From Akkermansiaceae bacterium (GTDB taxonomy: Bacteria > Verrucomicrobiota > Verrucomicrobiia > Verrucomicrobiales > Akkermansiaceae), in assembly GCA_029253285.1 (NCBI GenBank), contig JAQWZU010000119.1:1-64000 (forward strand): 64,000 nucleotides of DNA, read 5' to 3'. The number at the start of each line of letters is the position of its first letter. Position 1 is the stretch's first letter. Position numbers and translations under genes: made by a program. Below, piece after piece: positions 1 to 64,000 of the stretch. The notes beneath the pieces are model-generated. The model worked only from the letters and a program-made list of their open reading frames with translations. It did no database searches and was not told the DNA's origin.

Positions 1-67
1 AAGTGAAACTCTTTAGCGCCGATGGTAGTGGGACGATAGGTCCTGTGAGAGTAGGTCGTCGCCAGGT
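1..67 (+). rRNA. rrf: 5S ribosomal RNA, 3' part only
   Basis: The first bases match the 3' half of bacterial 5S rRNA: the GATGGTAGTG loop region, then GTGAGAGTAGGTCGTCGCCA and the conserved GCCAGG end. The 5' half lies outside the window, so the closing helix cannot be checked. A strong intrinsic terminator follows four bases later, as expected at the end of an rrn operon. The exact 3' end is uncertain by a few bases. Confidence 0.88.
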
Positions 68-70
68 ATA

Positions 71-108
71 AGCCCTCTTGCTTCTCACGAAGCAAGAGGG
101 CTCTTTTT
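71..108 (+). terminator. Intrinsic terminator of the rRNA operon
   Basis: A perfect 14-bp stem (AGCCCTCTTGCTTC, 71-84, with its complement at 89-102) closes a TCAC loop and runs into CTTTTT at 103-108. It sits directly behind the 5S rRNA end. The convergent lipoprotein gene stops 13 bases further on. Confidence 0.95.
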
Positions 109-121
109 ATGCCCAGAAGAC

Positions 122-952
122 TTAAGGAATCCGTTTTAGGACGAGGTAATTTCTGACGTCTTTTTTGAGGAAAGAACTGCGAGTGAAGCCTCCCCCATTC
201 ACGGAAGAAGAAATCCAAAAATCACAGGATCTTCCTCCGTCAAGATTCAGCGCATAGGCAATCTTGAATCCAGAAATCGGTTGGCTTTGGAGTAAGCTTG
301 AGAGCCCTTTCAATGAGGTGGAATCGGCGTATCCCAATGCAAAGTGTTCCTTACCATCCCAGAGTAAAAAAGAGCGCGGCCGCTCATCTCTGTTGGAGAG
401 TCCGGTGGAGGTTTCCCCCGACCAGACCAGCCGGGGACCTGACTGTAGTATCTCTTGGTGGGATGGTGGAGAGGCCAGATAATCCGTCCGGCTCAAGAGC
501 TTGGCCTTGGGGCCGAGGAAAAACCCTGTCCCTAGAAATGAAGCCCGATTCACCGCACCTTGGCGATTACCATCAGTGACTACCAATCCCAACGGGCTTC
601 CGGCAGGAGTGAAAAACCCTCCATTAATAGAGGCAAGATGGCCGTTTCCAGCGTCCTCGGCGTCGTCATATCTTGAGCCTGGTCCACTTGGCTGATCTGC
701 GACAACGAGGCGATAATTTCGTCGATCAAAACTGACGAGAGTGAGTTCAATTCCCCGGCGTTCGATGGTGCGCGCCTGAAGGGAATGGAAAGGAATACTT
801 TCGACCTTTGGCTTTGTTGGTTCTGGGGCAGCGGGAACTACCGGCACTGAAGGTTCTGGAATTTGGACGGCTCTGGGGACTGGAGTTGGTTTTGCACAGG
901 AGGTCAAAAAGAGTAATCCTGATAACAAGCCGACTGGGAGAGCTTTCATCAT
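122..952 (-). CDS. Lipoprotein with phosphodiester glycosidase (NAGPA) domain
   Basis: The 276-residue product starts with a lipoprotein signal (lipobox LTSC, Cys19), so it should be membrane-anchored on the outer face. A proline-rich linker (about 22-48) leads to a domain of the NAGPA/DUF2233 family. Its hallmark NGGFF lies at 110-114, a GLVVTDG strand follows, and ALNLDGGRS lies at 234-242. In this family these motifs build the site that cleaves sugar-phosphodiesters or related exopolysaccharide linkages; the substrate here is unknown. The gene starts two bases after the stop of the ArsR-methyltransferase gene on the same strand, so the two are probably cotranscribed, although no functional link is obvious. 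Met1 and Met2 are both possible starts. Confidence 0.8.
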   Translation of the reverse strand: MMKALPVGLLSGLLFLTSCAKPTPVPRAVQIPEPSVPVVPAAPEPTKPKVESIPFHSLQARTIERRGIELTLVSFDRRNYRLVVADQPSGPGSRYDDAEDAGNGHLASINGGFFTPAGSPLGLVVTDGNRQGAVNRASFLGTGFFLGPKAKLLSRTDYLASPPSHQEILQSGPRLVWSGETSTGLSNRDERPRSFLLWDGKEHFALGYADSTSLKGLSSLLQSQPISGFKIAYALNLDGGRSCDFWISSSVNGGGFTRSSFLKKDVRNYLVLKRIP

Positions 953-954
953 GA

Positions 955-1869
955 CTATTTTTGAGCACTTGCCAGGAGCGTCTGGAAATTTGGAGAAATC
1001 TCCTCGCGGTCGACGATGGCTGTTTCAACGTCTTTAAATCCAGCCTCGGAAATCATCTTTGCCAGCTCGACTTCTGAAAAGCCCAACCAAGTATCGTAGT
1101 AGAGCTCTCGTGCTTTTTCAAAAGTATGCTGGTAGAGATCTAAGATGATGAGACGGCCTTTTGGTTTGAGAATCCGGTATGCTTCCTTGAGGGCGCGTTG
1201 CGGATTCTCGGCATGATGGAGAGCCTGGGAAAAGATGGCGAGATCGACTTCTTTAGTCTTTATGGGAGGGGCTTCGATATCACCGAGGCGGTATTCCAGA
1301 TTGAGTAGCTTGTTTTCGGCAGCGATTTTTTGGCCGAATTCGACCATTTTTTCCGAATTGTCCACGGCGATGACTTTCTTGGCTCGTTGGGCAAGAAGTT
1401 GAGAAAGCGTTCCTTCCCCGGCTCCGAGATCTGCCACGACGTCGTAATTGAGAATCTTCAGCATTGCTTCGGCCAAGCCTTTCCAGGATCGGCCGGGGAC
1501 ATATTCACGTCCGAATTTTCCTGCCAAGTTGTCAAAGTAGGCCCGCACGTAGTCTTTCCGCTTGCGCAAAATATGGCTCAGTGATTGGCAGTCTTTGGTT
1601 CTCTCAGGGAGTTCGTCGGCTGCATTGTGGACGATCTTTTCTAGTTCTGCGGGAATTCCCGAGGTGTAGATGTTGTTTTTTCCGGATCGTTGGTCGCTGA
1701 CGAGTCCTTCCTTTTTTAGTTGGGAGAGTTGGGAAGAGATGCGGGACTGGCCCATCCCAAGAATCTGCTGGAGCTCCGCAACTGACAAGGACTCCTCGCT
1801 CAGGAGCATGAGGATACGCAAGCGGGTGGGATCCGCGATGAGTTTGAGTGAATTCAGAATTGACGCCAT
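955..1869 (-). CDS. ArsR-family regulator fused to SAM-dependent methyltransferase domain (SahR-like)
   Basis: The 304-residue protein has two domains. Residues about 8-75 form an ArsR winged helix (DPTRLRILMLL, then AELQQILGMGQSRISSQLSQ). Residues about 140-265 form a class I methyltransferase fold with intact motif I, DLGAGEGTL (147-155), and the acidic strand end IAVDNS. No cysteine cluster typical of metal-sensing ArsR proteins is seen. The gene is transcribed away from metK-ahcY across a 63-base gap. SahR, an ArsR-family repressor of methionine and SAM-cycle genes in Proteobacteria, is the closest functional analogue I know, so SAH or SAM sensing is a reasonable inference. An alternative is a true methyltransferase acting on a small molecule. 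The ATG at 1869 gives the complete helix-turn-helix. Confidence 0.85.
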   Translation of the reverse strand: MASILNSLKLIADPTRLRILMLLSEESLSVAELQQILGMGQSRISSQLSQLKKEGLVSDQRSGKNNIYTSGIPAELEKIVHNAADELPERTKDCQSLSHILRKRKDYVRAYFDNLAGKFGREYVPGRSWKGLAEAMLKILNYDVVADLGAGEGTLSQLLAQRAKKVIAVDNSEKMVEFGQKIAAENKLLNLEYRLGDIEAPPIKTKEVDLAIFSQALHHAENPQRALKEAYRILKPKGRLIILDLYQHTFEKARELYYDTWLGFSEVELAKMISEAGFKDVETAIVDREEISPNFQTLLASAQK

Positions 1870-1932
1870 GGTGTGTGGGGATTAAACGACGCATCAACGC
1901 ATCGCGATTTAACGATATAACAAACTTCAGCC
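1870..1932. promoter_or_regulatory. Divergent promoter/operator region between the ArsR-type regulator and metK
   Basis: This 63-base gap must hold promoters for both directions. It contains two head-to-tail copies of ACGCATC (1889-1895 and 1897-1903, 8-base period), flanked by an outer near-direct pair TTAAACGA (1883-1890) and TTTAACGA (1908-1915), plus the palindrome ATCGCGAT (1901-1908). Such clustered short repeats fit an operator for the adjacent winged-helix protein. No SAM or SAH riboswitch fits in this length, and none was recognised. Confidence 0.45.
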
Positions 1933-3126
1933 ATGAGCAAATCCTTCATTTTTTCATCCGAGTCTGTTGGCGAAGGCCATCCTGACAAAGTCTGTGATAC
2001 CATTTCAGACGCCATCCTCGACGCATGTCTCACTGTTGACAAGAACAGCCGTGTTGCTTGTGAAACCTTCGTGAAGTCTAACCAAGTCGTCGTCGGGGGA
2101 GAGATCACCATTCCTAAGATCGGCCAAAAGCCCATCAGCTCGGTGATTAATGTCGAAGGAGTAATTCGTGAAGCGATCCGGGGGATCGGTTACACCAACG
2201 AAGATGACATTTTTCACGCGGACAGCGTGTTCATTAATAATTTCCTTACCGTCCAGTCCCCTGACATCGCCCAGGGTGTCGATGCCAAGAAGGCAAAAGG
2301 CAAGAAGACCGAGGAACAGGGTGCCGGAGACCAAGGGATCATGTTTGGATATGCTTGCGATGAAACTCCCGAGCTCATGCCTTCACCGATCATGTTTGCG
2401 CACCGCCTTGGTCGTGAATTGACCAAGATCCGCAAAGCGGGTCGGCAGGCCAAGTGGCTTCGCCCTGATGCCAAGAGCCAGGTCGCGGTCGAATACGTCA
2501 ATGGAAAGCCCACTCGCATTGTGAACGTTGTGATCTCAACCCAGCACGCTGCTGATGTGGATCACGCCACGATTGAGAAATTCTGCATCGAGAAGGTGAT
2601 CAAAAAAGTTCTTCCAAAGAAGATGCTTACCAAGGACACCGAATACCTTATCAACCCGACCGGACAATTCGTTATCGGCGGACCACAGGGAGATTCCGGT
2701 CTGACCGGTCGCAAGATTATCGTGGATACCTACGGTGGATGGGGACGTCATGGTGGTGGAGCTTTTTCAGGGAAAGATCCATCAAAAGTAGACCGCTCAG
2801 CGGCCTACATGGGACGTTGGGTTGCGAAGAATATCGTAGCGGCAGGTCTCGCGCCAATCTGCGAAATCCAGTTCGCCTACGCCATTGGCCATCCGAAGCC
2901 GTTGAGCATCAATATCGACACTTTTGATACGGGTGATGACGAGAAAATCCTCGCAGCAGTGGAGAAAGTTTTTTCCTTCAAACCTGCCGATATTGTCAAG
3001 CAGCTCAAACTTCTTCGCCCGATCTATTCTTCTTCAACCAACTACGGGCACTTTGGAAAAGAAGATGCCGACCTTCCCTGGGAGCAAATCAACAAGGTAG
3101 TTGCCCTCAAAAAAGCTTACAAATAA
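1933..3126 (+). CDS. metK: S-adenosylmethionine synthetase
   Basis: The enzyme joins methionine and ATP to make S-adenosylmethionine in the cytoplasm. The 397-residue length is normal for bacterial MetK. Recognisable motifs are GEGHPDK (13-19, ATP/methionine site), [12 protein letters not shown] (near 130) and the glycine-rich [19 protein letters not shown] (near 275). The ATG at 1933 starts directly at the family N-terminus; no strong Shine-Dalgarno precedes it. ahcY follows after 15 bases, so the two form a SAM-cycle operon. The divergent ArsR-methyltransferase gene is the likely regulator. Confidence 0.97.
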
Positions 3127-3141
3127 TCACCTCAAAAAATC

Positions 3142-4560
3142 ATGTCAGATTACAAAATTAAAGACATCGGCGAAGCCGATTTTGGTCGCAAGGAGCTCGA
3201 CGTTGCCGAACACGAGATGCCCGGCCTCATGGCCACCCGTGAGAAGTATGGTCCCGCGAAGCCTCTCGATGGCGTGCGCGTCATGGGTTCGCTTCACATG
3301 ACTATTCAGACTGCGGTTCTCATTGAAACGCTCAAGGATCTTGGTGGCGATGTCCGCTGGTGTTCTTGCAATATTTTCTCAACCCAGGATCATGCTGCGG
3401 CAGCGATCGTTGAATCCGGCACGCCTGTTTTCGCCTGGAAAGGGGAGACCCTCGAGGAATACTGGTGGTGCACCTGGCAGGCTCTGCAATTTCCGAATCC
3501 AGATGGCGACCTGCCACTTGGGCCTCAGTTGATTGTTGATGATGGAGGTGATGCCACTCTTCTCCTTCACAAAGGATACGAACTTGAAAACGGGTCAGAT
3601 TGGGTCAACGAGCCTGCTGGTTCGACCGAAGAGGCTGTCATTAAGGCTCTCCTTAAAGATATTCACGCCAAGCAGCCTGGAATTTTCCACGCTTGGATTC
3701 CCGAGCTCAAAGGTGTTTCGGAGGAGACCACCACCGGTGTCCACCGCCTCTACCAGATGCAGCGTGACGGCAAGCTTCTCATTCCTGCCATCAACGTGAA
3801 TGACTCTGTCACCAAGTCAAAATTCGATAACCTTTACGGTTGCCGTGAGTCGCTCATCGACGGCATCAAGCGTGCCACCGACGTCATGATCTCCGGCAAG
3901 GTGGGTGTTGTTTGCGGATTCGGCGATGTCGGAAAAGGCTGTGCCCAAGCCCTCCGTGCTCAGGGTGCACAAGTCGTCGTGACTGAAGTTGATCCAATCT
4001 GCGCGCTTCAAGCGGCCATGGAAGGATTCCGTGTTCTCACCGTCGAAGACACTCTTGGCTGGGGAGACATCTACGTCACTACCACAGGTAACTTCAACAT
4101 CATCCGGGCCGAGCACATGGAGAAGATGAAAGACCAGGCCATCGTTTGTAATATCGGTCACTTCGATAATGAGATTCAGATTGCCGAGCTCGAAGCACTC
4201 GACGGAATCCAGAAACTCAACATCAAGCCACAGGTTGATCGTTATACCTTTGCCGATGGTAACAGCATCTACATGCTTGCCGAAGGTCGTCTTGTGAATC
4301 TTGGGTGTGCTACGGGTCACCCGAGCTTCGTGATGTCGAATAGCTTCACCAACCAGACCCTCGCTCAGATTGCCCTCTGGGAAACCAAGGACAGCCGTGA
4401 AGTTGGGGTGGAAGTTCTCTCCAAGGAACTCGATGAGGAGGTGGCAAGACTTCACCTTGATAAGATCGGCGCCAAGCTGACCAAGCTGACCAAGGAACAG
4501 GCCGAATACATCGATGTCCCCGTCGATGGCCCCTACAAGCCTGAACTCTACCGCTACTAG
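3142..4560 (+). CDS. ahcY: Adenosylhomocysteinase (SAH hydrolase)
   Basis: The enzyme splits S-adenosylhomocysteine into adenosine and homocysteine and so relieves product inhibition of methyltransferases. The 472-residue protein shows the long bacterial form. Features are the substrate-site stretch [14 protein letters not shown], the NAD-binding Rossmann loop GFGDVGKG (near 260), [12 protein letters not shown], and a C-terminal PYKPELYRY tail that reaches into the neighbouring subunit's NAD site. It sits 15 bases after metK and is followed by an intrinsic terminator at 4582-4610, so metK-ahcY is a closed two-gene operon. Confidence 0.97.
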
Positions 4561-4581
4561 AAATTGCGCATAATTTTTCAA

Positions 4582-4610
4582 AGCCCGTGCTCTTTGAGTG
4601 CGGGCTTTTT
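4582..4610 (+). terminator. Intrinsic terminator after ahcY
   Basis: AGCCCGTGCTC pairs with GAGTGCGGGCT through two wobble pairs around a TTT loop, and the stem ends in TTTTT (4606-4610). It closes the metK-ahcY unit. Confidence 0.85.
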
Positions 4611-4723
4611 CGTGGGTTGGTCAGGGCAATCATTTCCTGCTCAATTGGATTTGCAGCTGCCAAGTGAGAAAAAAATTCTTTCTGGAAGGAGCGAAGAAGA
4701 AATAAGCGGAAAGACTTTAGGGT

Positions 4724-6802
4724 TCACTCCTTCGGGAGGTGTGGCTCAAGGCTGGAGGAACGGGCTTGCTCGGCGGCGGCGGCCTGGCGGGCGAAGAGGT
4801 CGGCGAGGTGTTCCTGCATGCGGAATTTGCGTTCCCCCTTTTTGCGCTTTTTGGGTTTGGAAGTGCCGTCGGCTTGAATGAGGCAGGCGTTTTGGTTGTC
4901 TTTGAAACAGGCGTTGAGGATGTCGATGAGGAGTTTTTTGTCCTTCGCACCCAAGATGGGCGTCATGAGCTCGACGCGTTTTTCGAGGTTGCGGCTCATC
5001 CAGTCGGCTGAGCTGATGAAGACTTCGTTGTCGCCACCCTGATGGAAATAGAAGATTCGCATGTGCTCGAGTTGTTGGTCGACGATGGAGACAACTTCGA
5101 TGTTCTTGGCCTCCTTGCGTTCACCGGTTTTGAGGCAGCAAATGCCACGGATGTTGAGTTGGATTTTAACCCCCGCTTTGGAGGCTCGATAGAGGGCTTC
5201 GATCATGTCGATGTCTTCGAGGGAATTCATCTTGGCCATGATGTGGGCTGTTTCACCTTCCAGGGCGCGGGCTGTTTCTTCTTCGATGAGGGCGATGAGG
5301 GTCCGCTTGATTTGGGTGGGAGCTGGGACGAGGACTTTGAAGTGTTCTAGTTTGGTGCGCCCGGTGACGGCGTTGAAGAAGATGGACGCGTCGGAGCCGA
5401 AGTCGGGGCGGGCAGTGAAGTAAGAGATGTCGGTGTAGAAACGGGCGGTGAGTTCGTTGTAGTTTCCCGTGGCCAGGTGGACGTAGCGGCGGAGGTGTCC
5501 ATCTTCGCGGCGGATGACCAGAGAGATTTTGGCGTGGGTTTTGAGACCCTTCACTCCGTAAATGACCTGGGCTCCGGCGCGACGGAGTTCTTCGGCGCGT
5601 TCGAGATTGGGGGCTTCGTCGAAGCGGGCTTTGAGTTCGACTAGGGCCGTAACTTGCTTACCGGCTTTGGCGGCGCGGATGAGGGCGTCGACGATTTGCG
5701 AATCTTTTGCGGTTCGGTAGAGAGTTTGTTTGATCGCAATGACGTTCGGATCAGTGGCCGCCTCTTCCATAAAGCGCACGACCGGGCGGTAGCTTTGGTA
5801 GGGGTGGATAAGGGTGAGGTCTTGCTCTGAGATGAGATCGAAGAGACTGCGGGAGGGATCGATCTTAGGTGAATCCACACCAGAGAGGGGAGCGGTGCGG
5901 AGGTGCGAAAAGCCGTCGATGAGGGCGAGTTCGAAGAGGTCGGCGAGAGCGAGGGGAGCTTTGGTGAGGAAGACTTTGGGGATGTCGATTTTGAGGAGCG
6001 AAATGAGATCCTGAGTGAGCTTGTTGTCCTCGGAAAGCTGCAACCGGACCGGGAAGGATTGGCCTCGTTCGGTGATGACATTGCGGATTTCTTCGGCGAA
6101 GTCGTGTGCTTCGTCTTCGTTGGCGGGAATGTCGGTGTTGCGGGTGAGACGGAAAGTTGTCAGTTCAGTGACTTCTTCACCGGGAAAGAGGTTCCCGCAA
6201 AGATGGGCGGTGAGGTCTTCGAGGAAGATGAATCCACCTTCGTTGAGAACGAGCATTCTCGGAACGCTGGAGGGGAGGGGGAGAACGATGATGCGGGATT
6301 CCTTGGTTTCGGGATCGTAGACGCGGAGGGCAATGCAGACGGAGAGGGAGGGGATGATTTCCCGGGCGTTTTCCGGAGTGAGCAGGAGGGGTGAGAGCAG
6401 CGGAGAGATTTCGTGCTGGAAGGTGTGAACGAGTCTTTCGAATTGATCCGGGGAGAGCTCCGGAATGCTGAGGTGAGGGAGTCCGCTTTGGTGAAGAGAG
6501 GGGAGGAGTTCTTTGAGGTAGAGCTTCTCCTGATCTTTGGCGAAGCGACGGGTGCGTTTTTCGATGGCGCTGAGTTGTTCGCTGACATCGCGTCCCGAGG
6601 GGTCCGTGAAGCCGGGGACTGATTCGCAGAGTGAGAGGAGGCCACCGATGCGGACCTGGAAAAATTCGTCGAGATTGGAACCGGAGATTGCGAGAAATTT
6701 CACCCGGTCCAAGAGGGGCAAGTCAGGCCGCTGGGCTTGATTGAGGACACGTTGGTTGAATTCCAACCAAGAAAGTTCGCGGTTGATGTAGGCGATGGGC
6801 AT
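4724..6802 (-). CDS. ppk1: Polyphosphate kinase 1
   Basis: PPK1 reversibly transfers the gamma phosphate of ATP to inorganic polyphosphate. The 692-residue length is normal. The N-terminal domain opens with YINRELSWLEFNQRVL, the FLAISGSNLDEFFQVR segment follows, and the two phospholipase-D-like catalytic domains contain KTHAKISLVIRRE (the His of THAK, near 420, is the autophosphorylated residue in the family), YVHLATGNYN and ISSADWMSRNLEKRVEL. The C-terminal tail is rich in Lys/Arg and Ala. The gene starts three bases after the stop of the Ppx-like gene, so the two are cotranscribed. Confidence 0.96.
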   Translation of the reverse strand: MPIAYINRELSWLEFNQRVLNQAQRPDLPLLDRVKFLAISGSNLDEFFQVRIGGLLSLCESVPGFTDPSGRDVSEQLSAIEKRTRRFAKDQEKLYLKELLPSLHQSGLPHLSIPELSPDQFERLVHTFQHEISPLLSPLLLTPENAREIIPSLSVCIALRVYDPETKESRIIVLPLPSSVPRMLVLNEGGFIFLEDLTAHLCGNLFPGEEVTELTTFRLTRNTDIPANEDEAHDFAEEIRNVITERGQSFPVRLQLSEDNKLTQDLISLLKIDIPKVFLTKAPLALADLFELALIDGFSHLRTAPLSGVDSPKIDPSRSLFDLISEQDLTLIHPYQSYRPVVRFMEEAATDPNVIAIKQTLYRTAKDSQIVDALIRAAKAGKQVTALVELKARFDEAPNLERAEELRRAGAQVIYGVKGLKTHAKISLVIRREDGHLRRYVHLATGNYNELTARFYTDISYFTARPDFGSDASIFFNAVTGRTKLEHFKVLVPAPTQIKRTLIALIEEETARALEGETAHIMAKMNSLEDIDMIEALYRASKAGVKIQLNIRGICCLKTGERKEAKNIEVVSIVDQQLEHMRIFYFHQGGDNEVFISSADWMSRNLEKRVELMTPILGAKDKKLLIDILNACFKDNQNACLIQADGTSKPKKRKKGERKFRMQEHLADLFARQAAAAEQARSSSLEPHLPKE

Positions 6803-6805
6803 GGG

Positions 6806-8314
6806 TCAGGATTCTTTGATGTAAAGAGAGAGGCCGAAGAGGTTTTCGAATAGATCGGCCTTGCTGGGGAGGGCGAGGCGTTCGGCGGTGGCATCGAGAA
6901 TGCCTTCGAGGACGAGATGGGCTTTTGAGTCGGTGATTTCAACGGTGAGGTTTGTGACCCGCTGGGAATGGGTTCGTTCGAGGGCGTCGGCCACGCGGAT
7001 GAGGGCGGAGAGTTTGGCGACGCGAATACGATCTTCGGAATCGAGGTCCTGGTAGAAGCGGTGGGAGGTTTCGGGTTGTGACTTGCGGTGGTAACGGGTG
7101 ATGAGGGCAACAATGAGGCGGTCTGCTTCGCTGAGGCCGAAGATTTCCGAATGGCGGACGATGTAGAGGGAGTGGAGTTCGTGGGCTTTGGGTGAAATGT
7201 GGTTGCCGACTTCGTGGAGAATAGCGGCTACGTTGAGCAGAAGCGCGTCGTGTTCCGTGAGTTTGTGGAGAGATTGCGTTTCCTCGAAAAGTTGGCGCGA
7301 AAGGTGGGCGACGCGGCGGGCGTGTTTCAGGTCGACGCAATACCGTCGGGCGATGACCTCTGCCGAGTGGAACAATTGTTTAAGGAGCTCTTCTTTGAGA
7401 ATCGTGGGATGGGCTAGGTCGGTGAGTAGGCCTTTTTCGTAGTCGGAGCCGGGAACGCGGAGCGAGGTGAGTTCAAAGGACTCGGCAATGGCAGCATTGA
7501 TGACGAGAGCGGGAAGGGCGGAGCCCGAAGTTTGGTAATCGAGGGCGAATTGTTTGACCCGTTGGGCCTCGGTGGCCGCGGCGATGTTTTGGAGGAGTTG
7601 TTCGAGGATCTTGTAGCGCGATTTTGTTTTGTCTGGCTTCGAGAGAAAGGGCGAGAGCATTTGAATCTCGGTGCCGATCATGACGAGGTCTTCGACATCT
7701 TCGTCGCGAAAGTCGTAGGAGAGTTGCGCGATCATTCCGGAGATTTGTTCGCGGATGAGGCGGATGATTTGTTCGCCGAGAAGGTCGGGTGAGTTGAGTT
7801 GCTCCCAGGTCCGGTGGGTGCCGAGGCGGTAGGAATGGTAGCGAACGATTTGGCCATTTTTGAAAAGAAGGAGTCGGGTATTTCCTGGGCCAACGTGTGC
7901 TACGATGGTGTTGCGTTTCCGCATTGAGGGAGTGTCGCGGAGGCGGCGGCGGGTTTTGAGGAAAACGAGGCGCGTCATTTCTCCGTCGTCGAGTGGCTCA
8001 AAGCGCCAGCCGGCTGCGATTTGGAGGCGGTTGAGGAAGACCTCTGCGTTGGAGGCTTCGGTGAGGGTGTTGGTGGTGACGGCGCGAACGGGAATGTCCT
8101 TGAGCCCGAGTTCGGTGAGGGCCTCTTGAAAGCCGGAGATGACTTTGACCGCCTGTTCGATGGTTGTGGTGAGAACGTGGCCGTGGCTGAAAATGTCGCG
8201 CCCAAGGGGAATATTTTTTTCGAGAAAATCGATCATTTCCTCCCCTCCATCGTTGGTAATGGAGATGATGATCATGGAGGCGTGGCTTGCTCCAATGTGG
8301 ACCGCGGCTCTCAT
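6806..8314 (-). CDS. Ppx/GppA-like protein with HD domain, catalytic motifs degenerate
   Basis: The length (502 residues), the N-terminal AAV-x-IG start, and the C-terminal HD-type half (LLNVAAILHEVGNHIS, HSLYIVRHSEIFGLSE, ITRYHRKSQ) place this in the exopolyphosphatase/guanosine-pentaphosphatase family. The phosphate-binding loops differ strongly from the consensus I recall from E. coli Ppx: DLGSNS is HIGASH here, GNEEARLI is DGEMTRLV, and DIGGGSTEL is HVGPGNTRL. Loss of the aspartates and one glutamate suggests reduced or altered catalysis. It is three bases upstream of ppk1 in one operon. I chose the ATG at 8314 because it starts exactly at the family N-terminus; a TTG at 8380 would add 22 residues unlike the family. 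Confidence 0.8.
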   Translation of the reverse strand: MRAAVHIGASHASMIIISITNDGGEEMIDFLEKNIPLGRDIFSHGHVLTTTIEQAVKVISGFQEALTELGLKDIPVRAVTTNTLTEASNAEVFLNRLQIAAGWRFEPLDDGEMTRLVFLKTRRRLRDTPSMRKRNTIVAHVGPGNTRLLLFKNGQIVRYHSYRLGTHRTWEQLNSPDLLGEQIIRLIREQISGMIAQLSYDFRDEDVEDLVMIGTEIQMLSPFLSKPDKTKSRYKILEQLLQNIAAATEAQRVKQFALDYQTSGSALPALVINAAIAESFELTSLRVPGSDYEKGLLTDLAHPTILKEELLKQLFHSAEVIARRYCVDLKHARRVAHLSRQLFEETQSLHKLTEHDALLLNVAAILHEVGNHISPKAHELHSLYIVRHSEIFGLSEADRLIVALITRYHRKSQPETSHRFYQDLDSEDRIRVAKLSALIRVADALERTHSQRVTNLTVEITDSKAHLVLEGILDATAERLALPSKADLFENLFGLSLYIKES

Positions 8315-8428
8315 GACCGGCGGAGGAGTGGATTCGTTGCTCACGACGGAGAACTTCGTCAGATTGATGGGAGGGCGCAATAGGGAAGTTGGGACGAATG
8401 CAGATTCATCGGATGAGGTTTGACTTGC

Positions 8429-8438
8429 AAGGAGGGGG
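8429..8438 (+). promoter_or_regulatory. Strong Shine-Dalgarno that sets the PPK2 start
   Basis: AAGGAGGGGG lies eight bases before the ATG at 8447. It falls inside a longer open frame beginning with TTG at 8420, so it argues for the downstream ATG. Confidence 0.75.
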
Positions 8439-8446
8439 CGAGCCGG

Positions 8447-9280
8447 ATGGAATACCCTATGCTTGGTGATGAGTTTTACAGGCGTTGTTTTTTTTCCTCC
8501 GGCTCGGAGGTCGCGTTGAGTGAACGCTCAACGGAGACGACGGGGATTTTGAATGATCCGGAATCAGAGACTGCTCCGATTTTCGATGAACTGAGGGGGA
8601 AGCTGGCGCAATTACAGAAGGTGCTCTACGCGCAGGGAAAGCATAAGATTCTCATTGTGATCCAGGCAATGGATACGGGCGGTAAGGATGGCTGCGTGCG
8701 TAAGGTCTTTTCAAGAGTAGATCCGCAGGGGATCAAAGTGACTTCCTACAAAGGCCCGTCTGAGAAAGAATTGGCGCATGATTTTCTCTGGCGGATTCAT
8801 CAGAATGTTCCAGCAAGGGGTGAAATCGCGATTTTTAACCGGAGTCACTACGAGGACATTGTCGCGGTGAGGGTAAAAGGGCTGGCTCCGCAAGAGGTGT
8901 GGGAGAAACGCTACAAGCACATCATCGATTTCGAGCAGATGTTGGTGGATGAAGGGACGACGATTTTAAAATTCTTCCTCAACATCTCCAAGGAAGAGCA
9001 GCGGAAGCGATTGCAATCACGTCTGGATCGGCCCGAGAAGCATTGGAAATTTCATCCTGATGATCTGGCTGATCGGGCGAGGTGGGCGGATTTCATGGAG
9101 GCCTATGAAGATGTTCTGGAGAGAACGAGTACGCCGAGCGCGCCATGGTTTGTCATTCCGGCAGACTTTAAATGGTATCGGAACATGTGCGTTTCACAAA
9201 TCGTGACCCATGCCTTGGAGGGGCTGAATTTGGAGTATCCCAAAGTGCAATGGGACCCAAGTAAGGTGGTGGTGGAGTAA
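8447..9280 (+). CDS. Polyphosphate kinase 2 family phosphotransferase
   Basis: PPK2 enzymes use polyphosphate to phosphorylate nucleoside mono- or diphosphates. From the ATG at 8447 the protein has 277 residues, the usual single-domain size. It shows the Walker A-like MDTGGKDG (75-82), the Walker B-like NRSHYED (131-137), and a lid region rich in Arg/Lys (KEEQRKRLQSRLDRPEKHWK). The residues that decide AMP versus ADP preference were not resolved. It is transcribed away from the ppx-like/ppk1 operon, making a compact three-gene polyphosphate locus. The good ribosome binding site supports this start over the TTG at 8420. Confidence 0.92.
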   Translation: MEYPMLGDEFYRRCFFSSGSEVALSERSTETTGILNDPESETAPIFDELRGKLAQLQKVLYAQGKHKILIVIQAMDTGGKDGCVRKVFSRVDPQGIKVTSYKGPSEKELAHDFLWRIHQNVPARGEIAIFNRSHYEDIVAVRVKGLAPQEVWEKRYKHIIDFEQMLVDEGTTILKFFLNISKEEQRKRLQSRLDRPEKHWKFHPDDLADRARWADFMEAYEDVLERTSTPSAPWFVIPADFKWYRNMCVSQIVTHALEGLNLEYPKVQWDPSKVVVE

Positions 9281-9359
9281 TGAAAACGAGCTCAAAAAGT
9301 GCCGCCTCCAGCATCCGGCCTCCTTTTCATTGAGAGGAGTGGTAGTCACATTTCACCTA

Positions 9360-10268
9360 CTATTCCTTCCTCACTTCAAAGAATTGCTTCGTCGCGGCTG
9401 GTTCAGGGTTGGTGATTCTGACGACAGTCGTAGTCCCAAGATCACCTGCAATTGAGTCTTCAACTTCCTGCCAATTTTCCAATCCCGGGCTGTTCCAGAC
9501 TTCATAGCTTTCGCCGGCGATACTAGTGAATTCTATGACTAATTCATCCCCGTCAATTTCGAAGCCGATGATGTCGATCTCTGTTGATGGCTCTGGCTCT
9601 TCTGCAGCAGCAAAATAGTTGTCGAAGGTGCTGTCGGTTGAATTGGCAGGATCGTTTTGGTCGGCGGCTACGAAAATCCCACTGGCTCCTGTAGTCCAAG
9701 TGCTGTCGGTTGTTTCCATTGTCGCCACTGGTGTGGTGAGATTAGAGAGATCGAAAATTTTGCAAGTGAAGGCGTTGCCAGTCCCCTGGAAAACAAGTCT
9801 TACCGGCGTTCCCGGATCGAGCAGGACTTCTTCGTCGACCAAGTTGGGTCCTCCCTCATCGGTGATCACGGTAAAAAACATTTGCTGGTCGGTTGGATTG
9901 TAGGTGAACGAGTATCCATCCAGTGTCCCCAGGCCGGGATCTTTTACCCGGGCCAACATTCCGATATTCTGGTCCAGCGATTCGTCGAAATCGACGATGT
10001 CAATGGACTGATAAAAGTCGGTGTAGATGACATCTGCCCGCAATGCTCCGATTCGCGAAGGCCCGAGGGCTGCCTGATTTGGAGAAGTGGCACCCTCCAT
10101 GCGGTAAGTATTTCCGCTGGGAAAAGAAAACGATCCTGGAGCCCCCACTCCTGCGAGAACATCTACTTCGGTCCATCCAGTGGAGTTTCCATCGTCGAAA
10201 TTATCTGTTTGTGCAAAGAGAAGGGGAGATTGGGAAACCAGGATAATTGGGAGGAGACAAGTGTTCAT
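9360..10268 (-). CDS. Secreted LamG-like hypothetical protein
   Basis: From the ATG at 10268 the 302-residue product starts with a signal peptide (MNTCLLPIILVSQSPLLFAQ). The next part (NFDDGNSTGWTEVDVLAG, then DFYQSIDIVDF and IGMLARVKDPG) looks like a concanavalin/LamG-type beta sandwich of the kind found in exported proteins of this phylum. After a short EPEPSTE linker the C-terminal ~75 residues carry a small beta domain with GESYEVWNSPGLENWQEV, similar to the tail of the CotH giants further on. No enzymatic motif is visible. It is probably an extracellular binding or structural protein. Confidence 0.6.
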   Translation of the reverse strand: MNTCLLPIILVSQSPLLFAQTDNFDDGNSTGWTEVDVLAGVGAPGSFSFPSGNTYRMEGATSPNQAALGPSRIGALRADVIYTDFYQSIDIVDFDESLDQNIGMLARVKDPGLGTLDGYSFTYNPTDQQMFFTVITDEGGPNLVDEEVLLDPGTPVRLVFQGTGNAFTCKIFDLSNLTTPVATMETTDSTWTTGASGIFVAADQNDPANSTDSTFDNYFAAAEEPEPSTEIDIIGFEIDGDELVIEFTSIAGESYEVWNSPGLENWQEVEDSIAGDLGTTTVVRITNPEPAATKQFFEVRKE

Positions 10269-10363
10269 CCTAGGGATAGGAACGAATCCGTGAGATTTTG
10301 TCAATGTATTGAAGATTAATTACCCAGGATCAGGGTGGAGTAATCTGGACAGGAGGGGGAAAC

Positions 10364-10477
10364 TTGAGCAAATCTTTTCCGATTTTCCATAATGGGCTCT
10401 CAGTCTTGGCCATTGCTATTCTTGTAGGGTTTCCCTTTTTGGCCTGCAAATGGTGGAATTCCCGCGAAAAAGGTTGA
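10364..10477 (+). CDS. Predicted 37-residue membrane peptide (TTG start)
   Basis: A short frame opens with TTG at 10364, preceded by a strong Shine-Dalgarno AGGAGGGGG (10351-10359), four bases upstream of the TTG. It encodes one hydrophobic segment ([20 protein letters not shown]) followed by a positively charged tail WWNSREKG, a typical single-span topology with the C-terminus inside. It lies about 90 bases upstream of rpsO on the same strand. I do not recognise a family. Evidence for it is the ribosome binding site, the clean hydrophobic/charged pattern and the otherwise empty 297-base gap; the non-ATG start keeps confidence moderate. Confidence 0.5.
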
Positions 10478-10506
10478 GTTATTCCCAATCCTGGCCTATC
10501 CCCCGC

Positions 10507-10520
10507 CCGTCGAAGGACGG
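10507..10520 (+). promoter_or_regulatory. Small hairpin in the rpsO leader
   Basis: CCGTC and GACGG pair around a GAAG loop about 45 bases before the rpsO start. S15 often represses its own mRNA by binding a leader fold, and this could be part of such an element. The stem is short and the call is tentative. Confidence 0.25.
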
Positions 10521-10565
10521 TTTGGCTCCAATGAAGGGGCTCGACCTATCCCGATTACCAATAAA

Positions 10566-10826
10566 ATGGCCAACGATTACGGAATTAACCTCGCTGATTA
10601 CAAGATCAACGACAATGACACCGGAAGTGCAGACTTCCAGATCGCGCTCATGACCCAGCGCATTAAGCACCTTACTGATCACATGGATGATCATAAGAAA
10701 GATTTCGCTTCGCGTCGCGGACTTCTCCGCCTCGTGGCACGCCGTCGCAAGCTTCTCGATTACCTCAAGCGTAAGGACGAAGCTCGCTACAAGAAAGTCC
10801 TCGCTGGACTTGGCTTGCGTAAGTAA
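10566..10826 (+). CDS. rpsO: 30S ribosomal protein S15
   Basis: The 86-residue protein is the size of S15 (about 88 residues) and carries the conserved core [40 protein letters not shown] and [21 protein letters not shown]15 binds 16S rRNA at the central-domain three-way junction and starts assembly of the platform. The order rpsO-pnp is widespread in bacteria and holds here, with pnp starting 176 bases later behind structured RNA. Confidence 0.97.
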
Positions 10827-10839
10827 CCACTCTGCATCT

Positions 10840-10866
10840 CGGCCACGATGTTCCACATCGTGGCCG
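10840..10866 (+). promoter_or_regulatory. Stem-loop 1 between rpsO and pnp
   Basis: A perfect 11-bp stem CGGCCACGATG / CATCGTGGCCG encloses TTCCA and is followed by TCTT rather than a full T-run. It may be a leaky terminator or a processing signal. The place is that of the terminator and RNase III site in the E. coli rpsO-pnp operon. Confidence 0.75.
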
Positions 10867-10870
10867 TCTT

Positions 10871-10887
10871 GCGATGGGGGCCATCGC
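10871..10887 (+). promoter_or_regulatory. Stem-loop 2 upstream of pnp
   Basis: GCGATGG (10871-10877) pairs with CCATCGC (10881-10887) around GGG, only four bases after stem-loop 1. Together they make a structured pnp leader. A third, weaker fold (CGGGA/TCCCG with outer CTCG/CGAG, 10960-10985) lies just before the pnp start. Confidence 0.6.
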
Positions 10888-11002
10888 AGTTGATGGGCCT
10901 CGCCGACGACATTCCCACCCAAATTCAGACCGGGAGTCGCTCGTCGTTTCAAACCAAAACTCGTCCGGGAGGGTCCCGATGCGAGGCACTAAAAATAAGA
11001 CA

Positions 11003-13189
11003 ATGAGTATACAATCAGTAACGGCCAATGTTGGGCCGAGTCCTCTGGTCATCGAGACCGGAAAATTGGCCAAGTTGGCCGACGGAGCAGTCACAGTCCA
11101 GATGGGAGAAACCATCGTCATGGTCTCCGCTGTCTCACAAACCAAGATCCGCGAGGGTCAAACTTGGTTCCCCCTTTCGGTGGAATACAAGGAACGCGCT
11201 TCGGCAGCCGGCACATTCCCCGGTGGCTACTTCAAGCGTGAAGGTCGTCCGACCGAAAAAGAGATTCTAACATGCCGCATGACCGACCGTCCGCTGCGTC
11301 CTCTCTTCCCCAAGGGCTATCTCTACGATACCCAAATCATCGCTCTCCTTCTGAGTGCCGATCAGGAAAACGACGCCGACGTTCTCGCCATGAACGGAGC
11401 ATCCGCCGCACTTGCGATTTCCGATATTCCCTTCGCCGGTCCTATTGGTGCCGTTCGCGTGGGACGCATCGACGGAGAATTCGTGATCAATCCGACTTTC
11501 GAACAGCGTGAAGACAGCGACCTCGACCTCATCTACGTGGGGAACAAGACCGACGTCATCATGATCGAAGGGGCGGCCGACGAGATTCCCGACGCTGAAT
11601 TTAAAAAGTCTCTCCACTTCGCCCAGGCTGCCGTTGCGCAGATCGTCGAAGCCCAGGAAGAACTCGTGAAACTCGCAGGCAAGCCCAAGCGTGACTACAC
11701 CGTCACCGTGGCCAAGGAAGACCTTCTCGAAATCGGATACGCCGTTGCCGGTGACCGGATCGAAGACGCGATCTACGCCGCCTCCAAGGTTGAGCGTGGT
11801 AAGAAAGTGGGAGCCCTCCGCGACGAAGTGGAAGCCGCTATCAAGGAGAAGTTTCCTCAGACCACCGAGTTCGAAATCGAGCAGGTCTTCGAATACATTC
11901 AGAAGAAAGCCTTCCGCCTGTCTATCATGGAAAAAGGCGTTCGCGCCGACGGACGTGGACTTCGCGACCTTCGCGAACTCTATGGTGAAGTTAGCACCCT
12001 GCCTCGTGTGCATGGATCTGCGATCTTCTCCCGCGGTGAGACCCAGGCTCTCGGAATTTGCACCCTCGCACCTGCCGACGAGAAACTCTACGTCGACAAC
12101 TACGCTGGTGGTGAAGACTCCAAGAACTTCTTCCTCCACTACAACTTCCCACCATTCTCCGTGGGTGAGACCGGTCGCTTCGGCGGCATGAATCGTCGTG
12201 AGATTGGTCACGGAGCACTCGCCGAGCGCTCCATCGCACCAATGCTTCCTTCCACCGAGGATTTTCCATACTCCATGCGGATTTCTTCCGAGGTCATGGA
12301 GTCCAATGGGTCCACGTCAATGGCGACGGTCTGTGCCGGCACCATGGCTCTCCTTGATGCCGGTGTTCCCATGATCCGCCCTGTGGCAGGGATCTCTTCC
12401 GGTCTTGTGACCGAGCAAGATGCTGATGGAAACATGACCAAGCACGTTGTCATTCTCGACATCATCGGTTCCGAGGACTTTTACGGTGACATGGACTTCA
12501 AACTCTGCGGAACCAGCGAAGGTGTCACTGGATACCAGCTTGACCTCAAGCTTCCCGGCATTCCTCTTTCCATCCTGGAAGAAGGCATCGACCTCGCCAT
12601 CGAAGGCCGCGGCGATGTTCTCGCCAAGATGGCTGAATCCATCACCGGACCTTCCGAGCTCAGCCCGCACGCTCCTCGTATCGAGACCGTCACGATTCCT
12701 CAGGATCGCATTGGCGAGCTGATCGGACCTGGCGGAAAGAACATCAAAGCCATCCAGGCCGAGTCTGGTGCTGAACTGAACATCGAAGACGATGGCACGG
12801 TTCACATTTATGCTTCCAAGCAGGAAGGTCTCGAGGCTGCCAAGGCCATGATCGACATGATGTTTGCTGAAGTTGAAATCGGAACGACCTACACTGGTAA
12901 GGTCATGAACGTCACCACTTTCGGTGCGTTTATGGAAGTGCTTCCCGGCAAGGATGGACTGGTTCACATCTCCGAGCTTGCTGAAGGCCGCGTCAACCAG
13001 GTCGAAGACATCTGCAAGAAAGGTGATGTCATCACCGCCAAGTGCATCGGTATCGATGACAAAGGCCGCGTGAAGATGTCCCGCCGCGCCGCCCTTCGCG
13101 AAGGCGGAGGAGAGGAAGCCCCCAAGGCAGACACTCCTTCCGACGACGATGTTCCTCCCTCCGAGGAGGAAGTCGTGACCTTCGGTTAA
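11003..13189 (+). CDS. pnp: Polyribonucleotide nucleotidyltransferase (PNPase)
   Basis: PNPase degrades RNA 3' to 5' by phosphorolysis and belongs to the degradosome. From the ATG at 11003 the protein has 728 residues, a normal length: first RNase PH domain, helical linker, second RNase PH domain ([37 protein letters not shown]), KH domain with [15 protein letters not shown] (near 570) and S1 domain with [18 protein letters not shown] (about 626-694). The acidic C-terminus follows. An ATG at 10874 is in frame but falls within stem-loop 2 and would add 43 unconserved residues; [11 protein letters not shown] is the better start. The leader hairpins suggest autoregulation as in enterobacteria. 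Confidence 0.97.
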
Positions 13190-13212
13190 TCGACGCAGCA
13201 GTAAAACTTCAA

Positions 13213-13244
13213 AAGCGCGTCCGGGCAACCGGGCGCGCTTTTTT
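13213..13244 (+). terminator. Intrinsic terminator after pnp
   Basis: AAGCGCG and CGCGCTT, with an inner CCGG/CCGG around GCAA, form a strong stem that ends in a run of six T (13239-13244). Confidence 0.9.
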
Positions 13245-13275
13245 GCGAACTATGAATGGTCTTAGCTTGGCTAGG

Positions 13276-13788
13276 TTATTTAGCGCGCACGAGAGTCACG
13301 GAGAATTCCTCGCCGCCTTCTTCGGAGGAGCCGGTGATCTTGATGGTGTCCCCGTCCACCCGGTGGTGCTTGAGCTTCATCGTTCCTCTGTCGCCGGTTT
13401 CGGAGACGTAGGACAATTCGAGCACGGCATCTTCTCCGTCCATGCTCCATTTGCCGATGCTGCCACCGCCTTTGTTATTTCCGCCCATCATGAAGACTTC
13501 TTCAGTGTCCGGATTGAAGCCCATGAGCGAGATATTCTCGGTTTCGCCCATCTTGGAATTCACTTCGATGAGCTTGTTTTCGAATTTCCAGGCGTAGGCG
13601 ACTTTTACCCGCTCGCCTTTGGTTTCAGAATCCACCCAGGTTCCCACGATTCCTCTCCATTCGACGGAATCAAGAGCTTCTCCCAGGTCAGCCCCCTGCG
13701 CGGGAGTGGTCAGTCCGGTGATCGCAATAGTTGCGATACCGATGAGAGCGAGAAAAGAACGACAAAGATGAGTTATAGTAGATTTCAT
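13276..13788 (-). CDS. Secreted small hypothetical protein
   Basis: From the ATG at 13788 the product has 170 residues with a signal peptide ending near PAQGAD. The mature part is a small beta-rich domain: EWRGIVGTWVDSETKG, then AYAWKFENKLIEV and GSIGKWSMDGEDAVLELSY, ending in FSVTLVRAK. This resembles lipocalin-like domains of the kind reported as DUF1579-like in exported proteins, but the match is only a pattern impression. It stands alone, convergent with pnp. A TTG two codons upstream is less likely as the start. Confidence 0.6.
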   Translation of the reverse strand: MKSTITHLCRSFLALIGIATIAITGLTTPAQGADLGEALDSVEWRGIVGTWVDSETKGERVKVAYAWKFENKLIEVNSKMGETENISLMGFNPDTEEVFMMGGNNKGGGSIGKWSMDGEDAVLELSYVSETGDRGTMKLKHHRVDGDTIKITGSSEEGGEEFSVTLVRAK

Positions 13789-13899
13789 GGACAACGAAGT
13801 TAAAGGAAACCCCTCTTCTGTGAAGGAAAAATTTGAGCGGAGAGTCAGATCTACGGACCTGAGATTTTTCGATGATGGATAAAGGAGCCCTGAATGGGA

Positions 13900-14682
13900 C
13901 TACTTGGAATCGAGTGCCCAGGTGATTCCGTTGGCGAGAAGGTCGAGGTATTCCTTAGTTTCCATCGTTGAATTGTGATGGCCGAGCGTGGTGCCGAAAA
14001 CGCGGCCTTTGCCATACTCGTTGACCCAAATACACACTTGGGCTTCTCTGACTTTTCCGTTGTCGCCTTTGGCTAGGACGGTTGCAGTGTCGAGAACCTC
14101 GTTGACGTTGTAGAGCTCCCCGTTGGGGGTTTCCCAGTCGTCGGGCAGGTCTTTCGTCACGGGGTGCTCGATTGTTTTGGCAACTGTGATTGGAGCTTTC
14201 GGGCCGTGGTTGCGGGAGCGCACTCCGAGGAATTTGACCCAGGTTTTTTCATCGCCATCCTTGGCTTTCACCCTCCAATGGAACGAATGCATGGTGCAGT
14301 GAAGAACGACGGCGGGGATCCCCTTTTCGTGGACTGCGGCTACTGAATCGATAAACGCTTCGTCAGCCTCCTTGGCATGGCATAGGTTGTAAACGACGAT
14401 GTCGTAGCCCTTGGCCCAGTCTTTCTTGCTGAGGTTAACTTTGCATTCCTTGGCGCTTTTATCGTGAATAATGGTCCACTCGATGTTGAGCCGCTTGCTG
14501 AGCCCTTCGCTGATGATTTTCTTTTGGGTTTTGTAATCGTGATAGCCTTCACCGGTCACCATGAGCGCTTTGATCGTCTTTTTTCCATTCGCTTTATTTT
14601 CGCCGGATGAGATGGCGAAGCCAGCCACGGCAATGGCGATGACAAGCGGGAGGAGGGTGCGGAGGTTTTTGAATCGTTTCAT
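13900..14682 (-). CDS. ThuA-domain secreted protein
   Basis: The 260-residue product (ATG at 14682) starts with a signal peptide (MKRFKNLRTLLPLVIAIAVA). The ThuA fold, a glutamine-amidotransferase-like domain, shows ALMVTGEGYHDYKTQK, DIVVYNLCHAKEADEAFID, GIPAVVLHCTMHSFHW, ITVAKTIEHPVTKDLP and RVFGTTLGHHNSTM. ThuA proteins in this phylum accompany sugar dehydrogenases and exported carbohydrate enzymes; their biochemical role is unsettled. It is divergent from the heme-containing dehydrogenase-like gene, with 112 bases between starts, which suggests shared control. Longer in-frame starts would read through that neighbour and are rejected. Confidence 0.85.
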   Translation of the reverse strand: MKRFKNLRTLLPLVIAIAVAGFAISSGENKANGKKTIKALMVTGEGYHDYKTQKKIISEGLSKRLNIEWTIIHDKSAKECKVNLSKKDWAKGYDIVVYNLCHAKEADEAFIDSVAAVHEKGIPAVVLHCTMHSFHWRVKAKDGDEKTWVKFLGVRSRNHGPKAPITVAKTIEHPVTKDLPDDWETPNGELYNVNEVLDTATVLAKGDNGKVREAQVCIWVNEYGKGRVFGTTLGHHNSTMETKEYLDLLANGITWALDSK

Positions 14683-14794
14683 GGGAATTGAAGCAACGGG
14701 TCTGACTTTGAAGTGGCCAAGGGGCAAGGAAGAAAAGTTGAAGCTGGAAATTATGAAAGGACCGCCTCTTATTGTGCGTCCCGATATTACGATC

Positions 14795-17700
14795 ATGCAA
14801 AACACTGTCCTAACCCTGCTGCTCACTGCTGTCCTGGCTCCAGTTGCCTTCTCCGCCACGGCCGGCGTTCCCCCTGAACTGGAATCGACCGAATTCTCCA
14901 AAGCTGACATCACTCCTTGCCCGGCCTGTTTATGCGCCGCTCCGACCGGGGAGGTTTTTGTCGGTGTCGACCTACTCGGTTCGCTCGGAAAAGGCCCCGG
15001 GAAAGGCCGCATCGTCCGCCTGGTCGATACGGACAATGATGGCGTTGCGGACAAGCACAGCGTGTTTGCGAAAGTCGACAATCCTCGCGGTCTTATCTCT
15101 GTTGGCACCAAGCTCTGGGTGCTGCACACGGTCATTCCGGAGAGCACCGGAAAACTCACGGGGATGCACGTGTCAATATTTGAGGACAAGGACTGGGATG
15201 GTGTCGCTGATGGACCGGGTAAGATTCTCCTCTCCAATGTCAGCCCGCCAAAGCATAATCAGGATCGCGGTGCCGACCACACCACGAATGGCTTCCGTCT
15301 CGGTATCGATGGATGGATCTATATCGCGGTTGGGGATTTTGGAATCCATGGAGCCAAAGGAAGCGACGGGACCGAGTTGACGATGCTCGGCGGCGGGGTG
15401 GTGCGCTTTCGTCCCGACGGTTCCGAGATGGAGGTCTACACACATGGGCTGCGCAACATTTACGACGTTGCCATTGACCCCTTCATGAACATCTACACCC
15501 GTGGGAATACCAATGATGGCGGGGGATGGAATGTCCGATTCATTCACCACATTCAAACGGGTGAATACGGCTACCCAATTCTGTTTAAGAATTTCACCGA
15601 TGAAATCATCCCGGCGCTTGTTGATGTTGGCGGGGGCTCGGGAACGGGAGCGATGTTCCTTCAGGAAGAAGGGTGGCCGGAGAAGTTCACCAACGTTGCG
15701 GTCATGTGCGATTGGGGACGAAGTCAGGCCGTGATTCATCGCCTCACTCCCGATGGGCCGAGTTTCACTCAGGAGCCTGAGACTTTCATCAAGTTACAAC
15801 AAATTACCGACGTCGACACCGACGCCTCCGGACGACTTTATGCCGGTGCTTGGGCCGGTGCGGGCTACAAGGGGAATCCAGGAAAGGGCTGGGTCTCGCG
15901 TATTGTCCCCAAGAATTGGGAGTACAAGCCCTTTGCGAATCCGGCGACACTCAAGGATAGTGCTTTGGTTTCCTTATTGCGAAGCCGTAGTGCCACCGCG
16001 CGCCTTGCCGCGTCACAGGAGTTGATCGGCCGACCTGCCGCAGCCAAAGCGGTCGCTTCCCTCGCCGTTGATAAAACCGCACCTGCCGACTCCCGTGTCG
16101 CCGCGATTTTCACTTACAAGCAGATGGCCGGGGAGAAAGCCGTTCCCGGGCTGAGCAAGCTGGCTAAAGATGACCCCGCCGTGCGTGAGTGGGCGATCCG
16201 TGCTCTCGCAGATCGGAAGACCCAGCTTGGCGGCCTCACCAAAGACCTCTTCATTACGGCACTCCGAGACAAGAATCCGCGTGTCCAGGTCGCCGCCGCG
16301 GTGGCGCTTGGCCGGCTCGGTGACAAGTCTGCTGCTGCCGACCTGCTTGCGATTGCTAAATTACCCGGAGTGGAAAAAGAAGAAGCCGTTGCCGCACCCA
16401 AACCTCCCGCTTTCCAAACCAAGGCGGTCAAGGGACATAGGACTCATAAGGTTGACGTTGATGTTAGCAAATGGAAGAAGCTCTATCTCGTCGTTAATGA
16501 CGGAGGAGATGGCGACGGCGAAGATCACGGAGCTTGGTTTAACCCGGTATTCGTCAGTGCCGACGGTCGGGAGGTCAAACTTTCCTCGCGTAAATGGAAG
16601 ACCGCCAAAAGCGGGTGGGGTAAGATTGGATTCGGAATCAGTGCCACTGGAAAACCTTTGAAGTCGGGAGACGGAAAGGCGCAGCCAGATGGCCTGGGGA
16701 CTCACGCAAATTCGACCATCGTCTTCGATGTGCCGAAGGGTGCTGTCAGGTTTAAGGCGCAGGCAGGACTTGCCAATACTTCCAAGGGTAAGGGCAAGAT
16801 TCAGTTTGCAGTTTCTGATTCGATGCCCTCTTTTGCTGGCGCGAGCAATTCGAAAGAGGGGCCACACGCTACGCCAAACTCACCAATCATCCTGCCCCAC
16901 GTTGCGGTCAAGGCCTTGGTCGATCTGGAGGCGATCGAGGCCTGTCTCGATGCCGTCGGCAGCGTCAATAGCCGTTCCGCGCTCTGGGCCTTGCGCAAGA
17001 TTCACGATACGAAGGTGGTGGATGGTCTGATTGCAAAATACAGCACGTCTTCGGAGGAAAGTCTCAAGGCTGACATTCTCGCGACTCTCATTCGCATCTA
17101 TCAGATCGAGGCGCCCTACGACGGCTCATGGTGGTGGAGCACCCGCCCGGATACCCGCGGGCCTTATTACAAGCCGATCAAATGGGAAGGTTCGAAGAAG
17201 ATTGAAGACTTCGTGAAGGCTCAGTGGAGCGCTGGTGAACACCGCGATATCATTGTGGCCTACAATGCCAAAACCCGATCCGCAATCAAAGGCGTCGACG
17301 CGGCCTCGATCGCCAGCGCTCCCGTCATGCCAGTTGGCCCCAAGGTGGATCTGTCAGCCATCGCGCGAGCCAAAGGCCAGGTCGGGAAGATGTCGATTGA
17401 AGACGTGATGCTCGCCCTCGACAATGTGAAAGGGAAGGTCAAGCGGGGAGAGGAGCTCTTCACTCGGCAGGGATGTATCGCGTGCCACACTACTGACGCG
17501 AAGCAACCCGCCAAGGGACCCTTCATGGGACAGGTCGGCGCGGTGTTGACCCGCGAGCAGATCGCCGAATCGATTCTCAAGCCGAACGCCTCCATCTCGC
17601 AGGGCTTCGCTACCGTTTCGGTCGAAACCAAGGATGGCAAGGCGCTGGTGGGATTCATCACCGCGCAGACAGCCGACAAGGTCGAGATGCGCGACATCGC

Positions 17701-17845
17701 CGGACAAGTCCATACCGTTAAGGTTGCCAATATCAAAAGCAAACATGAGCTTGAGACCTCGATGATGCCGGCTGGTCTGGCTAATTCGCTGAGTATGGAG
17801 GACTTCGCTTCCTTGATCGCCTACCTTGCGAACCAGAAGAAGTAA
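14795..17845 (+). CDS. Membrane-bound dehydrogenase-like beta-propeller with HEAT repeats, NPCBM-like domain and C-terminal cytochrome c
   Basis: The 1016-residue exported protein (signal MQNTVLTLLLTAVLAPVAFS) has four parts. Residues ~30-375 are a sugar-dehydrogenase-like propeller (LVDTDNDGVADKHSVFAK, GLRNIYDVAIDPFMNIYTRG). Residues ~380-530 are HEAT-type helices (AVREWAIRALADRK). Residues ~547-676 resemble an NPCBM/galactose-binding module (GTHANSTIVFDVP). The C-terminus is a cytochrome c with the heme motif CIACH (894-898), SILKPNASISQGF and a late methionine ligand candidate in SMMPAGLAN. The order matches the planctomycete/verrucomicrobial putative membrane-bound dehydrogenase family with a heme-binding tail. 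It probably oxidises a sugar or polyol in the periplasm; the substrate is unknown. It is divergent from the ThuA gene. Confidence 0.82.
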   Translation: MQNTVLTLLLTAVLAPVAFSATAGVPPELESTEFSKADITPCPACLCAAPTGEVFVGVDLLGSLGKGPGKGRIVRLVDTDNDGVADKHSVFAKVDNPRGLISVGTKLWVLHTVIPESTGKLTGMHVSIFEDKDWDGVADGPGKILLSNVSPPKHNQDRGADHTTNGFRLGIDGWIYIAVGDFGIHGAKGSDGTELTMLGGGVVRFRPDGSEMEVYTHGLRNIYDVAIDPFMNIYTRGNTNDGGGWNVRFIHHIQTGEYGYPILFKNFTDEIIPALVDVGGGSGTGAMFLQEEGWPEKFTNVAVMCDWGRSQAVIHRLTPDGPSFTQEPETFIKLQQITDVDTDASGRLYAGAWAGAGYKGNPGKGWVSRIVPKNWEYKPFANPATLKDSALVSLLRSRSATARLAASQELIGRPAAAKAVASLAVDKTAPADSRVAAIFTYKQMAGEKAVPGLSKLAKDDPAVREWAIRALADRKTQLGGLTKDLFITALRDKNPRVQVAAAVALGRLGDKSAAADLLAIAKLPGVEKEEAVAAPKPPAFQTKAVKGHRTHKVDVDVSKWKKLYLVVNDGGDGDGEDHGAWFNPVFVSADGREVKLSSRKWKTAKSGWGKIGFGISATGKPLKSGDGKAQPDGLGTHANSTIVFDVPKGAVRFKAQAGLANTSKGKGKIQFAVSDSMPSFAGASNSKEGPHATPNSPIILPHVAVKALVDLEAIEACLDAVGSVNSRSALWALRKIHDTKVVDGLIAKYSTSSEESLKADILATLIRIYQIEAPYDGSWWWSTRPDTRGPYYKPIKWEGSKKIEDFVKAQWSAGEHRDIIVAYNAKTRSAIKGVDAASIASAPVMPVGPKVDLSAIARAKGQVGKMSIEDVMLALDNVKGKVKRGEELFTRQGCIACHTTDAKQPAKGPFMGQVGAVLTREQIAESILKPNASISQGFATVSVETKDGKALVGFITAQTADKVEMRDIAGQVHTVKVANIKSKHELETSMMPAGLANSLSMEDFASLIAYLANQKK

Positions 17846-17930
17846 TCATAGGTTAGACTAGGAGAGAAGAGGGAACTGCTGGCTCGCCATGGGCTCAGAG
17901 GCAGGCTAACTTGTTTGCCTCCAACCTTTC

Positions 17931-20900
17931 ATGTTTCTCAAAATTTCTCATTCATGGTGCTTGCTTGCTGTCACGCAGCTACTCACCCCTTTTGGCGATG
18001 CGGCGACGCCCGTTCATGAGTTCGACGCTTCGAGCCCGAGTAATGTTCTCTCGGGTTCAACGCTTACCCAGTGGACTGACATCGGCCCCGGCCACAATTA
18101 CAGCGGAGGGCTCTTTAATATCGACCTGAATTTCGCCAGCGGGATCACCTTGACGCCGGGCTTTTCGTCCCCCGGAACCAACTTCACCGCTTCGTTTCAA
18201 TCGACGGGTGCAAACAGTTCAGGGGTCACCCCAAATGGTGGCCCGCAAAGTGGTTCGATTGGGAGTGGACTCACTGACGGAAGTGTCGAGATCTGGTTTC
18301 GCACCGACCTAACCGACACCACTCGGCCCAGCCACCAGGTGCTCTGGGAATCGGGCGCGGGAACCAATGGCTTTACCGTTGCGTTGCACACCAACGGAAT
18401 TTTTGATGCGGAACTGCGGGTCCTAAAAGCCTGGAGTAATGTCAAAATCGTGGATCTCATCGTCCCCTTGCCGGGTTTTGAATCGAGCGAGTTCATCCAG
18501 GTTGTTGTCACCTTCGATGGGGATTCAGCCATCGACAATAACGATACGGTTAAAGTTTACGCCAAAGACGTGGTCGGAAATACGGCCTTTGGAGAATCGA
18601 CAGGAAAGGAATTTTCCTCGCTCGCCGGTGCGGATGACACCTGTGTTTTCAGCGCCTGCGGGACAACCAATATTGGCTCCTTCGGCTCCTCGGGGGGCAA
18701 TCCGGGAAACACTGTGACTCTTTCCGGATTCAAGGGGGAAATCGCCTTGGTTCGAATTTACAACACGCCGATCTTACTGTCCGATGTCGACCTTTCCTAT
18801 AATGCCATCGCCGACCTTGGTGACGATGACAACGACGGCATGACTAACTTCTGGGAAGGAGTGTATGGCTTTGATAAAGACGATCCGGGCGATGCCTTTC
18901 TCGATGCCGATTTGGACGGGCTGAACAACCTTGGTGAATTTAATGCCGGCACCGATCCATATGATAGCGACAGCGATAACGACACCTTGATCGACGGAAC
19001 CGAGGTGACCATCGGTTCGAATCCGTTGAACGGCGACAGTGATGGCGATGGCTTGGGCGATGCCGCTGAGATTACGGCCAACCCTTATGTGACCAATCCA
19101 AGCTTGGTCGATACGGATAGTGATGGCCTCGATGATTCGGTTGAATTAATGATTGGGACCGATCCGACCGACCAGAACAGTATTGGCACCAATCTCGTCA
19201 TCACCGAGTTTATGGCGTCGAATGGATTCAGTCTCGACGACGAGGACGGTGACTCGAGCGACTGGATTGAAATTCTCAATCCGACGGGATCAGCCATCGA
19301 TCTCTCCGGAATGGCCCTCACCGACGATGCGTCTCAGCCACAAAAGTGGACGTTTCCTGCAGGCGTCACTTTGCCTGCGGGCGAGTTCTTGGTCGTTTTT
19401 GCCTCCAGTAAGAACCGTGCCGTTGCGGGTGCGGAGCTGCACACGAGCTTTGGCCTTTCTTCTTCGGGGGAATACCTCGCGTTGATTGATAGCGATGGCT
19501 CGAGCATCCTGACTGAATTTGCACCGACATATCCTGCCCAAAACAGCGATGTCAGTTTTGGCTTCGAGGGACTTTATCTGCCGACTCCCTCGCCTGGCGC
19601 GGTGAATGTCGGCCTCGGGGTTTCCGGTTTTGTTTCCGACACCGTGTTCTCTGTTGACCGCGGTTACTTCGACGCACCGTTTACGGTTGATATCACCACC
19701 GCGACTCCCGGAGCAATCATAGTTTATACCACCGACAGCACCGCGCCGACTTTGACCAATGGTACGCAGGCGTCCAACTCGACAGCGAGTGTCTTGATCG
19801 ATAAAACCACCGTGCTTCGGGCGGCCGCGTTCAAAACCGGGCTCGCGCAAACGAACACTGATACGCACACTTACCTCTTCCTCGACGATGTTGTCACGCA
19901 GTCGGATAACACAAATGACTACGAGTATCCGAATTGGAATAACCTCGCCGTCAATCGCACTGCCGACTACGGTATGGACACAAATATCGTGGGGGGACAG
20001 TTTACCTTGGAGGAGGTGAAAACATCACTCGCGAGTTTGCCGGTGATATCGATGTCGACCGACGCTGACTTCTTGTTCGATCGCGAGAACGGAAATTATT
20101 CCAACAGCAAATTAGGCGGACAGGAATGGGAGCGCGAAGTCTCGCTCGAGTTCTTCGGATTTCATCATGGGATATCGACTCAAACGAATGCCGGGTTGCG
20201 GCTCGCGGGAAATGCCTCGCGTTCGGAGAATCGGCACAAGCACAATATGCGGGTGGCCTTTCGTCGTCAGTATGGCGCGGGGACGCTTGAGTTTCCGCTC
20301 TTCCCCGGCGACGATGTTACGACCTTCAATAGTATTCAGCTGCGGGCCGGGAATGGTGATTCGTGGGTCAATCCCGGCACCCGGGATCGTTCGACTTATC
20401 TGCGCGACCAGTGGCATCGTGACGCTCAGATCGCGATGGGGCAGCATTCGCAGTCGCAGATCTTCACGCACCTCTATGTCAATGGTTGGTATTGGGGCGT
20501 GTTCCATATCTTCGAACGCATCGAGGATAACTTTATGGAAGAGCACTTCGGCGGGGTGGCGGAAGACTACGACGTTCGCGATCATGTCAGCGCCTTCGAC
20601 GGGTCGGTGGACAGCTGGAATGATATCGTCGCCATTATCGATGATCCTGCAACGATGGCTGATGCGCAAAACTACGCCGATGTGCAGCAGTCATTGGATC
20701 TGGTGCATCTCATCGACTACCTGCTGATTCATTTTTACTCTAATTCCGACGATTGGGATCAGAACAACTTTCGAGCGGGATTCAATCGCAACGAGCCGAC
20801 CTCAACTTACGAATTTTTCGCTTGGGACCAAGAGCGCACTTTGTTGAACAGTCTCGCTACGGGGAATGTCAATGGAGCGATAGCTATCGATAAGGATACC

Positions 20901-22367
20901 AATAACAGTGGCAAGAAAGGCATGACGCATTTTCATCAACAGCTGCGAGCTAATCCTGAATATCGTCTTCTTTTTGCCGACCGCGTTCATAAGTGGTGCT
21001 TCAACGATGGTGTGCTCACCCCAGTCGGAACCAACGAACTGTGGGACATGCGGGCTGCTGAAGTCCGTCCTGCCATGCTTGCCGAGTCTGCGCGTTGGGG
21101 AGACTTGCACGGGACGTCAGCCAAAACACCCGCCGACTGGGAGGCGCGCGTCGCTTTGGAGAAAACCGGCTGGTTTGATATTCGCACGCCGATCTTCATC
21201 AATCTTCTCCAGACCCGGGATCTCTACCCGCAAACCGCTGCGCCTGCCTTCACCATCAACGTGACTCCGCAACACGGTGGTCTGGCGACACCGGGATCCG
21301 CGCTGGGAATGACCGCCCCGGCCGGAACAATCTACTATACTCTCGATGGCAGCGATCCCCGGCAGGCCGTCACCGGCACCGCCGTAGGGACGGTGTACTC
21401 GACTGCCGTGGTGCTCACGGAATCAGGGGTCGTGAAGGCCCGCGCTCTGGAGAATGGCGAATGGTCCGCTCTTTCGGAAGCGCAATATCTCGTCGGGACG
21501 CCCGCTGCCGCCGGTGATCTTGTCGTATCGGAACTCATGTACCATCCGGCAGGCGATGGCTTGGCGGAGTACGTCGAGTTGCTCAATATCTCGGCCGGCA
21601 CGGTGGATTTGACCGATGTGAGATTCGATGCCGGAGTGAGCTTTGCCTTCCCAATTAACACCACGCTGGCGGCGGGGGAGCGTCTTCTCGTCGTCCGTGA
21701 TCAAACTTCTTTCGAAGCTGCGCATGGAGCAGGCCTTCCCGTCATCGGGGCTTTCGCTGATAGCAGCGTTTTATCCGACGGCGGCGAGACGATCACTTTG
21801 CTCGACTACAACGGAGCTCCCATCATCGATTTCGGTTACAACGATGCCGGGGCCTGGCCACAAGGTGCTGATGGACTGGGTTATAGTCTTGTCCTGATGA
21901 ATCCCGCTGCGAATCCCGATCAGAGCGATCCGGCGAATTGGCGCAGCAGCACTTCTGCCGGAGGGAATCCCAATAGCTTTGACAACTCGACCTACGCCGC
22001 ATGGGCGGTTACCAATGCCATCGCCGATCCTCAGTCTGACGATGACCGGGATGGCCTGGCTGCCCTGATTGAATACCTTGTCGGAAGCGATCCGGCGGCG
22101 TTTTCTTCAAGCCCGATTGTGTTGCCGGTTTTCACGCCCGGTGATTTAGTAACGGTGCAAGTCCCTCGCGCCGTTGGCGCTGATGATGTTGATGTCATCA
22201 TTGAGTATAGCACCGACCTCTCAAACTGGTCGCCGTTCCCGGGTGGCATCGAACTCATTCGCAACGATCGCCTCGCTCCGGGCGGAGAAATCCTGACCTT
22301 CCGCAGCTTTGATCCGGTTCCCGCCGGCGATCAACAGTTCATCCGCGTCGGGGTATCGTTGCCTTAA
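17931..22367 (+). CDS. Giant exoprotein: LamG-like, TSP3 repeats, lamin-tail domains and CotH kinase domain
   Basis: The 1478-residue secreted protein starts with a signal peptide. Approximate domains: LamG-like sandwich 25-290 (GSVEIWFRTDLTD); thrombospondin type 3 calcium repeats 296-420 (DDDNDGMTNFWE, DSDNDTLIDGTE, DTDSDGLDDSVE); lamin-tail domain 422-557 (NLVITEFMASNG, DWIEILNPTG); chitobiase-type FN3 570-655; CotH kinase-like domain 697-1090 (RDQWHRDAQIAMGQHSQ, HLYVNGWYWGVFHIFERI, DDWDQNNFRAGF, FFAWDQERTL); second FN3 1108-1192 (IYYTLDGSDPR); second lamin-tail domain 1194-1330; and a C-terminal DDDRDGLAALIEY module. CotH proteins of spore formers phosphorylate secreted proteins; activity here is only inferred. 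Its last four bases overlap the convergent endonuclease-family gene. Confidence 0.85.
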   Translation: MFLKISHSWCLLAVTQLLTPFGDAATPVHEFDASSPSNVLSGSTLTQWTDIGPGHNYSGGLFNIDLNFASGITLTPGFSSPGTNFTASFQSTGANSSGVTPNGGPQSGSIGSGLTDGSVEIWFRTDLTDTTRPSHQVLWESGAGTNGFTVALHTNGIFDAELRVLKAWSNVKIVDLIVPLPGFESSEFIQVVVTFDGDSAIDNNDTVKVYAKDVVGNTAFGESTGKEFSSLAGADDTCVFSACGTTNIGSFGSSGGNPGNTVTLSGFKGEIALVRIYNTPILLSDVDLSYNAIADLGDDDNDGMTNFWEGVYGFDKDDPGDAFLDADLDGLNNLGEFNAGTDPYDSDSDNDTLIDGTEVTIGSNPLNGDSDGDGLGDAAEITANPYVTNPSLVDTDSDGLDDSVELMIGTDPTDQNSIGTNLVITEFMASNGFSLDDEDGDSSDWIEILNPTGSAIDLSGMALTDDASQPQKWTFPAGVTLPAGEFLVVFASSKNRAVAGAELHTSFGLSSSGEYLALIDSDGSSILTEFAPTYPAQNSDVSFGFEGLYLPTPSPGAVNVGLGVSGFVSDTVFSVDRGYFDAPFTVDITTATPGAIIVYTTDSTAPTLTNGTQASNSTASVLIDKTTVLRAAAFKTGLAQTNTDTHTYLFLDDVVTQSDNTNDYEYPNWNNLAVNRTADYGMDTNIVGGQFTLEEVKTSLASLPVISMSTDADFLFDRENGNYSNSKLGGQEWEREVSLEFFGFHHGISTQTNAGLRLAGNASRSENRHKHNMRVAFRRQYGAGTLEFPLFPGDDVTTFNSIQLRAGNGDSWVNPGTRDRSTYLRDQWHRDAQIAMGQHSQSQIFTHLYVNGWYWGVFHIFERIEDNFMEEHFGGVAEDYDVRDHVSAFDGSVDSWNDIVAIIDDPATMADAQNYADVQQSLDLVHLIDYLLIHFYSNSDDWDQNNFRAGFNRNEPTSTYEFFAWDQERTLLNSLATGNVNGAIAIDKDTNNSGKKGMTHFHQQLRANPEYRLLFADRVHKWCFNDGVLTPVGTNELWDMRAAEVRPAMLAESARWGDLHGTSAKTPADWEARVALEKTGWFDIRTPIFINLLQTRDLYPQTAAPAFTINVTPQHGGLATPGSALGMTAPAGTIYYTLDGSDPRQAVTGTAVGTVYSTAVVLTESGVVKARALENGEWSALSEAQYLVGTPAAAGDLVVSELMYHPAGDGLAEYVELLNISAGTVDLTDVRFDAGVSFAFPINTTLAAGERLLVVRDQTSFEAAHGAGLPVIGAFADSSVLSDGGETITLLDYNGAPIIDFGYNDAGAWPQGADGLGYSLVLMNPAANPDQSDPANWRSSTSAGGNPNSFDNSTYAAWAVTNAIADPQSDDDRDGLAALIEYLVGSDPAAFSSSPIVLPVFTPGDLVTVQVPRAVGADDVDVIIEYSTDLSNWSPFPGGIELIRNDRLAPGGEILTFRSFDPVPAGDQQFIRVGVSLP

Positions 22368-23221
22368 TCCAGATCGACAATTACCGGGAGGTGGTCTGAA
22401 AGCTTCCAGGTGATGTCGTTGGCGATTACTTCGGCTCGCGTCACTCGCTTTGCCAAAGCCGGGCTCGCAAAGACATAGTCGAGTCGTCGTGCGCTGCCGT
22501 GGTCGCCGGATTTTGCGATCTTGGTCGGGAAGCTTCCGGTGAATTTGTAATCCTTGCCGCGCTTTGAATGCTCAAGGTCGATCAAGCCAGCGTCGGTGAA
22601 TTTTGCGATCACAGAGTAGTCGATTTTTCCACCGCGCAGGTTTTTCTCTTTGCCATTTCCATCTCGCTTGCTGAAGAAGGATTCAAGCTTGCCATGCGCG
22701 TAGTATTTGCGGTCGGCGGTTGAAAAAGTATTGAAGTCGCCAACCAGCATCACTTTGGAATCCTTTGGGAGCGACGCGATATCAGCGAGGATGAGATCGG
22801 TTTCACGTCCGCGGGTTTCCCAATTGCTGGGGTGGAGGTGGATGACATAAAAGTAGATGCCCTTAATGCGGGCGCGCAGTTGTCCGTGGTGGAAGCCTTC
22901 GCGGAAACGTTGCACATCCTCGATGGGAAAGCGTGAGCTAATCCCGGTCGGGAACCCGTTCTCTTTCAAGATGGCCGAATGCTTGTGTCCCCAGGTTACG
23001 GCATCGACTTTCAACTTCTCGGCGGTGTAGCCATTCAACTCCTGCAGAGAAACGACGTCGGGCTTTTGATTCTCCATCCACTTGAGGTAAGCAGCTTTCC
23101 GATCTGGGACTTTGGTGAAGCCATACCAGACATTGTAAGAGACGACGCGGAGTTTGTCTTCCGCCTGCGCGTGGCTCGCGAACAAGAGACATCCTAGGAT
23201 TGAACAGAGTATTTTGGACAT
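22364..23221 (-). CDS. Secreted endonuclease/exonuclease/phosphatase-family protein
   Basis: The 285-residue product has a signal peptide (MSKILCSILGCLLFASHAQA) and the full set of EEP motifs: VVSYNVWYG, VVSLQELNG (metal-binding Glu), LVGDFNTFS (Asp/Asn pair) and SDHLPVIVDLD at the extreme C-terminus. These build a Mg-dependent phosphodiesterase site used by secreted nucleases, sphingomyelinases and inositol phosphatases; the substrate cannot be told here. It is the last gene of a minus-strand run (esterase, PQQ propeller, EEP) with short gaps, and its stop overlaps the convergent CotH gene. Confidence 0.85.
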   Translation of the reverse strand: MSKILCSILGCLLFASHAQAEDKLRVVSYNVWYGFTKVPDRKAAYLKWMENQKPDVVSLQELNGYTAEKLKVDAVTWGHKHSAILKENGFPTGISSRFPIEDVQRFREGFHHGQLRARIKGIYFYVIHLHPSNWETRGRETDLILADIASLPKDSKVMLVGDFNTFSTADRKYYAHGKLESFFSKRDGNGKEKNLRGGKIDYSVIAKFTDAGLIDLEHSKRGKDYKFTGSFPTKIAKSGDHGSARRLDYVFASPALAKRVTRAEVIANDITWKLSDHLPVIVDLD

Positions 23222-23233
23222 GGGTCATAGTGG

Positions 23234-24478
23234 TTACTGTTTACCGAGGCAGTAGAGTTTTTCGACTCGTTGGTCGTTTTCGTCTTCGACGACGCGGCTG
23301 TAGATGTGGCCGCCACAGATCGTTGGAGTGGCGAAGGCTTGTTCACCGAGCTGGTTCTTGGCGATGAGCTTGAACTCCCTCGGGTCGGCTTTGAATACGA
23401 AATACCGGCCGTTCTCGTTGATGGCGTGAATGTCGTCGCCTACCAGAACTGGTGAAGCGCTGAAAGCCCCGCCGAGTTTTGATTTCCACATCTTTTCGCC
23501 GGTCGCGGACTTCCAGCACATCGCAATGCCAGCATCCATCACGGCGTAGAGATAGCCGTCCTTCACGAGCATGGAGGGCACGTAGACGCGGCTGATGTTT
23601 TTCCAGACAACCTCACCGGAACCGTCGGCCTTGACTGCTGAGATGTGGTTCTTGGGATAACCGCCGCTGGTAAAGACGTGCGTCCCGTCGGTGACGATGG
23701 AGGAAACACATTCCGTGGTGGCCCCTTTAAACTCCCAGAGCTTCTTTCCGTCGTTCGGGTCGAGGCTGGTGATGAGATCACATCCCATCAGGATCAACTG
23801 ATCGCGTCCTCCGATCTTGTAGATGACGGGGGAAACGTAGTTTGGTTTCTTGGGGCGGTCGGTTTTCCAGATGATCTTGCCGGTTTCCCGGTTTAGCCCG
23901 CAAATTGCGCCGCCGGTTTTGTTGTCGGCGGAGACGATGAGGAGGTTCTTGTAGACGGCGGGCGAGGACCCGAATCCCTGATGCACGACGTATTTCGTCA
24001 CTTCTGTCTGCCACAGGATTTTCCCTTCGAGGTTCAGGGCGGTCGTGTGGACTGCGCCGTCGTTCATGAAATTGATGAAGACGCGCTCACCGTCACATGC
24101 CGGGGTGGAGGAGGCGTGGGTTGCCTTATTGTTAATCTTTTTTGGGAAATTCCCTTTATGAATCTCTTTGGCCCAGACTTGTTTGCCAGTCTTGCGGTTG
24201 TAGCAGAGTAGGGATTGGGTTTTAGCCTTCTCGTCGGCAGTGGCGAGAAAGATCTGTTCTCCCACCACGATGGGGGAGCCGTGGCCCTTGCCGGGAATGG
24301 TGGCAACCCAGCGGACGTTTTCGGATTTGCTGAACTTCAGTGGGAGATCCTGATCGGGATTGGTGTGGCCGGTGTGATCAGTCCCTCGCCAGGTCGGCCA
24401 GTCGTTGGGATTGGCAGCGAGTGAGGCCGGCAGCGCCAGCAAGAGCACAAGTGGAAGAAGGGGGGAATGAAGCGTCAT
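23234..24478 (-). CDS. Secreted PQQ-binding-like beta-propeller protein
   Basis: The 414-residue product starts with a signal peptide (MTLHSPLLPLVLLLALPASLA) followed by the family opening DWPTWRGTDHTGHT. It continues as repeated PQQ-type blades (LLCYNRKTGKQVWAKEIH, ICGLNRETGKIIWKTDRP, ITSLDPNDGKKLWEFKG, MCWKSATGEKMWKSKLG). Such quinoprotein-like propellers are abundant in this phylum and often lack catalytic residues. Neither PQQ binding nor an enzymatic role can be asserted. It lies 12 bases before the EEP gene and 30 after the sialate O-acetylesterase gene. A paralogue lies at 46714-47961. Confidence 0.85.
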   Translation of the reverse strand: MTLHSPLLPLVLLLALPASLAANPNDWPTWRGTDHTGHTNPDQDLPLKFSKSENVRWVATIPGKGHGSPIVVGEQIFLATADEKAKTQSLLCYNRKTGKQVWAKEIHKGNFPKKINNKATHASSTPACDGERVFINFMNDGAVHTTALNLEGKILWQTEVTKYVVHQGFGSSPAVYKNLLIVSADNKTGGAICGLNRETGKIIWKTDRPKKPNYVSPVIYKIGGRDQLILMGCDLITSLDPNDGKKLWEFKGATTECVSSIVTDGTHVFTSGGYPKNHISAVKADGSGEVVWKNISRVYVPSMLVKDGYLYAVMDAGIAMCWKSATGEKMWKSKLGGAFSASPVLVGDDIHAINENGRYFVFKADPREFKLIAKNQLGEQAFATPTICGGHIYSRVVEDENDQRVEKLYCLGKQ

Positions 24479-24508
24479 AGAGTAAATTGATGAAGGGAAA
24501 CCGCCTCT

Positions 24509-25978
24509 CTAGTCCGTTGTGAATGGTGAGGCGGGGAGACCTTCCTTATTGTAGAGGTTAATCCCGACGGGATTTGACTCGTAGCCGAAGCGGACGTGCT
24601 GGGGAGACTTTATTTCGTCATTCCAGACCACGATGGTCTTGCCGTCGATTTTGGCTTTGGCCCAATGCCACTTTCCGGCTTTGTCCTGGATGGAAAAGCG
24701 AGCGAGTTCGGTGCCTTTCGTTTCCTTGACGGGATCAAGACCAACCTTCTCGCCGGTGATGAGTCCGGAGCCGACGTGGTCGAAGGAAATGCGGATTTTC
24801 GAGCCTTCCTTCTTCATTCCCTTGTAGAGTGGTCCGGAGTAAACCACGTCTTTTTTGTAGTCCTTCGCGAAGGCCCAGAGAGCGAGTCGCTTGCCGACGT
24901 CCTGCTTGTTCTTGGGGTGAATGTCCTTGGCGTTTCCAATGTCGGTCGTGACGGCCATGCCGGTGTTGGGAAGTCGAAGTGCGCGGCGTTGTCCTTCCCG
25001 GACCGGACCCCAACCACCACCTTCGGGTTTGTTTTCCGGGTTGCGGAAGTTGGCCAGCTGAACCCAGTAGAAGGAAAGATCGTCATTTTCAAAAACCGAG
25101 CGCCAGCCTTTGACAAGGCCTTCCTTAAGGTAGTCGTAGCGCAAACCATCGCCGGCGTTTGATTCTCCCTGATACCAGATCGCACCGCGCACGCTGAGTG
25201 GAGTGAGGGCATGGACCATTCCATTGTAGATTTGCACCGCGCCGCCCTTTGGCTTGGGGGCCTTGCCGCCTGCTTTGCGCGCCTTCGCGACGGACTCGAG
25301 GTTCTCGACGTAGTCCTTCAAGTTCGGAACTGCCTTGAAGCCAACCGGCGGAGTCCAGGGCTCGATGCGGGTGCCGCCCCAGTTCGTGCCGACCAGTCCG
25401 ATGGGAACTTTGAGCTCTTTCTGAAGTTCACGGCCGAAGTAGTATCCCACGGCGGAGAAGCCTGCGATGGTCTTTGGCGAACAGATCTGCCATTGGCCGC
25501 GCGGATCGTTTTGTGGGTCGGGTTTGGCGACGTGGCCCGGGACGTTGAAGAGGCGAATCTGCGGATGGTTTGCTGCTGCGATTTCCTCTTTCGGGTTGTG
25601 GGAGCCTTTCACGCTCCACTCCATGTTCGACTGACCGGAGCAGATCCAGACTTCGCCGAGGAGGATGTCTTTAAGTTTGATGGTATTTTTGCCCTTCACT
25701 GTCATAGTGTGGGCTTTGCCATCCGCGGAAAGGGCCGGGAGGTCAACGCGCCAGGTGCCGTCCTTGCTTGTGGTCGTTTTAGCACTCTTGCCGCCGAGGG
25801 AGACGGTGACGCTTTCTCCCGAATCGCCGGTTCCCCATATCCGAATGGGCGAGCCTTGTTGCAGAACCATGTGGTTTCCGAAAACTTTTGATACCGCAAT
25901 GTCGGCAAAAGTGGATGAAACGGGGAGAAGCGAAGCCGCGAGGAGTATGGCAGAGGAGAGGTGGTGTCTTTGGATCAT
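24509..25978 (-). CDS. Sialate O-acetylesterase family protein
   Basis: The 489-residue exported SGNH-type esterase has a signal peptide, an N-terminal beta domain (FGNHMVLQQGSPIRIWG) and the nucleophile block EVWICSGQSNMEWSV (Ser near 120). It then shows VGTNWGGTRIEPWTPP, the AIWYQGESNAG block, and the Asp-His pair in the DIHPKNKQDVGKRLALWA segment. Family members remove O-acetyl groups from sialic acids or from plant and algal glycans. It is probably the first gene of the unit that includes the PQQ propeller and EEP genes. The sialidase at 30622-31824 makes a sialylated substrate plausible but not proven. Confidence 0.92.
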   Translation of the reverse strand: MIQRHHLSSAILLAASLLPVSSTFADIAVSKVFGNHMVLQQGSPIRIWGTGDSGESVTVSLGGKSAKTTTSKDGTWRVDLPALSADGKAHTMTVKGKNTIKLKDILLGEVWICSGQSNMEWSVKGSHNPKEEIAAANHPQIRLFNVPGHVAKPDPQNDPRGQWQICSPKTIAGFSAVGYYFGRELQKELKVPIGLVGTNWGGTRIEPWTPPVGFKAVPNLKDYVENLESVAKARKAGGKAPKPKGGAVQIYNGMVHALTPLSVRGAIWYQGESNAGDGLRYDYLKEGLVKGWRSVFENDDLSFYWVQLANFRNPENKPEGGGWGPVREGQRRALRLPNTGMAVTTDIGNAKDIHPKNKQDVGKRLALWAFAKDYKKDVVYSGPLYKGMKKEGSKIRISFDHVGSGLITGEKVGLDPVKETKGTELARFSIQDKAGKWHWAKAKIDGKTIVVWNDEIKSPQHVRFGYESNPVGINLYNKEGLPASPFTTD

Positions 25979-26171
25979 GAGATAGTTTGAAGGTTGCGCC
26001 CTGGCCGAATTGCGGCGGAAGGGCAGAATAGAGTAATCATTGGGGCTGTGCGCTCTTTCACTTCACATTTGGAATTTTGCCGCCGAGGAAGGGCAAACAT
26101 GAGCTGGTTTCGCTTTACAACAGCCGGATGACAAGCAACCTGCTTTTGGTCTCTACAATCCGTCATTGCCA

Positions 26172-29100
26172 ATGATTCAGTTTTCGATTCGCGCCGCCCT
26201 AATTGTAGCCACTATCTTTAGTACTGCCCGGCTCGCGAGTGCCCAGGCGGTCATCTCTGAGTTTCTCGCCGATAACCGCTCGGGATTGACGGATAGCGAT
26301 GGAGATGAGTCCGATTGGATCGAGATTCGAAACGACACAGGCGCGGTGCTCAATCTCGACGGCTGGAGTCTCACCGATCTGCCTGATGATCTGTCACGTT
26401 GGGTTTTTCCATCAATCACGGTGCCGGCTGGTGGGTATCTCGTGGTCTTTGCTTCGGGCAAAGATCGCCGGGCTCCGGCCTCCGAGTTGCACACTAATTT
26501 CGGACTCAACAACAATGGCGAGTATCTCGCCCTCGTTGACCCGCTTGGGGTCATCACGAGTGAGTATACCTTTCCCGCCCAACGGAAGGACATTGCTTAT
26601 GGTGAGTCGGGAAATATTCAGGAGCTGGTTGCCGTTCCGGAGGGAGCTTCATGTCGTTGGCGAGTGCCAACCGGGGCCATCAGCGGTTGGCAGGCACGCT
26701 TGTTCAACGACAGCCTCTGGTCTGGTGGTACAACGGGGCTTGGTTATGATACCGGTGACGACTACGACGCTCTGATTTCAACGAATGTGCAAACGTTGAT
26801 GTTCAATAGAAATGGTTCGGGCTACGTTCGCATTCCCTTCGATCTGGATGACGCCAGCGCAGTCAACGGATTGCGGCTGAACGTTCGCTACGACGATGGC
26901 TTCGTGGCATACATCAATGGGGTGCAGGCTGCCGCAAGCAGCAATGTCGATTTCCCCGTCCAATGGAATTCTCAAGCCAATACCCAGCATCCCGATGCGG
27001 ATGCCCTAAACCCCGAACCATTCGATGTTACCTCCGCGATCCCTTCTTTGGTCGATGGCGAAAACGTATTGGCCATTCAGTTTCTCAATGCCACCCTCAG
27101 TAGTAGTGACCTTCTCCTGATGCCTGAATTGGTCGTGACTTTTCCAGACCCGGCTGCGGACGGTGTGGGTGGTTTTCTCCTCACGCCCACTCCCGGTTCA
27201 GAAAATGGCAACGCGGTGGCCGGTTTTGTTGAGGAAACGAGCTTCTCGGTAATGCGTGGCTTTTACTCGAGCGCGCAGAGCGTTGCTCTCGCAACTCCCA
27301 CCGGGAACACGAGCATACGCTACACTACTGATGGGAGCGTCCCATCGGAAACCACCGGAACTCTTTACACCGGTCCGGTGTCGATCCCAACAACCACAAT
27401 TCTTCGTACAATCGCTTACAAGGAGGGATTCGAGTCCTCCAAAATTGGCACCCAGACCTATCTCTTCCCCATCGAGGTCAAAGGGCAATCCGATATGGAC
27501 TCGACGATTACCACGAGGGCTCCCTTTGCAGCTACCATCGAGGATGATCTGTCGAACAATCTCCCCATTCTCTCGCTCGTCGTGGATGATGACGACTTCT
27601 TCGGGCCGAGTGGCATTTACGAAAACCCGGATTTGTCGGGCCGCGGATCCGAGGTGCCGCTATCGATTGAGTTTTTCAATCCATCCGATCCTACCGATCA
27701 GTTTCAAGTCGATGCCGGTGTGCGCATTCATGGGGGCAACGCCCGGTCGCATCCCAAAAAACCGATGCGTCTCTATTTCCGGGGCGAGTATTGCGAAACC
27801 CGGTTAGAATATCCTCTTTTCGACGGCAGCCCGGTTGAGTCTTTCGACCAGCTTATTCTTCGCGGAGGAGGGCACGATAGCTGGTCTCTTGCTGCTGCCT
27901 TCGGGCGGGACAGCACCGATCTCCCGCCTCACGGGCTCATCATGCGTGATCAATTTTTGCGCAAGACCGAAACCGAGATGGGATTGCTTTCCCCCCGGGG
28001 CCGCTATGTGCATACCTACATCAATGGCCGCTATTGGGGGATCTACGACATCCACGAACGCGCCAACGCCGCCTACTTCGAGTCCTATCTCGGGGGCAGC
28101 GAGGAAGACTATGATGTTCTCCATCATCGTGAAACTTCACTCGAGGAATACGTGGTCGTCGATGGTAGCAACACGGCATGGGAAACCGCGCGCGGGATTG
28201 CGGCAACCGGAATTAACACCCCCGACCAGTATGCCGCTATCCAGGAATACATTGATGTCGATAACCTCATCGACCACTGCATCGTTCGGATGTGGTCGGG
28301 TGACTACGATTGGTGCGGTCCGATCTCCCGCCCCACTGGAGATGTGACTATTTTCAGCGGGAAAAATTGGTACAGCGGCCGTCGTAGCCGCGGCGCAGAT
28401 GGGAAATTTCACTTCTTCTGCTGGGATGCCGAGATGTCGATGGGGAACCACCTGATGTTTAACCTTTTCTTGCCCGAAACGCCTCTACAAAGGGTCACCG
28501 ACCTCGATCTTACTGGTGCCAATGACCCGGGAACGCCCGTCCAGTTTTATGATGCTCTTCGCACTTTCCCTGAGTTTCAGCAACGGTTCGGAGATCGCCT
28601 GCAGAAGCACTTTTTCAACGACGGAGCGATGTCGACAGTCAGCAACGGTGAACGTTGGGACGGGATGACGCAGGAATTGCGAAGCCCGATAGTTGCTGAG
28701 TCCGCCCGCTGGGGAGACGAGGGGACTACAGGTGCTCCGTTCAACCGCAACTCGACCTGGCTCGGAGAGGTCAACTGGATCCGCAATACCTTCATCGCCA
28801 CCCGCAACGAGACCGTTCTCGACCAGTTCCGAAATCGTAACCTCTATCCCGAAATTGATGCGCCGGTCTTGTCTCAACATGGAGGCAGTGTCCCTTCCGG
28901 CTTCACTTTGTCGATGAATGAGACGGACAACGATATTTACTACACCACCGACGGCAGCGAGCCCCTAACCGAACTCGAGTCCGAGTCCGTGGAATTACTG
29001 GGTGAGACTGTTCCAGCCTGGGCACTTGTTCCTTCGACCGAAAATTTCGGATTCACGCTGTCGGTCGCGCAGTGGACCCGGGCCAGCAACCCACCAAACA

Positions 29101-30617
29101 TCGCCTCTTGGTTGACCGGGCAAACCGGTATCGGCTACGAGACAAGCGGTGTGAATTACCAGTCTCTCATCAATCTTGATGTCACTGAGGCATCCGGGGC
29201 TAATGCCAGTGTTTATGTTCGCATTCCTTTTGAGATCGAAGCCGGCACCGATCTTGGCTCCATTAACCAACTCACTCTCTCGATGAAATACGACGATGGT
29301 TTCGTCGCTTATTTGAATGGGAAGCGGGTTGCTTCATCCAATGACCCCGTCGACTTGGTCTGGAATTCAAGCGCTGTCGGGAACCGTTCTGATACCCAGG
29401 CGGAAGTATATCAGAACTTCGACATCTCGGTCTTCCGTACCTCTCTCCTTGCCGGGAGGAACATGCTAGCAATCCATGCGCTCAATGATTCATCGACCAG
29501 CAGCGATCTTCTCTGCAGCCCTCTTCTGAGCGCATCGGTGATTACCGCAGGGGGCGGTCCCACCCCGACGGCCATGCTTTACACTGGCGAGATCACCCTC
29601 GATGCGACAGCGCGCATCCGAGCCCGTGCACAGTCACCTGGGGGCTCTCTCTCGGCCCTCACTGAAGCAACTTTCCTTGTGGGCACCCTGGCTTTGCCAT
29701 CGAATCTCGCCATCAGCGAGATCAACTACCGTCCGCTGCCTCCGTCAACTCCTGCGGAGCTTGCTGTCGCAAATAGTCGTACCGACTTTGAGTTTATCGA
29801 GCTCATGAACATCGGCGCTGAGGCGATCGACCTTACCCAGATCAGCTTCTCACAGGGTGTCGAATTTGATTTCTCGATTGGGACGCCGCTAACCTTGCTT
29901 CAGCCGGGCGAGTTTGCGCTCATTGTCGAAGACCGCGACGCTTTTGAAGCTCGTTACGGAAGCGAAGCCGCCGCACGGATTGCGGGCGAATTTGGCAGCG
30001 ACTCAAAACTCAGTAACAACGGCGAAACGGTTACTCTCCTTGGCTCGGCGGGCAGCATCATCCGCAGTTTCGCCTACTCCGATAGCGACCCTTGGCCGAC
30101 TGCGGCTGATGGTGAAGGTTTCACGCTCCAACTGATTGCTCCCAACACAAACCCCGACCATGCCTTGGCCGCGAGTTGGCAGGCGAGCCCCGAACTCGGC
30201 GGAACTCCGGCCGGATTCACTATTCCAACCGGGGATTACGACTCCTGGGCGGCGACCGCATTTGCCGTGCTTCCGGGAGCCGACACTGACCCCGGTGCCG
30301 ATCCCGATGGGGATGGCTGGGCGAATCTCGTCGAATATGCTCTCGCTTCTTCTCCTGCTGATTCTTCTTCCTTCCCTGAGATCGAGGTGTTCATCACTGA
30401 TGTCGCTGGCGTCGATTACGTCGCGATTCGTTACGCGACGAATCTGCTTGCTGGCGACGTGACGCTCACCCCTCAGACTTCAGTCGACCTCCTTAATTGG
30501 AACGCCGACACCGTCGAGCTGGATCCCCCGGCGGGGGATGTCCACACCCGGCGTGCCACCGCCACGCTAGACAGCTCGCCTCGTCGCAAATTGCGGATCT
30601 CGGTCGCCCTTGACTAG
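26172..30617 (+). CDS. Giant exoprotein: lamin-tail domains, CotH kinase domain and a nested adhesin-like module
   Basis: The 1481-residue protein (ATG at 26172, signal MIQFSIRAALIVATIFS) is a relative of the CotH giant at 17931. Domains by position: lamin-tail 25-135 (AVISEFLADNRSG, DWIEIRNDTG); a beta module with FNRNGSGYVRIPFDL and VRYDDGFVAYINGVQ (170-330); chitobiase-type FN3 (IRYTTDGSVPS, near 380); CotH-like domain ~457-893 (DAGVRIHGGNARSHPKKPM, RYVHTYINGRYWGIYD, FHFFCWDAEMSM). A second YDDGFVAYLNG module sits at about 945-1125, inside an FN3 that resumes at LYTGEITLDATARIRAR. Then come lamin-tail 2 (1175-1303) and a DPDGDGWANLVEY tail. A role in adhesion or matrix building is inferred. 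The convergent sialidase gene ends four bases after it. Confidence 0.85.
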   Translation: MIQFSIRAALIVATIFSTARLASAQAVISEFLADNRSGLTDSDGDESDWIEIRNDTGAVLNLDGWSLTDLPDDLSRWVFPSITVPAGGYLVVFASGKDRRAPASELHTNFGLNNNGEYLALVDPLGVITSEYTFPAQRKDIAYGESGNIQELVAVPEGASCRWRVPTGAISGWQARLFNDSLWSGGTTGLGYDTGDDYDALISTNVQTLMFNRNGSGYVRIPFDLDDASAVNGLRLNVRYDDGFVAYINGVQAAASSNVDFPVQWNSQANTQHPDADALNPEPFDVTSAIPSLVDGENVLAIQFLNATLSSSDLLLMPELVVTFPDPAADGVGGFLLTPTPGSENGNAVAGFVEETSFSVMRGFYSSAQSVALATPTGNTSIRYTTDGSVPSETTGTLYTGPVSIPTTTILRTIAYKEGFESSKIGTQTYLFPIEVKGQSDMDSTITTRAPFAATIEDDLSNNLPILSLVVDDDDFFGPSGIYENPDLSGRGSEVPLSIEFFNPSDPTDQFQVDAGVRIHGGNARSHPKKPMRLYFRGEYCETRLEYPLFDGSPVESFDQLILRGGGHDSWSLAAAFGRDSTDLPPHGLIMRDQFLRKTETEMGLLSPRGRYVHTYINGRYWGIYDIHERANAAYFESYLGGSEEDYDVLHHRETSLEEYVVVDGSNTAWETARGIAATGINTPDQYAAIQEYIDVDNLIDHCIVRMWSGDYDWCGPISRPTGDVTIFSGKNWYSGRRSRGADGKFHFFCWDAEMSMGNHLMFNLFLPETPLQRVTDLDLTGANDPGTPVQFYDALRTFPEFQQRFGDRLQKHFFNDGAMSTVSNGERWDGMTQELRSPIVAESARWGDEGTTGAPFNRNSTWLGEVNWIRNTFIATRNETVLDQFRNRNLYPEIDAPVLSQHGGSVPSGFTLSMNETDNDIYYTTDGSEPLTELESESVELLGETVPAWALVPSTENFGFTLSVAQWTRASNPPNIASWLTGQTGIGYETSGVNYQSLINLDVTEASGANASVYVRIPFEIEAGTDLGSINQLTLSMKYDDGFVAYLNGKRVASSNDPVDLVWNSSAVGNRSDTQAEVYQNFDISVFRTSLLAGRNMLAIHALNDSSTSSDLLCSPLLSASVITAGGGPTPTAMLYTGEITLDATARIRARAQSPGGSLSALTEATFLVGTLALPSNLAISEINYRPLPPSTPAELAVANSRTDFEFIELMNIGAEAIDLTQISFSQGVEFDFSIGTPLTLLQPGEFALIVEDRDAFEARYGSEAAARIAGEFGSDSKLSNNGETVTLLGSAGSIIRSFAYSDSDPWPTAADGEGFTLQLIAPNTNPDHALAASWQASPELGGTPAGFTIPTGDYDSWAATAFAVLPGADTDPGADPDGDGWANLVEYALASSPADSSSFPEIEVFITDVAGVDYVAIRYATNLLAGDVTLTPQTSVDLLNWNADTVELDPPAGDVHTRRATATLDSSPRRKLRISVALD

Positions 30618-30621
30618 CCCT

Positions 30622-31824
30622 TTATCGAACCGAGACCTTTTTCCAATCGTCACTCAGTTTTACTTTCGAGGCTTTCTTTGCTTTGGCATCCAGTTCTTCC
30701 AGGGTGAAGCGGACGCCCATGATGTAGGGTGCCTCGTCTTGAGTCCAGTGACCGTAGGTCACGGTGACGAAGGTGCCGTCGGGAAGAATTTCGACGCCGG
30801 GGTAGGTTGTGTCGTGGCCCTTTTTATTGTCCATGATACGGACGAGGTATTGGCCGGGAGTGCCTTTTTCGAGATCGCCCCAGGTTCCGACCCAACCGGA
30901 CCAGTCGCCGGCGTTTGGCATGGGGCCGGTCACTTCCCCGGATCCCATCACCTTGTTGCCGGGGGAGATGCCGCGGAAGGAAATGAAGAGCCGCCCATCG
31001 GGTCCATATTTTCCAGTGTGCCGGTCGCCGGTAAGCGAGATCGGCAGCTCGCGGGGTTCGCTCCAGGTTTCGCCTTCATCGTCAGAAAAGATGATGTGCG
31101 AATTCTTCTTGCGGGAGTTTTCCCGAAGCAAGACAGCGAGGCGCTTGCCGTTAGGTGAGCGGATGATCCCCGGTTCGCAGAGGTGAACGTCCGAAGATTT
31201 TTGAATGACCTTTGGGTCCGACCAAGTTAGGCCGCCGTCGGTTGAGTTTGTTTGGAGAAGTTTAAAGACGACAGGCTTCTCGCGTTTGCCGTTCTCTTCC
31301 ATGAATCGACCGTCGTCATGGAAGAGGCAGAAGTAGTGTCCGGGTTTGTCTTTCACCTCCATGTGACAACCCATCGCGACGATTCCGCCAAAATTGCCGA
31401 TCGGTTTTAGCTCGGACCAGGATGCGCCTTCGTTTTCGGAAACCGACATGCGAATCGGATGCAGGCCTGAGAACATGATGATGCGTTTTTTTCCAGCGGC
31501 ATCTGTCACCTGATGAAGGGTGGGGACTTCCTTCGAACTCATCCATGACTTTGGAGTCGGGAGACGCTTCGACCAAGTGAGTCCGCCATCGGTGGAGCGC
31601 TTGTAAACGATCCCACCACGCCCATGACCTTTCGGGAAAACGGTCAGGATGGTCTTGCCGTCATCGAGCAGGCAGGTCGTTGGATGTCCAAGATATTGCC
31701 CGGATTCCTGATCGACCAAAATCTGACGGTAGTAGTCGTCAGCCAGATCAACGAAAGGGATTTCGTGAGCCCCGGCGGGTGAAGTCACGGCAAGGGCGGC
31801 AAAGATCGACGTGAAGAATCGCAT
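30622..31824 (-). CDS. Secreted sialidase (BNR-repeat) family protein
   Basis: The 400-residue product (ATG at 31824, signal MRFFTSIFAALAVTSPAGAH) contains four Asp-box type motifs: STDGGLTWSK, SENEGASWSE, STDGGLTWSD and SDDEGETWSE. These mark the six-bladed sialidase fold. Candidate active-site arginines lie in GLHPIRMSVS, RENSRKKN and RGISPG. Members hydrolyse terminal sialic acids, but relatives act on other sugars, so specificity is open. It stands alone on the minus strand, convergent with the CotH giant. A start six codons upstream is possible but would spoil the signal peptide. Confidence 0.85.
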   Translation of the reverse strand: MRFFTSIFAALAVTSPAGAHEIPFVDLADDYYRQILVDQESGQYLGHPTTCLLDDGKTILTVFPKGHGRGGIVYKRSTDGGLTWSKRLPTPKSWMSSKEVPTLHQVTDAAGKKRIIMFSGLHPIRMSVSENEGASWSELKPIGNFGGIVAMGCHMEVKDKPGHYFCLFHDDGRFMEENGKREKPVVFKLLQTNSTDGGLTWSDPKVIQKSSDVHLCEPGIIRSPNGKRLAVLLRENSRKKNSHIIFSDDEGETWSEPRELPISLTGDRHTGKYGPDGRLFISFRGISPGNKVMGSGEVTGPMPNAGDWSGWVGTWGDLEKGTPGQYLVRIMDNKKGHDTTYPGVEILPDGTFVTVTYGHWTQDEAPYIMGVRFTLEELDAKAKKASKVKLSDDWKKVSVR

Positions 31825-32056
31825 GCTATGATTCTTGAACAATCAGGAAGAAAAGACAAGAGCTTCGGAGTCCTAGAGCGATTGGACTGAGCCCTGGGGT
31901 TTTTAGGTGTCGGATTGTAATAAATCGATCTTCACGCTGATTCGCCCTGCGAACACTTCGCCAGTCTCCCCCTTGTTTTGGGAAGCCGGCGGAGGAGCGG
32001 ACAGAGTTTTCTGACTTTTTAGAAAACTTCGATCACATTGGAATGAGAGATCCTTG
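31825..32056. other. Intergenic gap with no recognised feature
   Basis: The 232 bases between the sialidase start and the DUF1501 stop must contain the sialidase promoter. I see only an AT-rich hairpin (GTTTTCT 32006-32012 with AGAAAAC 32021-32027) that could end the DUF1501 transcript. No short coding frame is convincing. Confidence 0.4.
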
Positions 32057-33499
32057 CTAAGCCAATATATCGTGGAGGATGTGGCCGTGGACATCGGTGA
32101 GGCGCATGTCTCTTGAGGAGAAGCGGAAGGTGCTCTTGGTGTGGTCGATACCGAGGAGGTGGAGCATGGTGGCGTGAAGGTCGTGGATCTCGACTTTGTT
32201 TTCGATGGCCTTGTAGCCCCAGTCGTCGGTTGCTCCGTAGCTAATCCCCGGCTTGACGCCGCCCCCAGCCATCCAGGTGGTGAAGCCGAAGGGGTTGTGG
32301 TCGCGCCCGTTCCCGCCCTGGGCGAAGGGGGTGCGTCCGAATTCGCCGGTCCAGACGACGAGCGTTTCGTCGAGAAGGCCGAGTTTTTTCAGGTCGGTGA
32401 TGAGGGCCGCGATGGGTTGGTCGACGGTTTTGCAGTTTTTACCGTGACCGTCGACGAGATTGTTGTGTTGGTCCCAGCGATCGCCATTGCCGCCGGGGCA
32501 GGTGAGTTCAATGAAGCGGACTCCGCGCTCCACAAGGCGTCGGGCGAGGAGACATTGACGGCCAAAAGTTTTAGTCTGATTGAAATCGGACTCCAGACCG
32601 TACATTTTTTTCACGGTATCGGACTCGCCTTTGAGGTCGAGAAGTTCGGGGACCGCGGTCTGCATCCGGAAGGCGGTTTCGTAGTTGAGAATGGCGGATT
32701 CGATTTGCTCCTCGCCAGCGAACCGGGACTTCGCGGCCAGGTCAAGATCTCTCATGAGCCTCAGTTTGCGTTTTTGAAGTTCGGTATTCGCCTCGGCCGG
32801 TTTGATATTAGCCACGGGGGTATTCCCGGAGTTGAAGACCGAGCCCTGGTAAGCGGCGGGAAGGTATCCGGAATTAAAATTATCGAGCCCGCCCGGTGGG
32901 ATGAGGCCTCCGTTCAGGACGACGAATCCGGGAAGGTTTTGGTTTTCGGTGCCTAGGCCATAGCCGACCCAGGCTCCCATGCTGGGACGTCCCTGGAGGC
33001 CTGATCCGGTGTGGAGGAAGTAGTTCGCCGCGGTGTGTTCGGGAAAGTTTGAGGTCATCGATTTGATGAAGGTGAGGTCGTCGGCGACCTCAGCAATATG
33101 GGGGAAGAGGTCGCTGACCCAGGCTCCCGATTGGCCGTGTTGTTTGAACTTCCAGGGCGATTGCATGACCTTACCGATGTTGTCAAATTGGGTGGGCTCA
33201 AGTTTGCCGATGGCTTTTCGAGGATCCTGCCCGTTGTACTTTTCGAGGGCCGGTTTGTAGTCGAAGGTGTCGACCTGGGAAGGGCCGCCATCCATGTAAA
33301 GGAAGATGATGTTCTTGGCCTTCGGAGTGTAGTGCGGCTTCTTTTGCGCAAGGGGATTTTTGGGATTATAGTCTGCGGTTTCCCCGTGGGCGTTTTTCCC
33401 CAGAAGAGCGGACAGGGCGACGGCACCAAATCCGCAAGCGGATTGTTGAAGCATGTCGCGTCGAGAGAAGGCAGTGGGGCGGAAATTTTGGCAGTGCAT
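32057..33499 (-). CDS. DUF1501 domain-containing Tat-exported protein
   Basis: The 480-residue protein has a twin-arginine type leader (FSRRDMLQQSACGFGAVALS) and the sulfatase-like DUF1501 fold: IIFLYMDGGPSQVDTFDYKP, FVVLNGGLIPPGGLDNFNSG, WTGEFGRTPFAQGGNGRDHN and TWMAGGGVKPG, ending near HATMLHLLGIDHTK. The family pairs almost always with DUF1549/DUF1553 cytochrome proteins in Planctomycetes and Verrucomicrobia. That partner lies immediately upstream, with 31 bases between genes. The function of the pair is not established; metal-site residues suggest a hydrolase. Confidence 0.93.
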   Translation of the reverse strand: MHCQNFRPTAFSRRDMLQQSACGFGAVALSALLGKNAHGETADYNPKNPLAQKKPHYTPKAKNIIFLYMDGGPSQVDTFDYKPALEKYNGQDPRKAIGKLEPTQFDNIGKVMQSPWKFKQHGQSGAWVSDLFPHIAEVADDLTFIKSMTSNFPEHTAANYFLHTGSGLQGRPSMGAWVGYGLGTENQNLPGFVVLNGGLIPPGGLDNFNSGYLPAAYQGSVFNSGNTPVANIKPAEANTELQKRKLRLMRDLDLAAKSRFAGEEQIESAILNYETAFRMQTAVPELLDLKGESDTVKKMYGLESDFNQTKTFGRQCLLARRLVERGVRFIELTCPGGNGDRWDQHNNLVDGHGKNCKTVDQPIAALITDLKKLGLLDETLVVWTGEFGRTPFAQGGNGRDHNPFGFTTWMAGGGVKPGISYGATDDWGYKAIENKVEIHDLHATMLHLLGIDHTKSTFRFSSRDMRLTDVHGHILHDILA

Positions 33500-33530
33500 G
33501 GTCGTGTCGAAGGTTTGAGAGTGGCAGCAA

Positions 33531-36377
33531 TCAGTTTAAGAAGATGAATTCCTTGGCGTTCCAGAGGGAGTGAGCGAAGTCCTGCCAGGCGGTTTTCTTA
33601 GCAGGATGAGTTTGTATCCAGGCGAGTGCGGTCTTTAATTCATTCTCGGATGGATGACGGGCGAAGGCTTGTTGGAACATCGTTTCGATACGGCTCTGGT
33701 CTTCCTTGATGGTCGCCGTGGAGTCGGCCCAGCGTTTGGCTTCGCTGACGACGAAGGGATCGTTCATCAGGGTCAAGGCTTGGGCGGGGACGTTGGAGAC
33801 GGTGCGTCGGGCGACTGCGGAGAAGGGGCTGGGCATGTCGAAGGCGAGCATCATGGGTGGGAGGAAGTTTCGGCGGATGCTGGTGTAAATCGAGCGGCGG
33901 CCGGCTCCATCGAGAGGCCCGGACTTGGGGCGGCCCCTTCCTTGCATAAAGCTGGTAATGTGGACTGAAACGGGATTCCCGTAGAGCTTGGGGTCCAGTC
34001 GTCCTGAGATGGCGAGCATGGAATCTCGGATGGCTTCGGCCTGAAGACGTCGGACGGGAGCCTTGTAGAGGAGAATGTTTTCGGGGTCGGTGTCGGCGAG
34101 ATACTGGCGATTTAGATCCGGGTGGGAATTGGCTGATTGGCGGTAGGTTTTGGAGAGGACGATTTGGCGGATGAGGTCTTTTTGGGACCATTTGTTTTCG
34201 ATGAGAGCGGCGGCCAGGGAGTCGAGGAGCTTGGGATGGGAGGGCGGGATGCCCATGGGGCCGAAGTCGTCGATGGTGGGCACGATGCCCCGACCGAAGA
34301 GGTGGTGCCAAATCCGGTTGGCGGCGACGCGGGCGGTGAGTGGGTTTGTTCTGGAGACGACCTGTTCAGCCAGTTCGAGCCGGCCGGAGGCCTCGCTCGG
34401 TGGCGGGATTTCTTCGCCGCCGAGGGCGGTGAGGAAGCGACGAGGAACTTCCTTGCCGAGATTTTTGTGGGAACCACGGATGTGGACGGAGTCGTTTTCG
34501 GGCGTCCCGTCCGTGACCGAGAGAATGGTGGCAGCAGGGTTTGGGATGGCGTTTGAGAGTTCTTTGGCCTTGCTGGAAAGTTTAGTCAGTTTGTCGCCGA
34601 ATTGTTCTTGGATTTTAGCAGCGACAGGATTTGGCGGGAAGATTTGGTCGATTTTCGGAACGTCGCGGGCGGTGGTGACTGCCATGACGGCGACCGATCC
34701 CCCGCCATTGTCGATGATTTCGAGGTAAGCTTTTTGGCCGGCCTTTTGGGCGATGTCTTTGCTGCTGAGAGTAATCCACTGCCACTTGTCGCCGGTTTTG
34801 ATGTCCTTCCGCATGCCGCCGAAGAGGAGGCCATTGAATCCACTCATGAAGTATCCGTCGATGATGAGTTGGACCTTGGCATTTCCTTTGATGTAGAGGT
34901 GAACGCGGTCGCCGGTGATCTCGAAAGTGGGCGTACGGAGAACTCCGTGGAGTTTGTCGCCGTATCGGCTGCTATCGTAGACCGCATGCTCGGTGGTGGT
35001 ATTCTGGATGGGATTCCAGGTGAGAGCGGGGAGATAGGAATCACCAAAAGCGTGGCCGGAGGTGAACCAACGGGAGTTGGTGGGGAGGAGGAGTCCGTCG
35101 GGAAGTTCGGAGGACGATGCCGAAGAGGCGGCGAGGTTTTTACTTTCCTTGTTTCCGGCGGCGGCGATTTTTTCAATTTCGGAAATGCCGGTCGCGATTT
35201 TTTGACCGGGATCTTGTTTGTGCTCGTTTCGGCGGGTGCTTTGGAGGAAGCCGGTGAGGGCGTAGTAGTCGGCGGTGGAGATGGCGTCAAATTTATGGTC
35301 GTGGCAGCGGGCGCAGGCGATGGAGAGGCCGAGGAATGATTTGGAAAAGGTATCGACCATATTGTCGATGCGGTTGGCCTCGTCCAACCGCACGTCGGTG
35401 GGGGCGTGGACGGCTTCACCGAGATACCAGAAGCCGGTAGCGATGATTGACTCATTGATTTGGTTTTGAGGATTGAGTCTTGGTTTCGGAAGCAGGTCGC
35501 CGGCGATATGTTCGGCGACGAAGATGTCGTAAGGGACGTCGGCATTGAGGGCGCGGATGACGTAGTCGCGATATTGGTGGGCGTTGTGGATGGGATAGTC
35601 AAACTCGTGACCGTGGGTCTCGGCGTAGCGCATCAGGTCGAGCCAATGACGACCCCAGCGTTCACCGAAGTGTGGAGAGGCAAGGAGACGGTCTACCGTG
35701 GTTTTGACGGCAGTATCGAGATTGCTGGCGGCGGCTTTTTTGAATTCGTCGATTTCCTGCGGAGTCGGAGGAAGGCCGGTGAGGTCGAAGGTCAGGCGTC
35801 GCAGAAGAGTTGAGGGCTCGGCGTGGGGAGCGGGGCGGAGCTTGGCTTCTTTGAGCCTCTCGCCGATCAGTTGATCGATGAGGCCCGGTATGCGAGGAGA
35901 GGGAGCGAGAGGTTCCCAGCACCAGTGTTCCGATTTGCGTTTTTCGAGGTCGAAGGCGGTGGCGTTGCCTCCAGCGGTCGGGGCGGCTTCGTCCGGCCAA
36001 GCCGCTCCGTTTTTGACCCAGGTTTCGAAGTCTGCGATGACGGCATCGGGAAGCTTCGATTTTGGAGGCATTTCCATATCGGTATCTTCATAGCGGATGA
36101 CTTCGATAAGGAGGGACTTCTCGGGGTCGCCTGGAACGAGGGAGGGGCCGGAATCGCCCCCTTTCAGGAGGCCTTCACGTGTATCGAGGTAGAGATCGGC
36201 TTTGAGTTTCTTTGAAGTGACAGAGTGGCATTTATGACATTTGTCAGCGAGGACTGGTCGGATCTTTTTCTCGAAGAAGGCCAGCTGTTCACTGGAGAAT
36301 TTCTCGGCGACGCAGAGCGGTGCGACGCCGAAATGGAGAAGGAGGGTTACGAGAAGAATTTTTGCCCGATTGGCCAT
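33531..36377 (-). CDS. PSCyt1/DUF1549/DUF1553 cytochrome-type exported protein
   Basis: The 948-residue protein starts with a signal peptide and a PSCyt1 region with the c-type heme motif CHKCH (47-51), followed by KADLYLDTREGLLKGGDSGP. The DUF1549 domain has RWGRHWLDLMRYAETHG, IAGDLLPKP and ACARCHDHKFDAI, a second CxxCH-like site. A central beta domain of ~190 residues carries VHLYIKGNAKVQLIIDGYFM. The C-terminal DUF1553 domain has NRIWHHLFGRGIVPTIDDFG, IVLSKTYRQSA and LMNDPFVVSEAKRWAD. It is the upstream gene of a two-gene operon with the DUF1501 gene. A role in extracytoplasmic polysaccharide or electron-transfer chemistry is often suggested, without proof. Confidence 0.93.
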   Translation of the reverse strand: MANRAKILLVTLLLHFGVAPLCVAEKFSSEQLAFFEKKIRPVLADKCHKCHSVTSKKLKADLYLDTREGLLKGGDSGPSLVPGDPEKSLLIEVIRYEDTDMEMPPKSKLPDAVIADFETWVKNGAAWPDEAAPTAGGNATAFDLEKRKSEHWCWEPLAPSPRIPGLIDQLIGERLKEAKLRPAPHAEPSTLLRRLTFDLTGLPPTPQEIDEFKKAAASNLDTAVKTTVDRLLASPHFGERWGRHWLDLMRYAETHGHEFDYPIHNAHQYRDYVIRALNADVPYDIFVAEHIAGDLLPKPRLNPQNQINESIIATGFWYLGEAVHAPTDVRLDEANRIDNMVDTFSKSFLGLSIACARCHDHKFDAISTADYYALTGFLQSTRRNEHKQDPGQKIATGISEIEKIAAAGNKESKNLAASSASSSELPDGLLLPTNSRWFTSGHAFGDSYLPALTWNPIQNTTTEHAVYDSSRYGDKLHGVLRTPTFEITGDRVHLYIKGNAKVQLIIDGYFMSGFNGLLFGGMRKDIKTGDKWQWITLSSKDIAQKAGQKAYLEIIDNGGGSVAVMAVTTARDVPKIDQIFPPNPVAAKIQEQFGDKLTKLSSKAKELSNAIPNPAATILSVTDGTPENDSVHIRGSHKNLGKEVPRRFLTALGGEEIPPPSEASGRLELAEQVVSRTNPLTARVAANRIWHHLFGRGIVPTIDDFGPMGIPPSHPKLLDSLAAALIENKWSQKDLIRQIVLSKTYRQSANSHPDLNRQYLADTDPENILLYKAPVRRLQAEAIRDSMLAISGRLDPKLYGNPVSVHITSFMQGRGRPKSGPLDGAGRRSIYTSIRRNFLPPMMLAFDMPSPFSAVARRTVSNVPAQALTLMNDPFVVSEAKRWADSTATIKEDQSRIETMFQQAFARHPSENELKTALAWIQTHPAKKTAWQDFAHSLWNAKEFIFLN

Positions 36378-36573
36378 ACAGTAGAAACGTGGTGAGGGAG
36401 GGAAAATTGCAAAGGAAATTGGCTAGTTTTCTTCCGAACTCCTTCCCAGCCGGAAGTTACGAATCTCATTGGGGCCTGTTTCTTCAGTTTTTCTGGGAAA
36501 ATCATCGATTTCATCAATATTGAGTTTTCGCAAATCGATTGTTGCTGGTGGCAGGATTGTGATTCACTTCGGA

Positions 36574-39500
36574 ATGATGAAGTCCCTCCTGTCCCTATTC
36601 CTTCTCTCGATTGTTTCGGAAGGAGCTTTTTTTCGAGCACAGATTGTGGATCTGAAGATGAAGGCGGAGGCCGGGGATTTGGGAGAAGAAATCTTGGATC
36701 GAAGTTGGCAAAGAGGGCTTGGCTTTCAAAGTAGTCATCCGATTTCCCGCTTTGAGGAGTTTTCCATGGTGGTGCCGAGTTTGGTGCGGGACGCGCCGAG
36801 GCGGGAGAATTTAGCGGTGGAAGATGCCTGGGTGGTGATTGAGATGGATGAGCCGAAGGAGGTTAAGGGTTTTGTGGACTATTGGACTCGTGAGGGCGAA
36901 AGATGGCAGACGCTTGAGTGCCGCATTGATCCGGCCAAGTTGGTGAAATGTTCCGAGAAAGAGGTGGAGATCGTTCGGGAGCGATACGCGCGGCACCAGT
37001 TATCGGTGAAAGCCCGCGGCGGGATTTGGTATCGGAGTCAGATTGAAGGGAATGTCGGAAATCGTCGGGAGCGTGATTTTGACCGGACTTTCACCACCTT
37101 GAGTGGAGGACGGGCACTGGCGGAAAATATGGCTTTGGATCGCGAGTTGATCTTGGGCTCGGGAAAGCTTGGTGAAGAGGTTGATTTGGCGAGCATTAAA
37201 GGAGTGACGGTCAAAGCGATTCCCTGGGGGGAGAGATTGCCGGAGGAGGAGATCGCAGTTGATGGCTTGTCGAAGCGTGTTCCGGAAGATCAGTATTTCA
37301 TGGTGGTGCCCTCGATTCAGCATCTCTTCGGGCTTTTAGATCGGGTCGAGGAAGCCGGAACGCCGATCCTGCAATCTTTCTCGGTAGGTGATCAGTATCG
37401 GGAATTGCCTTCGCGTTATCGTCGTCAAATGGGAATGGATTTGCCAGATCTCATGGCGAGTTTGTTGCCGATTAAAACGGTTGCGGTGACTGGTGGTGAT
37501 CCATTTTTCCCGACAGGGTCGGATGTTGCGGTGATTCTGGAGACCGATAAGGTGGATTCGGTTTTCTCGCTCTTGAAGACAGCGATCTCGGCAAAGGCCA
37601 GAGGTGCGGGAGCGGCTGCCGTGGGCGAGCTTGGTTTTGCCAATGAGTCGCGTTCATTTTCGAGCTACTTCGCAAAGTTGGATGGCGCGGTGGTGGTAAC
37701 AAATTCGCTTCGACAGCTGGAGCGGATTCAGGCGATCGCCAAGAATGGCAGTCACGCACTGGGGAACACCGATGAATATCGCTTTTTCCGCCATCGCTAT
37801 CCGATGGGAGTCGGCGAAAGCGCCTATGTCTTTATTTCCGATGCCTGCCTGCGTCATTGGTCCAGCCCGGTGGTGCGCATCGGGGCCTCGCGTCGGAGCC
37901 GGGCTTTGGCGGCGCTGGGGGAATTGACTTCGCAGCGGATTGCGGGTGAGGAATTGAGCCAGGAATTTGAACCGCTTCTGGGTGAGGTGAGGGAATCGGA
38001 GAATCAGGTGTTTAGTGAGAAGTATGGCTCCCTGGGATTTCTTACACCAATTTCGGAGTTGCAGATTGATCGTGTGTCTTCGGTGGAGAAGGACTCTTAC
38101 GAGCGTTGGCGTCGGGGATACGAAAATGGTTGGGCCAGGTTTTTTGACCCCATCGCGATTCAATTAAAGCTGTCCAAGGCAAAGGAAGAAATGGATATGA
38201 CGATCCTTCCGCTGAGAGTGGATAGTGACTATCAGGAGATGATTTCCCTTGCGGGAGATGCTCGACTGAGTAGGGCGGCTGCAACGGTGCCGAAGGAATC
38301 GCTTTTCCACTTCGCGATGGCGATGGATTTAAAGAGTAATTTGTTTAAGCAAGCGGATGTTTCCTTGGTCGAAATTCTTCCGTCGCTTAAAGTGAACCCT
38401 CTGGGCTGGATGGGTAATTCGGTATCGGTGACACTGGGGCATTCTCTGGCATGGCGGTCGGATTTTGGGATCGAAACATTCATCGAGCTTCCGATCTTGT
38501 TGAGGGTCGAGGTTGAGAGTCGCCTTAAGCTGGCTTTGTTCCTGACGGCGATGAAGGGCGCGATCGAAAGCTCCAGTCCGAATTTGGTTCGCTGGAAGAC
38601 GCGCGAACATCACGGCCGGAAGTATGTCGCGATAATTGGCAATGAGCAAGAAGTGGGCGCTGAACTGTCGATTTACTACGCGGCGTTGCCAACCGCTTTG
38701 TTGGTGAGCCTGAGTGAGGACATGCTCAAGCGGGCATTGGATCGTGAGAAGGGTTTCGAGAAAGGTGAGCTGAGTGAGACCCAGGTCTTTGCCCGGACTT
38801 CACCGGAGTTTTTGATTGGAATGGGAGAGATGGGTAGCAATCAGAGCTTGGACGAGAGACGTCAGCTCTTGAGCTGGGCTGCGCTTCCTGTTCTCAATGA
38901 ATGGCGCAAGAGCCAGGCCGCGGAGGATCCGGTGGGTTTCCACCGTGCTCGGTTCGCGAATTATATCAGCTGTCCCGGAGGGCGGGGGTATCAATGGAGC
39001 GAAGAAGATCTCACGATGGAGTCGGTGGCCTACGGTCATCCGGCCAAGCCCCGTGAAGGAGCGGTTCCTCTCGATATTTTGAGTCGGTTCAAGACTTTGG
39101 AAATGGATTCATCATTTGAAGATGGCGGGATGAATCTCCGCGTCTCGCTTGATGAAAAATCGACTTTTCAGCGACCCATACCGAAGAGCGCTCCTCGACC
39201 CGCAGATGACAAAGTTGTCCGCTACCTCGATTTGGTGTCTTTGCCAGTGGGAACAGTTGTTGTTCATGAGACGGAGTATTCGGCTTCGGACGGCGAAGAT
39301 GCCGAGAAGCACAAGACGGAGACCAAGACTGAGTCGGTGACTCAACATGGAGAGTTGACGGTGTATGAGGAAAGCTTTCGCAGCCTGACGGGTGAGGTGG
39401 CCGTGGCGGGGCGTCAGAAGGCCGAGGTTGGGCCGAAGGGGTCGAGGTTGCTTTCCCGGAGCGGGGATTCGGAGCTGGTTCCAGAAAAGGGGAATGGGAG

Positions 39501-39825
39501 TTACGATTATCCTGCGGATTTGTGGCCTGGCCAGGTCTTTGAAGTGAGCAAGACCGAAACCTGGCTGACTGATGGAGAGTCGGATGTTTATCTCTTGGAT
39601 ACCTACGTGCAGGTTATCGGATGGGAGATGGCCAAAGGACCGGATGGGGTGGAAGTGAATGCGCTCAAGTTGGTGTGGTATTCGGAATCTTTGGGAGACG
39701 ATAGCCTGGTTAAAGAAAAGATGACGGAATGGCTCGCTCCCGGCTTCGGTCTGGTGAAATCGGTCACTACCTCAAATTGGGGTGGTTCGAAAACTCAGCT
39801 GATTTCGATCAAAAAGCCGGAGTAA
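36574..39825 (+). CDS. Large secreted protein of unknown function (1083 residues)
   Basis: I do not recognise this protein with confidence. From the ATG at 36574 it starts MMKSLLSLFLLSIVSEGAFF, a signal peptide. The middle shows stretches that look like two rounds of a DUF3352-type fold: VVVPSIQHLFGLLD..VAVILETDKVDSVFSLLKTA..VVVTNSLRQLERIQAI (about 255-400), then HFAMAMDLKSN..LPILLRVEVESRLKLALFL..ALPTALLVSLSEDMLKRALD (about 585-735). The last ~180 residues form a separate beta domain (RYLDLVSLPVGTVVVHETEY, DLWPGQVFEVSKTETWL, WLAPGFGLVKSVTTSNW). No catalytic signature was found. It is monocistronic, divergent from the DUF1549 gene, and ends at a strong terminator. Confidence 0.7.
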   Translation: MMKSLLSLFLLSIVSEGAFFRAQIVDLKMKAEAGDLGEEILDRSWQRGLGFQSSHPISRFEEFSMVVPSLVRDAPRRENLAVEDAWVVIEMDEPKEVKGFVDYWTREGERWQTLECRIDPAKLVKCSEKEVEIVRERYARHQLSVKARGGIWYRSQIEGNVGNRRERDFDRTFTTLSGGRALAENMALDRELILGSGKLGEEVDLASIKGVTVKAIPWGERLPEEEIAVDGLSKRVPEDQYFMVVPSIQHLFGLLDRVEEAGTPILQSFSVGDQYRELPSRYRRQMGMDLPDLMASLLPIKTVAVTGGDPFFPTGSDVAVILETDKVDSVFSLLKTAISAKARGAGAAAVGELGFANESRSFSSYFAKLDGAVVVTNSLRQLERIQAIAKNGSHALGNTDEYRFFRHRYPMGVGESAYVFISDACLRHWSSPVVRIGASRRSRALAALGELTSQRIAGEELSQEFEPLLGEVRESENQVFSEKYGSLGFLTPISELQIDRVSSVEKDSYERWRRGYENGWARFFDPIAIQLKLSKAKEEMDMTILPLRVDSDYQEMISLAGDARLSRAAATVPKESLFHFAMAMDLKSNLFKQADVSLVEILPSLKVNPLGWMGNSVSVTLGHSLAWRSDFGIETFIELPILLRVEVESRLKLALFLTAMKGAIESSSPNLVRWKTREHHGRKYVAIIGNEQEVGAELSIYYAALPTALLVSLSEDMLKRALDREKGFEKGELSETQVFARTSPEFLIGMGEMGSNQSLDERRQLLSWAALPVLNEWRKSQAAEDPVGFHRARFANYISCPGGRGYQWSEEDLTMESVAYGHPAKPREGAVPLDILSRFKTLEMDSSFEDGGMNLRVSLDEKSTFQRPIPKSAPRPADDKVVRYLDLVSLPVGTVVVHETEYSASDGEDAEKHKTETKTESVTQHGELTVYEESFRSLTGEVAVAGRQKAEVGPKGSRLLSRSGDSELVPEKGNGSYDYPADLWPGQVFEVSKTETWLTDGESDVYLLDTYVQVIGWEMAKGPDGVEVNALKLVWYSESLGDDSLVKEKMTEWLAPGFGLVKSVTTSNWGGSKTQLISIKKPE

Positions 39826-39877
39826 GACTCGATTTGAGAAGTGAATCGCGGCGTGGGACTATTTGCCCTTGTTCACA

Positions 39878-39905
39878 AGCCGCGGGGCGCCGCGGCTCCG
39901 TTTTT
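39878..39905 (+). terminator. Intrinsic terminator of the 1083-residue protein gene
   Basis: AGCCGCGG (39878-39885) and CCGCGGCT (39890-39897) form a perfect GC-rich stem around GGCG, followed by CCG and TTTTT (39901-39905). Its T-run overlaps the stop codon of the convergent 42-residue gene. Confidence 0.88.
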
Positions 39906-40032
39906 ATTTGGAATCGGAAGGGGCGACACGCTCGAAGCGGGAGCCAGAGGAAATATCGGTGAGGAAGTATGCCGCGCCACCAAAGACCACGAGGATCAGG
40001 AGGGCAAAAATCATCAGCATGAAATTCTTCAT
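39904..40032 (-). CDS. Predicted 42-residue single-span membrane protein
   Basis: A short minus-strand frame runs from ATG (40032) to TAA (39904). It encodes a short start MKNF, a hydrophobic span LMIFALLILVVFGGAAYFL and a polar tail TDISSGSRFERVAPSDSK. Codon choice is like that of neighbouring genes. It lies just downstream of the efp terminator and convergent with the 1083-residue protein gene. There is no clear Shine-Dalgarno, as for many genes in this window. The family is unknown; small hydrophobic proteins of this kind often modulate membrane complexes. Confidence 0.55.
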   Translation of the reverse strand: MKNFMLMIFALLILVVFGGAAYFLTDISSGSRFERVAPSDSK

Positions 40033-40067
40033 GGAGGTAAGTTAAGGGGATCGCTTTGGAAATCGAC

Positions 40068-40100
40068 AAAAAAACCCCGGCTTTAAGGAAAAGCCGGGGT
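40068..40100 (-). terminator. Intrinsic terminator of efp
   Basis: Read on the minus strand, ACCCCGGCTT pairs with AAGCCGGGGT and is followed by seven T (complement of 40068-40074). It separates efp from the 42-residue gene downstream. Confidence 0.93.
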
Positions 40101-40118
40101 CTTGAAAGTTGGGTGGCT

Positions 40119-40679
40119 CTAGGCGCGACCGAGATAGGATGATTCCTCGGTGCTGATCTTGAGTTTGTCGCCCGGCTTCACGAAGAGTGGGACTTGCACG
40201 ATCAAGCCGGTCTCCAGAGTGGCGGGTTTGGTGGGATTGTTGGCGGTGTCGCCTTTGATGCCCTCGGAGGACTCGGTGACTTCCAGCTCCACGGTCGAGG
40301 GAAGGTCGATGCTCACCGCAGCGCCTTCGATGAAGAGAACTTCTACTTCCTGGCCCTCCTTGAGGAAGTTTTTGGAATCTCCCACAAATTCATCGGCAAG
40401 AGCAATGTTGTCGTAGGTCTGCATGTCCATGAAGTTGTAAATGCCGGGTTCAGCGTAGGAAAACTCGAGCTTCTGGCGGTCGGTTTCGACGATGTCGACC
40501 TTTTCGCTGGAGGCGAAACGGATGGTCTTGGTCTTTCCGGTGTTGAAGGATCGGATGGTAGCTGCGATGAGGGCGTTTCCTTTGCCCGGAGTGCGGTGTT
40601 CGAGTCCGAGGACGACGCCACGGTCACCTTCGTATTTGATGCACTGCCCGCGTTTGAGGTTGGTTGCGACGATTGCCAT
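40119..40679 (-). CDS. efp: Elongation factor P
   Basis: EF-P binds ribosomes stalled at proline stretches. The 186-residue protein has the three beta-barrel plan. Domain I starts AIVATNLKRGQCIKYEG, and its tip loop is RTPGKGNALI with Lys33 at the place that is modified in many bacteria. Domains II and III contain FMDMQTYDNIALADEFVG and GDTANNPTKPATLETG, ending FVKPGDKLKISTEESSYLGR. No modification gene (epmA, epmB or earP) is nearby. The gene is monocistronic, with a terminator 18 bases after the stop. Confidence 0.97.
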   Translation of the reverse strand: MAIVATNLKRGQCIKYEGDRGVVLGLEHRTPGKGNALIAATIRSFNTGKTKTIRFASSEKVDIVETDRQKLEFSYAEPGIYNFMDMQTYDNIALADEFVGDSKNFLKEGQEVEVLFIEGAAVSIDLPSTVELEVTESSEGIKGDTANNPTKPATLETGLIVQVPLFVKPGDKLKISTEESSYLGRA

Positions 40680-40740
40680 AAGTAGTTTGTTAACTGTGGA
40701 GAAAGGAAGTAGGGAAAGCCGCCCGCGGGGTCAAGCGCGC

Positions 40741-41145
40741 TTACTTCTCCCGAATTTCGACGAAATCCGCCATGTAGCTCAGGGAGAGGGCGCGGTTCTT
40801 GGTGAGATTGGTTCTGGCGGCTGCCGAGATGGTGTGAAACATGGTTCCTTCCACCTTGGCGTAGTATTCGACGATATTGTGGATTTCCTTGTCGCGGTAG
40901 ACAATCCAGGCGCGTTGGGAGCCTTTCAAATTGGCTTTCCCGGTCGCGTCGAGGCCGGCCATGAGCTTCTGGTAGTGTTTGTTGAGTTCTTTGTCCCAGC
41001 TTTTGAGGGCATTTACATAGGCGGCAACCATTCCGTGGGTGGAGCTGTTTTTATCGACGTCCTTTTCGAATTGGACGTCGATGGGATGTTTGTCCTGACC
41101 AAGGGCGGGGCAAATGAGGAGGAGAATGAGAGCGAGATATTTCAT
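40741..41145 (-). CDS. LprI/DUF1311-family secreted protein
   Basis: The 134-residue product has a short signal peptide (MKYLALILLLICPALG) and a helical domain with the family pattern ALKSWDKELNKHYQKLM followed by LKGSQRAWIVYRDKEI. The LprI/DUF1311 family contains lysozyme inhibitors and many proteins of unknown role in the cell envelope. It starts three bases after the upstream minus-strand gene stops, so the two are cotranscribed. Confidence 0.75.
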   Translation of the reverse strand: MKYLALILLLICPALGQDKHPIDVQFEKDVDKNSSTHGMVAAYVNALKSWDKELNKHYQKLMAGLDATGKANLKGSQRAWIVYRDKEIHNIVEYYAKVEGTMFHTISAAARTNLTKNRALSLSYMADFVEIREK

Positions 41146-41148
41146 GCC

Positions 41149-41523
41149 TCACTTTATGAAGACCTCGGCGGAAAAGTCCACCCGGTATGTCATTTCGGAC
41201 TCACGGATGGTGTGACGGAGGATTTTTGAGGGACGTTCGAGTTCCCAGGCGTCCACTTTCTCAAGCCATTGATCGAGATCTTTCACTGGCCCGATCACGG
41301 TGAGAGTGACATCGATGTGCCGGGGGTCGTCGGATGGATCGTTCCGGGCATGGAGAATTTCGAGCTCTTCGGGGAGGGGCGGGAGTTCGCAGATTTCGAT
41401 AATTTCTTTCCCAGCGGTTTGGGTTTTCCAGAGGTCGTAGAAGTGTTTGGCCGCCAAAGTCACCAAAACCAAGAGAATGAGGCTCATGATTTGGCGGATT
41501 TTTCGGAGACGACCGGGACGCAT
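41149..41523 (-). CDS. Membrane-anchored hypothetical protein
   Basis: The 124-residue protein starts with a basic segment (MRPGRLRKIRQ) and one membrane span (IMSLILLVLVTLAAKHFYDL). A small outer domain follows (HIDVTLTVIGPVKDLDQWLEKVDAWE, MTYRVDFSAEVFIK). That domain resembles PilO/type II secretion pilus-assembly-type ferredoxin folds in layout (span, then VTLTVIGP and a paired strand), but the likeness is weak. It is upstream of the LprI-like gene with a three-base gap and divergent from the cysteine desulfurase gene, 51 bases away. Confidence 0.6.
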   Translation of the reverse strand: MRPGRLRKIRQIMSLILLVLVTLAAKHFYDLWKTQTAGKEIIEICELPPLPEELEILHARNDPSDDPRHIDVTLTVIGPVKDLDQWLEKVDAWELERPSKILRHTIRESEMTYRVDFSAEVFIK

Positions 41524-41574
41524 GGCAAGGTATCGACTTGCCCGAATGATAAGGGGCGATTACTGCTTTCACCA

Positions 41575-42756
41575 ATGATCTATTTGGATAACCACGCGAC
41601 GACTGCAGTTCACCCGGAAGTTGTGGAAGAAATGTTACCGTTTTTCGCTGAGTATTATCATAATCCGTCGAGCGGGTATCGTGCGGGGAAGACGGTGAAG
41701 AAGGCGATCGCGGAGGCTCGTGGCGAGGTGGCGCAGTTGATTGGTGCGAAAGAGGAAGAGGTGGTCTTTACGGGATGTGGCACCGAGTCGAATAATATGG
41801 TGCTTAAGTCGCTAGCCCGGATTTATGGGCGGAAGACCTCACGGGTGATCACCGGAGAAATCGAGCATAGTGCGGTCTTGCGGCCCTGTCAGGCGATGGA
41901 AGATGTGGGCTTCGAAGTACACCGTTGCGGTGTCGATGCCGGGGGGCGGTTGGATCTTGGGCAATTCAAGGAAGCCTGTGCCGGAGCGGAGACGGGATTT
42001 GCGAGTCTGATGTGGGCGAATAATGAAACGGGAGTGATTCAGCCGATTGCCGAGGCCTGTGAACTTGCCCGTGAACATGAGATTGCCTTTCACACCGATG
42101 CCATTCAGGCAGTGGGAAAAATTCCAATCGACGTGAAGGAGGTGCCGGTGGATTTTTTGAGTATCAGCGGCCATAAGTTTCACGCGCCCAAAGGAATTGG
42201 CGCGATTTATCTTCGCGAGGGAGTGCGGTTTGAACCTCTCATTCGTGGAGGGGGACAGGAAGACGGACGACGCAGTGGGACCGAGAATGTGGCGTATATC
42301 GTCGGCCTAGGTAGAGCGGCGAAGATCATGCGTGAGGCGATTGAGAAAGATCGGCACGCGGGCATCGCGGCGAATCGTGATCATTTGGAGAAGCGCCTGA
42401 GTGAAGAAATCGAGGGGGTGACCTTGAACGGAAGTCGTGAGCATCGCGTGCCGACCTGTGCGCATGTTTCCTTCGAGCGATGTGAAGGAGCGGGCTTGCT
42501 GATACTTTTGGATGAGTCGGGCGTGATGGTTTCGACCGGAAGTGCCTGCATGACCGGGAAACAGCAACCGAGCCATGTGCAAATGGCGATGGGGATTTCC
42601 ACGGAGCAGGCGAAGAGTAGTTTACGGATTTCCTTTTCCTCCTTCACGACGCGGGAAGAAACCGATGAGGCCGTTGAAAAGATCAAGAAAGCGGTGAAGA
42701 AGCTCCGTCAGGTGCAAGGCGGTGACGGCGTGGGTCCGGTGATGGTATATTCGTAG
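41575..42756 (+). CDS. Cysteine desulfurase (NifS/IscS type)
   Basis: The pyridoxal-phosphate enzyme removes sulfur from cysteine as a protein persulfide for Fe-S clusters or thio-tRNA. From the ATG at 41575 it has 393 residues: IYLDNHATTAVHPEV at the N-terminus, GTESNN (69-74), His98 in EIEHSA, FHTDAIQAVGK (172-182), the PLP lysine Lys201 in SISGHKF, GGQEDGRRSGTEN, and the catalytic Cys325 in STGSACMTGKQQPSHV. No iscU, iscR or thiI gene is adjacent. An upstream in-frame extension would overlap the divergent gene and is rejected. Confidence 0.94.
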   Translation: MIYLDNHATTAVHPEVVEEMLPFFAEYYHNPSSGYRAGKTVKKAIAEARGEVAQLIGAKEEEVVFTGCGTESNNMVLKSLARIYGRKTSRVITGEIEHSAVLRPCQAMEDVGFEVHRCGVDAGGRLDLGQFKEACAGAETGFASLMWANNETGVIQPIAEACELAREHEIAFHTDAIQAVGKIPIDVKEVPVDFLSISGHKFHAPKGIGAIYLREGVRFEPLIRGGGQEDGRRSGTENVAYIVGLGRAAKIMREAIEKDRHAGIAANRDHLEKRLSEEIEGVTLNGSREHRVPTCAHVSFERCEGAGLLILLDESGVMVSTGSACMTGKQQPSHVQMAMGISTEQAKSSLRISFSSFTTREETDEAVEKIKKAVKKLRQVQGGDGVGPVMVYS

Positions 42757-42811
42757 AAGAGTTTTACATAGATCTCGCTTTGGGGTTCGCTCATTGTAGG
42801 AATTCGCAAAG

Positions 42812-43750
42812 ATGAAGTTAAAACAAGTAGTAGGACTCGTGCTGGGATTGGTCGTGGGAGCCTTTGGAGGTTTTCTTTTTTCCAATAGCCTGCCTCCGGA
42901 GGTGGGATCTGTTGAGGAGGAGTTGGAAATATTACGCAATTCGAATGCTCAAAATGAGCGGATGCTCAGGTCATACCAACGGAATGCCCGGAGGGACACG
43001 ACCCCGGATGAGCTTCGTCGCCTGGCGAGAGATGTCCGGGATGGCAAGGATATCAGTCCGGACGATCTTTTTGCGACGATGAAACCCTGGATGCGACAGA
43101 TGTCGCCGATTTTTGAGCGGATGCGTGAGGTGAATGAGGAAGATTGGGCGGATGTCCGCACTTCTGAATGGGCGCGACAATATGATCTCACTGCTTTACA
43201 GCGGGCCCAGTTGAAGGAGTGGTTTCGAGCGCAAGGTGCGGAGCGTGCGAGAGTTCTCGCGGATGTCATTGAAAGCAAGAACAGCGGCTTTGTTGATCTA
43301 ATCCGGGCAACGGAGTATGACTGGAAGGATGCCCGGGGAGCGGACGATTTGATGGAAGGTTTTTTGAAGGGGGATCAACTGGAGGAATTCAAATCAGGAC
43401 GACTGGCGGAGCGTGCCGAAAGTGTGCAGCACGAGGCAGACCGGAATCTCTCAAGATTGGATGGCATCGTAGCGCTTGACTCGAAACAGCATGAGCAACT
43501 GTTCGGCGTCCTTTCGCGCGGGGCGAAGGATTACCAACCCGGTCTGAATGTCGATGGACTGGCGGGGGAGAAGAGCGCCTTTGATCGACTTCAGCGGGAT
43601 GCGGAAATCCGTGCGACCTTGCGTCCGGATCAGATTGAGAAACTTGATGAACATCAGCGGAACAGGAGAGCAGAGGCGGAAAAAGAGATGCAGCGGATGA
43701 TGATGACCTTGCCAAATGACTGGGATTTGTTGGATCGAGATACTTTTTAA
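42812..43750 (+). CDS. Membrane-anchored Spy/LTXXQ-like hypothetical protein
   Basis: The 312-residue protein has an N-terminal membrane anchor (VVGLVLGLVVGAFGGFLFSN) and a long, charged, mostly helical remainder. Three segments recall the LTXXQ repeats of Spy/CpxP periplasmic chaperones: LTALQRAQLKEWF, LDSKQHEQLFGVL and LRPDQIEKLDEHQ. A short coiled-coil follows the anchor (EEELEILRNSNAQNERML). Its stop is directly followed by the ATG of the ABC ATPase gene, so it is translated with the transporter. An envelope-sensing or accessory role is an inference. Confidence 0.6.
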   Translation: MKLKQVVGLVLGLVVGAFGGFLFSNSLPPEVGSVEEELEILRNSNAQNERMLRSYQRNARRDTTPDELRRLARDVRDGKDISPDDLFATMKPWMRQMSPIFERMREVNEEDWADVRTSEWARQYDLTALQRAQLKEWFRAQGAERARVLADVIESKNSGFVDLIRATEYDWKDARGADDLMEGFLKGDQLEEFKSGRLAERAESVQHEADRNLSRLDGIVALDSKQHEQLFGVLSRGAKDYQPGLNVDGLAGEKSAFDRLQRDAEIRATLRPDQIEKLDEHQRNRRAEAEKEMQRMMMTLPNDWDLLDRDTF

Positions 43751-44698
43751 ATGAGCGAGCAAGCAATTGAGATCCGTGACCTGCGGGTTGACTATGGAGA
43801 TTTTGTCGCGGTGCGTGATATTAGTCTGAGGGTGCCCTACGGGGAGGTCTTCGGATTGGTCGGGCCAAACGGAGCGGGTAAGACGAGCACTTTCAAAGTG
43901 CTGACGACCTTGATGGAGCCAACCTATGGGGAGGTGAGTATCGCAGGTCTGGATATTTTCGAACAAGCGGAAGAGGCAAGGGAGTTGATGGGATACATGC
44001 CCGATCTGGCGCCGGTGCCGTCTGACTTGAAGCTCTGGGAGTTTTTGGATTTCCATGCCAATACACATCGTCTGGGGAATGGAAAAGAACGCCGGGCCCG
44101 CGTCGATGAATGTCTGGAGTTGGTCAATCTGTTGGATAAATCTGATTCTTGGTGCAAAGAACTTTCGCGAGGGCAAACACAGCGATTGGTGCTGGCGAAG
44201 ACTTTGTTGCATCGGCCAAAGGTTCTTATTCTTGATGAGCCGGCAAGTGGGCTTGATCCGCTGTCGCGTCGTGAAATGCGAATGATCCTTCAGGATCTCG
44301 CCAAGCAGGGATCGACGATTATTGTGAGTTCGCACATTTTGAGTGAATTGGCGGAAATGTGTTCTTCGATCTGTGTCATGAATCAAGGAGAGCTCTTGGC
44401 TTCGGGATCTGCGGAAGAGGTGAGGAGCCAGCTGGGGAGCGTGGAGCGTCGTCTGACTGCGGTGGTTTTGGGTGATGCGAGTCCGGTAGTGTCTTGGCTA
44501 GAAGGGCGAAATGGGGTGAGCGGAATTTCAGCTGACGGCACGCGGGCGAGTTTTAATTTTGTGGGAAGCGATGAGGAGCAGGGGCGGTTGTTACGTGATC
44601 TGGCAACGGCTGAATTGGGATTGCGGTCCTTTGAGGAGGGGAGTTCATCCTTCGAAGAAATCTTGGTGAAAGTGGCAGAAGGGAATCGTGAATCATGA
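43751..44698 (+). CDS. ABC transporter ATP-binding protein
   Basis: The 315-residue ATPase has Walker A GPNGAGKT (38-45), Q-loop region MGYMPDLAP, a signature LSRGQ where LSGGQ is usual, Walker B VLILDEPASGLDP, and the switch histidine in SSHILSELAEMC. The C-terminal ~90 residues are the extension typical of ABC-2 exporters. It begins at the base after the stop of the Spy-like gene and overlaps the permease gene by four bases (ATGA), so the three are translationally coupled. The substrate is unknown. Confidence 0.92.
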   Translation: MSEQAIEIRDLRVDYGDFVAVRDISLRVPYGEVFGLVGPNGAGKTSTFKVLTTLMEPTYGEVSIAGLDIFEQAEEARELMGYMPDLAPVPSDLKLWEFLDFHANTHRLGNGKERRARVDECLELVNLLDKSDSWCKELSRGQTQRLVLAKTLLHRPKVLILDEPASGLDPLSRREMRMILQDLAKQGSTIIVSSHILSELAEMCSSICVMNQGELLASGSAEEVRSQLGSVERRLTAVVLGDASPVVSWLEGRNGVSGISADGTRASFNFVGSDEEQGRLLRDLATAELGLRSFEEGSSSFEEILVKVAEGNRES

Positions 44699-46371
44699 GT
44701 GAAAAAAGCAAACGTCAGGCTGCCGTGCCGGCCTGGAAGATTTGGGCCAATCCCATCGTAGCGCGCTACGCGCGGAGCCGTCTTCGGATTACCGGGTTTG
44801 GGGTTCAGCTAATGGTGGTGATGCTGATTGCCGGATTTATCTTTTTCGCAGGGAGGGCCGCCGGGGTTCATCAATTAAATTTTGACGCGGTGGGTGCCGC
44901 GCGTGGCCCGATCATTCCTTTGCTGGTCCTACAGGGAATCGTGTTGCTTTTGTTAGGGACCGGGCAGGTGGCTGGGGGAATGACGGCAGAGTTAGACGAG
45001 GGTGTTTTGGATTACCAGCGGTTGGCCCCGATGACACCTCTGGCGAAGGTCCTGGGTTACCTTTTTGGTCTGCCCATCCGGGAGTGGGCTCTCTTTTTGG
45101 CGACGATGCCTTTTACGATTGTGTCGGTGGTGCAGGGCGAGGTGCCGATACACTACTTTCTGCAACTCTACGCGGTCTTTGTGATGGCGGCGATCTTGTA
45201 TCACCTGACGGGGTTGGTGGCGGGAACGGTGATGAAGAACAAACGGTGGGCCTTTCTTGCCTCGATGGGCATGGTGTTTCTTCTCTATACCGTGATTCCC
45301 CAGGCGGCTAAATTCGGGCTGGTCTATTTTAAGTATCTTACAATCTACCCGGTGCTTGAGGAAGTGCTGCCATTTCTACTCGAGTCGCGGGTTGGAATGG
45401 TGATGGAGGGGTATCAGCAATTGATGCCCTCGGCTAAATTCTTTGGTCTTAATCTCCCGCAGTATGTCTTCACCTTGATTTCCCAGGCGGTTTTGAGTTT
45501 TGCAATGGGGTTGATGCTTTGGCGTCGTTGGCGAAAGAATGATTGTCATCTTCTGGGGAAATTTAGCGCGGTGGCGATCTTTGCCTGGTTGCAGGCGGTG
45601 TTGCTTGGGAACTCGTTGCCTTTGGTCAATCAGGGTGATATTTTTCCGTCACGAGAGTTCGATCGAAGATTTGGGAGGTTCCTGGATACGGCTGCGGAAG
45701 GCTGGTCGCCTGCCCCGGCCGAGGCCTTGGTGATGGTTGGACTTTATGGTCTCGTGACCTTGTTTTGTCTTTGGGCAATGATTGTGCTCATCACGCCGAG
45801 GACTGACGATCAAATGAGAGGTTGGCGGCGGGCCCGGAAATTTGGAAAGACCGGGCTGCCTCCCTTATGGGATTCTGCCACTTCCACCCCATGGACCGCG
45901 ATGATGGCTGCGATGGGTGTAGGAGGTTGGTATTTCTTTGCGAAAAGTTTGATGGAATCGCGATGGTATCCGGGGCTGGATCTCACCGGCGGGACTCTGA
46001 TTGCGATGGTATTGGTAATATTTGGGGGTGGTTTGTCGATTCAGGCTTTGCTTGAGGCGAAAGGGAAGAAGTATACCGGCGTGACCGTCTTGTTGGTGGG
46101 AATGGTCCCCGTGATGATCGCAGTGATCGTTGGCTTGAATAGTGATCGACTCCTCCCGGCCGCGATTTGGTTGGCAGGTATGTGTCCTTTGCTCTGGCCC
46201 GTCTATGGTGCCTATATGGCGATTCCGATTGATGACATGCCGCGAGATTTTATTCGGGCCGTGCCCAATGCTTTCTGGTTTTGGCAAGGGGTTGTCATTT
46301 TGCTGTCAGGGTGGCTCCTGGTGAAGTTGAGAGAATCCCGCAAGGCCATTGCCGAGGCTTCGAAAGAGTAA
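44695..46371 (+). CDS. ABC-2 type transporter permease
   Basis: The 558-residue protein is very hydrophobic with about 10-12 predicted spans. It starts with a cytoplasmic stretch (WKIWANPIVARYARSRLR) and a first span MVVMLIAGFIFFAG. The family-like ELDEGVLDYQRLAPMTP follows the third span and LGKFSAVAIFAWLQAVLLG is mid-protein. It overlaps the ATPase gene by ATGA. With the ATPase it should form an exporter or a membrane-remodelling complex; no substrate hint was found beyond the accessory Spy-like protein. Confidence 0.85.
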   Translation: MSEKSKRQAAVPAWKIWANPIVARYARSRLRITGFGVQLMVVMLIAGFIFFAGRAAGVHQLNFDAVGAARGPIIPLLVLQGIVLLLLGTGQVAGGMTAELDEGVLDYQRLAPMTPLAKVLGYLFGLPIREWALFLATMPFTIVSVVQGEVPIHYFLQLYAVFVMAAILYHLTGLVAGTVMKNKRWAFLASMGMVFLLYTVIPQAAKFGLVYFKYLTIYPVLEEVLPFLLESRVGMVMEGYQQLMPSAKFFGLNLPQYVFTLISQAVLSFAMGLMLWRRWRKNDCHLLGKFSAVAIFAWLQAVLLGNSLPLVNQGDIFPSREFDRRFGRFLDTAAEGWSPAPAEALVMVGLYGLVTLFCLWAMIVLITPRTDDQMRGWRRARKFGKTGLPPLWDSATSTPWTAMMAAMGVGGWYFFAKSLMESRWYPGLDLTGGTLIAMVLVIFGGGLSIQALLEAKGKKYTGVTVLLVGMVPVMIAVIVGLNSDRLLPAAIWLAGMCPLLWPVYGAYMAIPIDDMPRDFIRAVPNAFWFWQGVVILLSGWLLVKLRESRKAIAEASKE

Positions 46372-46421
46372 CTGCGGGGTTTCCGGCTGTTTATTGATCG
46401 GGAGTTGATCTACTGAAGGGC

Positions 46422-46706
46422 ATGCCGTCGCGGGGTCGTCACCAGAGTTCATCAAAGGAATGTCTTCGGATGATCCGCAAGGTGGAGGCGCTTGAAGGTG
46501 TGGTTGGAGTGATTATCGGGAGATCGTATGGCGGCAAATCGCTCGGACGGGGCGGCACGACAGGAACGATTCGAGTGCAGCGGGAAATTTCCGGTGGTTT
46601 AAAGGCGGTGACGCAGACTGCCAAGGGGCTACAGGAACTGTTTATCCGGACGGAAGCGGGTTGCGCGGAGGGGGTTTGGGAGAAGGTGCGGGAGCTCGAG
46701 AGCTAG
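46422..46706 (+). CDS. Small DUF2103-like protein
   Basis: The 94-residue basic protein has LEGVVGVIIGRSYGGKS, then TIRVQREISGGLKAVTQTAKGLQELFIRTE. The second half resembles the pattern I recall from DUF2103 proteins of cyanobacteria (GGxKAIARKGxxVQEVFV), which are annotated as predicted metal-binding, though the His pair expected near the N-terminus is only partly present. It follows the transporter by 50 bases on the same strand. Function unknown. Confidence 0.5.
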   Translation: MPSRGRHQSSSKECLRMIRKVEALEGVVGVIIGRSYGGKSLGRGGTTGTIRVQREISGGLKAVTQTAKGLQELFIRTEAGCAEGVWEKVRELES

Positions 46707-46713
46707 CTTTTTC

Positions 46714-47961
46714 TCAAAGCTCGTAGCACATCAGGTGGTTTTGCTCGCGGAGGTAGAGTTTGCCGTTGGAGACAACGGGGTGGGCCCAGGATTGGGCTTC
46801 CTGGTGGGCGGGCATAAAGGAGCCTTTGAGTTCGTAGGCGGTGGGGGTGGCTTTGATGAGGGCGACGTGGCCGCTTTGGTAGCGGTAGATAAGGTGGCCG
46901 TCGACGGCGGTGACGGCGGCTGAGCCGTTGCCGGCACCTTTGACAGGCCCCCATTTGATCTCGCCGGTTTTGAGTTCAACGCAGATGGGATCGCCGCCGT
47001 TGTGCTTGTGGCCGCAGTAGATGTGGCCGTCGATGAGAATCATGCCGCCGTGGTGGTTTTGGAGGACCTTGGGTTTGAGGAAGTAGACCTCTTCGGCGGA
47101 CTTGCCATCGAGCTTCAGGAGGGCGGAGCCGGTGCCGTATCCGGTGGAGCAGAAGACGTGATCACCTGCGATGACTGGAGTGGGGATGTTGGCAGTGGAA
47201 TTAGCGACGGAGTTGTAGCTCCAGAGATGCTTACCATCCTTGGCTCGGACTCCGATGACGCCGCGGCCGGTCATTTGGACGTATTGTTTGATACCGCCGG
47301 CATTGGAGATGGCGATCGAGCTATAGCCAGCGCCGTCTTTACCTTTCTTGCCGGTGTCACCAATTTCAGTTCTCCATTTGGTAGCGCCGGTTTTTTTATC
47401 GAGCGAGACCATGAAGGCGTTTTTTCCGCCCGGGGTGCAGACGACGCGGTCACCGTCGACGAGCGGTGATTCGGAAAAGCCCCAGCCCGACATCATCTTG
47501 CCGTCCCATTCATCTTTGAAGCTTTTGGACCAAACGATTTTTCCTTGAGTGGTGAGGCAGACGATGGCTCCATCGGAAGAGGTGACATAGAGGTGGCCGT
47601 CATCGATGGCGGGAACCGAGCGGGCCCCGCCGTATCCATGCTTGGGTGGGAGTTTGGTGATGGGCGTTTGCCAGAGAAGTTTGCCGTCTTTGGCCGAGAA
47701 GGCGCTGACGCCCTGCCCTTTGATTTTGTCGTTGTAGTTCCCGCTGGTATAGATGACGCCTTCAGCAATTGAGATGGAGGAAAAGCCTTTTCCGCTGCCT
47801 TCGGTGTTCCAAAGGAGTTTGGGTTTTTGTTTGTTCCAGTCCCTGATGACTCCTGTTTCGGAGGAAATTCCGGTGCCGTCGGGACCGCGCCACTGAGGCC
47901 AGTCTTTGGCGGTAGCGAGTGAGGTGAAAAGGGCCAGTGCTGCGAGAGAGGTGTAGTTCAT
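46714..47961 (-). CDS. Secreted PQQ-binding-like beta-propeller protein (second copy)
   Basis: The 415-residue paralogue of the product at 23234-24478 has the signal MNYTSLAALALFTSLATA, the opening DWPQWRGPDGTGISSE and repeated blades (AFSAKDGKLLWQTPI, VCLTTQGKIVWSKSF, VSLDKKTGATKWRTEIG, CVELKTGEIKWGPVKG). It is likely a periplasmic or surface propeller of unknown ligand. It lies downstream of the sulfatase gene on the same strand, with 125 bases between, and is convergent with the DUF2103-like gene. Confidence 0.85.
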   Translation of the reverse strand: MNYTSLAALALFTSLATAKDWPQWRGPDGTGISSETGVIRDWNKQKPKLLWNTEGSGKGFSSISIAEGVIYTSGNYNDKIKGQGVSAFSAKDGKLLWQTPITKLPPKHGYGGARSVPAIDDGHLYVTSSDGAIVCLTTQGKIVWSKSFKDEWDGKMMSGWGFSESPLVDGDRVVCTPGGKNAFMVSLDKKTGATKWRTEIGDTGKKGKDGAGYSSIAISNAGGIKQYVQMTGRGVIGVRAKDGKHLWSYNSVANSTANIPTPVIAGDHVFCSTGYGTGSALLKLDGKSAEEVYFLKPKVLQNHHGGMILIDGHIYCGHKHNGGDPICVELKTGEIKWGPVKGAGNGSAAVTAVDGHLIYRYQSGHVALIKATPTAYELKGSFMPAHQEAQSWAHPVVSNGKLYLREQNHLMCYEL

Positions 47962-48034
47962 TACCCGTTTTTACTTCGGATCGGGCGGGGAGAGCGACCA
48001 TAATTGTAGCCGAAATTTTTAATCTTTGTGCGGG

Positions 48035-48055
48035 TCCCGGGCCTGCCACCCGGGA
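48035..48055 (-). terminator. Possible terminator hairpin after the sulfatase gene
   Basis: TCCCGGG (48035-48041) and CCCGGGA (48049-48055) form a 7-bp GC-rich stem around seven bases, about 30 bases past the sulfatase stop. On the minus strand no T-run follows directly, so it may be a processing or pausing hairpin. Confidence 0.35.
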
Positions 48056-48086
48056 TCAAAAGGGCAGCTTTCGACTACTTTTGCCG

Positions 48087-50240
48087 CTACCTGATGGTGA
48101 TGTTCAGCGACTTTAAGGGAACATTGAGGTCGAAGTTTTCTTCGTAGTCTCCGACGAGGCCGCCGTTGTCTTTTCCTACTTCGAGCGCGTCGATGGGGTG
48201 GCTGCTGAGTTGGTGGTCGCCTTCCTTGATGGCTAGGCGTTTGTTGTCTGAGCGGAGGATGAGAGATTTTTTAGTGACCTTGGCTTCGAGCAATCCCTTT
48301 GAGTCGGACGGGAGCGGAGCTTGCACGGTGAAATCCTTGCCGCCGCGTCTCGTGGTGAAGAGGAGCTGTCCTTCCTTGAGGTAGAAACTCCAACCGGATG
48401 AAGTGCCGCCTTGCGCCGCGATGACTCCCTGCGCGGGGAGTTTTTCGAGCTGGGCGATGACGGAGAACGCGTGCTTCGCGACGTCGGGGGAAGTTTCCTG
48501 GGTGAAGGTGTCGCCGAGTTTAAGGTGGAATACTTTCTTCTGAGAAGCCGCAGTCTTTTTGTCCTTCTTTTTTCTCCAGGAATTGAAGGGGACGACGCCG
48601 CGTTCCTTGGCCCAGGTTTCGTATTGCTCGGCCATTTTCTGTGCGCGTTCGGGATGTTTTTTGGAAAGGTCGTGTTGCTCGGTGCGGTCGGCGGGGATGT
48701 CGTAGAGCTCCCAGGGGCCGTTGACGCCTTTGGCGACCAGTTTCCACTGGCCATCGCGGACGGCGCGGTTGCCTTCGTGTTCGAAGTAGATCGGCTTGCC
48801 GCGTTCGAGCGGCTTTCCGGTGAAGGCCGGCGCAAGGGAGACTCCTTCGACGGGGATTTTTCCATCGGGGTAGGAGGCCTTGCCGAGTTCAAGGCAGGTT
48901 GCCATGAGGTCGATGAGGTGGCTTGGATCTTTGGTCCATTTGTTCTTCAGTGTGATGCCCTTTGGCCAATGCGCGACGAGCGGGGTGGCGATGCCGCCTT
49001 CGTGGACCCAGTGCTTGTATTCGCGGAAGGGTGTGTTGGAAACGTTGGCCCAGTTTTTCCCGTAGCCGATTTCGGTTTCGGGAGGTCCGGGCATGACGCC
49101 GTCGCCCCGACGGAGAGGATAGCCGTCGCGGGATTGGGGCGGGACCATGTTGGTTTGGAGTTCGTCCTTGCCCATGGGCTTGAGGGTGGGAGCGGATGGG
49201 CGTTCGAGGGGGCCGACGAGTTTGCCCCGACCGAAGCCCTCGGCGCAGCCGCCGTTGTCTTGCAGGAAGAGGATGAGGGTGTTACCGAGTTGGCCGTTCT
49301 TTTCGAGAGTGGCGACAATGCGGCCGATGCCCTGATCCATGTTGTCGACCATGGCGGCGTAGACTTCCATGCAGGCGGACTCCCATTCCTTCAGTTTCAC
49401 TTTATCCCAATCGCCGATGGGGCCGGGAATGGTCCAGTTGGGATCGATGAGGCCGAGGGCTTTCATCTTCTTGAGGCGGGCTTCGTAGACGGGCTTGTAG
49501 CCGTCGTCGTACTTGCCCTCATACTTGGCGATGTCTTCGGGAAGGGCGTGCATGGGCCAGTGCGCCGCGGTGTAGGCGACGTAGTGGAAGAAGGGCTTTC
49601 CGGGGTGTTCCTTGAAGTGTGACTCAAGGTGCATCACGGTATTGTCGGAGATGGCGTCGGTGTAATACCAGGTGCCTTTCGGTTTGTATTCGGGGTCGTT
49701 CTCCGGAGTGATCTGGGTGTTGTCGCGAGTGAGGGAATTTGGGTCGAAGAGCGAGCCCGCGCCGTGAATGGTGCCGAAGAATTTGTCGAATCCGCGTTGG
49801 CGGGGCCAGTTGTTTTTGGGCGCGTCGTGAGCGATCTTTGGCGTGACGTGCCATTTTCCGGAGAGGTAAGTGCGGTAGCCGGCGGGCTTGAGAGCCTCGG
49901 CAATGGTCACGCATTCCTGATTGAGGAATCCCTGGTATTGCGGGAGGCCGTAGTCGCCGGTCATGTGTCCAATTCCGGCTTGGTGCGGGTAGAGCCCGGT
50001 AAGAAGAGAGGCGCGGGTCGGGCAGCAACGACCGGTGTTGTAGAATTGCGTGAAGCGCAGGCCGTTGGCGGCGAGCTTGTCGAGATTAGGGGTTTTGATT
50101 TCCCCGCCGTAGCATCCGATGTCGGAATATCCCATGTCATCGGACATGATGATGATGATGTTTGGGCGGGATTCGCCGTTGAGACTGAGAGCGGAAGCGC
50201 CGATGGCGAATATGGAGAGGAGAGATGAGCGTGAGAGCAT
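48087..50240 (-). CDS. Secreted sulfatase with extra C-terminal beta domain
   Basis: The 717-residue arylsulfatase-type enzyme has a signal peptide and IIIIMSDDMGYSDIGCYGG (metal ligands DD). The sulfatase signature CCPTRASLLTG has the formylglycine cysteine at Cys72, and FLSGKWHV and HYVAYTAAHWPMHALPE follow. The catalytic domain ends near residue 565. A further ~150 residues form a beta-rich domain (LYLKEGQLLFTTRRG-like region, ALEVGKDNGGLVGDY) that looks like a LamG or glycan-binding module. Substrates in this phylum are usually sulfated algal or host glycans. No formylglycine-generating enzyme gene is in the window. Confidence 0.94.
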   Translation of the reverse strand: MLSRSSLLSIFAIGASALSLNGESRPNIIIIMSDDMGYSDIGCYGGEIKTPNLDKLAANGLRFTQFYNTGRCCPTRASLLTGLYPHQAGIGHMTGDYGLPQYQGFLNQECVTIAEALKPAGYRTYLSGKWHVTPKIAHDAPKNNWPRQRGFDKFFGTIHGAGSLFDPNSLTRDNTQITPENDPEYKPKGTWYYTDAISDNTVMHLESHFKEHPGKPFFHYVAYTAAHWPMHALPEDIAKYEGKYDDGYKPVYEARLKKMKALGLIDPNWTIPGPIGDWDKVKLKEWESACMEVYAAMVDNMDQGIGRIVATLEKNGQLGNTLILFLQDNGGCAEGFGRGKLVGPLERPSAPTLKPMGKDELQTNMVPPQSRDGYPLRRGDGVMPGPPETEIGYGKNWANVSNTPFREYKHWVHEGGIATPLVAHWPKGITLKNKWTKDPSHLIDLMATCLELGKASYPDGKIPVEGVSLAPAFTGKPLERGKPIYFEHEGNRAVRDGQWKLVAKGVNGPWELYDIPADRTEQHDLSKKHPERAQKMAEQYETWAKERGVVPFNSWRKKKDKKTAASQKKVFHLKLGDTFTQETSPDVAKHAFSVIAQLEKLPAQGVIAAQGGTSSGWSFYLKEGQLLFTTRRGGKDFTVQAPLPSDSKGLLEAKVTKKSLILRSDNKRLAIKEGDHQLSSHPIDALEVGKDNGGLVGDYEENFDLNVPLKSLNITIR

Positions 50241-50309
50241 TTTTCTGATACGGGTTAAGAAAGTCTTCCTCTCAGAAAATGTGCCTCATTGGAAGGTCCG
50301 ACCTGGGCT

Positions 50310-50789
50310 TTAATTCAGATAAGCATAGCTCGCATTGAGGTAGGTGGCGTAACTGACCCAGAGGAGGTATGGCAAAAGGAGTAAGGCCGCCAGGGGAGAG
50401 ACGGTCTTAAACTCTCTGATGGTTAGAATAATCGCGATCCAAAGTGCGATGATGACGATCAAGGCAGCTTCAGGGTTTTGGGCTCCGAAGAAAACCGGCG
50501 TCCAGAGTAGATTTAAGAAGAGCTGGAAGCAGAAGACATAGGACAATTTGGTGAACCCCAGACTCTGTGGACTGCGGTGCCAGATCAAGGCGAAGCTGGC
50601 ACCGATCATGGCGTAGAGAGTCGTCCAGACCGGGCCGAAGATCCAGTTTGGCGGAGTGCCGGAAGGACGAACGAGCGTGGAGTACCAGGAGGGGATTGCG
50701 CCGCTGGTCAAAAAGGCTCCCAGCCCGCCCAGGGCTTCCATGACGATGATGCAGAGAGAAATCTTGGCTAAGAGGGAGCGAATTAGCAT
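50310..50789 (-). CDS. tspO: TspO/MBR family membrane protein
   Basis: The 159-residue protein has five membrane spans and the family core: SWYSTLVRPSGTPPNWIFGP, VWTTLYAMIGASFALIWH and FCFQLFLNLLWTPVFFG, then LLPYLLWVSYATYLN. TspO binds porphyrins and is linked to tetrapyrrole and stress control; the ligand here is unknown. It lies 69 bases upstream of the sulfatase gene on the same strand and downstream of the TIM-barrel gene. Confidence 0.95.
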   Translation of the reverse strand: MLIRSLLAKISLCIIVMEALGGLGAFLTSGAIPSWYSTLVRPSGTPPNWIFGPVWTTLYAMIGASFALIWHRSPQSLGFTKLSYVFCFQLFLNLLWTPVFFGAQNPEAALIVIIALWIAIILTIREFKTVSPLAALLLLPYLLWVSYATYLNASYAYLN

Positions 50790-50825
50790 GGCTGAGAATA
50801 CTCCGATTCAGGCAAAACGTCGTGA

Positions 50826-51686
50826 TTATTTTTTTCGAAGCGTAACGAGCTTTTTCATGCCCTTGAGGTTTTCTGTGGAGAGTTTGGTGTCGCCATTTTT
50901 GATGCCGCCGCGGGCCTCGAAGACGAGCCATTTGTCGTAGCCAATTTTATCGAGGCTGCCGGCGAGTTTGGGGAGGTCGGTTTTGCCTTTGCCGAAGTGG
51001 ATGTTGCCTTCGGGCTTGAGATGGATTTCGCAGATCGCTTCGTTACCGAGTTTTTGGAGGGCGGCGTAAATGTCTTCGCCGCCCCGCATCATGTTCCCGG
51101 TGTCGTAATACATTTTGACGTTGGGGGAATTTTCGAGGCGTTTAAAGAGCTCAAGGACGCGGTCGTAGGTGATGGGTGATTCGATGCCGAGAGTGACGCC
51201 GTGTTTTCTGGCGATGGGAAGAATTTCTTCGATGAACTTGGTCACGCCAGCGATTTTCTCTTCGCCTTTTTGGAAATTGGAGGGGCCGAAGAAGGGAAAG
51301 AGGAGAACTTTGCAGCCGAGGGCGTCGCAGGCTTCGATAGACTGCTTCATGATGGCGAGCCCCTTGTCGCGATCGGGCCCGTCTTTCCATACATTGATGC
51401 GATTCATACTGCCGGCGCAGAGCGAGATGATTTCGACCTCGTGTTTTTTCGAGGCTACAAGGAATTCTTCCTGAAGGGATTGGACCGAGAGTGTGAGGAC
51501 GCCGTTGGCGTCGAGTTTGCCGGTGTGGATTTGTACGCCCTGGAAGCCTGCTTTTTTGGTGAGCGCGATGCTTTCGACGACGCCGCGGTTTCCGAAGGCC
51601 GTTTCCATGACAGCGAGTTTTTGGGCCGGGAGCGAGGTCGTGGAAAGAATTGAGAGAGAAAAAAAGATGATGGAGCAAAACCGCAT
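50826..51686 (-). CDS. Secreted sugar phosphate isomerase/epimerase-like TIM-barrel protein
   Basis: The 286-residue product (ATG at 51686) has a signal peptide (MRFCSIIFFSLSILSTTSLPA), then an AP-endonuclease-2/xylose-isomerase-like barrel: ALTKKAGFQGVQIHTG, VEIISLCAGSMN, LGCKVLLFPFFG, GVTLGIESPITYDR (metal Glu), VKMYYDTGNMM, AICEIHLKPEG and WLVFEARGGI. Such exported barrels are common in this phylum and act on keto-sugars or inositols. It lies 36 bases upstream of tspO on the same strand. A start 19 codons upstream would mask the signal peptide. Confidence 0.85.
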   Translation of the reverse strand: MRFCSIIFFSLSILSTTSLPAQKLAVMETAFGNRGVVESIALTKKAGFQGVQIHTGKLDANGVLTLSVQSLQEEFLVASKKHEVEIISLCAGSMNRINVWKDGPDRDKGLAIMKQSIEACDALGCKVLLFPFFGPSNFQKGEEKIAGVTKFIEEILPIARKHGVTLGIESPITYDRVLELFKRLENSPNVKMYYDTGNMMRGGEDIYAALQKLGNEAICEIHLKPEGNIHFGKGKTDLPKLAGSLDKIGYDKWLVFEARGGIKNGDTKLSTENLKGMKKLVTLRKK

Positions 51687-51739
51687 GGCGGGATTACGAG
51701 CAGAGTGGAGGGATTTTGACAGGAAATAGTTGTGAGTGC

Positions 51740-51850
51740 TCACTGATCAATCACGGGGATGATGATCGTCTGTTGGGCTACGGAATCGAAATTCAGAGTG
51801 ACATCGACTTTGTCGCCAGCGGAGAGTTTTTCTTGTCGTTCTTGTAGGAG
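51740..51850 (-). pseudogene. Remnant of a secreted-protein gene, PCu(A)C-like C-terminus
   Basis: A minus-strand frame without a start ends with LSAGDKVDVTLNFDSVAQQ and TIIIPVIDQ before TGA (51740-51742). The pattern L-x-x-G-x-x-V-x-V-T-L-x-F, then a hydrophobic strand and a PV end, resembles the last strands of the PCu(A)C copper-chaperone fold. Upstream the frame runs straight into the T-run of the terminator at 51858-51887, with no start codon. It looks like the 3' stub left by a deletion. Chance similarity cannot be excluded for ~35 residues. Confidence 0.35.
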
Positions 51851-51857
51851 GAAAAAT

Positions 51858-51887
51858 AAAAAAGCCCGGGACCGGAGTCCTGGGCTT
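51858..51887 (-). terminator. Intrinsic terminator of the PEP-hydrolase-like cassette
   Basis: On the minus strand AAGCCCAGGAC pairs with GTCCCGGGCTT (one mismatch) around TCCG, then six T and a second T-run. It closes the cassette that ends with the PEP-hydrolase-like gene 62 bases upstream. Confidence 0.9.
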
Positions 51888-51948
51888 GGTGGAAATTTTT
51901 GGTTCGGCGGCCGGAATACCCAGTGGGCACTTTGACCGCCGCCACGTT

Positions 51949-52809
51949 TTAGTCGTTGAAGGTCAGGTCGCGGAATTCGTTGGCGGCGGCGGAGACGGCG
52001 CGTTCGATGGGGAGACGCTCGGTGGAGGAGCCGGTCCAGAAGCCGTGGCCGCTGGTGTGGTCCAGAATATATTGTGCGTCGGAAGGAGTCTCCATGGCGG
52101 CACCGTGGGCGACGAGGAGAGTGTCGGGGCTAAGCTCGCGGCACTTCTGGTAAACCTTCTCGGTTTGCTCGGCGGTTTCTTCAATCGTCATGCCGTTGTC
52201 GTAGCCCTTGATGCCTCCCTTGGTTGTCCCGGCATGGTAGCAGAAGATGTGCGGCTTGGCCTGCTCGCAGATGTCGTAGGAATCCTCTTCGGTAAAGGCG
52301 AGTCCGACGGAGACCATGTCCATTTCCTCTTTGGCGAGGATGAGCATGTCGATTTCGTTTTGCAGCGTGATGCCGGCGGAGGTCATGACTTTGAAGATCT
52401 CAGAGTCGTGATCGATATAGGAGATGGAAGGTCCGATGTTGGACACGGACTGGACGCCCATATCTTTACATTCCTGAAGGACCATTCGCATATCCTTGAG
52501 GGGATCGTTGGCATTGAGACAGGCACAGACGAAGGACTTGCCGTCGAGAGCGGGCATGATGTCCTCGCGGGTGTAGGTGAGGGTCTGCTTATTGGAGTCG
52601 AGGATGGGCCACATCATGGCCATGGTGCCCATGCCATTGGAGCGGAGACGCGCGCCGGAAAAGGTATTGATGCAATCGGAGCCGGCGGCTTCTTGAAGCT
52701 TGGCAACGAGTCCTGATCCCGCGGAGGAGATCATGATGGGGATACGGGCCTCGACCTTGGCTTGAAGGTTAGCGAGGATCTGCTGGGTGGTGATGCGTTT
52801 TGTGATCAT
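51949..52809 (-). CDS. Phosphoenolpyruvate hydrolase-like TIM-barrel protein
   Basis: The 286-residue cytoplasmic protein matches the PEP-hydrolase/Tm-1-like TIM-barrel family (PF09370 type): IPIMISSAGSGLVAKL near the start, DCINTFSGARLRSNGMGTMA, FVCACLNANDP, QSVSNIGPSISYID, CYHAGTTKGGIKGYDNGMT, LLVAHGAAMETPSDA and HGFWTGSSTERLPIE at the end. The family's reaction is poorly defined; some members occur with Tm-1/UPF0261 partners, not seen here. Its ATG overlaps the stop of the hydrolase gene by four bases. Confidence 0.8.
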   Translation of the reverse strand: MITKRITTQQILANLQAKVEARIPIMISSAGSGLVAKLQEAAGSDCINTFSGARLRSNGMGTMAMMWPILDSNKQTLTYTREDIMPALDGKSFVCACLNANDPLKDMRMVLQECKDMGVQSVSNIGPSISYIDHDSEIFKVMTSAGITLQNEIDMLILAKEEMDMVSVGLAFTEEDSYDICEQAKPHIFCYHAGTTKGGIKGYDNGMTIEETAEQTEKVYQKCRELSPDTLLVAHGAAMETPSDAQYILDHTSGHGFWTGSSTERLPIERAVSAAANEFRDLTFND

Positions 52810-53528
52810 AGGAATTGGCTGATTTGTTTGTTTAGTTCGAGATGGTATTGTTCAGGTTCGTGGTAGCGCGCGGGAAGGATGGCGCTTTGGACATTGGGAA
52901 GGACTTCGCTGATGGCATCGGCGACCTCCTGAGGATGGAGGTCGTCGCGCGGACTGGAAAGCACAAGTGAGGGGGCGGTGATTTTTTTTAGGGAATCGAG
53001 CGAGTCGAAGGGACTGTCGCTCCACATTTTTTCGAGGACCGCGATGTCGGGGCTGTCGAAGAGCGGGGCGATTGATGCGGCAACAGGCGGGTTGCGCCCG
53101 GCGAGAGCCCGGAAATCGGGATCATTGGCTCCCATTCCGGTGGTGACCCGGGCGACGAGTTCGAGGTGATCGGGGCGTGGTGAGTCGAGCCAGGAGGGCC
53201 GGAGGAGGATGAGCTTTTTCACGCGCTCGGGATAGCGGAGGGCAATATTCAGGCTGATGCCCGAGCCCATGGAAAGTCCCCCGAGATCGGTTTTGTCGAT
53301 GCCAAGGTGATCCATGACTTCGATAACCAGGTCGGCGAAGAAATCGAAGGAAAAGAGGGCGGGATCGATGTCGGTCGAGTCGCCGTGGCCGGGCATGTTT
53401 GGTGTGATGAGCCAGCGTCCGGGGAGGTTGGTGAGCGCGGAGCTGATTTGCTTTTTGCCAGCACCGAGCCCGTGGATGAAGACGAGCGGAGTGCCGTCGG
53501 CCGATCCGAGAGTTTGATAGGTGATCAT
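52806..53528 (-). CDS. Alpha/beta hydrolase
   Basis: From the ATG at 53528 the product has 240 residues with the classical fold: VFIHGLGAGKKQ (oxyanion hole), the nucleophile elbow GGLSMGSGIS, SLVLSSPRDDLHP (acid) and a late His in ARYHEPEQYH. No signal peptide is present. The start lies one base after the flavin reductase-like stop, and its own stop overlaps the PEP-hydrolase-like start by ATGA, so the three genes are translated together. A start 11 codons upstream would overlap the previous gene. The substrate is unknown; a lactonase or ester hydrolase would fit a catabolic cassette. Confidence 0.82.
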   Translation of the reverse strand: MITYQTLGSADGTPLVFIHGLGAGKKQISSALTNLPGRWLITPNMPGHGDSTDIDPALFSFDFFADLVIEVMDHLGIDKTDLGGLSMGSGISLNIALRYPERVKKLILLRPSWLDSPRPDHLELVARVTTGMGANDPDFRALAGRNPPVAASIAPLFDSPDIAVLEKMWSDSPFDSLDSLKKITAPSLVLSSPRDDLHPQEVADAISEVLPNVQSAILPARYHEPEQYHLELNKQISQFL

Positions 53529-53529
53529 T

Positions 53530-54129
53530 TCAATCGGGGCGTGGGATTTCGAATTGATCACTGGTGCGGGTATACCAATCAGGCGACGCCATGCGGCCCA
53601 GAGGGTGAAATGCGTCGTGTTTCAGGTAGCCCTTCTCGTCGGCGAGGCCATCGCGAATATGGACAAAATGAACGATACCAATTACGAGGCGGTTGGAGCC
53701 GATTTCGATGGTGGAATGTTCGGTGCATTCGAACGCCACGGGTGCCTCGGCGATACGGGGGACGGCGATCTTTTCGGAAGGCAGGGTGGTGAGTGGCAGA
53801 TTGTCTAATTCACTTTCGCCGTGAGGCAGGGTGGCGGAAGTGGTGACCATGGCTTCGCCAAGTGGTTCGTCGACCATGTGAACAATAAATTCGCCGGTCT
53901 CGCGGATGTTGCGCGCGGTGTCTTTCGGAGTGTGGCGGTCTTTGTTTCCCGGCGCGAAGGCGACGATGGGCGGGTTGGAGCCGAAGACGTTGAAAAAGGA
54001 AAAGGGGGCGGTGTTGAGTTTGCCCTCGGAGTCCTGCGTGGTGATCCAGGCGATGGGGCGTGGCGTGACGAAGGAGGCGAGGATGCGATATCGCTCGGAG
54101 GGCTTGAGGGCGAGGAGGTCGAAGGTCAT
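53530..54129 (-). CDS. Flavin reductase-like FMN-binding protein
   Basis: The 199-residue protein is a flavin reductase-like domain: RYRILASFVTPRPIAWITT, APFSFFNVFGSNPPIVAFAP (flavin loop), KDTARNIRETGEFIVHMVDE and VIGIVHFVHIRDG. Such domains bind FMN and either supply reduced flavin to a monooxygenase or act as oxygen-independent reductases. No monooxygenase gene is adjacent. It heads the minus-strand set with the hydrolase and PEP-hydrolase-like genes; trpC lies seven bases upstream. Confidence 0.88.
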   Translation of the reverse strand: MTFDLLALKPSERYRILASFVTPRPIAWITTQDSEGKLNTAPFSFFNVFGSNPPIVAFAPGNKDRHTPKDTARNIRETGEFIVHMVDEPLGEAMVTTSATLPHGESELDNLPLTTLPSEKIAVPRIAEAPVAFECTEHSTIEIGSNRLVIGIVHFVHIRDGLADEKGYLKHDAFHPLGRMASPDWYTRTSDQFEIPRPD

Positions 54130-54136
54130 GACTCGA

Positions 54137-54931
54137 TCACTCGGTTGGGTTGGACTGCAGGGTCAGATATTCCTCGATGGCGCGGGTGGGGTCATCGGCA
54201 CGCATGAGGGTTTCGCCGATGAGGATGGCGGAGGCTCCGGCGTCGAGGGCGCGTTGGGCGTCGGCGGGATTTTTTAAGCCGGACTCGGAAACGAGGAGGA
54301 CATTGTCGGGGACTTCATCGGCGAGTTGCTCGGTGGCGATGAGGTCGGTCGTCATGGTCTTGAGATTCCGGTTATTGATGCCGATGAGGTCGGCACCCAG
54401 GTCGAGGGCGCGTTCCATTTCCGGGAGGTCGTGGACTTCGACGAGGACGTCGAGTTGGACATCGCGGGCGGCGTCATAGAGCTTGCGGAGTTCGTCGTCA
54501 TCGAGGGCGGCCACGATGAGGAGGATAGCGTCGGCTCCGGAGACGCTGGCTTCATAAATCTGGCATTCGTGGACGGTGAAGTCTTTTCGCAGCAGCGGGA
54601 TGGGCGAGATTTTAGAAATGTCCATGAGGTGGGAGAGGTGCCCCTGAAAGTATTTTTCGTCGGTGAGAATCGACATGCAGGACGCGCCACCGTCGATATA
54701 GCGCTTGGCCTGGCGGATGGGATCGAAGTTGGGATCGATGATGCCAGCTGAAGGGGAGGCTTTTTTGACTTCGGCGATGACTCCCAGTTTCTCGGGTCCG
54801 CGGTCGAGGGCAGCGCGGAAGCCGCCAAAGTCATTTCTCATCAAGGCGGAGGCCCGGAGTTTCCTGGTGAGGGGAACGAGGGGTTCGATCTCCTGTTTCT
54901 TATAGGCGATGATTTCGTCCAGCTTGTTCAT
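54137..54931 (-). CDS. trpC: Indole-3-glycerol phosphate synthase
   Basis: The enzyme closes the indole ring in tryptophan synthesis. From the ATG at 54931 the protein has 264 residues, the usual length. Motifs are IAEVKKASPSAGII (catalytic Lys), PLLRKDFTVHECQIYEA, GINNRNLKTM and LLVSESGLKNPADAQRA. No other trp gene is nearby, so the pathway genes are dispersed. The flavin reductase-like gene follows within seven bases and may be cotranscribed. An upstream in-frame extension would enter the divergent gene's leader and is rejected. Confidence 0.96.
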   Translation of the reverse strand: MNKLDEIIAYKKQEIEPLVPLTRKLRASALMRNDFGGFRAALDRGPEKLGVIAEVKKASPSAGIIDPNFDPIRQAKRYIDGGASCMSILTDEKYFQGHLSHLMDISKISPIPLLRKDFTVHECQIYEASVSGADAILLIVAALDDDELRKLYDAARDVQLDVLVEVHDLPEMERALDLGADLIGINNRNLKTMTTDLIATEQLADEVPDNVLLVSESGLKNPADAQRALDAGASAILIGETLMRADDPTRAIEEYLTLQSNPTE

Positions 54932-55055
54932 AGGTGAGGGGAGTGCAATACGGTATGATCGGGAAAAAGAAAGCGCGATTCCGGTGATCAGCGTCGCTTT
55001 CCTGATAATTCCGCGCTTGTGCAGTTCCGTCTGGCACCGGAAAGTCGCTCGTCCC

Positions 55056-56393
55056 ATGAAATTTGCCCTCGCCATTTTCTTTTGCCTCAGCGGCTTGCTG
55101 TGGGGGCAGGACAATCCACTGACGGGGCAGAGGGCATCGACCCAGAATGAGGAGTTGGTGGTGCACAGAGGAAGTTCCAAATTGCGTGCGGTGATTGTGC
55201 AGGAAGGGGAGAGCCTTTTGAGATCAATGGCGACGATTGCCGGGGAGCCCGCGGGGAAGCCTTATCCGGTGGTGCTTGAGATTCATCCTGCCAAAGAGGA
55301 AGCACCCTCTCGGATCGTGAGAAGTTTCCGGACTCTGCCGGAGAATGAGAACCGCTATCGCTTGCAGGTTGATTTGCGACTGGGGACGGGGGAGTCGTTT
55401 GATCAGGAAAACCTACGCTTGGTTCTCCTGGAGATGTTTATCATCGAGCGGGGATTGAAAAGTCTGCCGGATGGCGAGAGGGCGACCCAGGTGGGAGTGC
55501 CGGCCTGGTTACTTTACGGATTGATGGCTTCACTGGAATGGGATGATGGCAAGATGGACCGACGTGTTTATGGCTCTCTTCTCAAAAGTGGTGGTTGGAT
55601 GGAGGTTGAGAAACTGGTGGATCAAAAAGAGGTTGAGAAGATGGACCGGCTGAGTCGCGATTTGTACCGGGCATCGACCTGTGCGCTCGTGAGAGCCTTT
55701 TTGAAACAACCGAAGGGGAAAGACGGAATGGCGCAATTGGTTTCGGTGGTCGGAACATTTGAGGGGGAGCAGATTTCCCTGATTCAGAATCATTTTTCGG
55801 AGGTGAATCTCAGTCGCAAGGGATTGGAGCGGATGTGGATGTTGCAGGTGGCGGCGATGGCGCAATCACGTCTGGCCAATGCCATGACGATTGCCGAGAC
55901 AGAGGCCGAATTAAAACGTGGACTTTATTTACTCATTCCCCGGGAGGGAAAAACAGAGAAGTCGCCGGGGTTGGATGAATGGGCGGAGGTGCTGGATCTC
56001 GAAGATGAAGCCAGAAGGGAAGCCGTGCGGGCTTCGTCGGATCAGTTGGTGCAGCTCAGCTATCGTTCCTTTCCAACCTATCGCCAGGTGATCGCGGGGT
56101 ATTTGCAGCTCCTGGCCGAACTTGGAGCGGGGAAGGTAAAAGATGTCGATGAAACGCTCGCCTCGATGCAGACTTTTCGCGAAGCGGAATCAGAGCGTTA
56201 CCAGCAATTACTGGACTTGATGGACTGGTTGCATCTCTCGACCGTGAAAAAGGAAAGCGGTGAATTTGAAGAGTATTTGAAGCTCAAGAAGAGTCTCGAG
56301 GAGTCACCAAAAATCAAAGGAGACCCGATCCACGAGTACATCGACCGGGCCCAGAATCTTTTTGAGAAGCCAAAATCAAAGAACTCCCGGTAG
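55056..56393 (+). CDS. Secreted hypothetical protein with degenerate gluzincin-like segment
   Basis: The 445-residue product (ATG at 55056) has a signal peptide (MKFALAIFFCLSGLLWGQ). Residues about 125-260 recall peptidase MA-like domains: a helix LRLVLLEMFIIE where HExxH would stand, then VPAWLLYGLMASLEWD where VPxWLxEGxA is usual. The zinc ligands are absent, so it is probably not a peptidase. The C-terminal half is helical and charged (DEWAEVLDLEDEARREAVRA). It is divergent from trpC and unrelated to it. Confidence 0.6.
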   Translation: MKFALAIFFCLSGLLWGQDNPLTGQRASTQNEELVVHRGSSKLRAVIVQEGESLLRSMATIAGEPAGKPYPVVLEIHPAKEEAPSRIVRSFRTLPENENRYRLQVDLRLGTGESFDQENLRLVLLEMFIIERGLKSLPDGERATQVGVPAWLLYGLMASLEWDDGKMDRRVYGSLLKSGGWMEVEKLVDQKEVEKMDRLSRDLYRASTCALVRAFLKQPKGKDGMAQLVSVVGTFEGEQISLIQNHFSEVNLSRKGLERMWMLQVAAMAQSRLANAMTIAETEAELKRGLYLLIPREGKTEKSPGLDEWAEVLDLEDEARREAVRASSDQLVQLSYRSFPTYRQVIAGYLQLLAELGAGKVKDVDETLASMQTFREAESERYQQLLDLMDWLHLSTVKKESGEFEEYLKLKKSLEESPKIKGDPIHEYIDRAQNLFEKPKSKNSR

Positions 56394-56683
56394 TCGGTTG
56401 ATGGTTCGAGAATGAAGGTCATCGTGACGAGGACGGTGGAGATCTCGGGAAAACTGCAGGGCCTGGTTTCGATAAGGAGAAAGTCGTCGCCGAAAGTGAC
56501 ATTGTCGGTGCTGAAGTCTGGCTGCGCTGTCGTAGGGGATAATGTCTCCCGGGAGTCGTAATTCACCAGTTTTCGTGGGAAGAGACTTTTTTCGGAAGAG
56601 CAGTAATCCTTCCGTTCGTTCTTGATCGTTGGGCAAAGCTGAGGAAGATCGCTGTCCCGCGATCTCAGGCGGGAGTTGAGACT
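56394..56683. other. Intergenic gap, no convincing feature
   Basis: The 290 bases between the secreted protein and the DHH phosphoesterase carry no terminator with a T-run and no RNA I recognise. A 48-codon plus-strand frame from 56412 and a longer minus-strand frame are open but lack ribosome binding sites and family likeness. The region should contain the promoter of the nrnA-truB-lspA set. Confidence 0.4.
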
Positions 56684-57670
56684 ATGAGTAAGAATGCCAG
56701 TTTTGAAGAAATCGGAGAGGTTTTGCGCCAGTATGACTCCTTCGCCGTGGTGAGTCATGTGCGTCCGGATGGCGATGCCATTGGGTCGATTTTGGCCCTT
56801 GGGCATGCTTTGGAGGGATTGGGAAAAAAGGTGCGCTATCTGAACGAGGACGGGTGTCCCGAGAGTCTTGAGTTTCTTCCCGGGTCGGAATTGGTGGAAG
56901 TTTCCAGCGAAGCGAAGGACGTGGAAATTGAGGTTGCGATTACTCTTGATACGGCGGCGCATACCCGGGTGGGAGAGTCCAGTCTCGCGGCAATTTCCGG
57001 AGCCAAGGTGCTCATCAACATCGATCACCACATTTCCAATCCGGGCTATGGGGATTTGAATCTTATCGACGACAAGAGTCCCGCAACGGGGCAAATCATT
57101 TACGATCTTCTCACTGCTCTTGATTTACCAATTTCGGAAATTTCGCGGGATTCGATTTACGTCGCGGTTTCGACCGACACCGGATCGTTTCAGTATCCGG
57201 GTACGACGCAGCGTACTTATGAAATGGCCGCCGATCTGGTCGCTCGCGGTCTGAATGTCGGAGAGATTAATTCACTGACTTACGACAGCCAACCGTATCG
57301 TAAAGTGGAGCTTTTGCGTTCGCTGCTTAATACCTTGGAGCGTAGTGTGGATGAAAAACTGGTTTGGTGGGAGTTGCACAACGAGACCAAGGAGCGTCTT
57401 GGTTTGATTGACGATGACACGGAAGGGATGATCGATTTTATTCGTTCCGTGAAGGGCGTGGTGGTGGCGGTTTTCTTTGAGGAATTAGATGGGGGCAAGA
57501 TTCGCGTCTCGATGCGGTCGAAAGATCGTCGCGTGAACGCGAGTGAGATTTGCGGAATATTCGGTGGTGGCGGACATGCTCTCGCGGCGGGAATCCGTAT
57601 GCCGGGACCGATTGAGGATGCGCGGGAAAAGGTGCTTGCGGAACTCCGCAAGACGATTGAACAACTTTAG
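56684..57670 (+). CDS. nrnA: DHH-family phosphoesterase (NrnA-like oligoribonuclease/pAp phosphatase)
   Basis: NrnA degrades nano-RNAs and 3'-phosphoadenosine 5'-phosphate. The 328-residue length is typical. The DHH domain shows VSHVRPDGDAIGS (23-35), LDTAAH (88-93), INIDHHISNPGYG (111-123) and VSTDTGSFQYPGTT; the DHHA1 domain ends with SMRSKDRRVNASEI and FGGGGHALAAGIRMPG. The cluster nrnA-truB is common (with rbfA/infB in many genomes, not seen here). truB starts eight bases later. Confidence 0.92.
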   Translation: MSKNASFEEIGEVLRQYDSFAVVSHVRPDGDAIGSILALGHALEGLGKKVRYLNEDGCPESLEFLPGSELVEVSSEAKDVEIEVAITLDTAAHTRVGESSLAAISGAKVLINIDHHISNPGYGDLNLIDDKSPATGQIIYDLLTALDLPISEISRDSIYVAVSTDTGSFQYPGTTQRTYEMAADLVARGLNVGEINSLTYDSQPYRKVELLRSLLNTLERSVDEKLVWWELHNETKERLGLIDDDTEGMIDFIRSVKGVVVAVFFEELDGGKIRVSMRSKDRRVNASEICGIFGGGGHALAAGIRMPGPIEDAREKVLAELRKTIEQL

Positions 57671-57678
57671 ATTTTTAG

Positions 57679-58407
57679 ATGATGCAAAACTCCAACGAAC
57701 TCCCGAGCGGAGTGCTCTTGATTGATAAGGCGCCGGATATGACGTCGCACGATGTCGTGGCGATTGCCCGTCGGCAGCTGAATATGAAAAAGATCGGCCA
57801 CTGCGGAACACTTGATCCCATGGCGACCGGTCTCTTGATGCTCGTGATCAATCGGGCCACTAAAATCCAGGACCTCCTCATGAGCGAGGATAAGACCTAT
57901 GTTGGAACCTTGACTCTGGGAGCGACGACTTCGACCCAGGACAAGGAAGGCGAAATTCAGGAAGAGAAGGAAGTGCCTGAATTCACTGAAGAGGATCTCA
58001 AGGCGGCCTTTGACGAGTATACCGGGAACTTTGAGCAGATCCCGCCCATGGTGTCGGCGATTAAGAAGGACGGCGTGCCATTGTATAAGTTGGCTCGCAA
58101 GGGGCAGGTCGTTAAGCGCGACCCGCGTCCGGTTTTTGTGACCAATTATCAGATTGATCGGGTGGCGCTTCCGGAAGTCGATTTCACCGTCGATTGTTCG
58201 AAGGGTTTTTACGTGCGGACCTACGCCCATGACATTGGGCAGACGCTGGGGTGTGGCTCGCACCTGAGTTCGTTGCGCCGGACCCGCTCCGGGAAATTTA
58301 CTCTGGAGCGTGCGGTAAAAGTGGAGGATTTAAAAGTGGCGAGCCGGGAAGATTTGGTGAATTCTTTCATTAGCCTTGCGGAAATTTCCCTGATGCGGGG
58401 TGCTTGA
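57679..58407 (+). CDS. truB: tRNA pseudouridine(55) synthase
   Basis: TruB isomerises U55 in the T-loop of tRNAs. The 242-residue protein lacks or shortens the C-terminal PUA domain, a known variant size. Motifs are SGVLLIDKAPDMTSHDVV, HCGTLDPMATGLL with catalytic Asp46, KTYVGTLTLGATTSTQD, PPMVSAIKKDGVPLYKLAR and GFYVRTYAHDIGQTLG. It follows the nrnA-like gene by eight bases and its stop comes just before the lspA start, so the three genes form one unit. Confidence 0.95.
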   Translation: MMQNSNELPSGVLLIDKAPDMTSHDVVAIARRQLNMKKIGHCGTLDPMATGLLMLVINRATKIQDLLMSEDKTYVGTLTLGATTSTQDKEGEIQEEKEVPEFTEEDLKAAFDEYTGNFEQIPPMVSAIKKDGVPLYKLARKGQVVKRDPRPVFVTNYQIDRVALPEVDFTVDCSKGFYVRTYAHDIGQTLGCGSHLSSLRRTRSGKFTLERAVKVEDLKVASREDLVNSFISLAEISLMRGA

Positions 58408-58414
58408 TTTTGCG

Positions 58415-59017
58415 ATGAATAAAATTCCGAAAGCCTTTCTTTGGGTCAGCCTCCCGCTGTTCATTCTGGATCAGATTACCAAGTGGTGGGTGGTTTTTCG
58501 CTTCAAGGAGCCGACCGAGGGGTTCTTCGCGACCTCGGATGAGAAGATCGAGGTGATTGGCGGCGTGCTTTGGTGGTGGAGGATTCACAATCAGGGCGTG
58601 GCATTTGGAATTGGAAACGGCACGACCTGGGCGCCCTACGTGTTCCTCTGTGTGCTGGTTGCGGCGCTTGTGATGATCACGATTTTCTGGAAGAAGGGGG
58701 CTTTTGCCAATGGCTTGGCTCGCTTTGCCGCAGTGCTTTTGGTGGCCGGGATTTTGGGAAATCTGACGGATCGGCTCTTTCAGGGGTTTTTCCTGGAGCA
58801 ACATGCTGAGAAGTCATTCTTTACCCGCTTATCCAAAGGATACGTCGTGGATTTTATCGACGTAAAGATTCCCGGTTACGACAAGATCAGCCCCCGGAGC
58901 GGAGGACATTGGCCAACCTTCAATGTAGCGGATTCGTGTATCTCAGTGGCGGCGGTGTGTCTTTTTCTCTCAGCCTTCCGACCGGAGGATAAGAAGGAAA
59001 AGAAAGCTGGGGAGTAA
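58415..59017 (+). CDS. lspA: Lipoprotein signal peptidase (signal peptidase II)
   Basis: LspA cleaves lipoprotein signal peptides before the lipidated cysteine, and the window contains at least one clear lipoprotein. The 200-residue protein has four spans, the DQITKWWV motif (residues 19-26), and catalytic aspartates in GNLTDRLF (Asp119) and NVADSC (Asp173). The segment between them is about 30 residues longer than in E. coli and polar (EQHAEKSFFTRLSKGYVVDF, then PGYDKISPRSGGHWPTF). The ATG at 58415 is preferred over a GTG at 58400 that would overlap truB. Confidence 0.93.
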   Translation: MNKIPKAFLWVSLPLFILDQITKWWVVFRFKEPTEGFFATSDEKIEVIGGVLWWWRIHNQGVAFGIGNGTTWAPYVFLCVLVAALVMITIFWKKGAFANGLARFAAVLLVAGILGNLTDRLFQGFFLEQHAEKSFFTRLSKGYVVDFIDVKIPGYDKISPRSGGHWPTFNVADSCISVAAVCLFLSAFRPEDKKEKKAGE

Positions 59018-59085
59018 ATGGTGAGGAGCCTCAATGAGGTGAACCATGATACTTGTCACGGCGGACTAGTGGGGTGCGAGGGAAT

Positions 59086-59694
59086 CTAACCTTCCCGCTT
59101 TTCCTCACGTAGGCGGGCCTTCATCACTCTGGCCTTGGCGCGTTGGTAGCGGGTTTTGGGGAGGAGCCTGGGGAGCATCGCCGAGATAAGATAGATCAAG
59201 GGGTAGGCTAGGAGAAAGAGGAGGAAGGCCATTGTGAGAAAGCCAAGGATAAAGCTTCCGGCATTCAGGGTGGTCGCCGCCATGCCAGCGAGTTCAGGGA
59301 CTGGGATCTGAATCTTCTCAAGAATCGGGTGGATCGGGATATGAAGTTCTTGTCTCAGGAAGTCGCCAAAGCTTTCCTGGAAAAACCAGATCGGGAATTG
59401 GGTGATCGGGTTGGTGATCCAGCAGGCGGCGGTAGCGATGGGGACATTGGCGCGAAATCTCACCGCTCCGATGGCAGCGAGGATCATCTGTCCGATGATG
59501 GGGAGCATTGAGACGAAGAGCCCAATGGCGAGTCCCGAGGCGACGGTATCGCGGCAAGGGTGCCAGAGTTCGCGGTCGAAGATAGGCTGGAGGATCTTTT
59601 TGAGCCAGGGATGCCGCCGGAGTTGCGGACTTCGCAGAAATCGATGGGCACGCCGAACGAGCCTAAGATACCGTTTTTTAATTTCAATGCCCAT
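59086..59694 (-). CDS. DUF2062 domain-containing membrane protein
   Basis: The 202-residue protein has a basic start (GIEIKKRYLRLVRRAHRFLR) and the DUF2062 core: VASGLAIGLFVSMLPIIGQM, FRANVPIATAACWITNPITQ, and two further spans around AGSFILGFLTMAFLLFLLA. The function of the family is not known; it often accompanies glycosyltransferase or envelope genes. It is the last gene of a minus-strand run, 60 bases downstream of the RluA-type gene. Confidence 0.88.
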   Translation of the reverse strand: MGIEIKKRYLRLVRRAHRFLRSPQLRRHPWLKKILQPIFDRELWHPCRDTVASGLAIGLFVSMLPIIGQMILAAIGAVRFRANVPIATAACWITNPITQFPIWFFQESFGDFLRQELHIPIHPILEKIQIPVPELAGMAATTLNAGSFILGFLTMAFLLFLLAYPLIYLISAMLPRLLPKTRYQRAKARVMKARLREEKREG

Positions 59695-59754
59695 GCCTCA
59701 ACTCCGCCTCTAGAAGAATAGTGTTCGCGGCTGGCAGATCTTACAAGTTTTCGA

Positions 59755-60720
59755 TTACCAAAGGGCGTCGAATTCCTTGCTGTCCCGAATGGCGCAGATT
59801 TGCGTGAGTCTTTTAGTGACCTGATCGGTCCAGGGATGAAATTCTTCGGGGATAGGTGCTTCATTTTGAATCCATTCGCCGGTGACAGGATGCGCGACGC
59901 CGAGTCGCCAGGCGTGTAGCATGAGGCGGGGAACGGAAACAACCTGGCGGGCGGGTTTGGCGTAAATCGGGTCTCCGAGAAGCGGGTGGCCGAGGTAGCG
60001 GTTGTGGACGCGGATTTGGTGGGTCCGTCCGGTGTGGAGGGCGCAAAGAATGAGCGAGGTGCCGTCGGGTTCGGTGTGCAGGAGGTGCAAGTCGGTAATG
60101 GCCGGTTTGCCCGATCCGGGATTGCAAACGTCCATGCGCTGCCGGTGCACCGGGTGGCGGGCGATGTTGTTGAAAACCGTTTGGTGGGTCTCTTTGGGAG
60201 GGGATTGCGCGACGGCGAGGTAAAGCTTGGCGGTGGAGCGGTCGGCGAATTGGCTTACGAGGCCGGTGAGGGCAGGCTTGGTTTTGGCTGCAACGATGCA
60301 ACCGGAGGTGTCTTTGTCGAGCCGGTGGACGATGCCCGGGCGGGTTTCATCTTCGTCGATGGCGAGATGCCCCGCGCAATGGTGGAGTAGGGCGTTAACG
60401 AGGGTGCCGTCGGGATTTCCAGCAGCGGGATGAACGACCATGCCGTGGGCCTTGTTGATGACGATGAGGTCGTCGTCCTCGTGGAGGACGGAAAGGGGAA
60501 TGTCCTGAGCGATGAGTTCGGTGTGGACTTCTTCGGGAATGTCGACGGTGATGGTGTCGCCTGATTTCACAGGGGTGCGGGCTTTGACCTTGGTGCCGTT
60601 GAGCTGAATTTGCCCCGCCTTGATCAACGACTGGATTTTTGAACGCGAGAGCGAGGGAAGTCTTCCGGCGAGATAGGCGTCGAGTCGCTCGCCAACGGAA
60701 TCTGTGATGGTGAGGGTCAC
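59755..60720 (-). CDS. RluA-family 23S rRNA/tRNA pseudouridine synthase
   Basis: The 321-residue enzyme has an N-terminal S4 RNA-binding domain (RLDAYLAGRLPSLSRSKIQS, 12-31, to about 60), then the catalytic domain with VVHPAAGNPDGTLVNALLHH and the active-site block GIVHRLDKDTSG (catalytic Asp135). It ends with HTGRTHQIRVHNRYLGHPLL. Size and layout fit RluD (23S U1911/1915/1917), but RluC cannot be excluded. It follows the DUF2238-like gene by nine bases. Confidence 0.93.
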   Translation of the reverse strand: MTLTITDSVGERLDAYLAGRLPSLSRSKIQSLIKAGQIQLNGTKVKARTPVKSGDTITVDIPEEVHTELIAQDIPLSVLHEDDDLIVINKAHGMVVHPAAGNPDGTLVNALLHHCAGHLAIDEDETRPGIVHRLDKDTSGCIVAAKTKPALTGLVSQFADRSTAKLYLAVAQSPPKETHQTVFNNIARHPVHRQRMDVCNPGSGKPAITDLHLLHTEPDGTSLILCALHTGRTHQIRVHNRYLGHPLLGDPIYAKPARQVVSVPRLMLHAWRLGVAHPVTGEWIQNEAPIPEEFHPWTDQVTKRLTQICAIRDSKEFDALW

Positions 60721-60729
60721 AGGGAGAAG

Positions 60730-61338
60730 CTAGCCGCGGAACATAATGAGAAGTCCGGCCACGAGGCTGCCGCAGAGATTGGAAATCAGGTCCTGGCAGG
60801 TGTTGGTGTAGCCTCCGACATTGGTCTCGGGAATATTGAGCACGGCGACGAATTCGATGATTTCATTCATCGCTCCGAGGCCCATGCCGGCGAGAATACA
60901 GAGGGCGATCATTCCGGCGGAAGGATAGAGCTTTCGGCCGAGGCGATACTGCACGCTGGCCCGGAGTGCTTCCCAAATGAGCCAAGTTGCCGAGCCGAAG
61001 CCGAAGCAATGCACAACGTGATCATACTTGATCGTTTCGCCAATGACCCACCAGGAATAGAGGACTTTTTGCTCACCATGGTAGGGCCAACCATCGGGCA
61101 GGGTGACGAGACCCCCGGCCAGGTGCATCGCGCCCCAGAGAGTCATGCACCAGAGCAGGCCTCCGGTGAAATTAACGCTACGGTGCATGTAGGTGATGAT
61201 AAAGGCAAAGAGAACGATGGACGGGATATAGATTTTGAGAAACTCCCAGTTCTGCTGGGTCACCGCTGCACTGATGGCCGCGACCAAGTAGAAGGCCACG
61301 ACGAGGACGATCGTTTTTGGCAGGCGGGCTTTCCTCAT
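60730..61338 (-). CDS. DUF2238/YjdF-like integral membrane protein
   Basis: The 202-residue protein has five or six spans. Pattern elements that recall YjdF/DUF2238 are KYDHVVHCFGFGSATWLIWE (charged-His motif), a GLGAMNEIIEFVAVL block and NTCQDLISNLCGSLVAGLL at the end. The family function is unknown. It is upstream of the RluA-type gene with a nine-base gap, so likely cotranscribed, with no apparent functional tie. Confidence 0.65.
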   Translation of the reverse strand: MRKARLPKTIVLVVAFYLVAAISAAVTQQNWEFLKIYIPSIVLFAFIITYMHRSVNFTGGLLWCMTLWGAMHLAGGLVTLPDGWPYHGEQKVLYSWWVIGETIKYDHVVHCFGFGSATWLIWEALRASVQYRLGRKLYPSAGMIALCILAGMGLGAMNEIIEFVAVLNIPETNVGGYTNTCQDLISNLCGSLVAGLLIMFRG

Positions 61339-61379
61339 TAGCGGGAGTCTAGCGAGATCTTCGGAAAGGGGCGAGGGAA

Positions 61380-61883
61380 TTATTGCTTTAAAAAGGCGCT
61401 CGCGATCAGGGTCTCGAAGTCCTTTTTGGCCTTCATGATCTCAGCGGTCGGGCCGGCGGCTTTGAAGAAGACATCGCCGGACGGATGTGGGATGATCGCT
61501 CCGAGGAGAGTCCAGCCGGCCCGTGGAGTTTTGTTGCGCTGCATAATGCCTCCCTCGAGGAAAGTGCCGTCCATGGTGACGATGGCAACTTTTTGCTTTC
61601 CGTAGGTTTTTTCCTCGGGAGTTACTTTCACTTCACCGTCGAATTGCTTTTGCCAGCGTTTGATATTCGCTTCGATTCCTCCGCCCTGACCTTCGCCGAA
61701 GTGGTAGATTTTCACGAGTGGACCTTTGGCCGTGTGGGTGAGGGCGCCTTTGACCATGTGGCTGCCTGGCTCCTGCACCACCCAGGGAGCAGTGGGAATA
61801 AATTTAAAGTTTCCGGCTTTAATGGAAACCTCGGCCAGAAGTGAGCTGGCTCCGAACAATAAGAGAAAGAAGATTGCTTTCAT
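61380..61883 (-). CDS. Small secreted hypothetical protein
   Basis: From the ATG at 61883 the product has 167 residues: signal peptide MKAIFFLLLFGASSLLAE, then a small alpha/beta domain (AGNFKFIPTAPWVVQEPG, GPLVKIYHFGEGQGGGIEAN, WTLLGAIIPHPSGDVFFKAA) ending in MKAKKDFETLIASAFLKQ. It resembles exported domains often left as hypothetical in Planctomycetes and Verrucomicrobia. An in-frame extension upstream would overlap the esterase-like gene and is rejected. Confidence 0.65.
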   Translation of the reverse strand: MKAIFFLLLFGASSLLAEVSIKAGNFKFIPTAPWVVQEPGSHMVKGALTHTAKGPLVKIYHFGEGQGGGIEANIKRWQKQFDGEVKVTPEEKTYGKQKVAIVTMDGTFLEGGIMQRNKTPRAGWTLLGAIIPHPSGDVFFKAAGPTAEIMKAKKDFETLIASAFLKQ

Positions 61884-61936
61884 AGACGAAGAGATAGCGC
61901 GAAAATTACATAAGTGCCAGCGCAGATGCGCGGCAA

Positions 61937-63067
61937 TCAGGGGAGCGGGGTATTGGGCTTGACGGCGTTGGTTGGGCGCGGGTTTTTCTTGTCGAAAACT
62001 AGGAGTTGCTCGTAGGTTTCGATGGTGACGAAAGATTCGTCGACCTTGCCGTCCTTGCGGGGGACCCGGTCGGCTTTGAGTCCGAGGTGTTTGGCGAGGA
62101 AAGGGTAGGCGGCCTGACGTTTGGAGACGCCGTAGTCGTGCTTTTCCTTCGGGAAATGCGCGTTGCCCAACTTGTCGGTGGCGCCGTAGAGTTGATAGAC
62201 GTTTTTGATGTAGGGGAAGCCGATGGTGGGAATGTGTTTCGTCCAATCATTGCCATTCGAGATGACGAGTTGTGGGCGCGGAGCGGCCAGGGCGGCGATT
62301 TCGACGTTATTGGTTTTGTGGTGTGGTCCCCAGTGGATGGGCATGCCGCTTTCACAGACACACCCACCGAAGAAGTGTGAGGACACCATGCAAACCGGAA
62401 CGGAGACCGCGATGCGATCATCGAGGGCGGTGAGGAGAAAGCTCTGCGTGCCGCCGCCGGAGCACCCGGTGATGGCGATGCGGTTTTTGTCGGCTCCGGG
62501 AAGAGTGAGCATGAAGTCAACGGCGCGCATGCTGTTCCAGGTTTGCAGGCGGAGGATTTCGGGGACTTTGCGATGATCCCATCCGGCTTCCTTCCAATCG
62601 CCGTAGCCGACCATGTCGTATTGGAAGACGGCCGCGCCCATGCAGGCGAGAACGGCGCAGCGGATTTGGCGGGAGTCTTTGAAGCGTCCACCGTGTCCGT
62701 GGGGGCAGAGGATGGGAGCGAGGGAGTCGAATTTTTCGGTAGGGCGGAAAAGGCTGCCGGTGACGTGGAATCCGGGGGCGCTTTCGAAGGCGACTTGCTC
62801 GATGGTGTATCCGTCGTAGGTGCGCTTTTTATAGAACTTGGGATTGAGAGGAGTTCTTTCCGGGAGCGTAGTCAGCTTGGCTCCAGCGAGGATGCCCGCT
62901 TTGAGCTTGGCTTTGCGTTTCTCCCACTCGGCGAGAGTGGAATACTTGGCTTGAAAATCTTTGAGTTCTTTGGCCGCTGCTCCTGGTTTTTCGGCTTGGC
63001 CGACACGGAGCTTGGGTTCCTCGGCTTGAAGAACGAGCACGGGGAGGAGAAGGAGTCGAAGAAACAT
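61937..63067 (-). CDS. Secreted alpha/beta hydrolase, acetylxylan-esterase-like
   Basis: The 376-residue exported protein (ATG at 63067, signal [15 protein letters not shown]) has an alpha/beta hydrolase fold: [32 protein letters not shown], the nucleophile in [14 protein letters not shown] (Ser183) and [15 protein letters not shown], then [20 protein letters not shown] and the C-terminal His in [11 protein letters not shown]. It is of the acetylxylan esterase/glucuronoyl-esterase-like class common in this phylum. It probably heads the minus-strand run ending with DUF2062. Confidence 0.82.
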
Positions 63068-63322
63068 GTGTGTATTCCACGATGGCAGCCGGAATGAGTC
63101 GAGGAGGAAAGGCACGGGGTTTTCGCTGGGGATGGATAGGGATAGGTTCGGAAAGTAGGTCGGGCTTCAAGGTTCACTGGAGTTATCCAAAGATGGGGAG
63201 GAGCTGTGGGTCGTGAAAGTGCAAGACTCCAGAGGCCAATAAGAATCTTTGGCTGGTTTCATCGCAATCGGCGAGAATACTTGTAGCGACTGGGAATTTT
63301 TGGCCTAATAGTCCAAGTCTGG
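63068..63322. other. Divergent intergenic region, no recognised element
   Basis: These 255 bases separate the esterase-like gene from the divergent discoidin-like gene and must hold both promoters. I see no terminator, repeat or convincing short frame. Confidence 0.4.
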
Positions 63323-64000
63323 ATGAAAAGATTTCAAATTACTTTGTGGTTATTGGTAGTCGCTTGGTCAAGTTTGCAGGCTGGCGAGGTTGAGTATCGC
63401 TACTATCGTTTTACACCAACGCAATTGAGGGTGACCAATGATTGCTGCGTGCAGTTGGCGGAATTTGAATTTCTCCTGGACGGTGTCAAAGTGGGTAATC
63501 CCTCGGTTTTGAATCCGGGTGGAAGTAACCCAAACGGGGAGACTCCTGATTTGGCGGTTGATGGTTCGCTGACAACGAAGTGGCTGGACTTTAATCAAGG
63601 CCCTCTGGTTTTTGATTTCGGAAGTGCGACGACAGTGGGTGGGTATCGCTGGTCTACTGCGAATGATGCTCCGGAGCGTGATCCGGTGCGGTGGATTTTG
63701 GAAGGGAGTGATGATGAAACAAATTGGGACCTTGTCGATGAGCGGGTAGACGGAGATTTCCCAACGCCAAGTGCTCGGTATACTTACACTCCTACTCTTG
63801 AATTAAATTCTGCGCCGGCAGTTCAGTCATTCACGGTGGATCGTTCGCTGATTTCATCCGGAGTGCCGGTGACCCTCTCGTGGCAAGTTGATCCGGGAAC
63901 GACCGGGCTCTCGATCAATCAAGGTGTCGGTCTGGTGACGGGGGTTACAACAAATGGTGTGGGTTCCATCTCGCTTGATCCGGGTCCAACGGTGACGACT
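63323..64000 (+). CDS. Large exoprotein, N-terminal part: discoidin-like and Ig-like domains (runs off the window)
   Basis: An open frame starts at ATG 63323 and continues past the last base (226 codons here). It has a signal peptide (MKRFQITLWLLVVAWSSLQA). Residues ~22-155 form an F5/8 type C (discoidin-like) domain: LAEFEFLLDGVKVGNPS, TPDLAVDGSLTTKWLDF, GGYRWSTANDAPERDP and WILEGSDDETNWDLVDE. From ~165 an Ig-like domain begins (VQSFTVDRSLISSGVPVTLS). In this phylum that start often leads into lamin-tail or CotH domains, as in the two giants in this window, but the rest is not visible. Confidence 0.8.
   Translation, partial: MKRFQITLWLLVVAWSSLQAGEVEYRYYRFTPTQLRVTNDCCVQLAEFEFLLDGVKVGNPSVLNPGGSNPNGETPDLAVDGSLTTKWLDFNQGPLVFDFGSATTVGGYRWSTANDAPERDPVRWILEGSDDETNWDLVDERVDGDFPTPSARYTYTPTLELNSAPAVQSFTVDRSLISSGVPVTLSWQVDPGTTGLSINQGVGLVTGVTTNGVGSISLDPGPTVTT

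Follow-up and report, generated by a model that had tools for sequence, protein, structure and literature searches.

Exopolyphosphatases (Ppx), exemplified by the enzymes of Escherichia coli (PDB code 1u6z) and Deinococcus radiodurans (DrPPX; PDB code 8jgo), comprise two ASKHA domains (I-II) followed by an HD-like domain III; in E. coli, ppx shares an operon with ppk1. Single alanine substitutions in DrPPX lower the kcat/Km from 2.28 to 0.05 (D7), 0.05 (E114), 0.10 (D136) and 0.04 (E143) (PMC11234463, Table 2). The assignment of D7 to Mg2+ relies on docking and analogy; E114, D136 and E143 contact a water molecule in the crystal structures (PMC11234463). The pppGpp phosphatase GppA (E. coli, PDB code 6pbz; H. 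pylori, PDB code 6pc0) belongs to the same family and has the same domain architecture. A further member, yeast Rtg2p, is a regulator of retrograde signalling that needs and keeps E137 and D158, the equivalents of E121 and D143 in E. coli Ppx, and carries a glutamine (Q165) at the position of E150 (PMC5417653). According to the same study, the equivalent of E121 is found in 100% of the family alignment (PMC5417653). Here we describe ppxL, a Ppx/GppA-like gene adjacent to ppk1 within a 64,000-nucleotide stretch of DNA from an Akkermansiaceae bacterium (the window), whose product has the same domain order as Ppx and has lost the catalytic acids. A search of the literature on Ppx pseudoenzymes, ppk/ppx of Verrucomicrobiota and polyphosphate (polyP) in Akkermansia found no paper describing ppxL.

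The ppxL-ppk1 locus

The genes of the locus are the following:

6806..8314, (-) strand: ppxL, Ppx/GppA-like protein of 502 aa in which the catalytic acids are replaced, ATG start
4724..6802, (-) strand: ppk1, polyphosphate kinase 1, 692 aa, starting 3 nt after the ppxL stop
8447..9280, (+) strand: PPK2-family polyphosphate kinase (TIGR03709), upstream of ppxL and divergent from it

The contigs nearest to the window are those of Verrucomicrobia MAGs, such as TMED86, which is 97% identical. The ppk1 gene is apparently intact, with conserved catalytic residues that include H435 and H592. It follows ppxL, whereas in E. coli ppx lies downstream of ppk (ppk-ppx). In a named set of 80 contigs, which partly overlaps the order-level sequences analyzed below, ppk1 is directly downstream of ppxL in 67 of the 73 loci with room for it, and a PPK2-family gene is close and divergent in 51 of the 80. 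The initial annotation had described the two genes as cotranscribed; the 3-nt spacing and the linkage in relatives bear out an operon-partner arrangement, with cotranscription itself suggested by the spacing. Elsewhere in the window, the product of 955-1869 ((-) strand) looks like a fusion of an ArsR-type regulator with a SAM methyltransferase, and its gene is divergent from the apparent metK and ahcY (1933-4560, (+) strand).

Family membership and predicted fold

The ppxL product matches the Pfam profiles of Ppx-GppA (PF02541; 66.6 bits, cut-off 27, E 3e-18) and of Ppx-GppA domain III (PF21447; 100.9 bits, cut-off 27.3, E 9e-29), as well as HD and HD-CE. A model predicted with AlphaFold2 from 20 relatives (pLDDT 90.8) displays the full Ppx/GppA fold, which, together with two profiles over their curated cut-offs, places the protein within the family. 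In a Foldseek search of the PDB, the model matches E. coli Ppx best (1u6z; E 1.6e-24), at 22% identity along the full length; the two align over 483 residues with a VIA Z of 26.3 and a root mean square deviation of 6.2. At the sequence level, phmmer aligns residues 3-413 with residues 14-416 of 1u6z (E 9e-24).

Replacement of catalytic and polyP-contacting residues

Replacements are numbered as in E. coli Ppx and were read from the phmmer alignment to 1u6z and from a 142-row alignment. They concentrate in three motifs:

8276..8299, (-) strand: loop 1, HIGASHAS, residues 6-13; D17 (the Mg2+ ligand in E. coli) replaced by H6 and N21 by S10
7964..7993, (-) strand: helix motif LDDGEMTRLV, residues 108-117; E121 replaced by M113
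7868..7903, (-) strand: loop 2, VAHVGPGNTRLL, residues 138-149; D143 replaced by H140, S148 by N145 and E150 by R147

The changes proposed in the initial annotation (DLGSNS to HIGASH, EEARLI to EMTRLV and DIGGGSTEL to HVGPGNTRL) are all present in the 6806-8314 reading frame, and its view of a retained fold with lost acids agrees with the structural model and the alignments. The three motifs are nevertheless an incomplete list, since four classical polyP contacts are gone as well, and the full set of changes with respect to E. coli Ppx reads D17H, N21S, H24S, K42E, R93T (T85 in ppxL), E121M, D143H, S148N, E150R, R267T and R298E. The catalytic positions D17, E121, D143, E150 and R93 of exopolyphosphatases (EC 3.6.1.11) are thus occupied by H, M, H, R and T, with the polyP contacts also absent. 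Loops 1 and 2 retain no acidic residue.

A displacement of the acids by misalignment, which the annotation had named as a possible refutation, can be ruled out. The loops align to E. coli Ppx without gaps, the first glutamate of EMTRLV pairs with E120 and not with the catalytic E121, and this nearby residue, E112, is not conserved across the clade, where E, D or K occurs. The equivalents of DrPPX D7, E114, D136 and E143 are replaced together in every sequence of the clade that was read, for which the reported universal presence of the E121 equivalent does not hold. Because the acids that bind Mg2+ and position the water are gone, the site should not hydrolyze its substrate by the Ppx mechanism. 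Judged from these residues, ppxL has probably ceased to degrade polyP and taken on a new role as a conserved partner.

Origin and conservation of the altered type

A ppxL match is present in 92 of 142 genomes of the order Verrucomicrobiales, with long intact frames in nearly all. In a tree from which the motif columns were excluded, the altered sequences form a single clade (SH-aLRT 98); the altered type arose once, inside Verrucomicrobiales. Residues were counted in 48 distinct sequences of the order (49 rows, as one locus is present twice). M113 and, in loop 2, H140, G142, P143, G144, N145 and R147 are invariant in all 48, and the same seven positions are invariant in the 80 named contigs with the exception of one N145S. 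The changes are therefore fixed in a clade, a point that the initial annotation had marked for checking. The mean column identity reaches 0.89 in motif 108-117 and 0.86 in loop 138-149, compared with 0.56 over residues 1-300, and the dN/dS values range from 0.03 to 0.12 in pairs with unsaturated dS. The single origin, the near-invariance of the new residues, the low dN/dS and the linkage to ppk1 all argue that the change of residues is not decay.

Among the isolates with ppxL are Roseibacillus persicicus, Luteolibacter pohnpeiensis and Haloferula rosea. The 16S primer site AM1 of Akkermansia muciniphila occurs in three copies in two genomes. A genome that looks like A. muciniphila carries ppxL, seemingly as its sole Ppx-family protein, with a score of 26.2 bits that lies just under the Pfam Ppx-GppA cut-off of 27.

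The other Verrucomicrobiota relatives (L046-L145) are mostly located beside ppk1, like ppxL, and group with the altered clade on a long branch, apart from both E. coli Ppx and the canonical L065. They differ from ppxL in that position 17 is still acidic and R93 is usually kept, with E121, D143 or E150 lost singly or in pairs. The minimum number of changes on the tree is five for E121, five for D143 and nine for E150. Only 7 of 90 other relatives keep all of D17, R93, E121, D143 and E150 (with Asp or Glu allowed at 17, 143 and 150), and K42 and R267 are lost nearly throughout the family. Several lineages of the family have thus moved away from the standard chemistry, and Verrucomicrobiales is the extreme, re-fixed case. 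The reverse pattern is seen in a related lineage (L073-L075, L140, L143 and L144), whose members have lost most ligands of the HD site in domain III and keep D17, R93, E121 and mostly D143.

Polyphosphate genes of the order

PPK1 was found in 139 of the 142 order genomes and PPK2 in 126; among those with ppxL, several gave no PPK2 match. Of nine PPK1s taken from genomes in which ppxL is absent, six fall outside the clade of ppxL-linked PPK1s; therefore, a genome tends to have either both ppxL and its PPK1 or neither. These six (L236-L240 and L243, from G002, G003, G007, G012, G023 and G047) belong to a separate clade, and a wholesale replacement of the ppxL-ppk1 unit is possible in these genomes. 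PPK1 does not strictly need ppxL, since a linked-clade PPK1 is kept in the absence of ppxL in two cases (L241 and L244) and some other genomes carry both genes apart. A replaced PPK1 was ruled out for the Akkermansia-like genomes with a non-adjacent ppxL, whose PPK1 groups with the linked ones.

No second Ppx/GppA homologue was found in the window genome, which is 97% complete; the initial annotation had proposed to look for a canonical one. In the order, ppxL is the sole Ppx/GppA match in nearly all genomes where PF02541 matches; G133 has both types, G031 has only a short canonical one, and three further genomes have weak, partial second matches. CHAD polyP-binding proteins have no match in the window genome. 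The same applies to RelA/SpoT (PF04607), which was detected in 11 of 14 control genomes and in 15 of 289 Verrucomicrobiota genomes, mostly in open frames shorter than 400 aa. Signalling by (p)ppGpp in the phylum, if any, thus appears patchy from the profile matches, and the scarcity of RelA/SpoT in the phylum is also cited elsewhere (PMC3153485).

A proposed ligand-binding partner of PPK1

The reading that we favor, with a probability of about one half, is that ppxL is a pseudoenzyme derived from Ppx, which binds a phosphate-type ligand and serves PPK1-based polyP metabolism as a partner or regulator. In this view, a Ppx/GppA protein linked to ppk1 in ancestral Verrucomicrobiota would have lost the Mg2+-binding and water-positioning acids, after which Verrucomicrobiales would have rebuilt the same loops once, as HVGPGNTR and DDGxMTR, so that a site once acidic and dependent on Mg2+ became basic and free of acids. 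The rebuilt site could plausibly still hold a phosphate group (a polyP end, a nucleotide or Pi) in the absence of Ppx-type hydrolysis. Occupancy by the ligand would alter the cleft together with domain III and would thereby control or physically assist the co-encoded PPK1, with polyP being consumed by PPK2 rather than by Ppx. This role of PPK2 cannot be universal, because several ppxL genomes lack a PPK2 match.

As the residues known to contact polyP have also been replaced, the ligand may be something other than polyP. Three functions had been offered in the initial annotation, of which a PPK1-linked regulator fits best. A polyP sensor that uses the classical polyP tunnel is weakened by the loss of all four polyP-contacting positions tested (H24, K42, R267 and R298), and a phosphatase with another mechanism stays among the candidates weighed below. 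A regulatory role has a precedent in the family, as Rtg2p is a regulator; like ppxL it is changed at the E150 position, but the equivalents of E121 and D143 that it needs are both replaced in ppxL.

Domain III as a possible alternative catalytic site

6809..7402, (-) strand: domain III (HD-like) and C-terminus, with conserved H331, H367-E368, H378, H381, H409 and D443

The HD-type half is well kept, including LHEVGNHIS and RYHRKS, as originally noted. This raises the alternative that the active site was relocated, in that a ppk1-linked scaffold of Verrucomicrobiota gave up the ASKHA site, domain III became or stayed a metal-dependent HD phosphohydrolase acting in polyP or nucleotide turnover, and the ASKHA half serves in substrate binding or dimerization, with the HVGPGNTR loop as an allosteric pocket. 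H331, H367, E368, H378, H381, H409 and D443 are each present in 49 of 49 altered rows, whereas the corresponding residues of E. coli Ppx are Q, H, E, L, H, H and V, three of them different, so that the metal-ligand pattern is the more complete in ppxL. Modelled alone with AlphaFold2 (pLDDT 92.0), the domain first matches Ppx domain III (Z 21.6) and next HD-superfamily proteins, SAMHD1, HD-GYP and YpgQ among them (Z about 9.5-11), in line with its Pfam HD and HD-CE matches. Moreover, with the altered clade left out, D143/E150 are lost in 47 of 55 relatives with a true HD motif and in 0 of 29 with HE.

The H...HD...D pattern is represented in ppxL by H331, H367 and D443, along with three more histidines, yet the central motif is HE and not HD, as in canonical Ppx. 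The clade of the window is hence the exception to the correlation, which in its strict form was rejected, as the counts are suggestive but it rests on two supported independent pairs and is not significant. In addition, DrPPX, which works through its ASKHA site, carries the HE motif and shares several of these histidines, so that the residues need not imply catalysis. We consider a relocated site unlikely, although it is the main rival of the favored reading.

Further alternatives

The rebuilt ASKHA loop could itself be an active site of a new type, with H140 as a phosphohistidine acceptor and R147 as a transition-state clamp in a phosphotransferase or a Mg2+-free hydrolase. The near-complete invariance of M113, H140, N145 and R147 exceeds what a plain binding pocket might need, and PPK1 itself works through a phosphohistidine. 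However, loops 1 and 2 offer no acid for Mg2+ binding or water activation, the polyP contacts are lost, and the literature search found no precedent, which makes this chemistry decidedly improbable.

It is still harder to credit that ppxL is an ordinary exopolyphosphatase or GppA despite the changes. The Ppx fold, the operon position of a Ppx and the lack of another Ppx/GppA match for the task in the genome speak for it; against it, four acids that are each required for most of the DrPPX activity are replaced at once. The acids lost in ppxL are also those of GppA, and a GppA function is unlikely because the genome has no match to RelA/SpoT, the source of pppGpp, as is the case for 274 of the 289 genomes of the phylum. 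A decaying, functionless relic, to which the lost catalytic residues and the absence of the gene from some genomes of the order might point, can be dismissed in view of the purifying selection, the invariant replacements and the intact frames.

Significance

The regulation of PPK1 is poorly understood. As the pseudoenzyme that we favor, a conserved, catalytically stripped Ppx encoded together with ppk1, ppxL would be a ready-made candidate for a PPK1 regulator, and the annotation "ppx" in gene surveys of Verrucomicrobiota need not imply polyP degradation.
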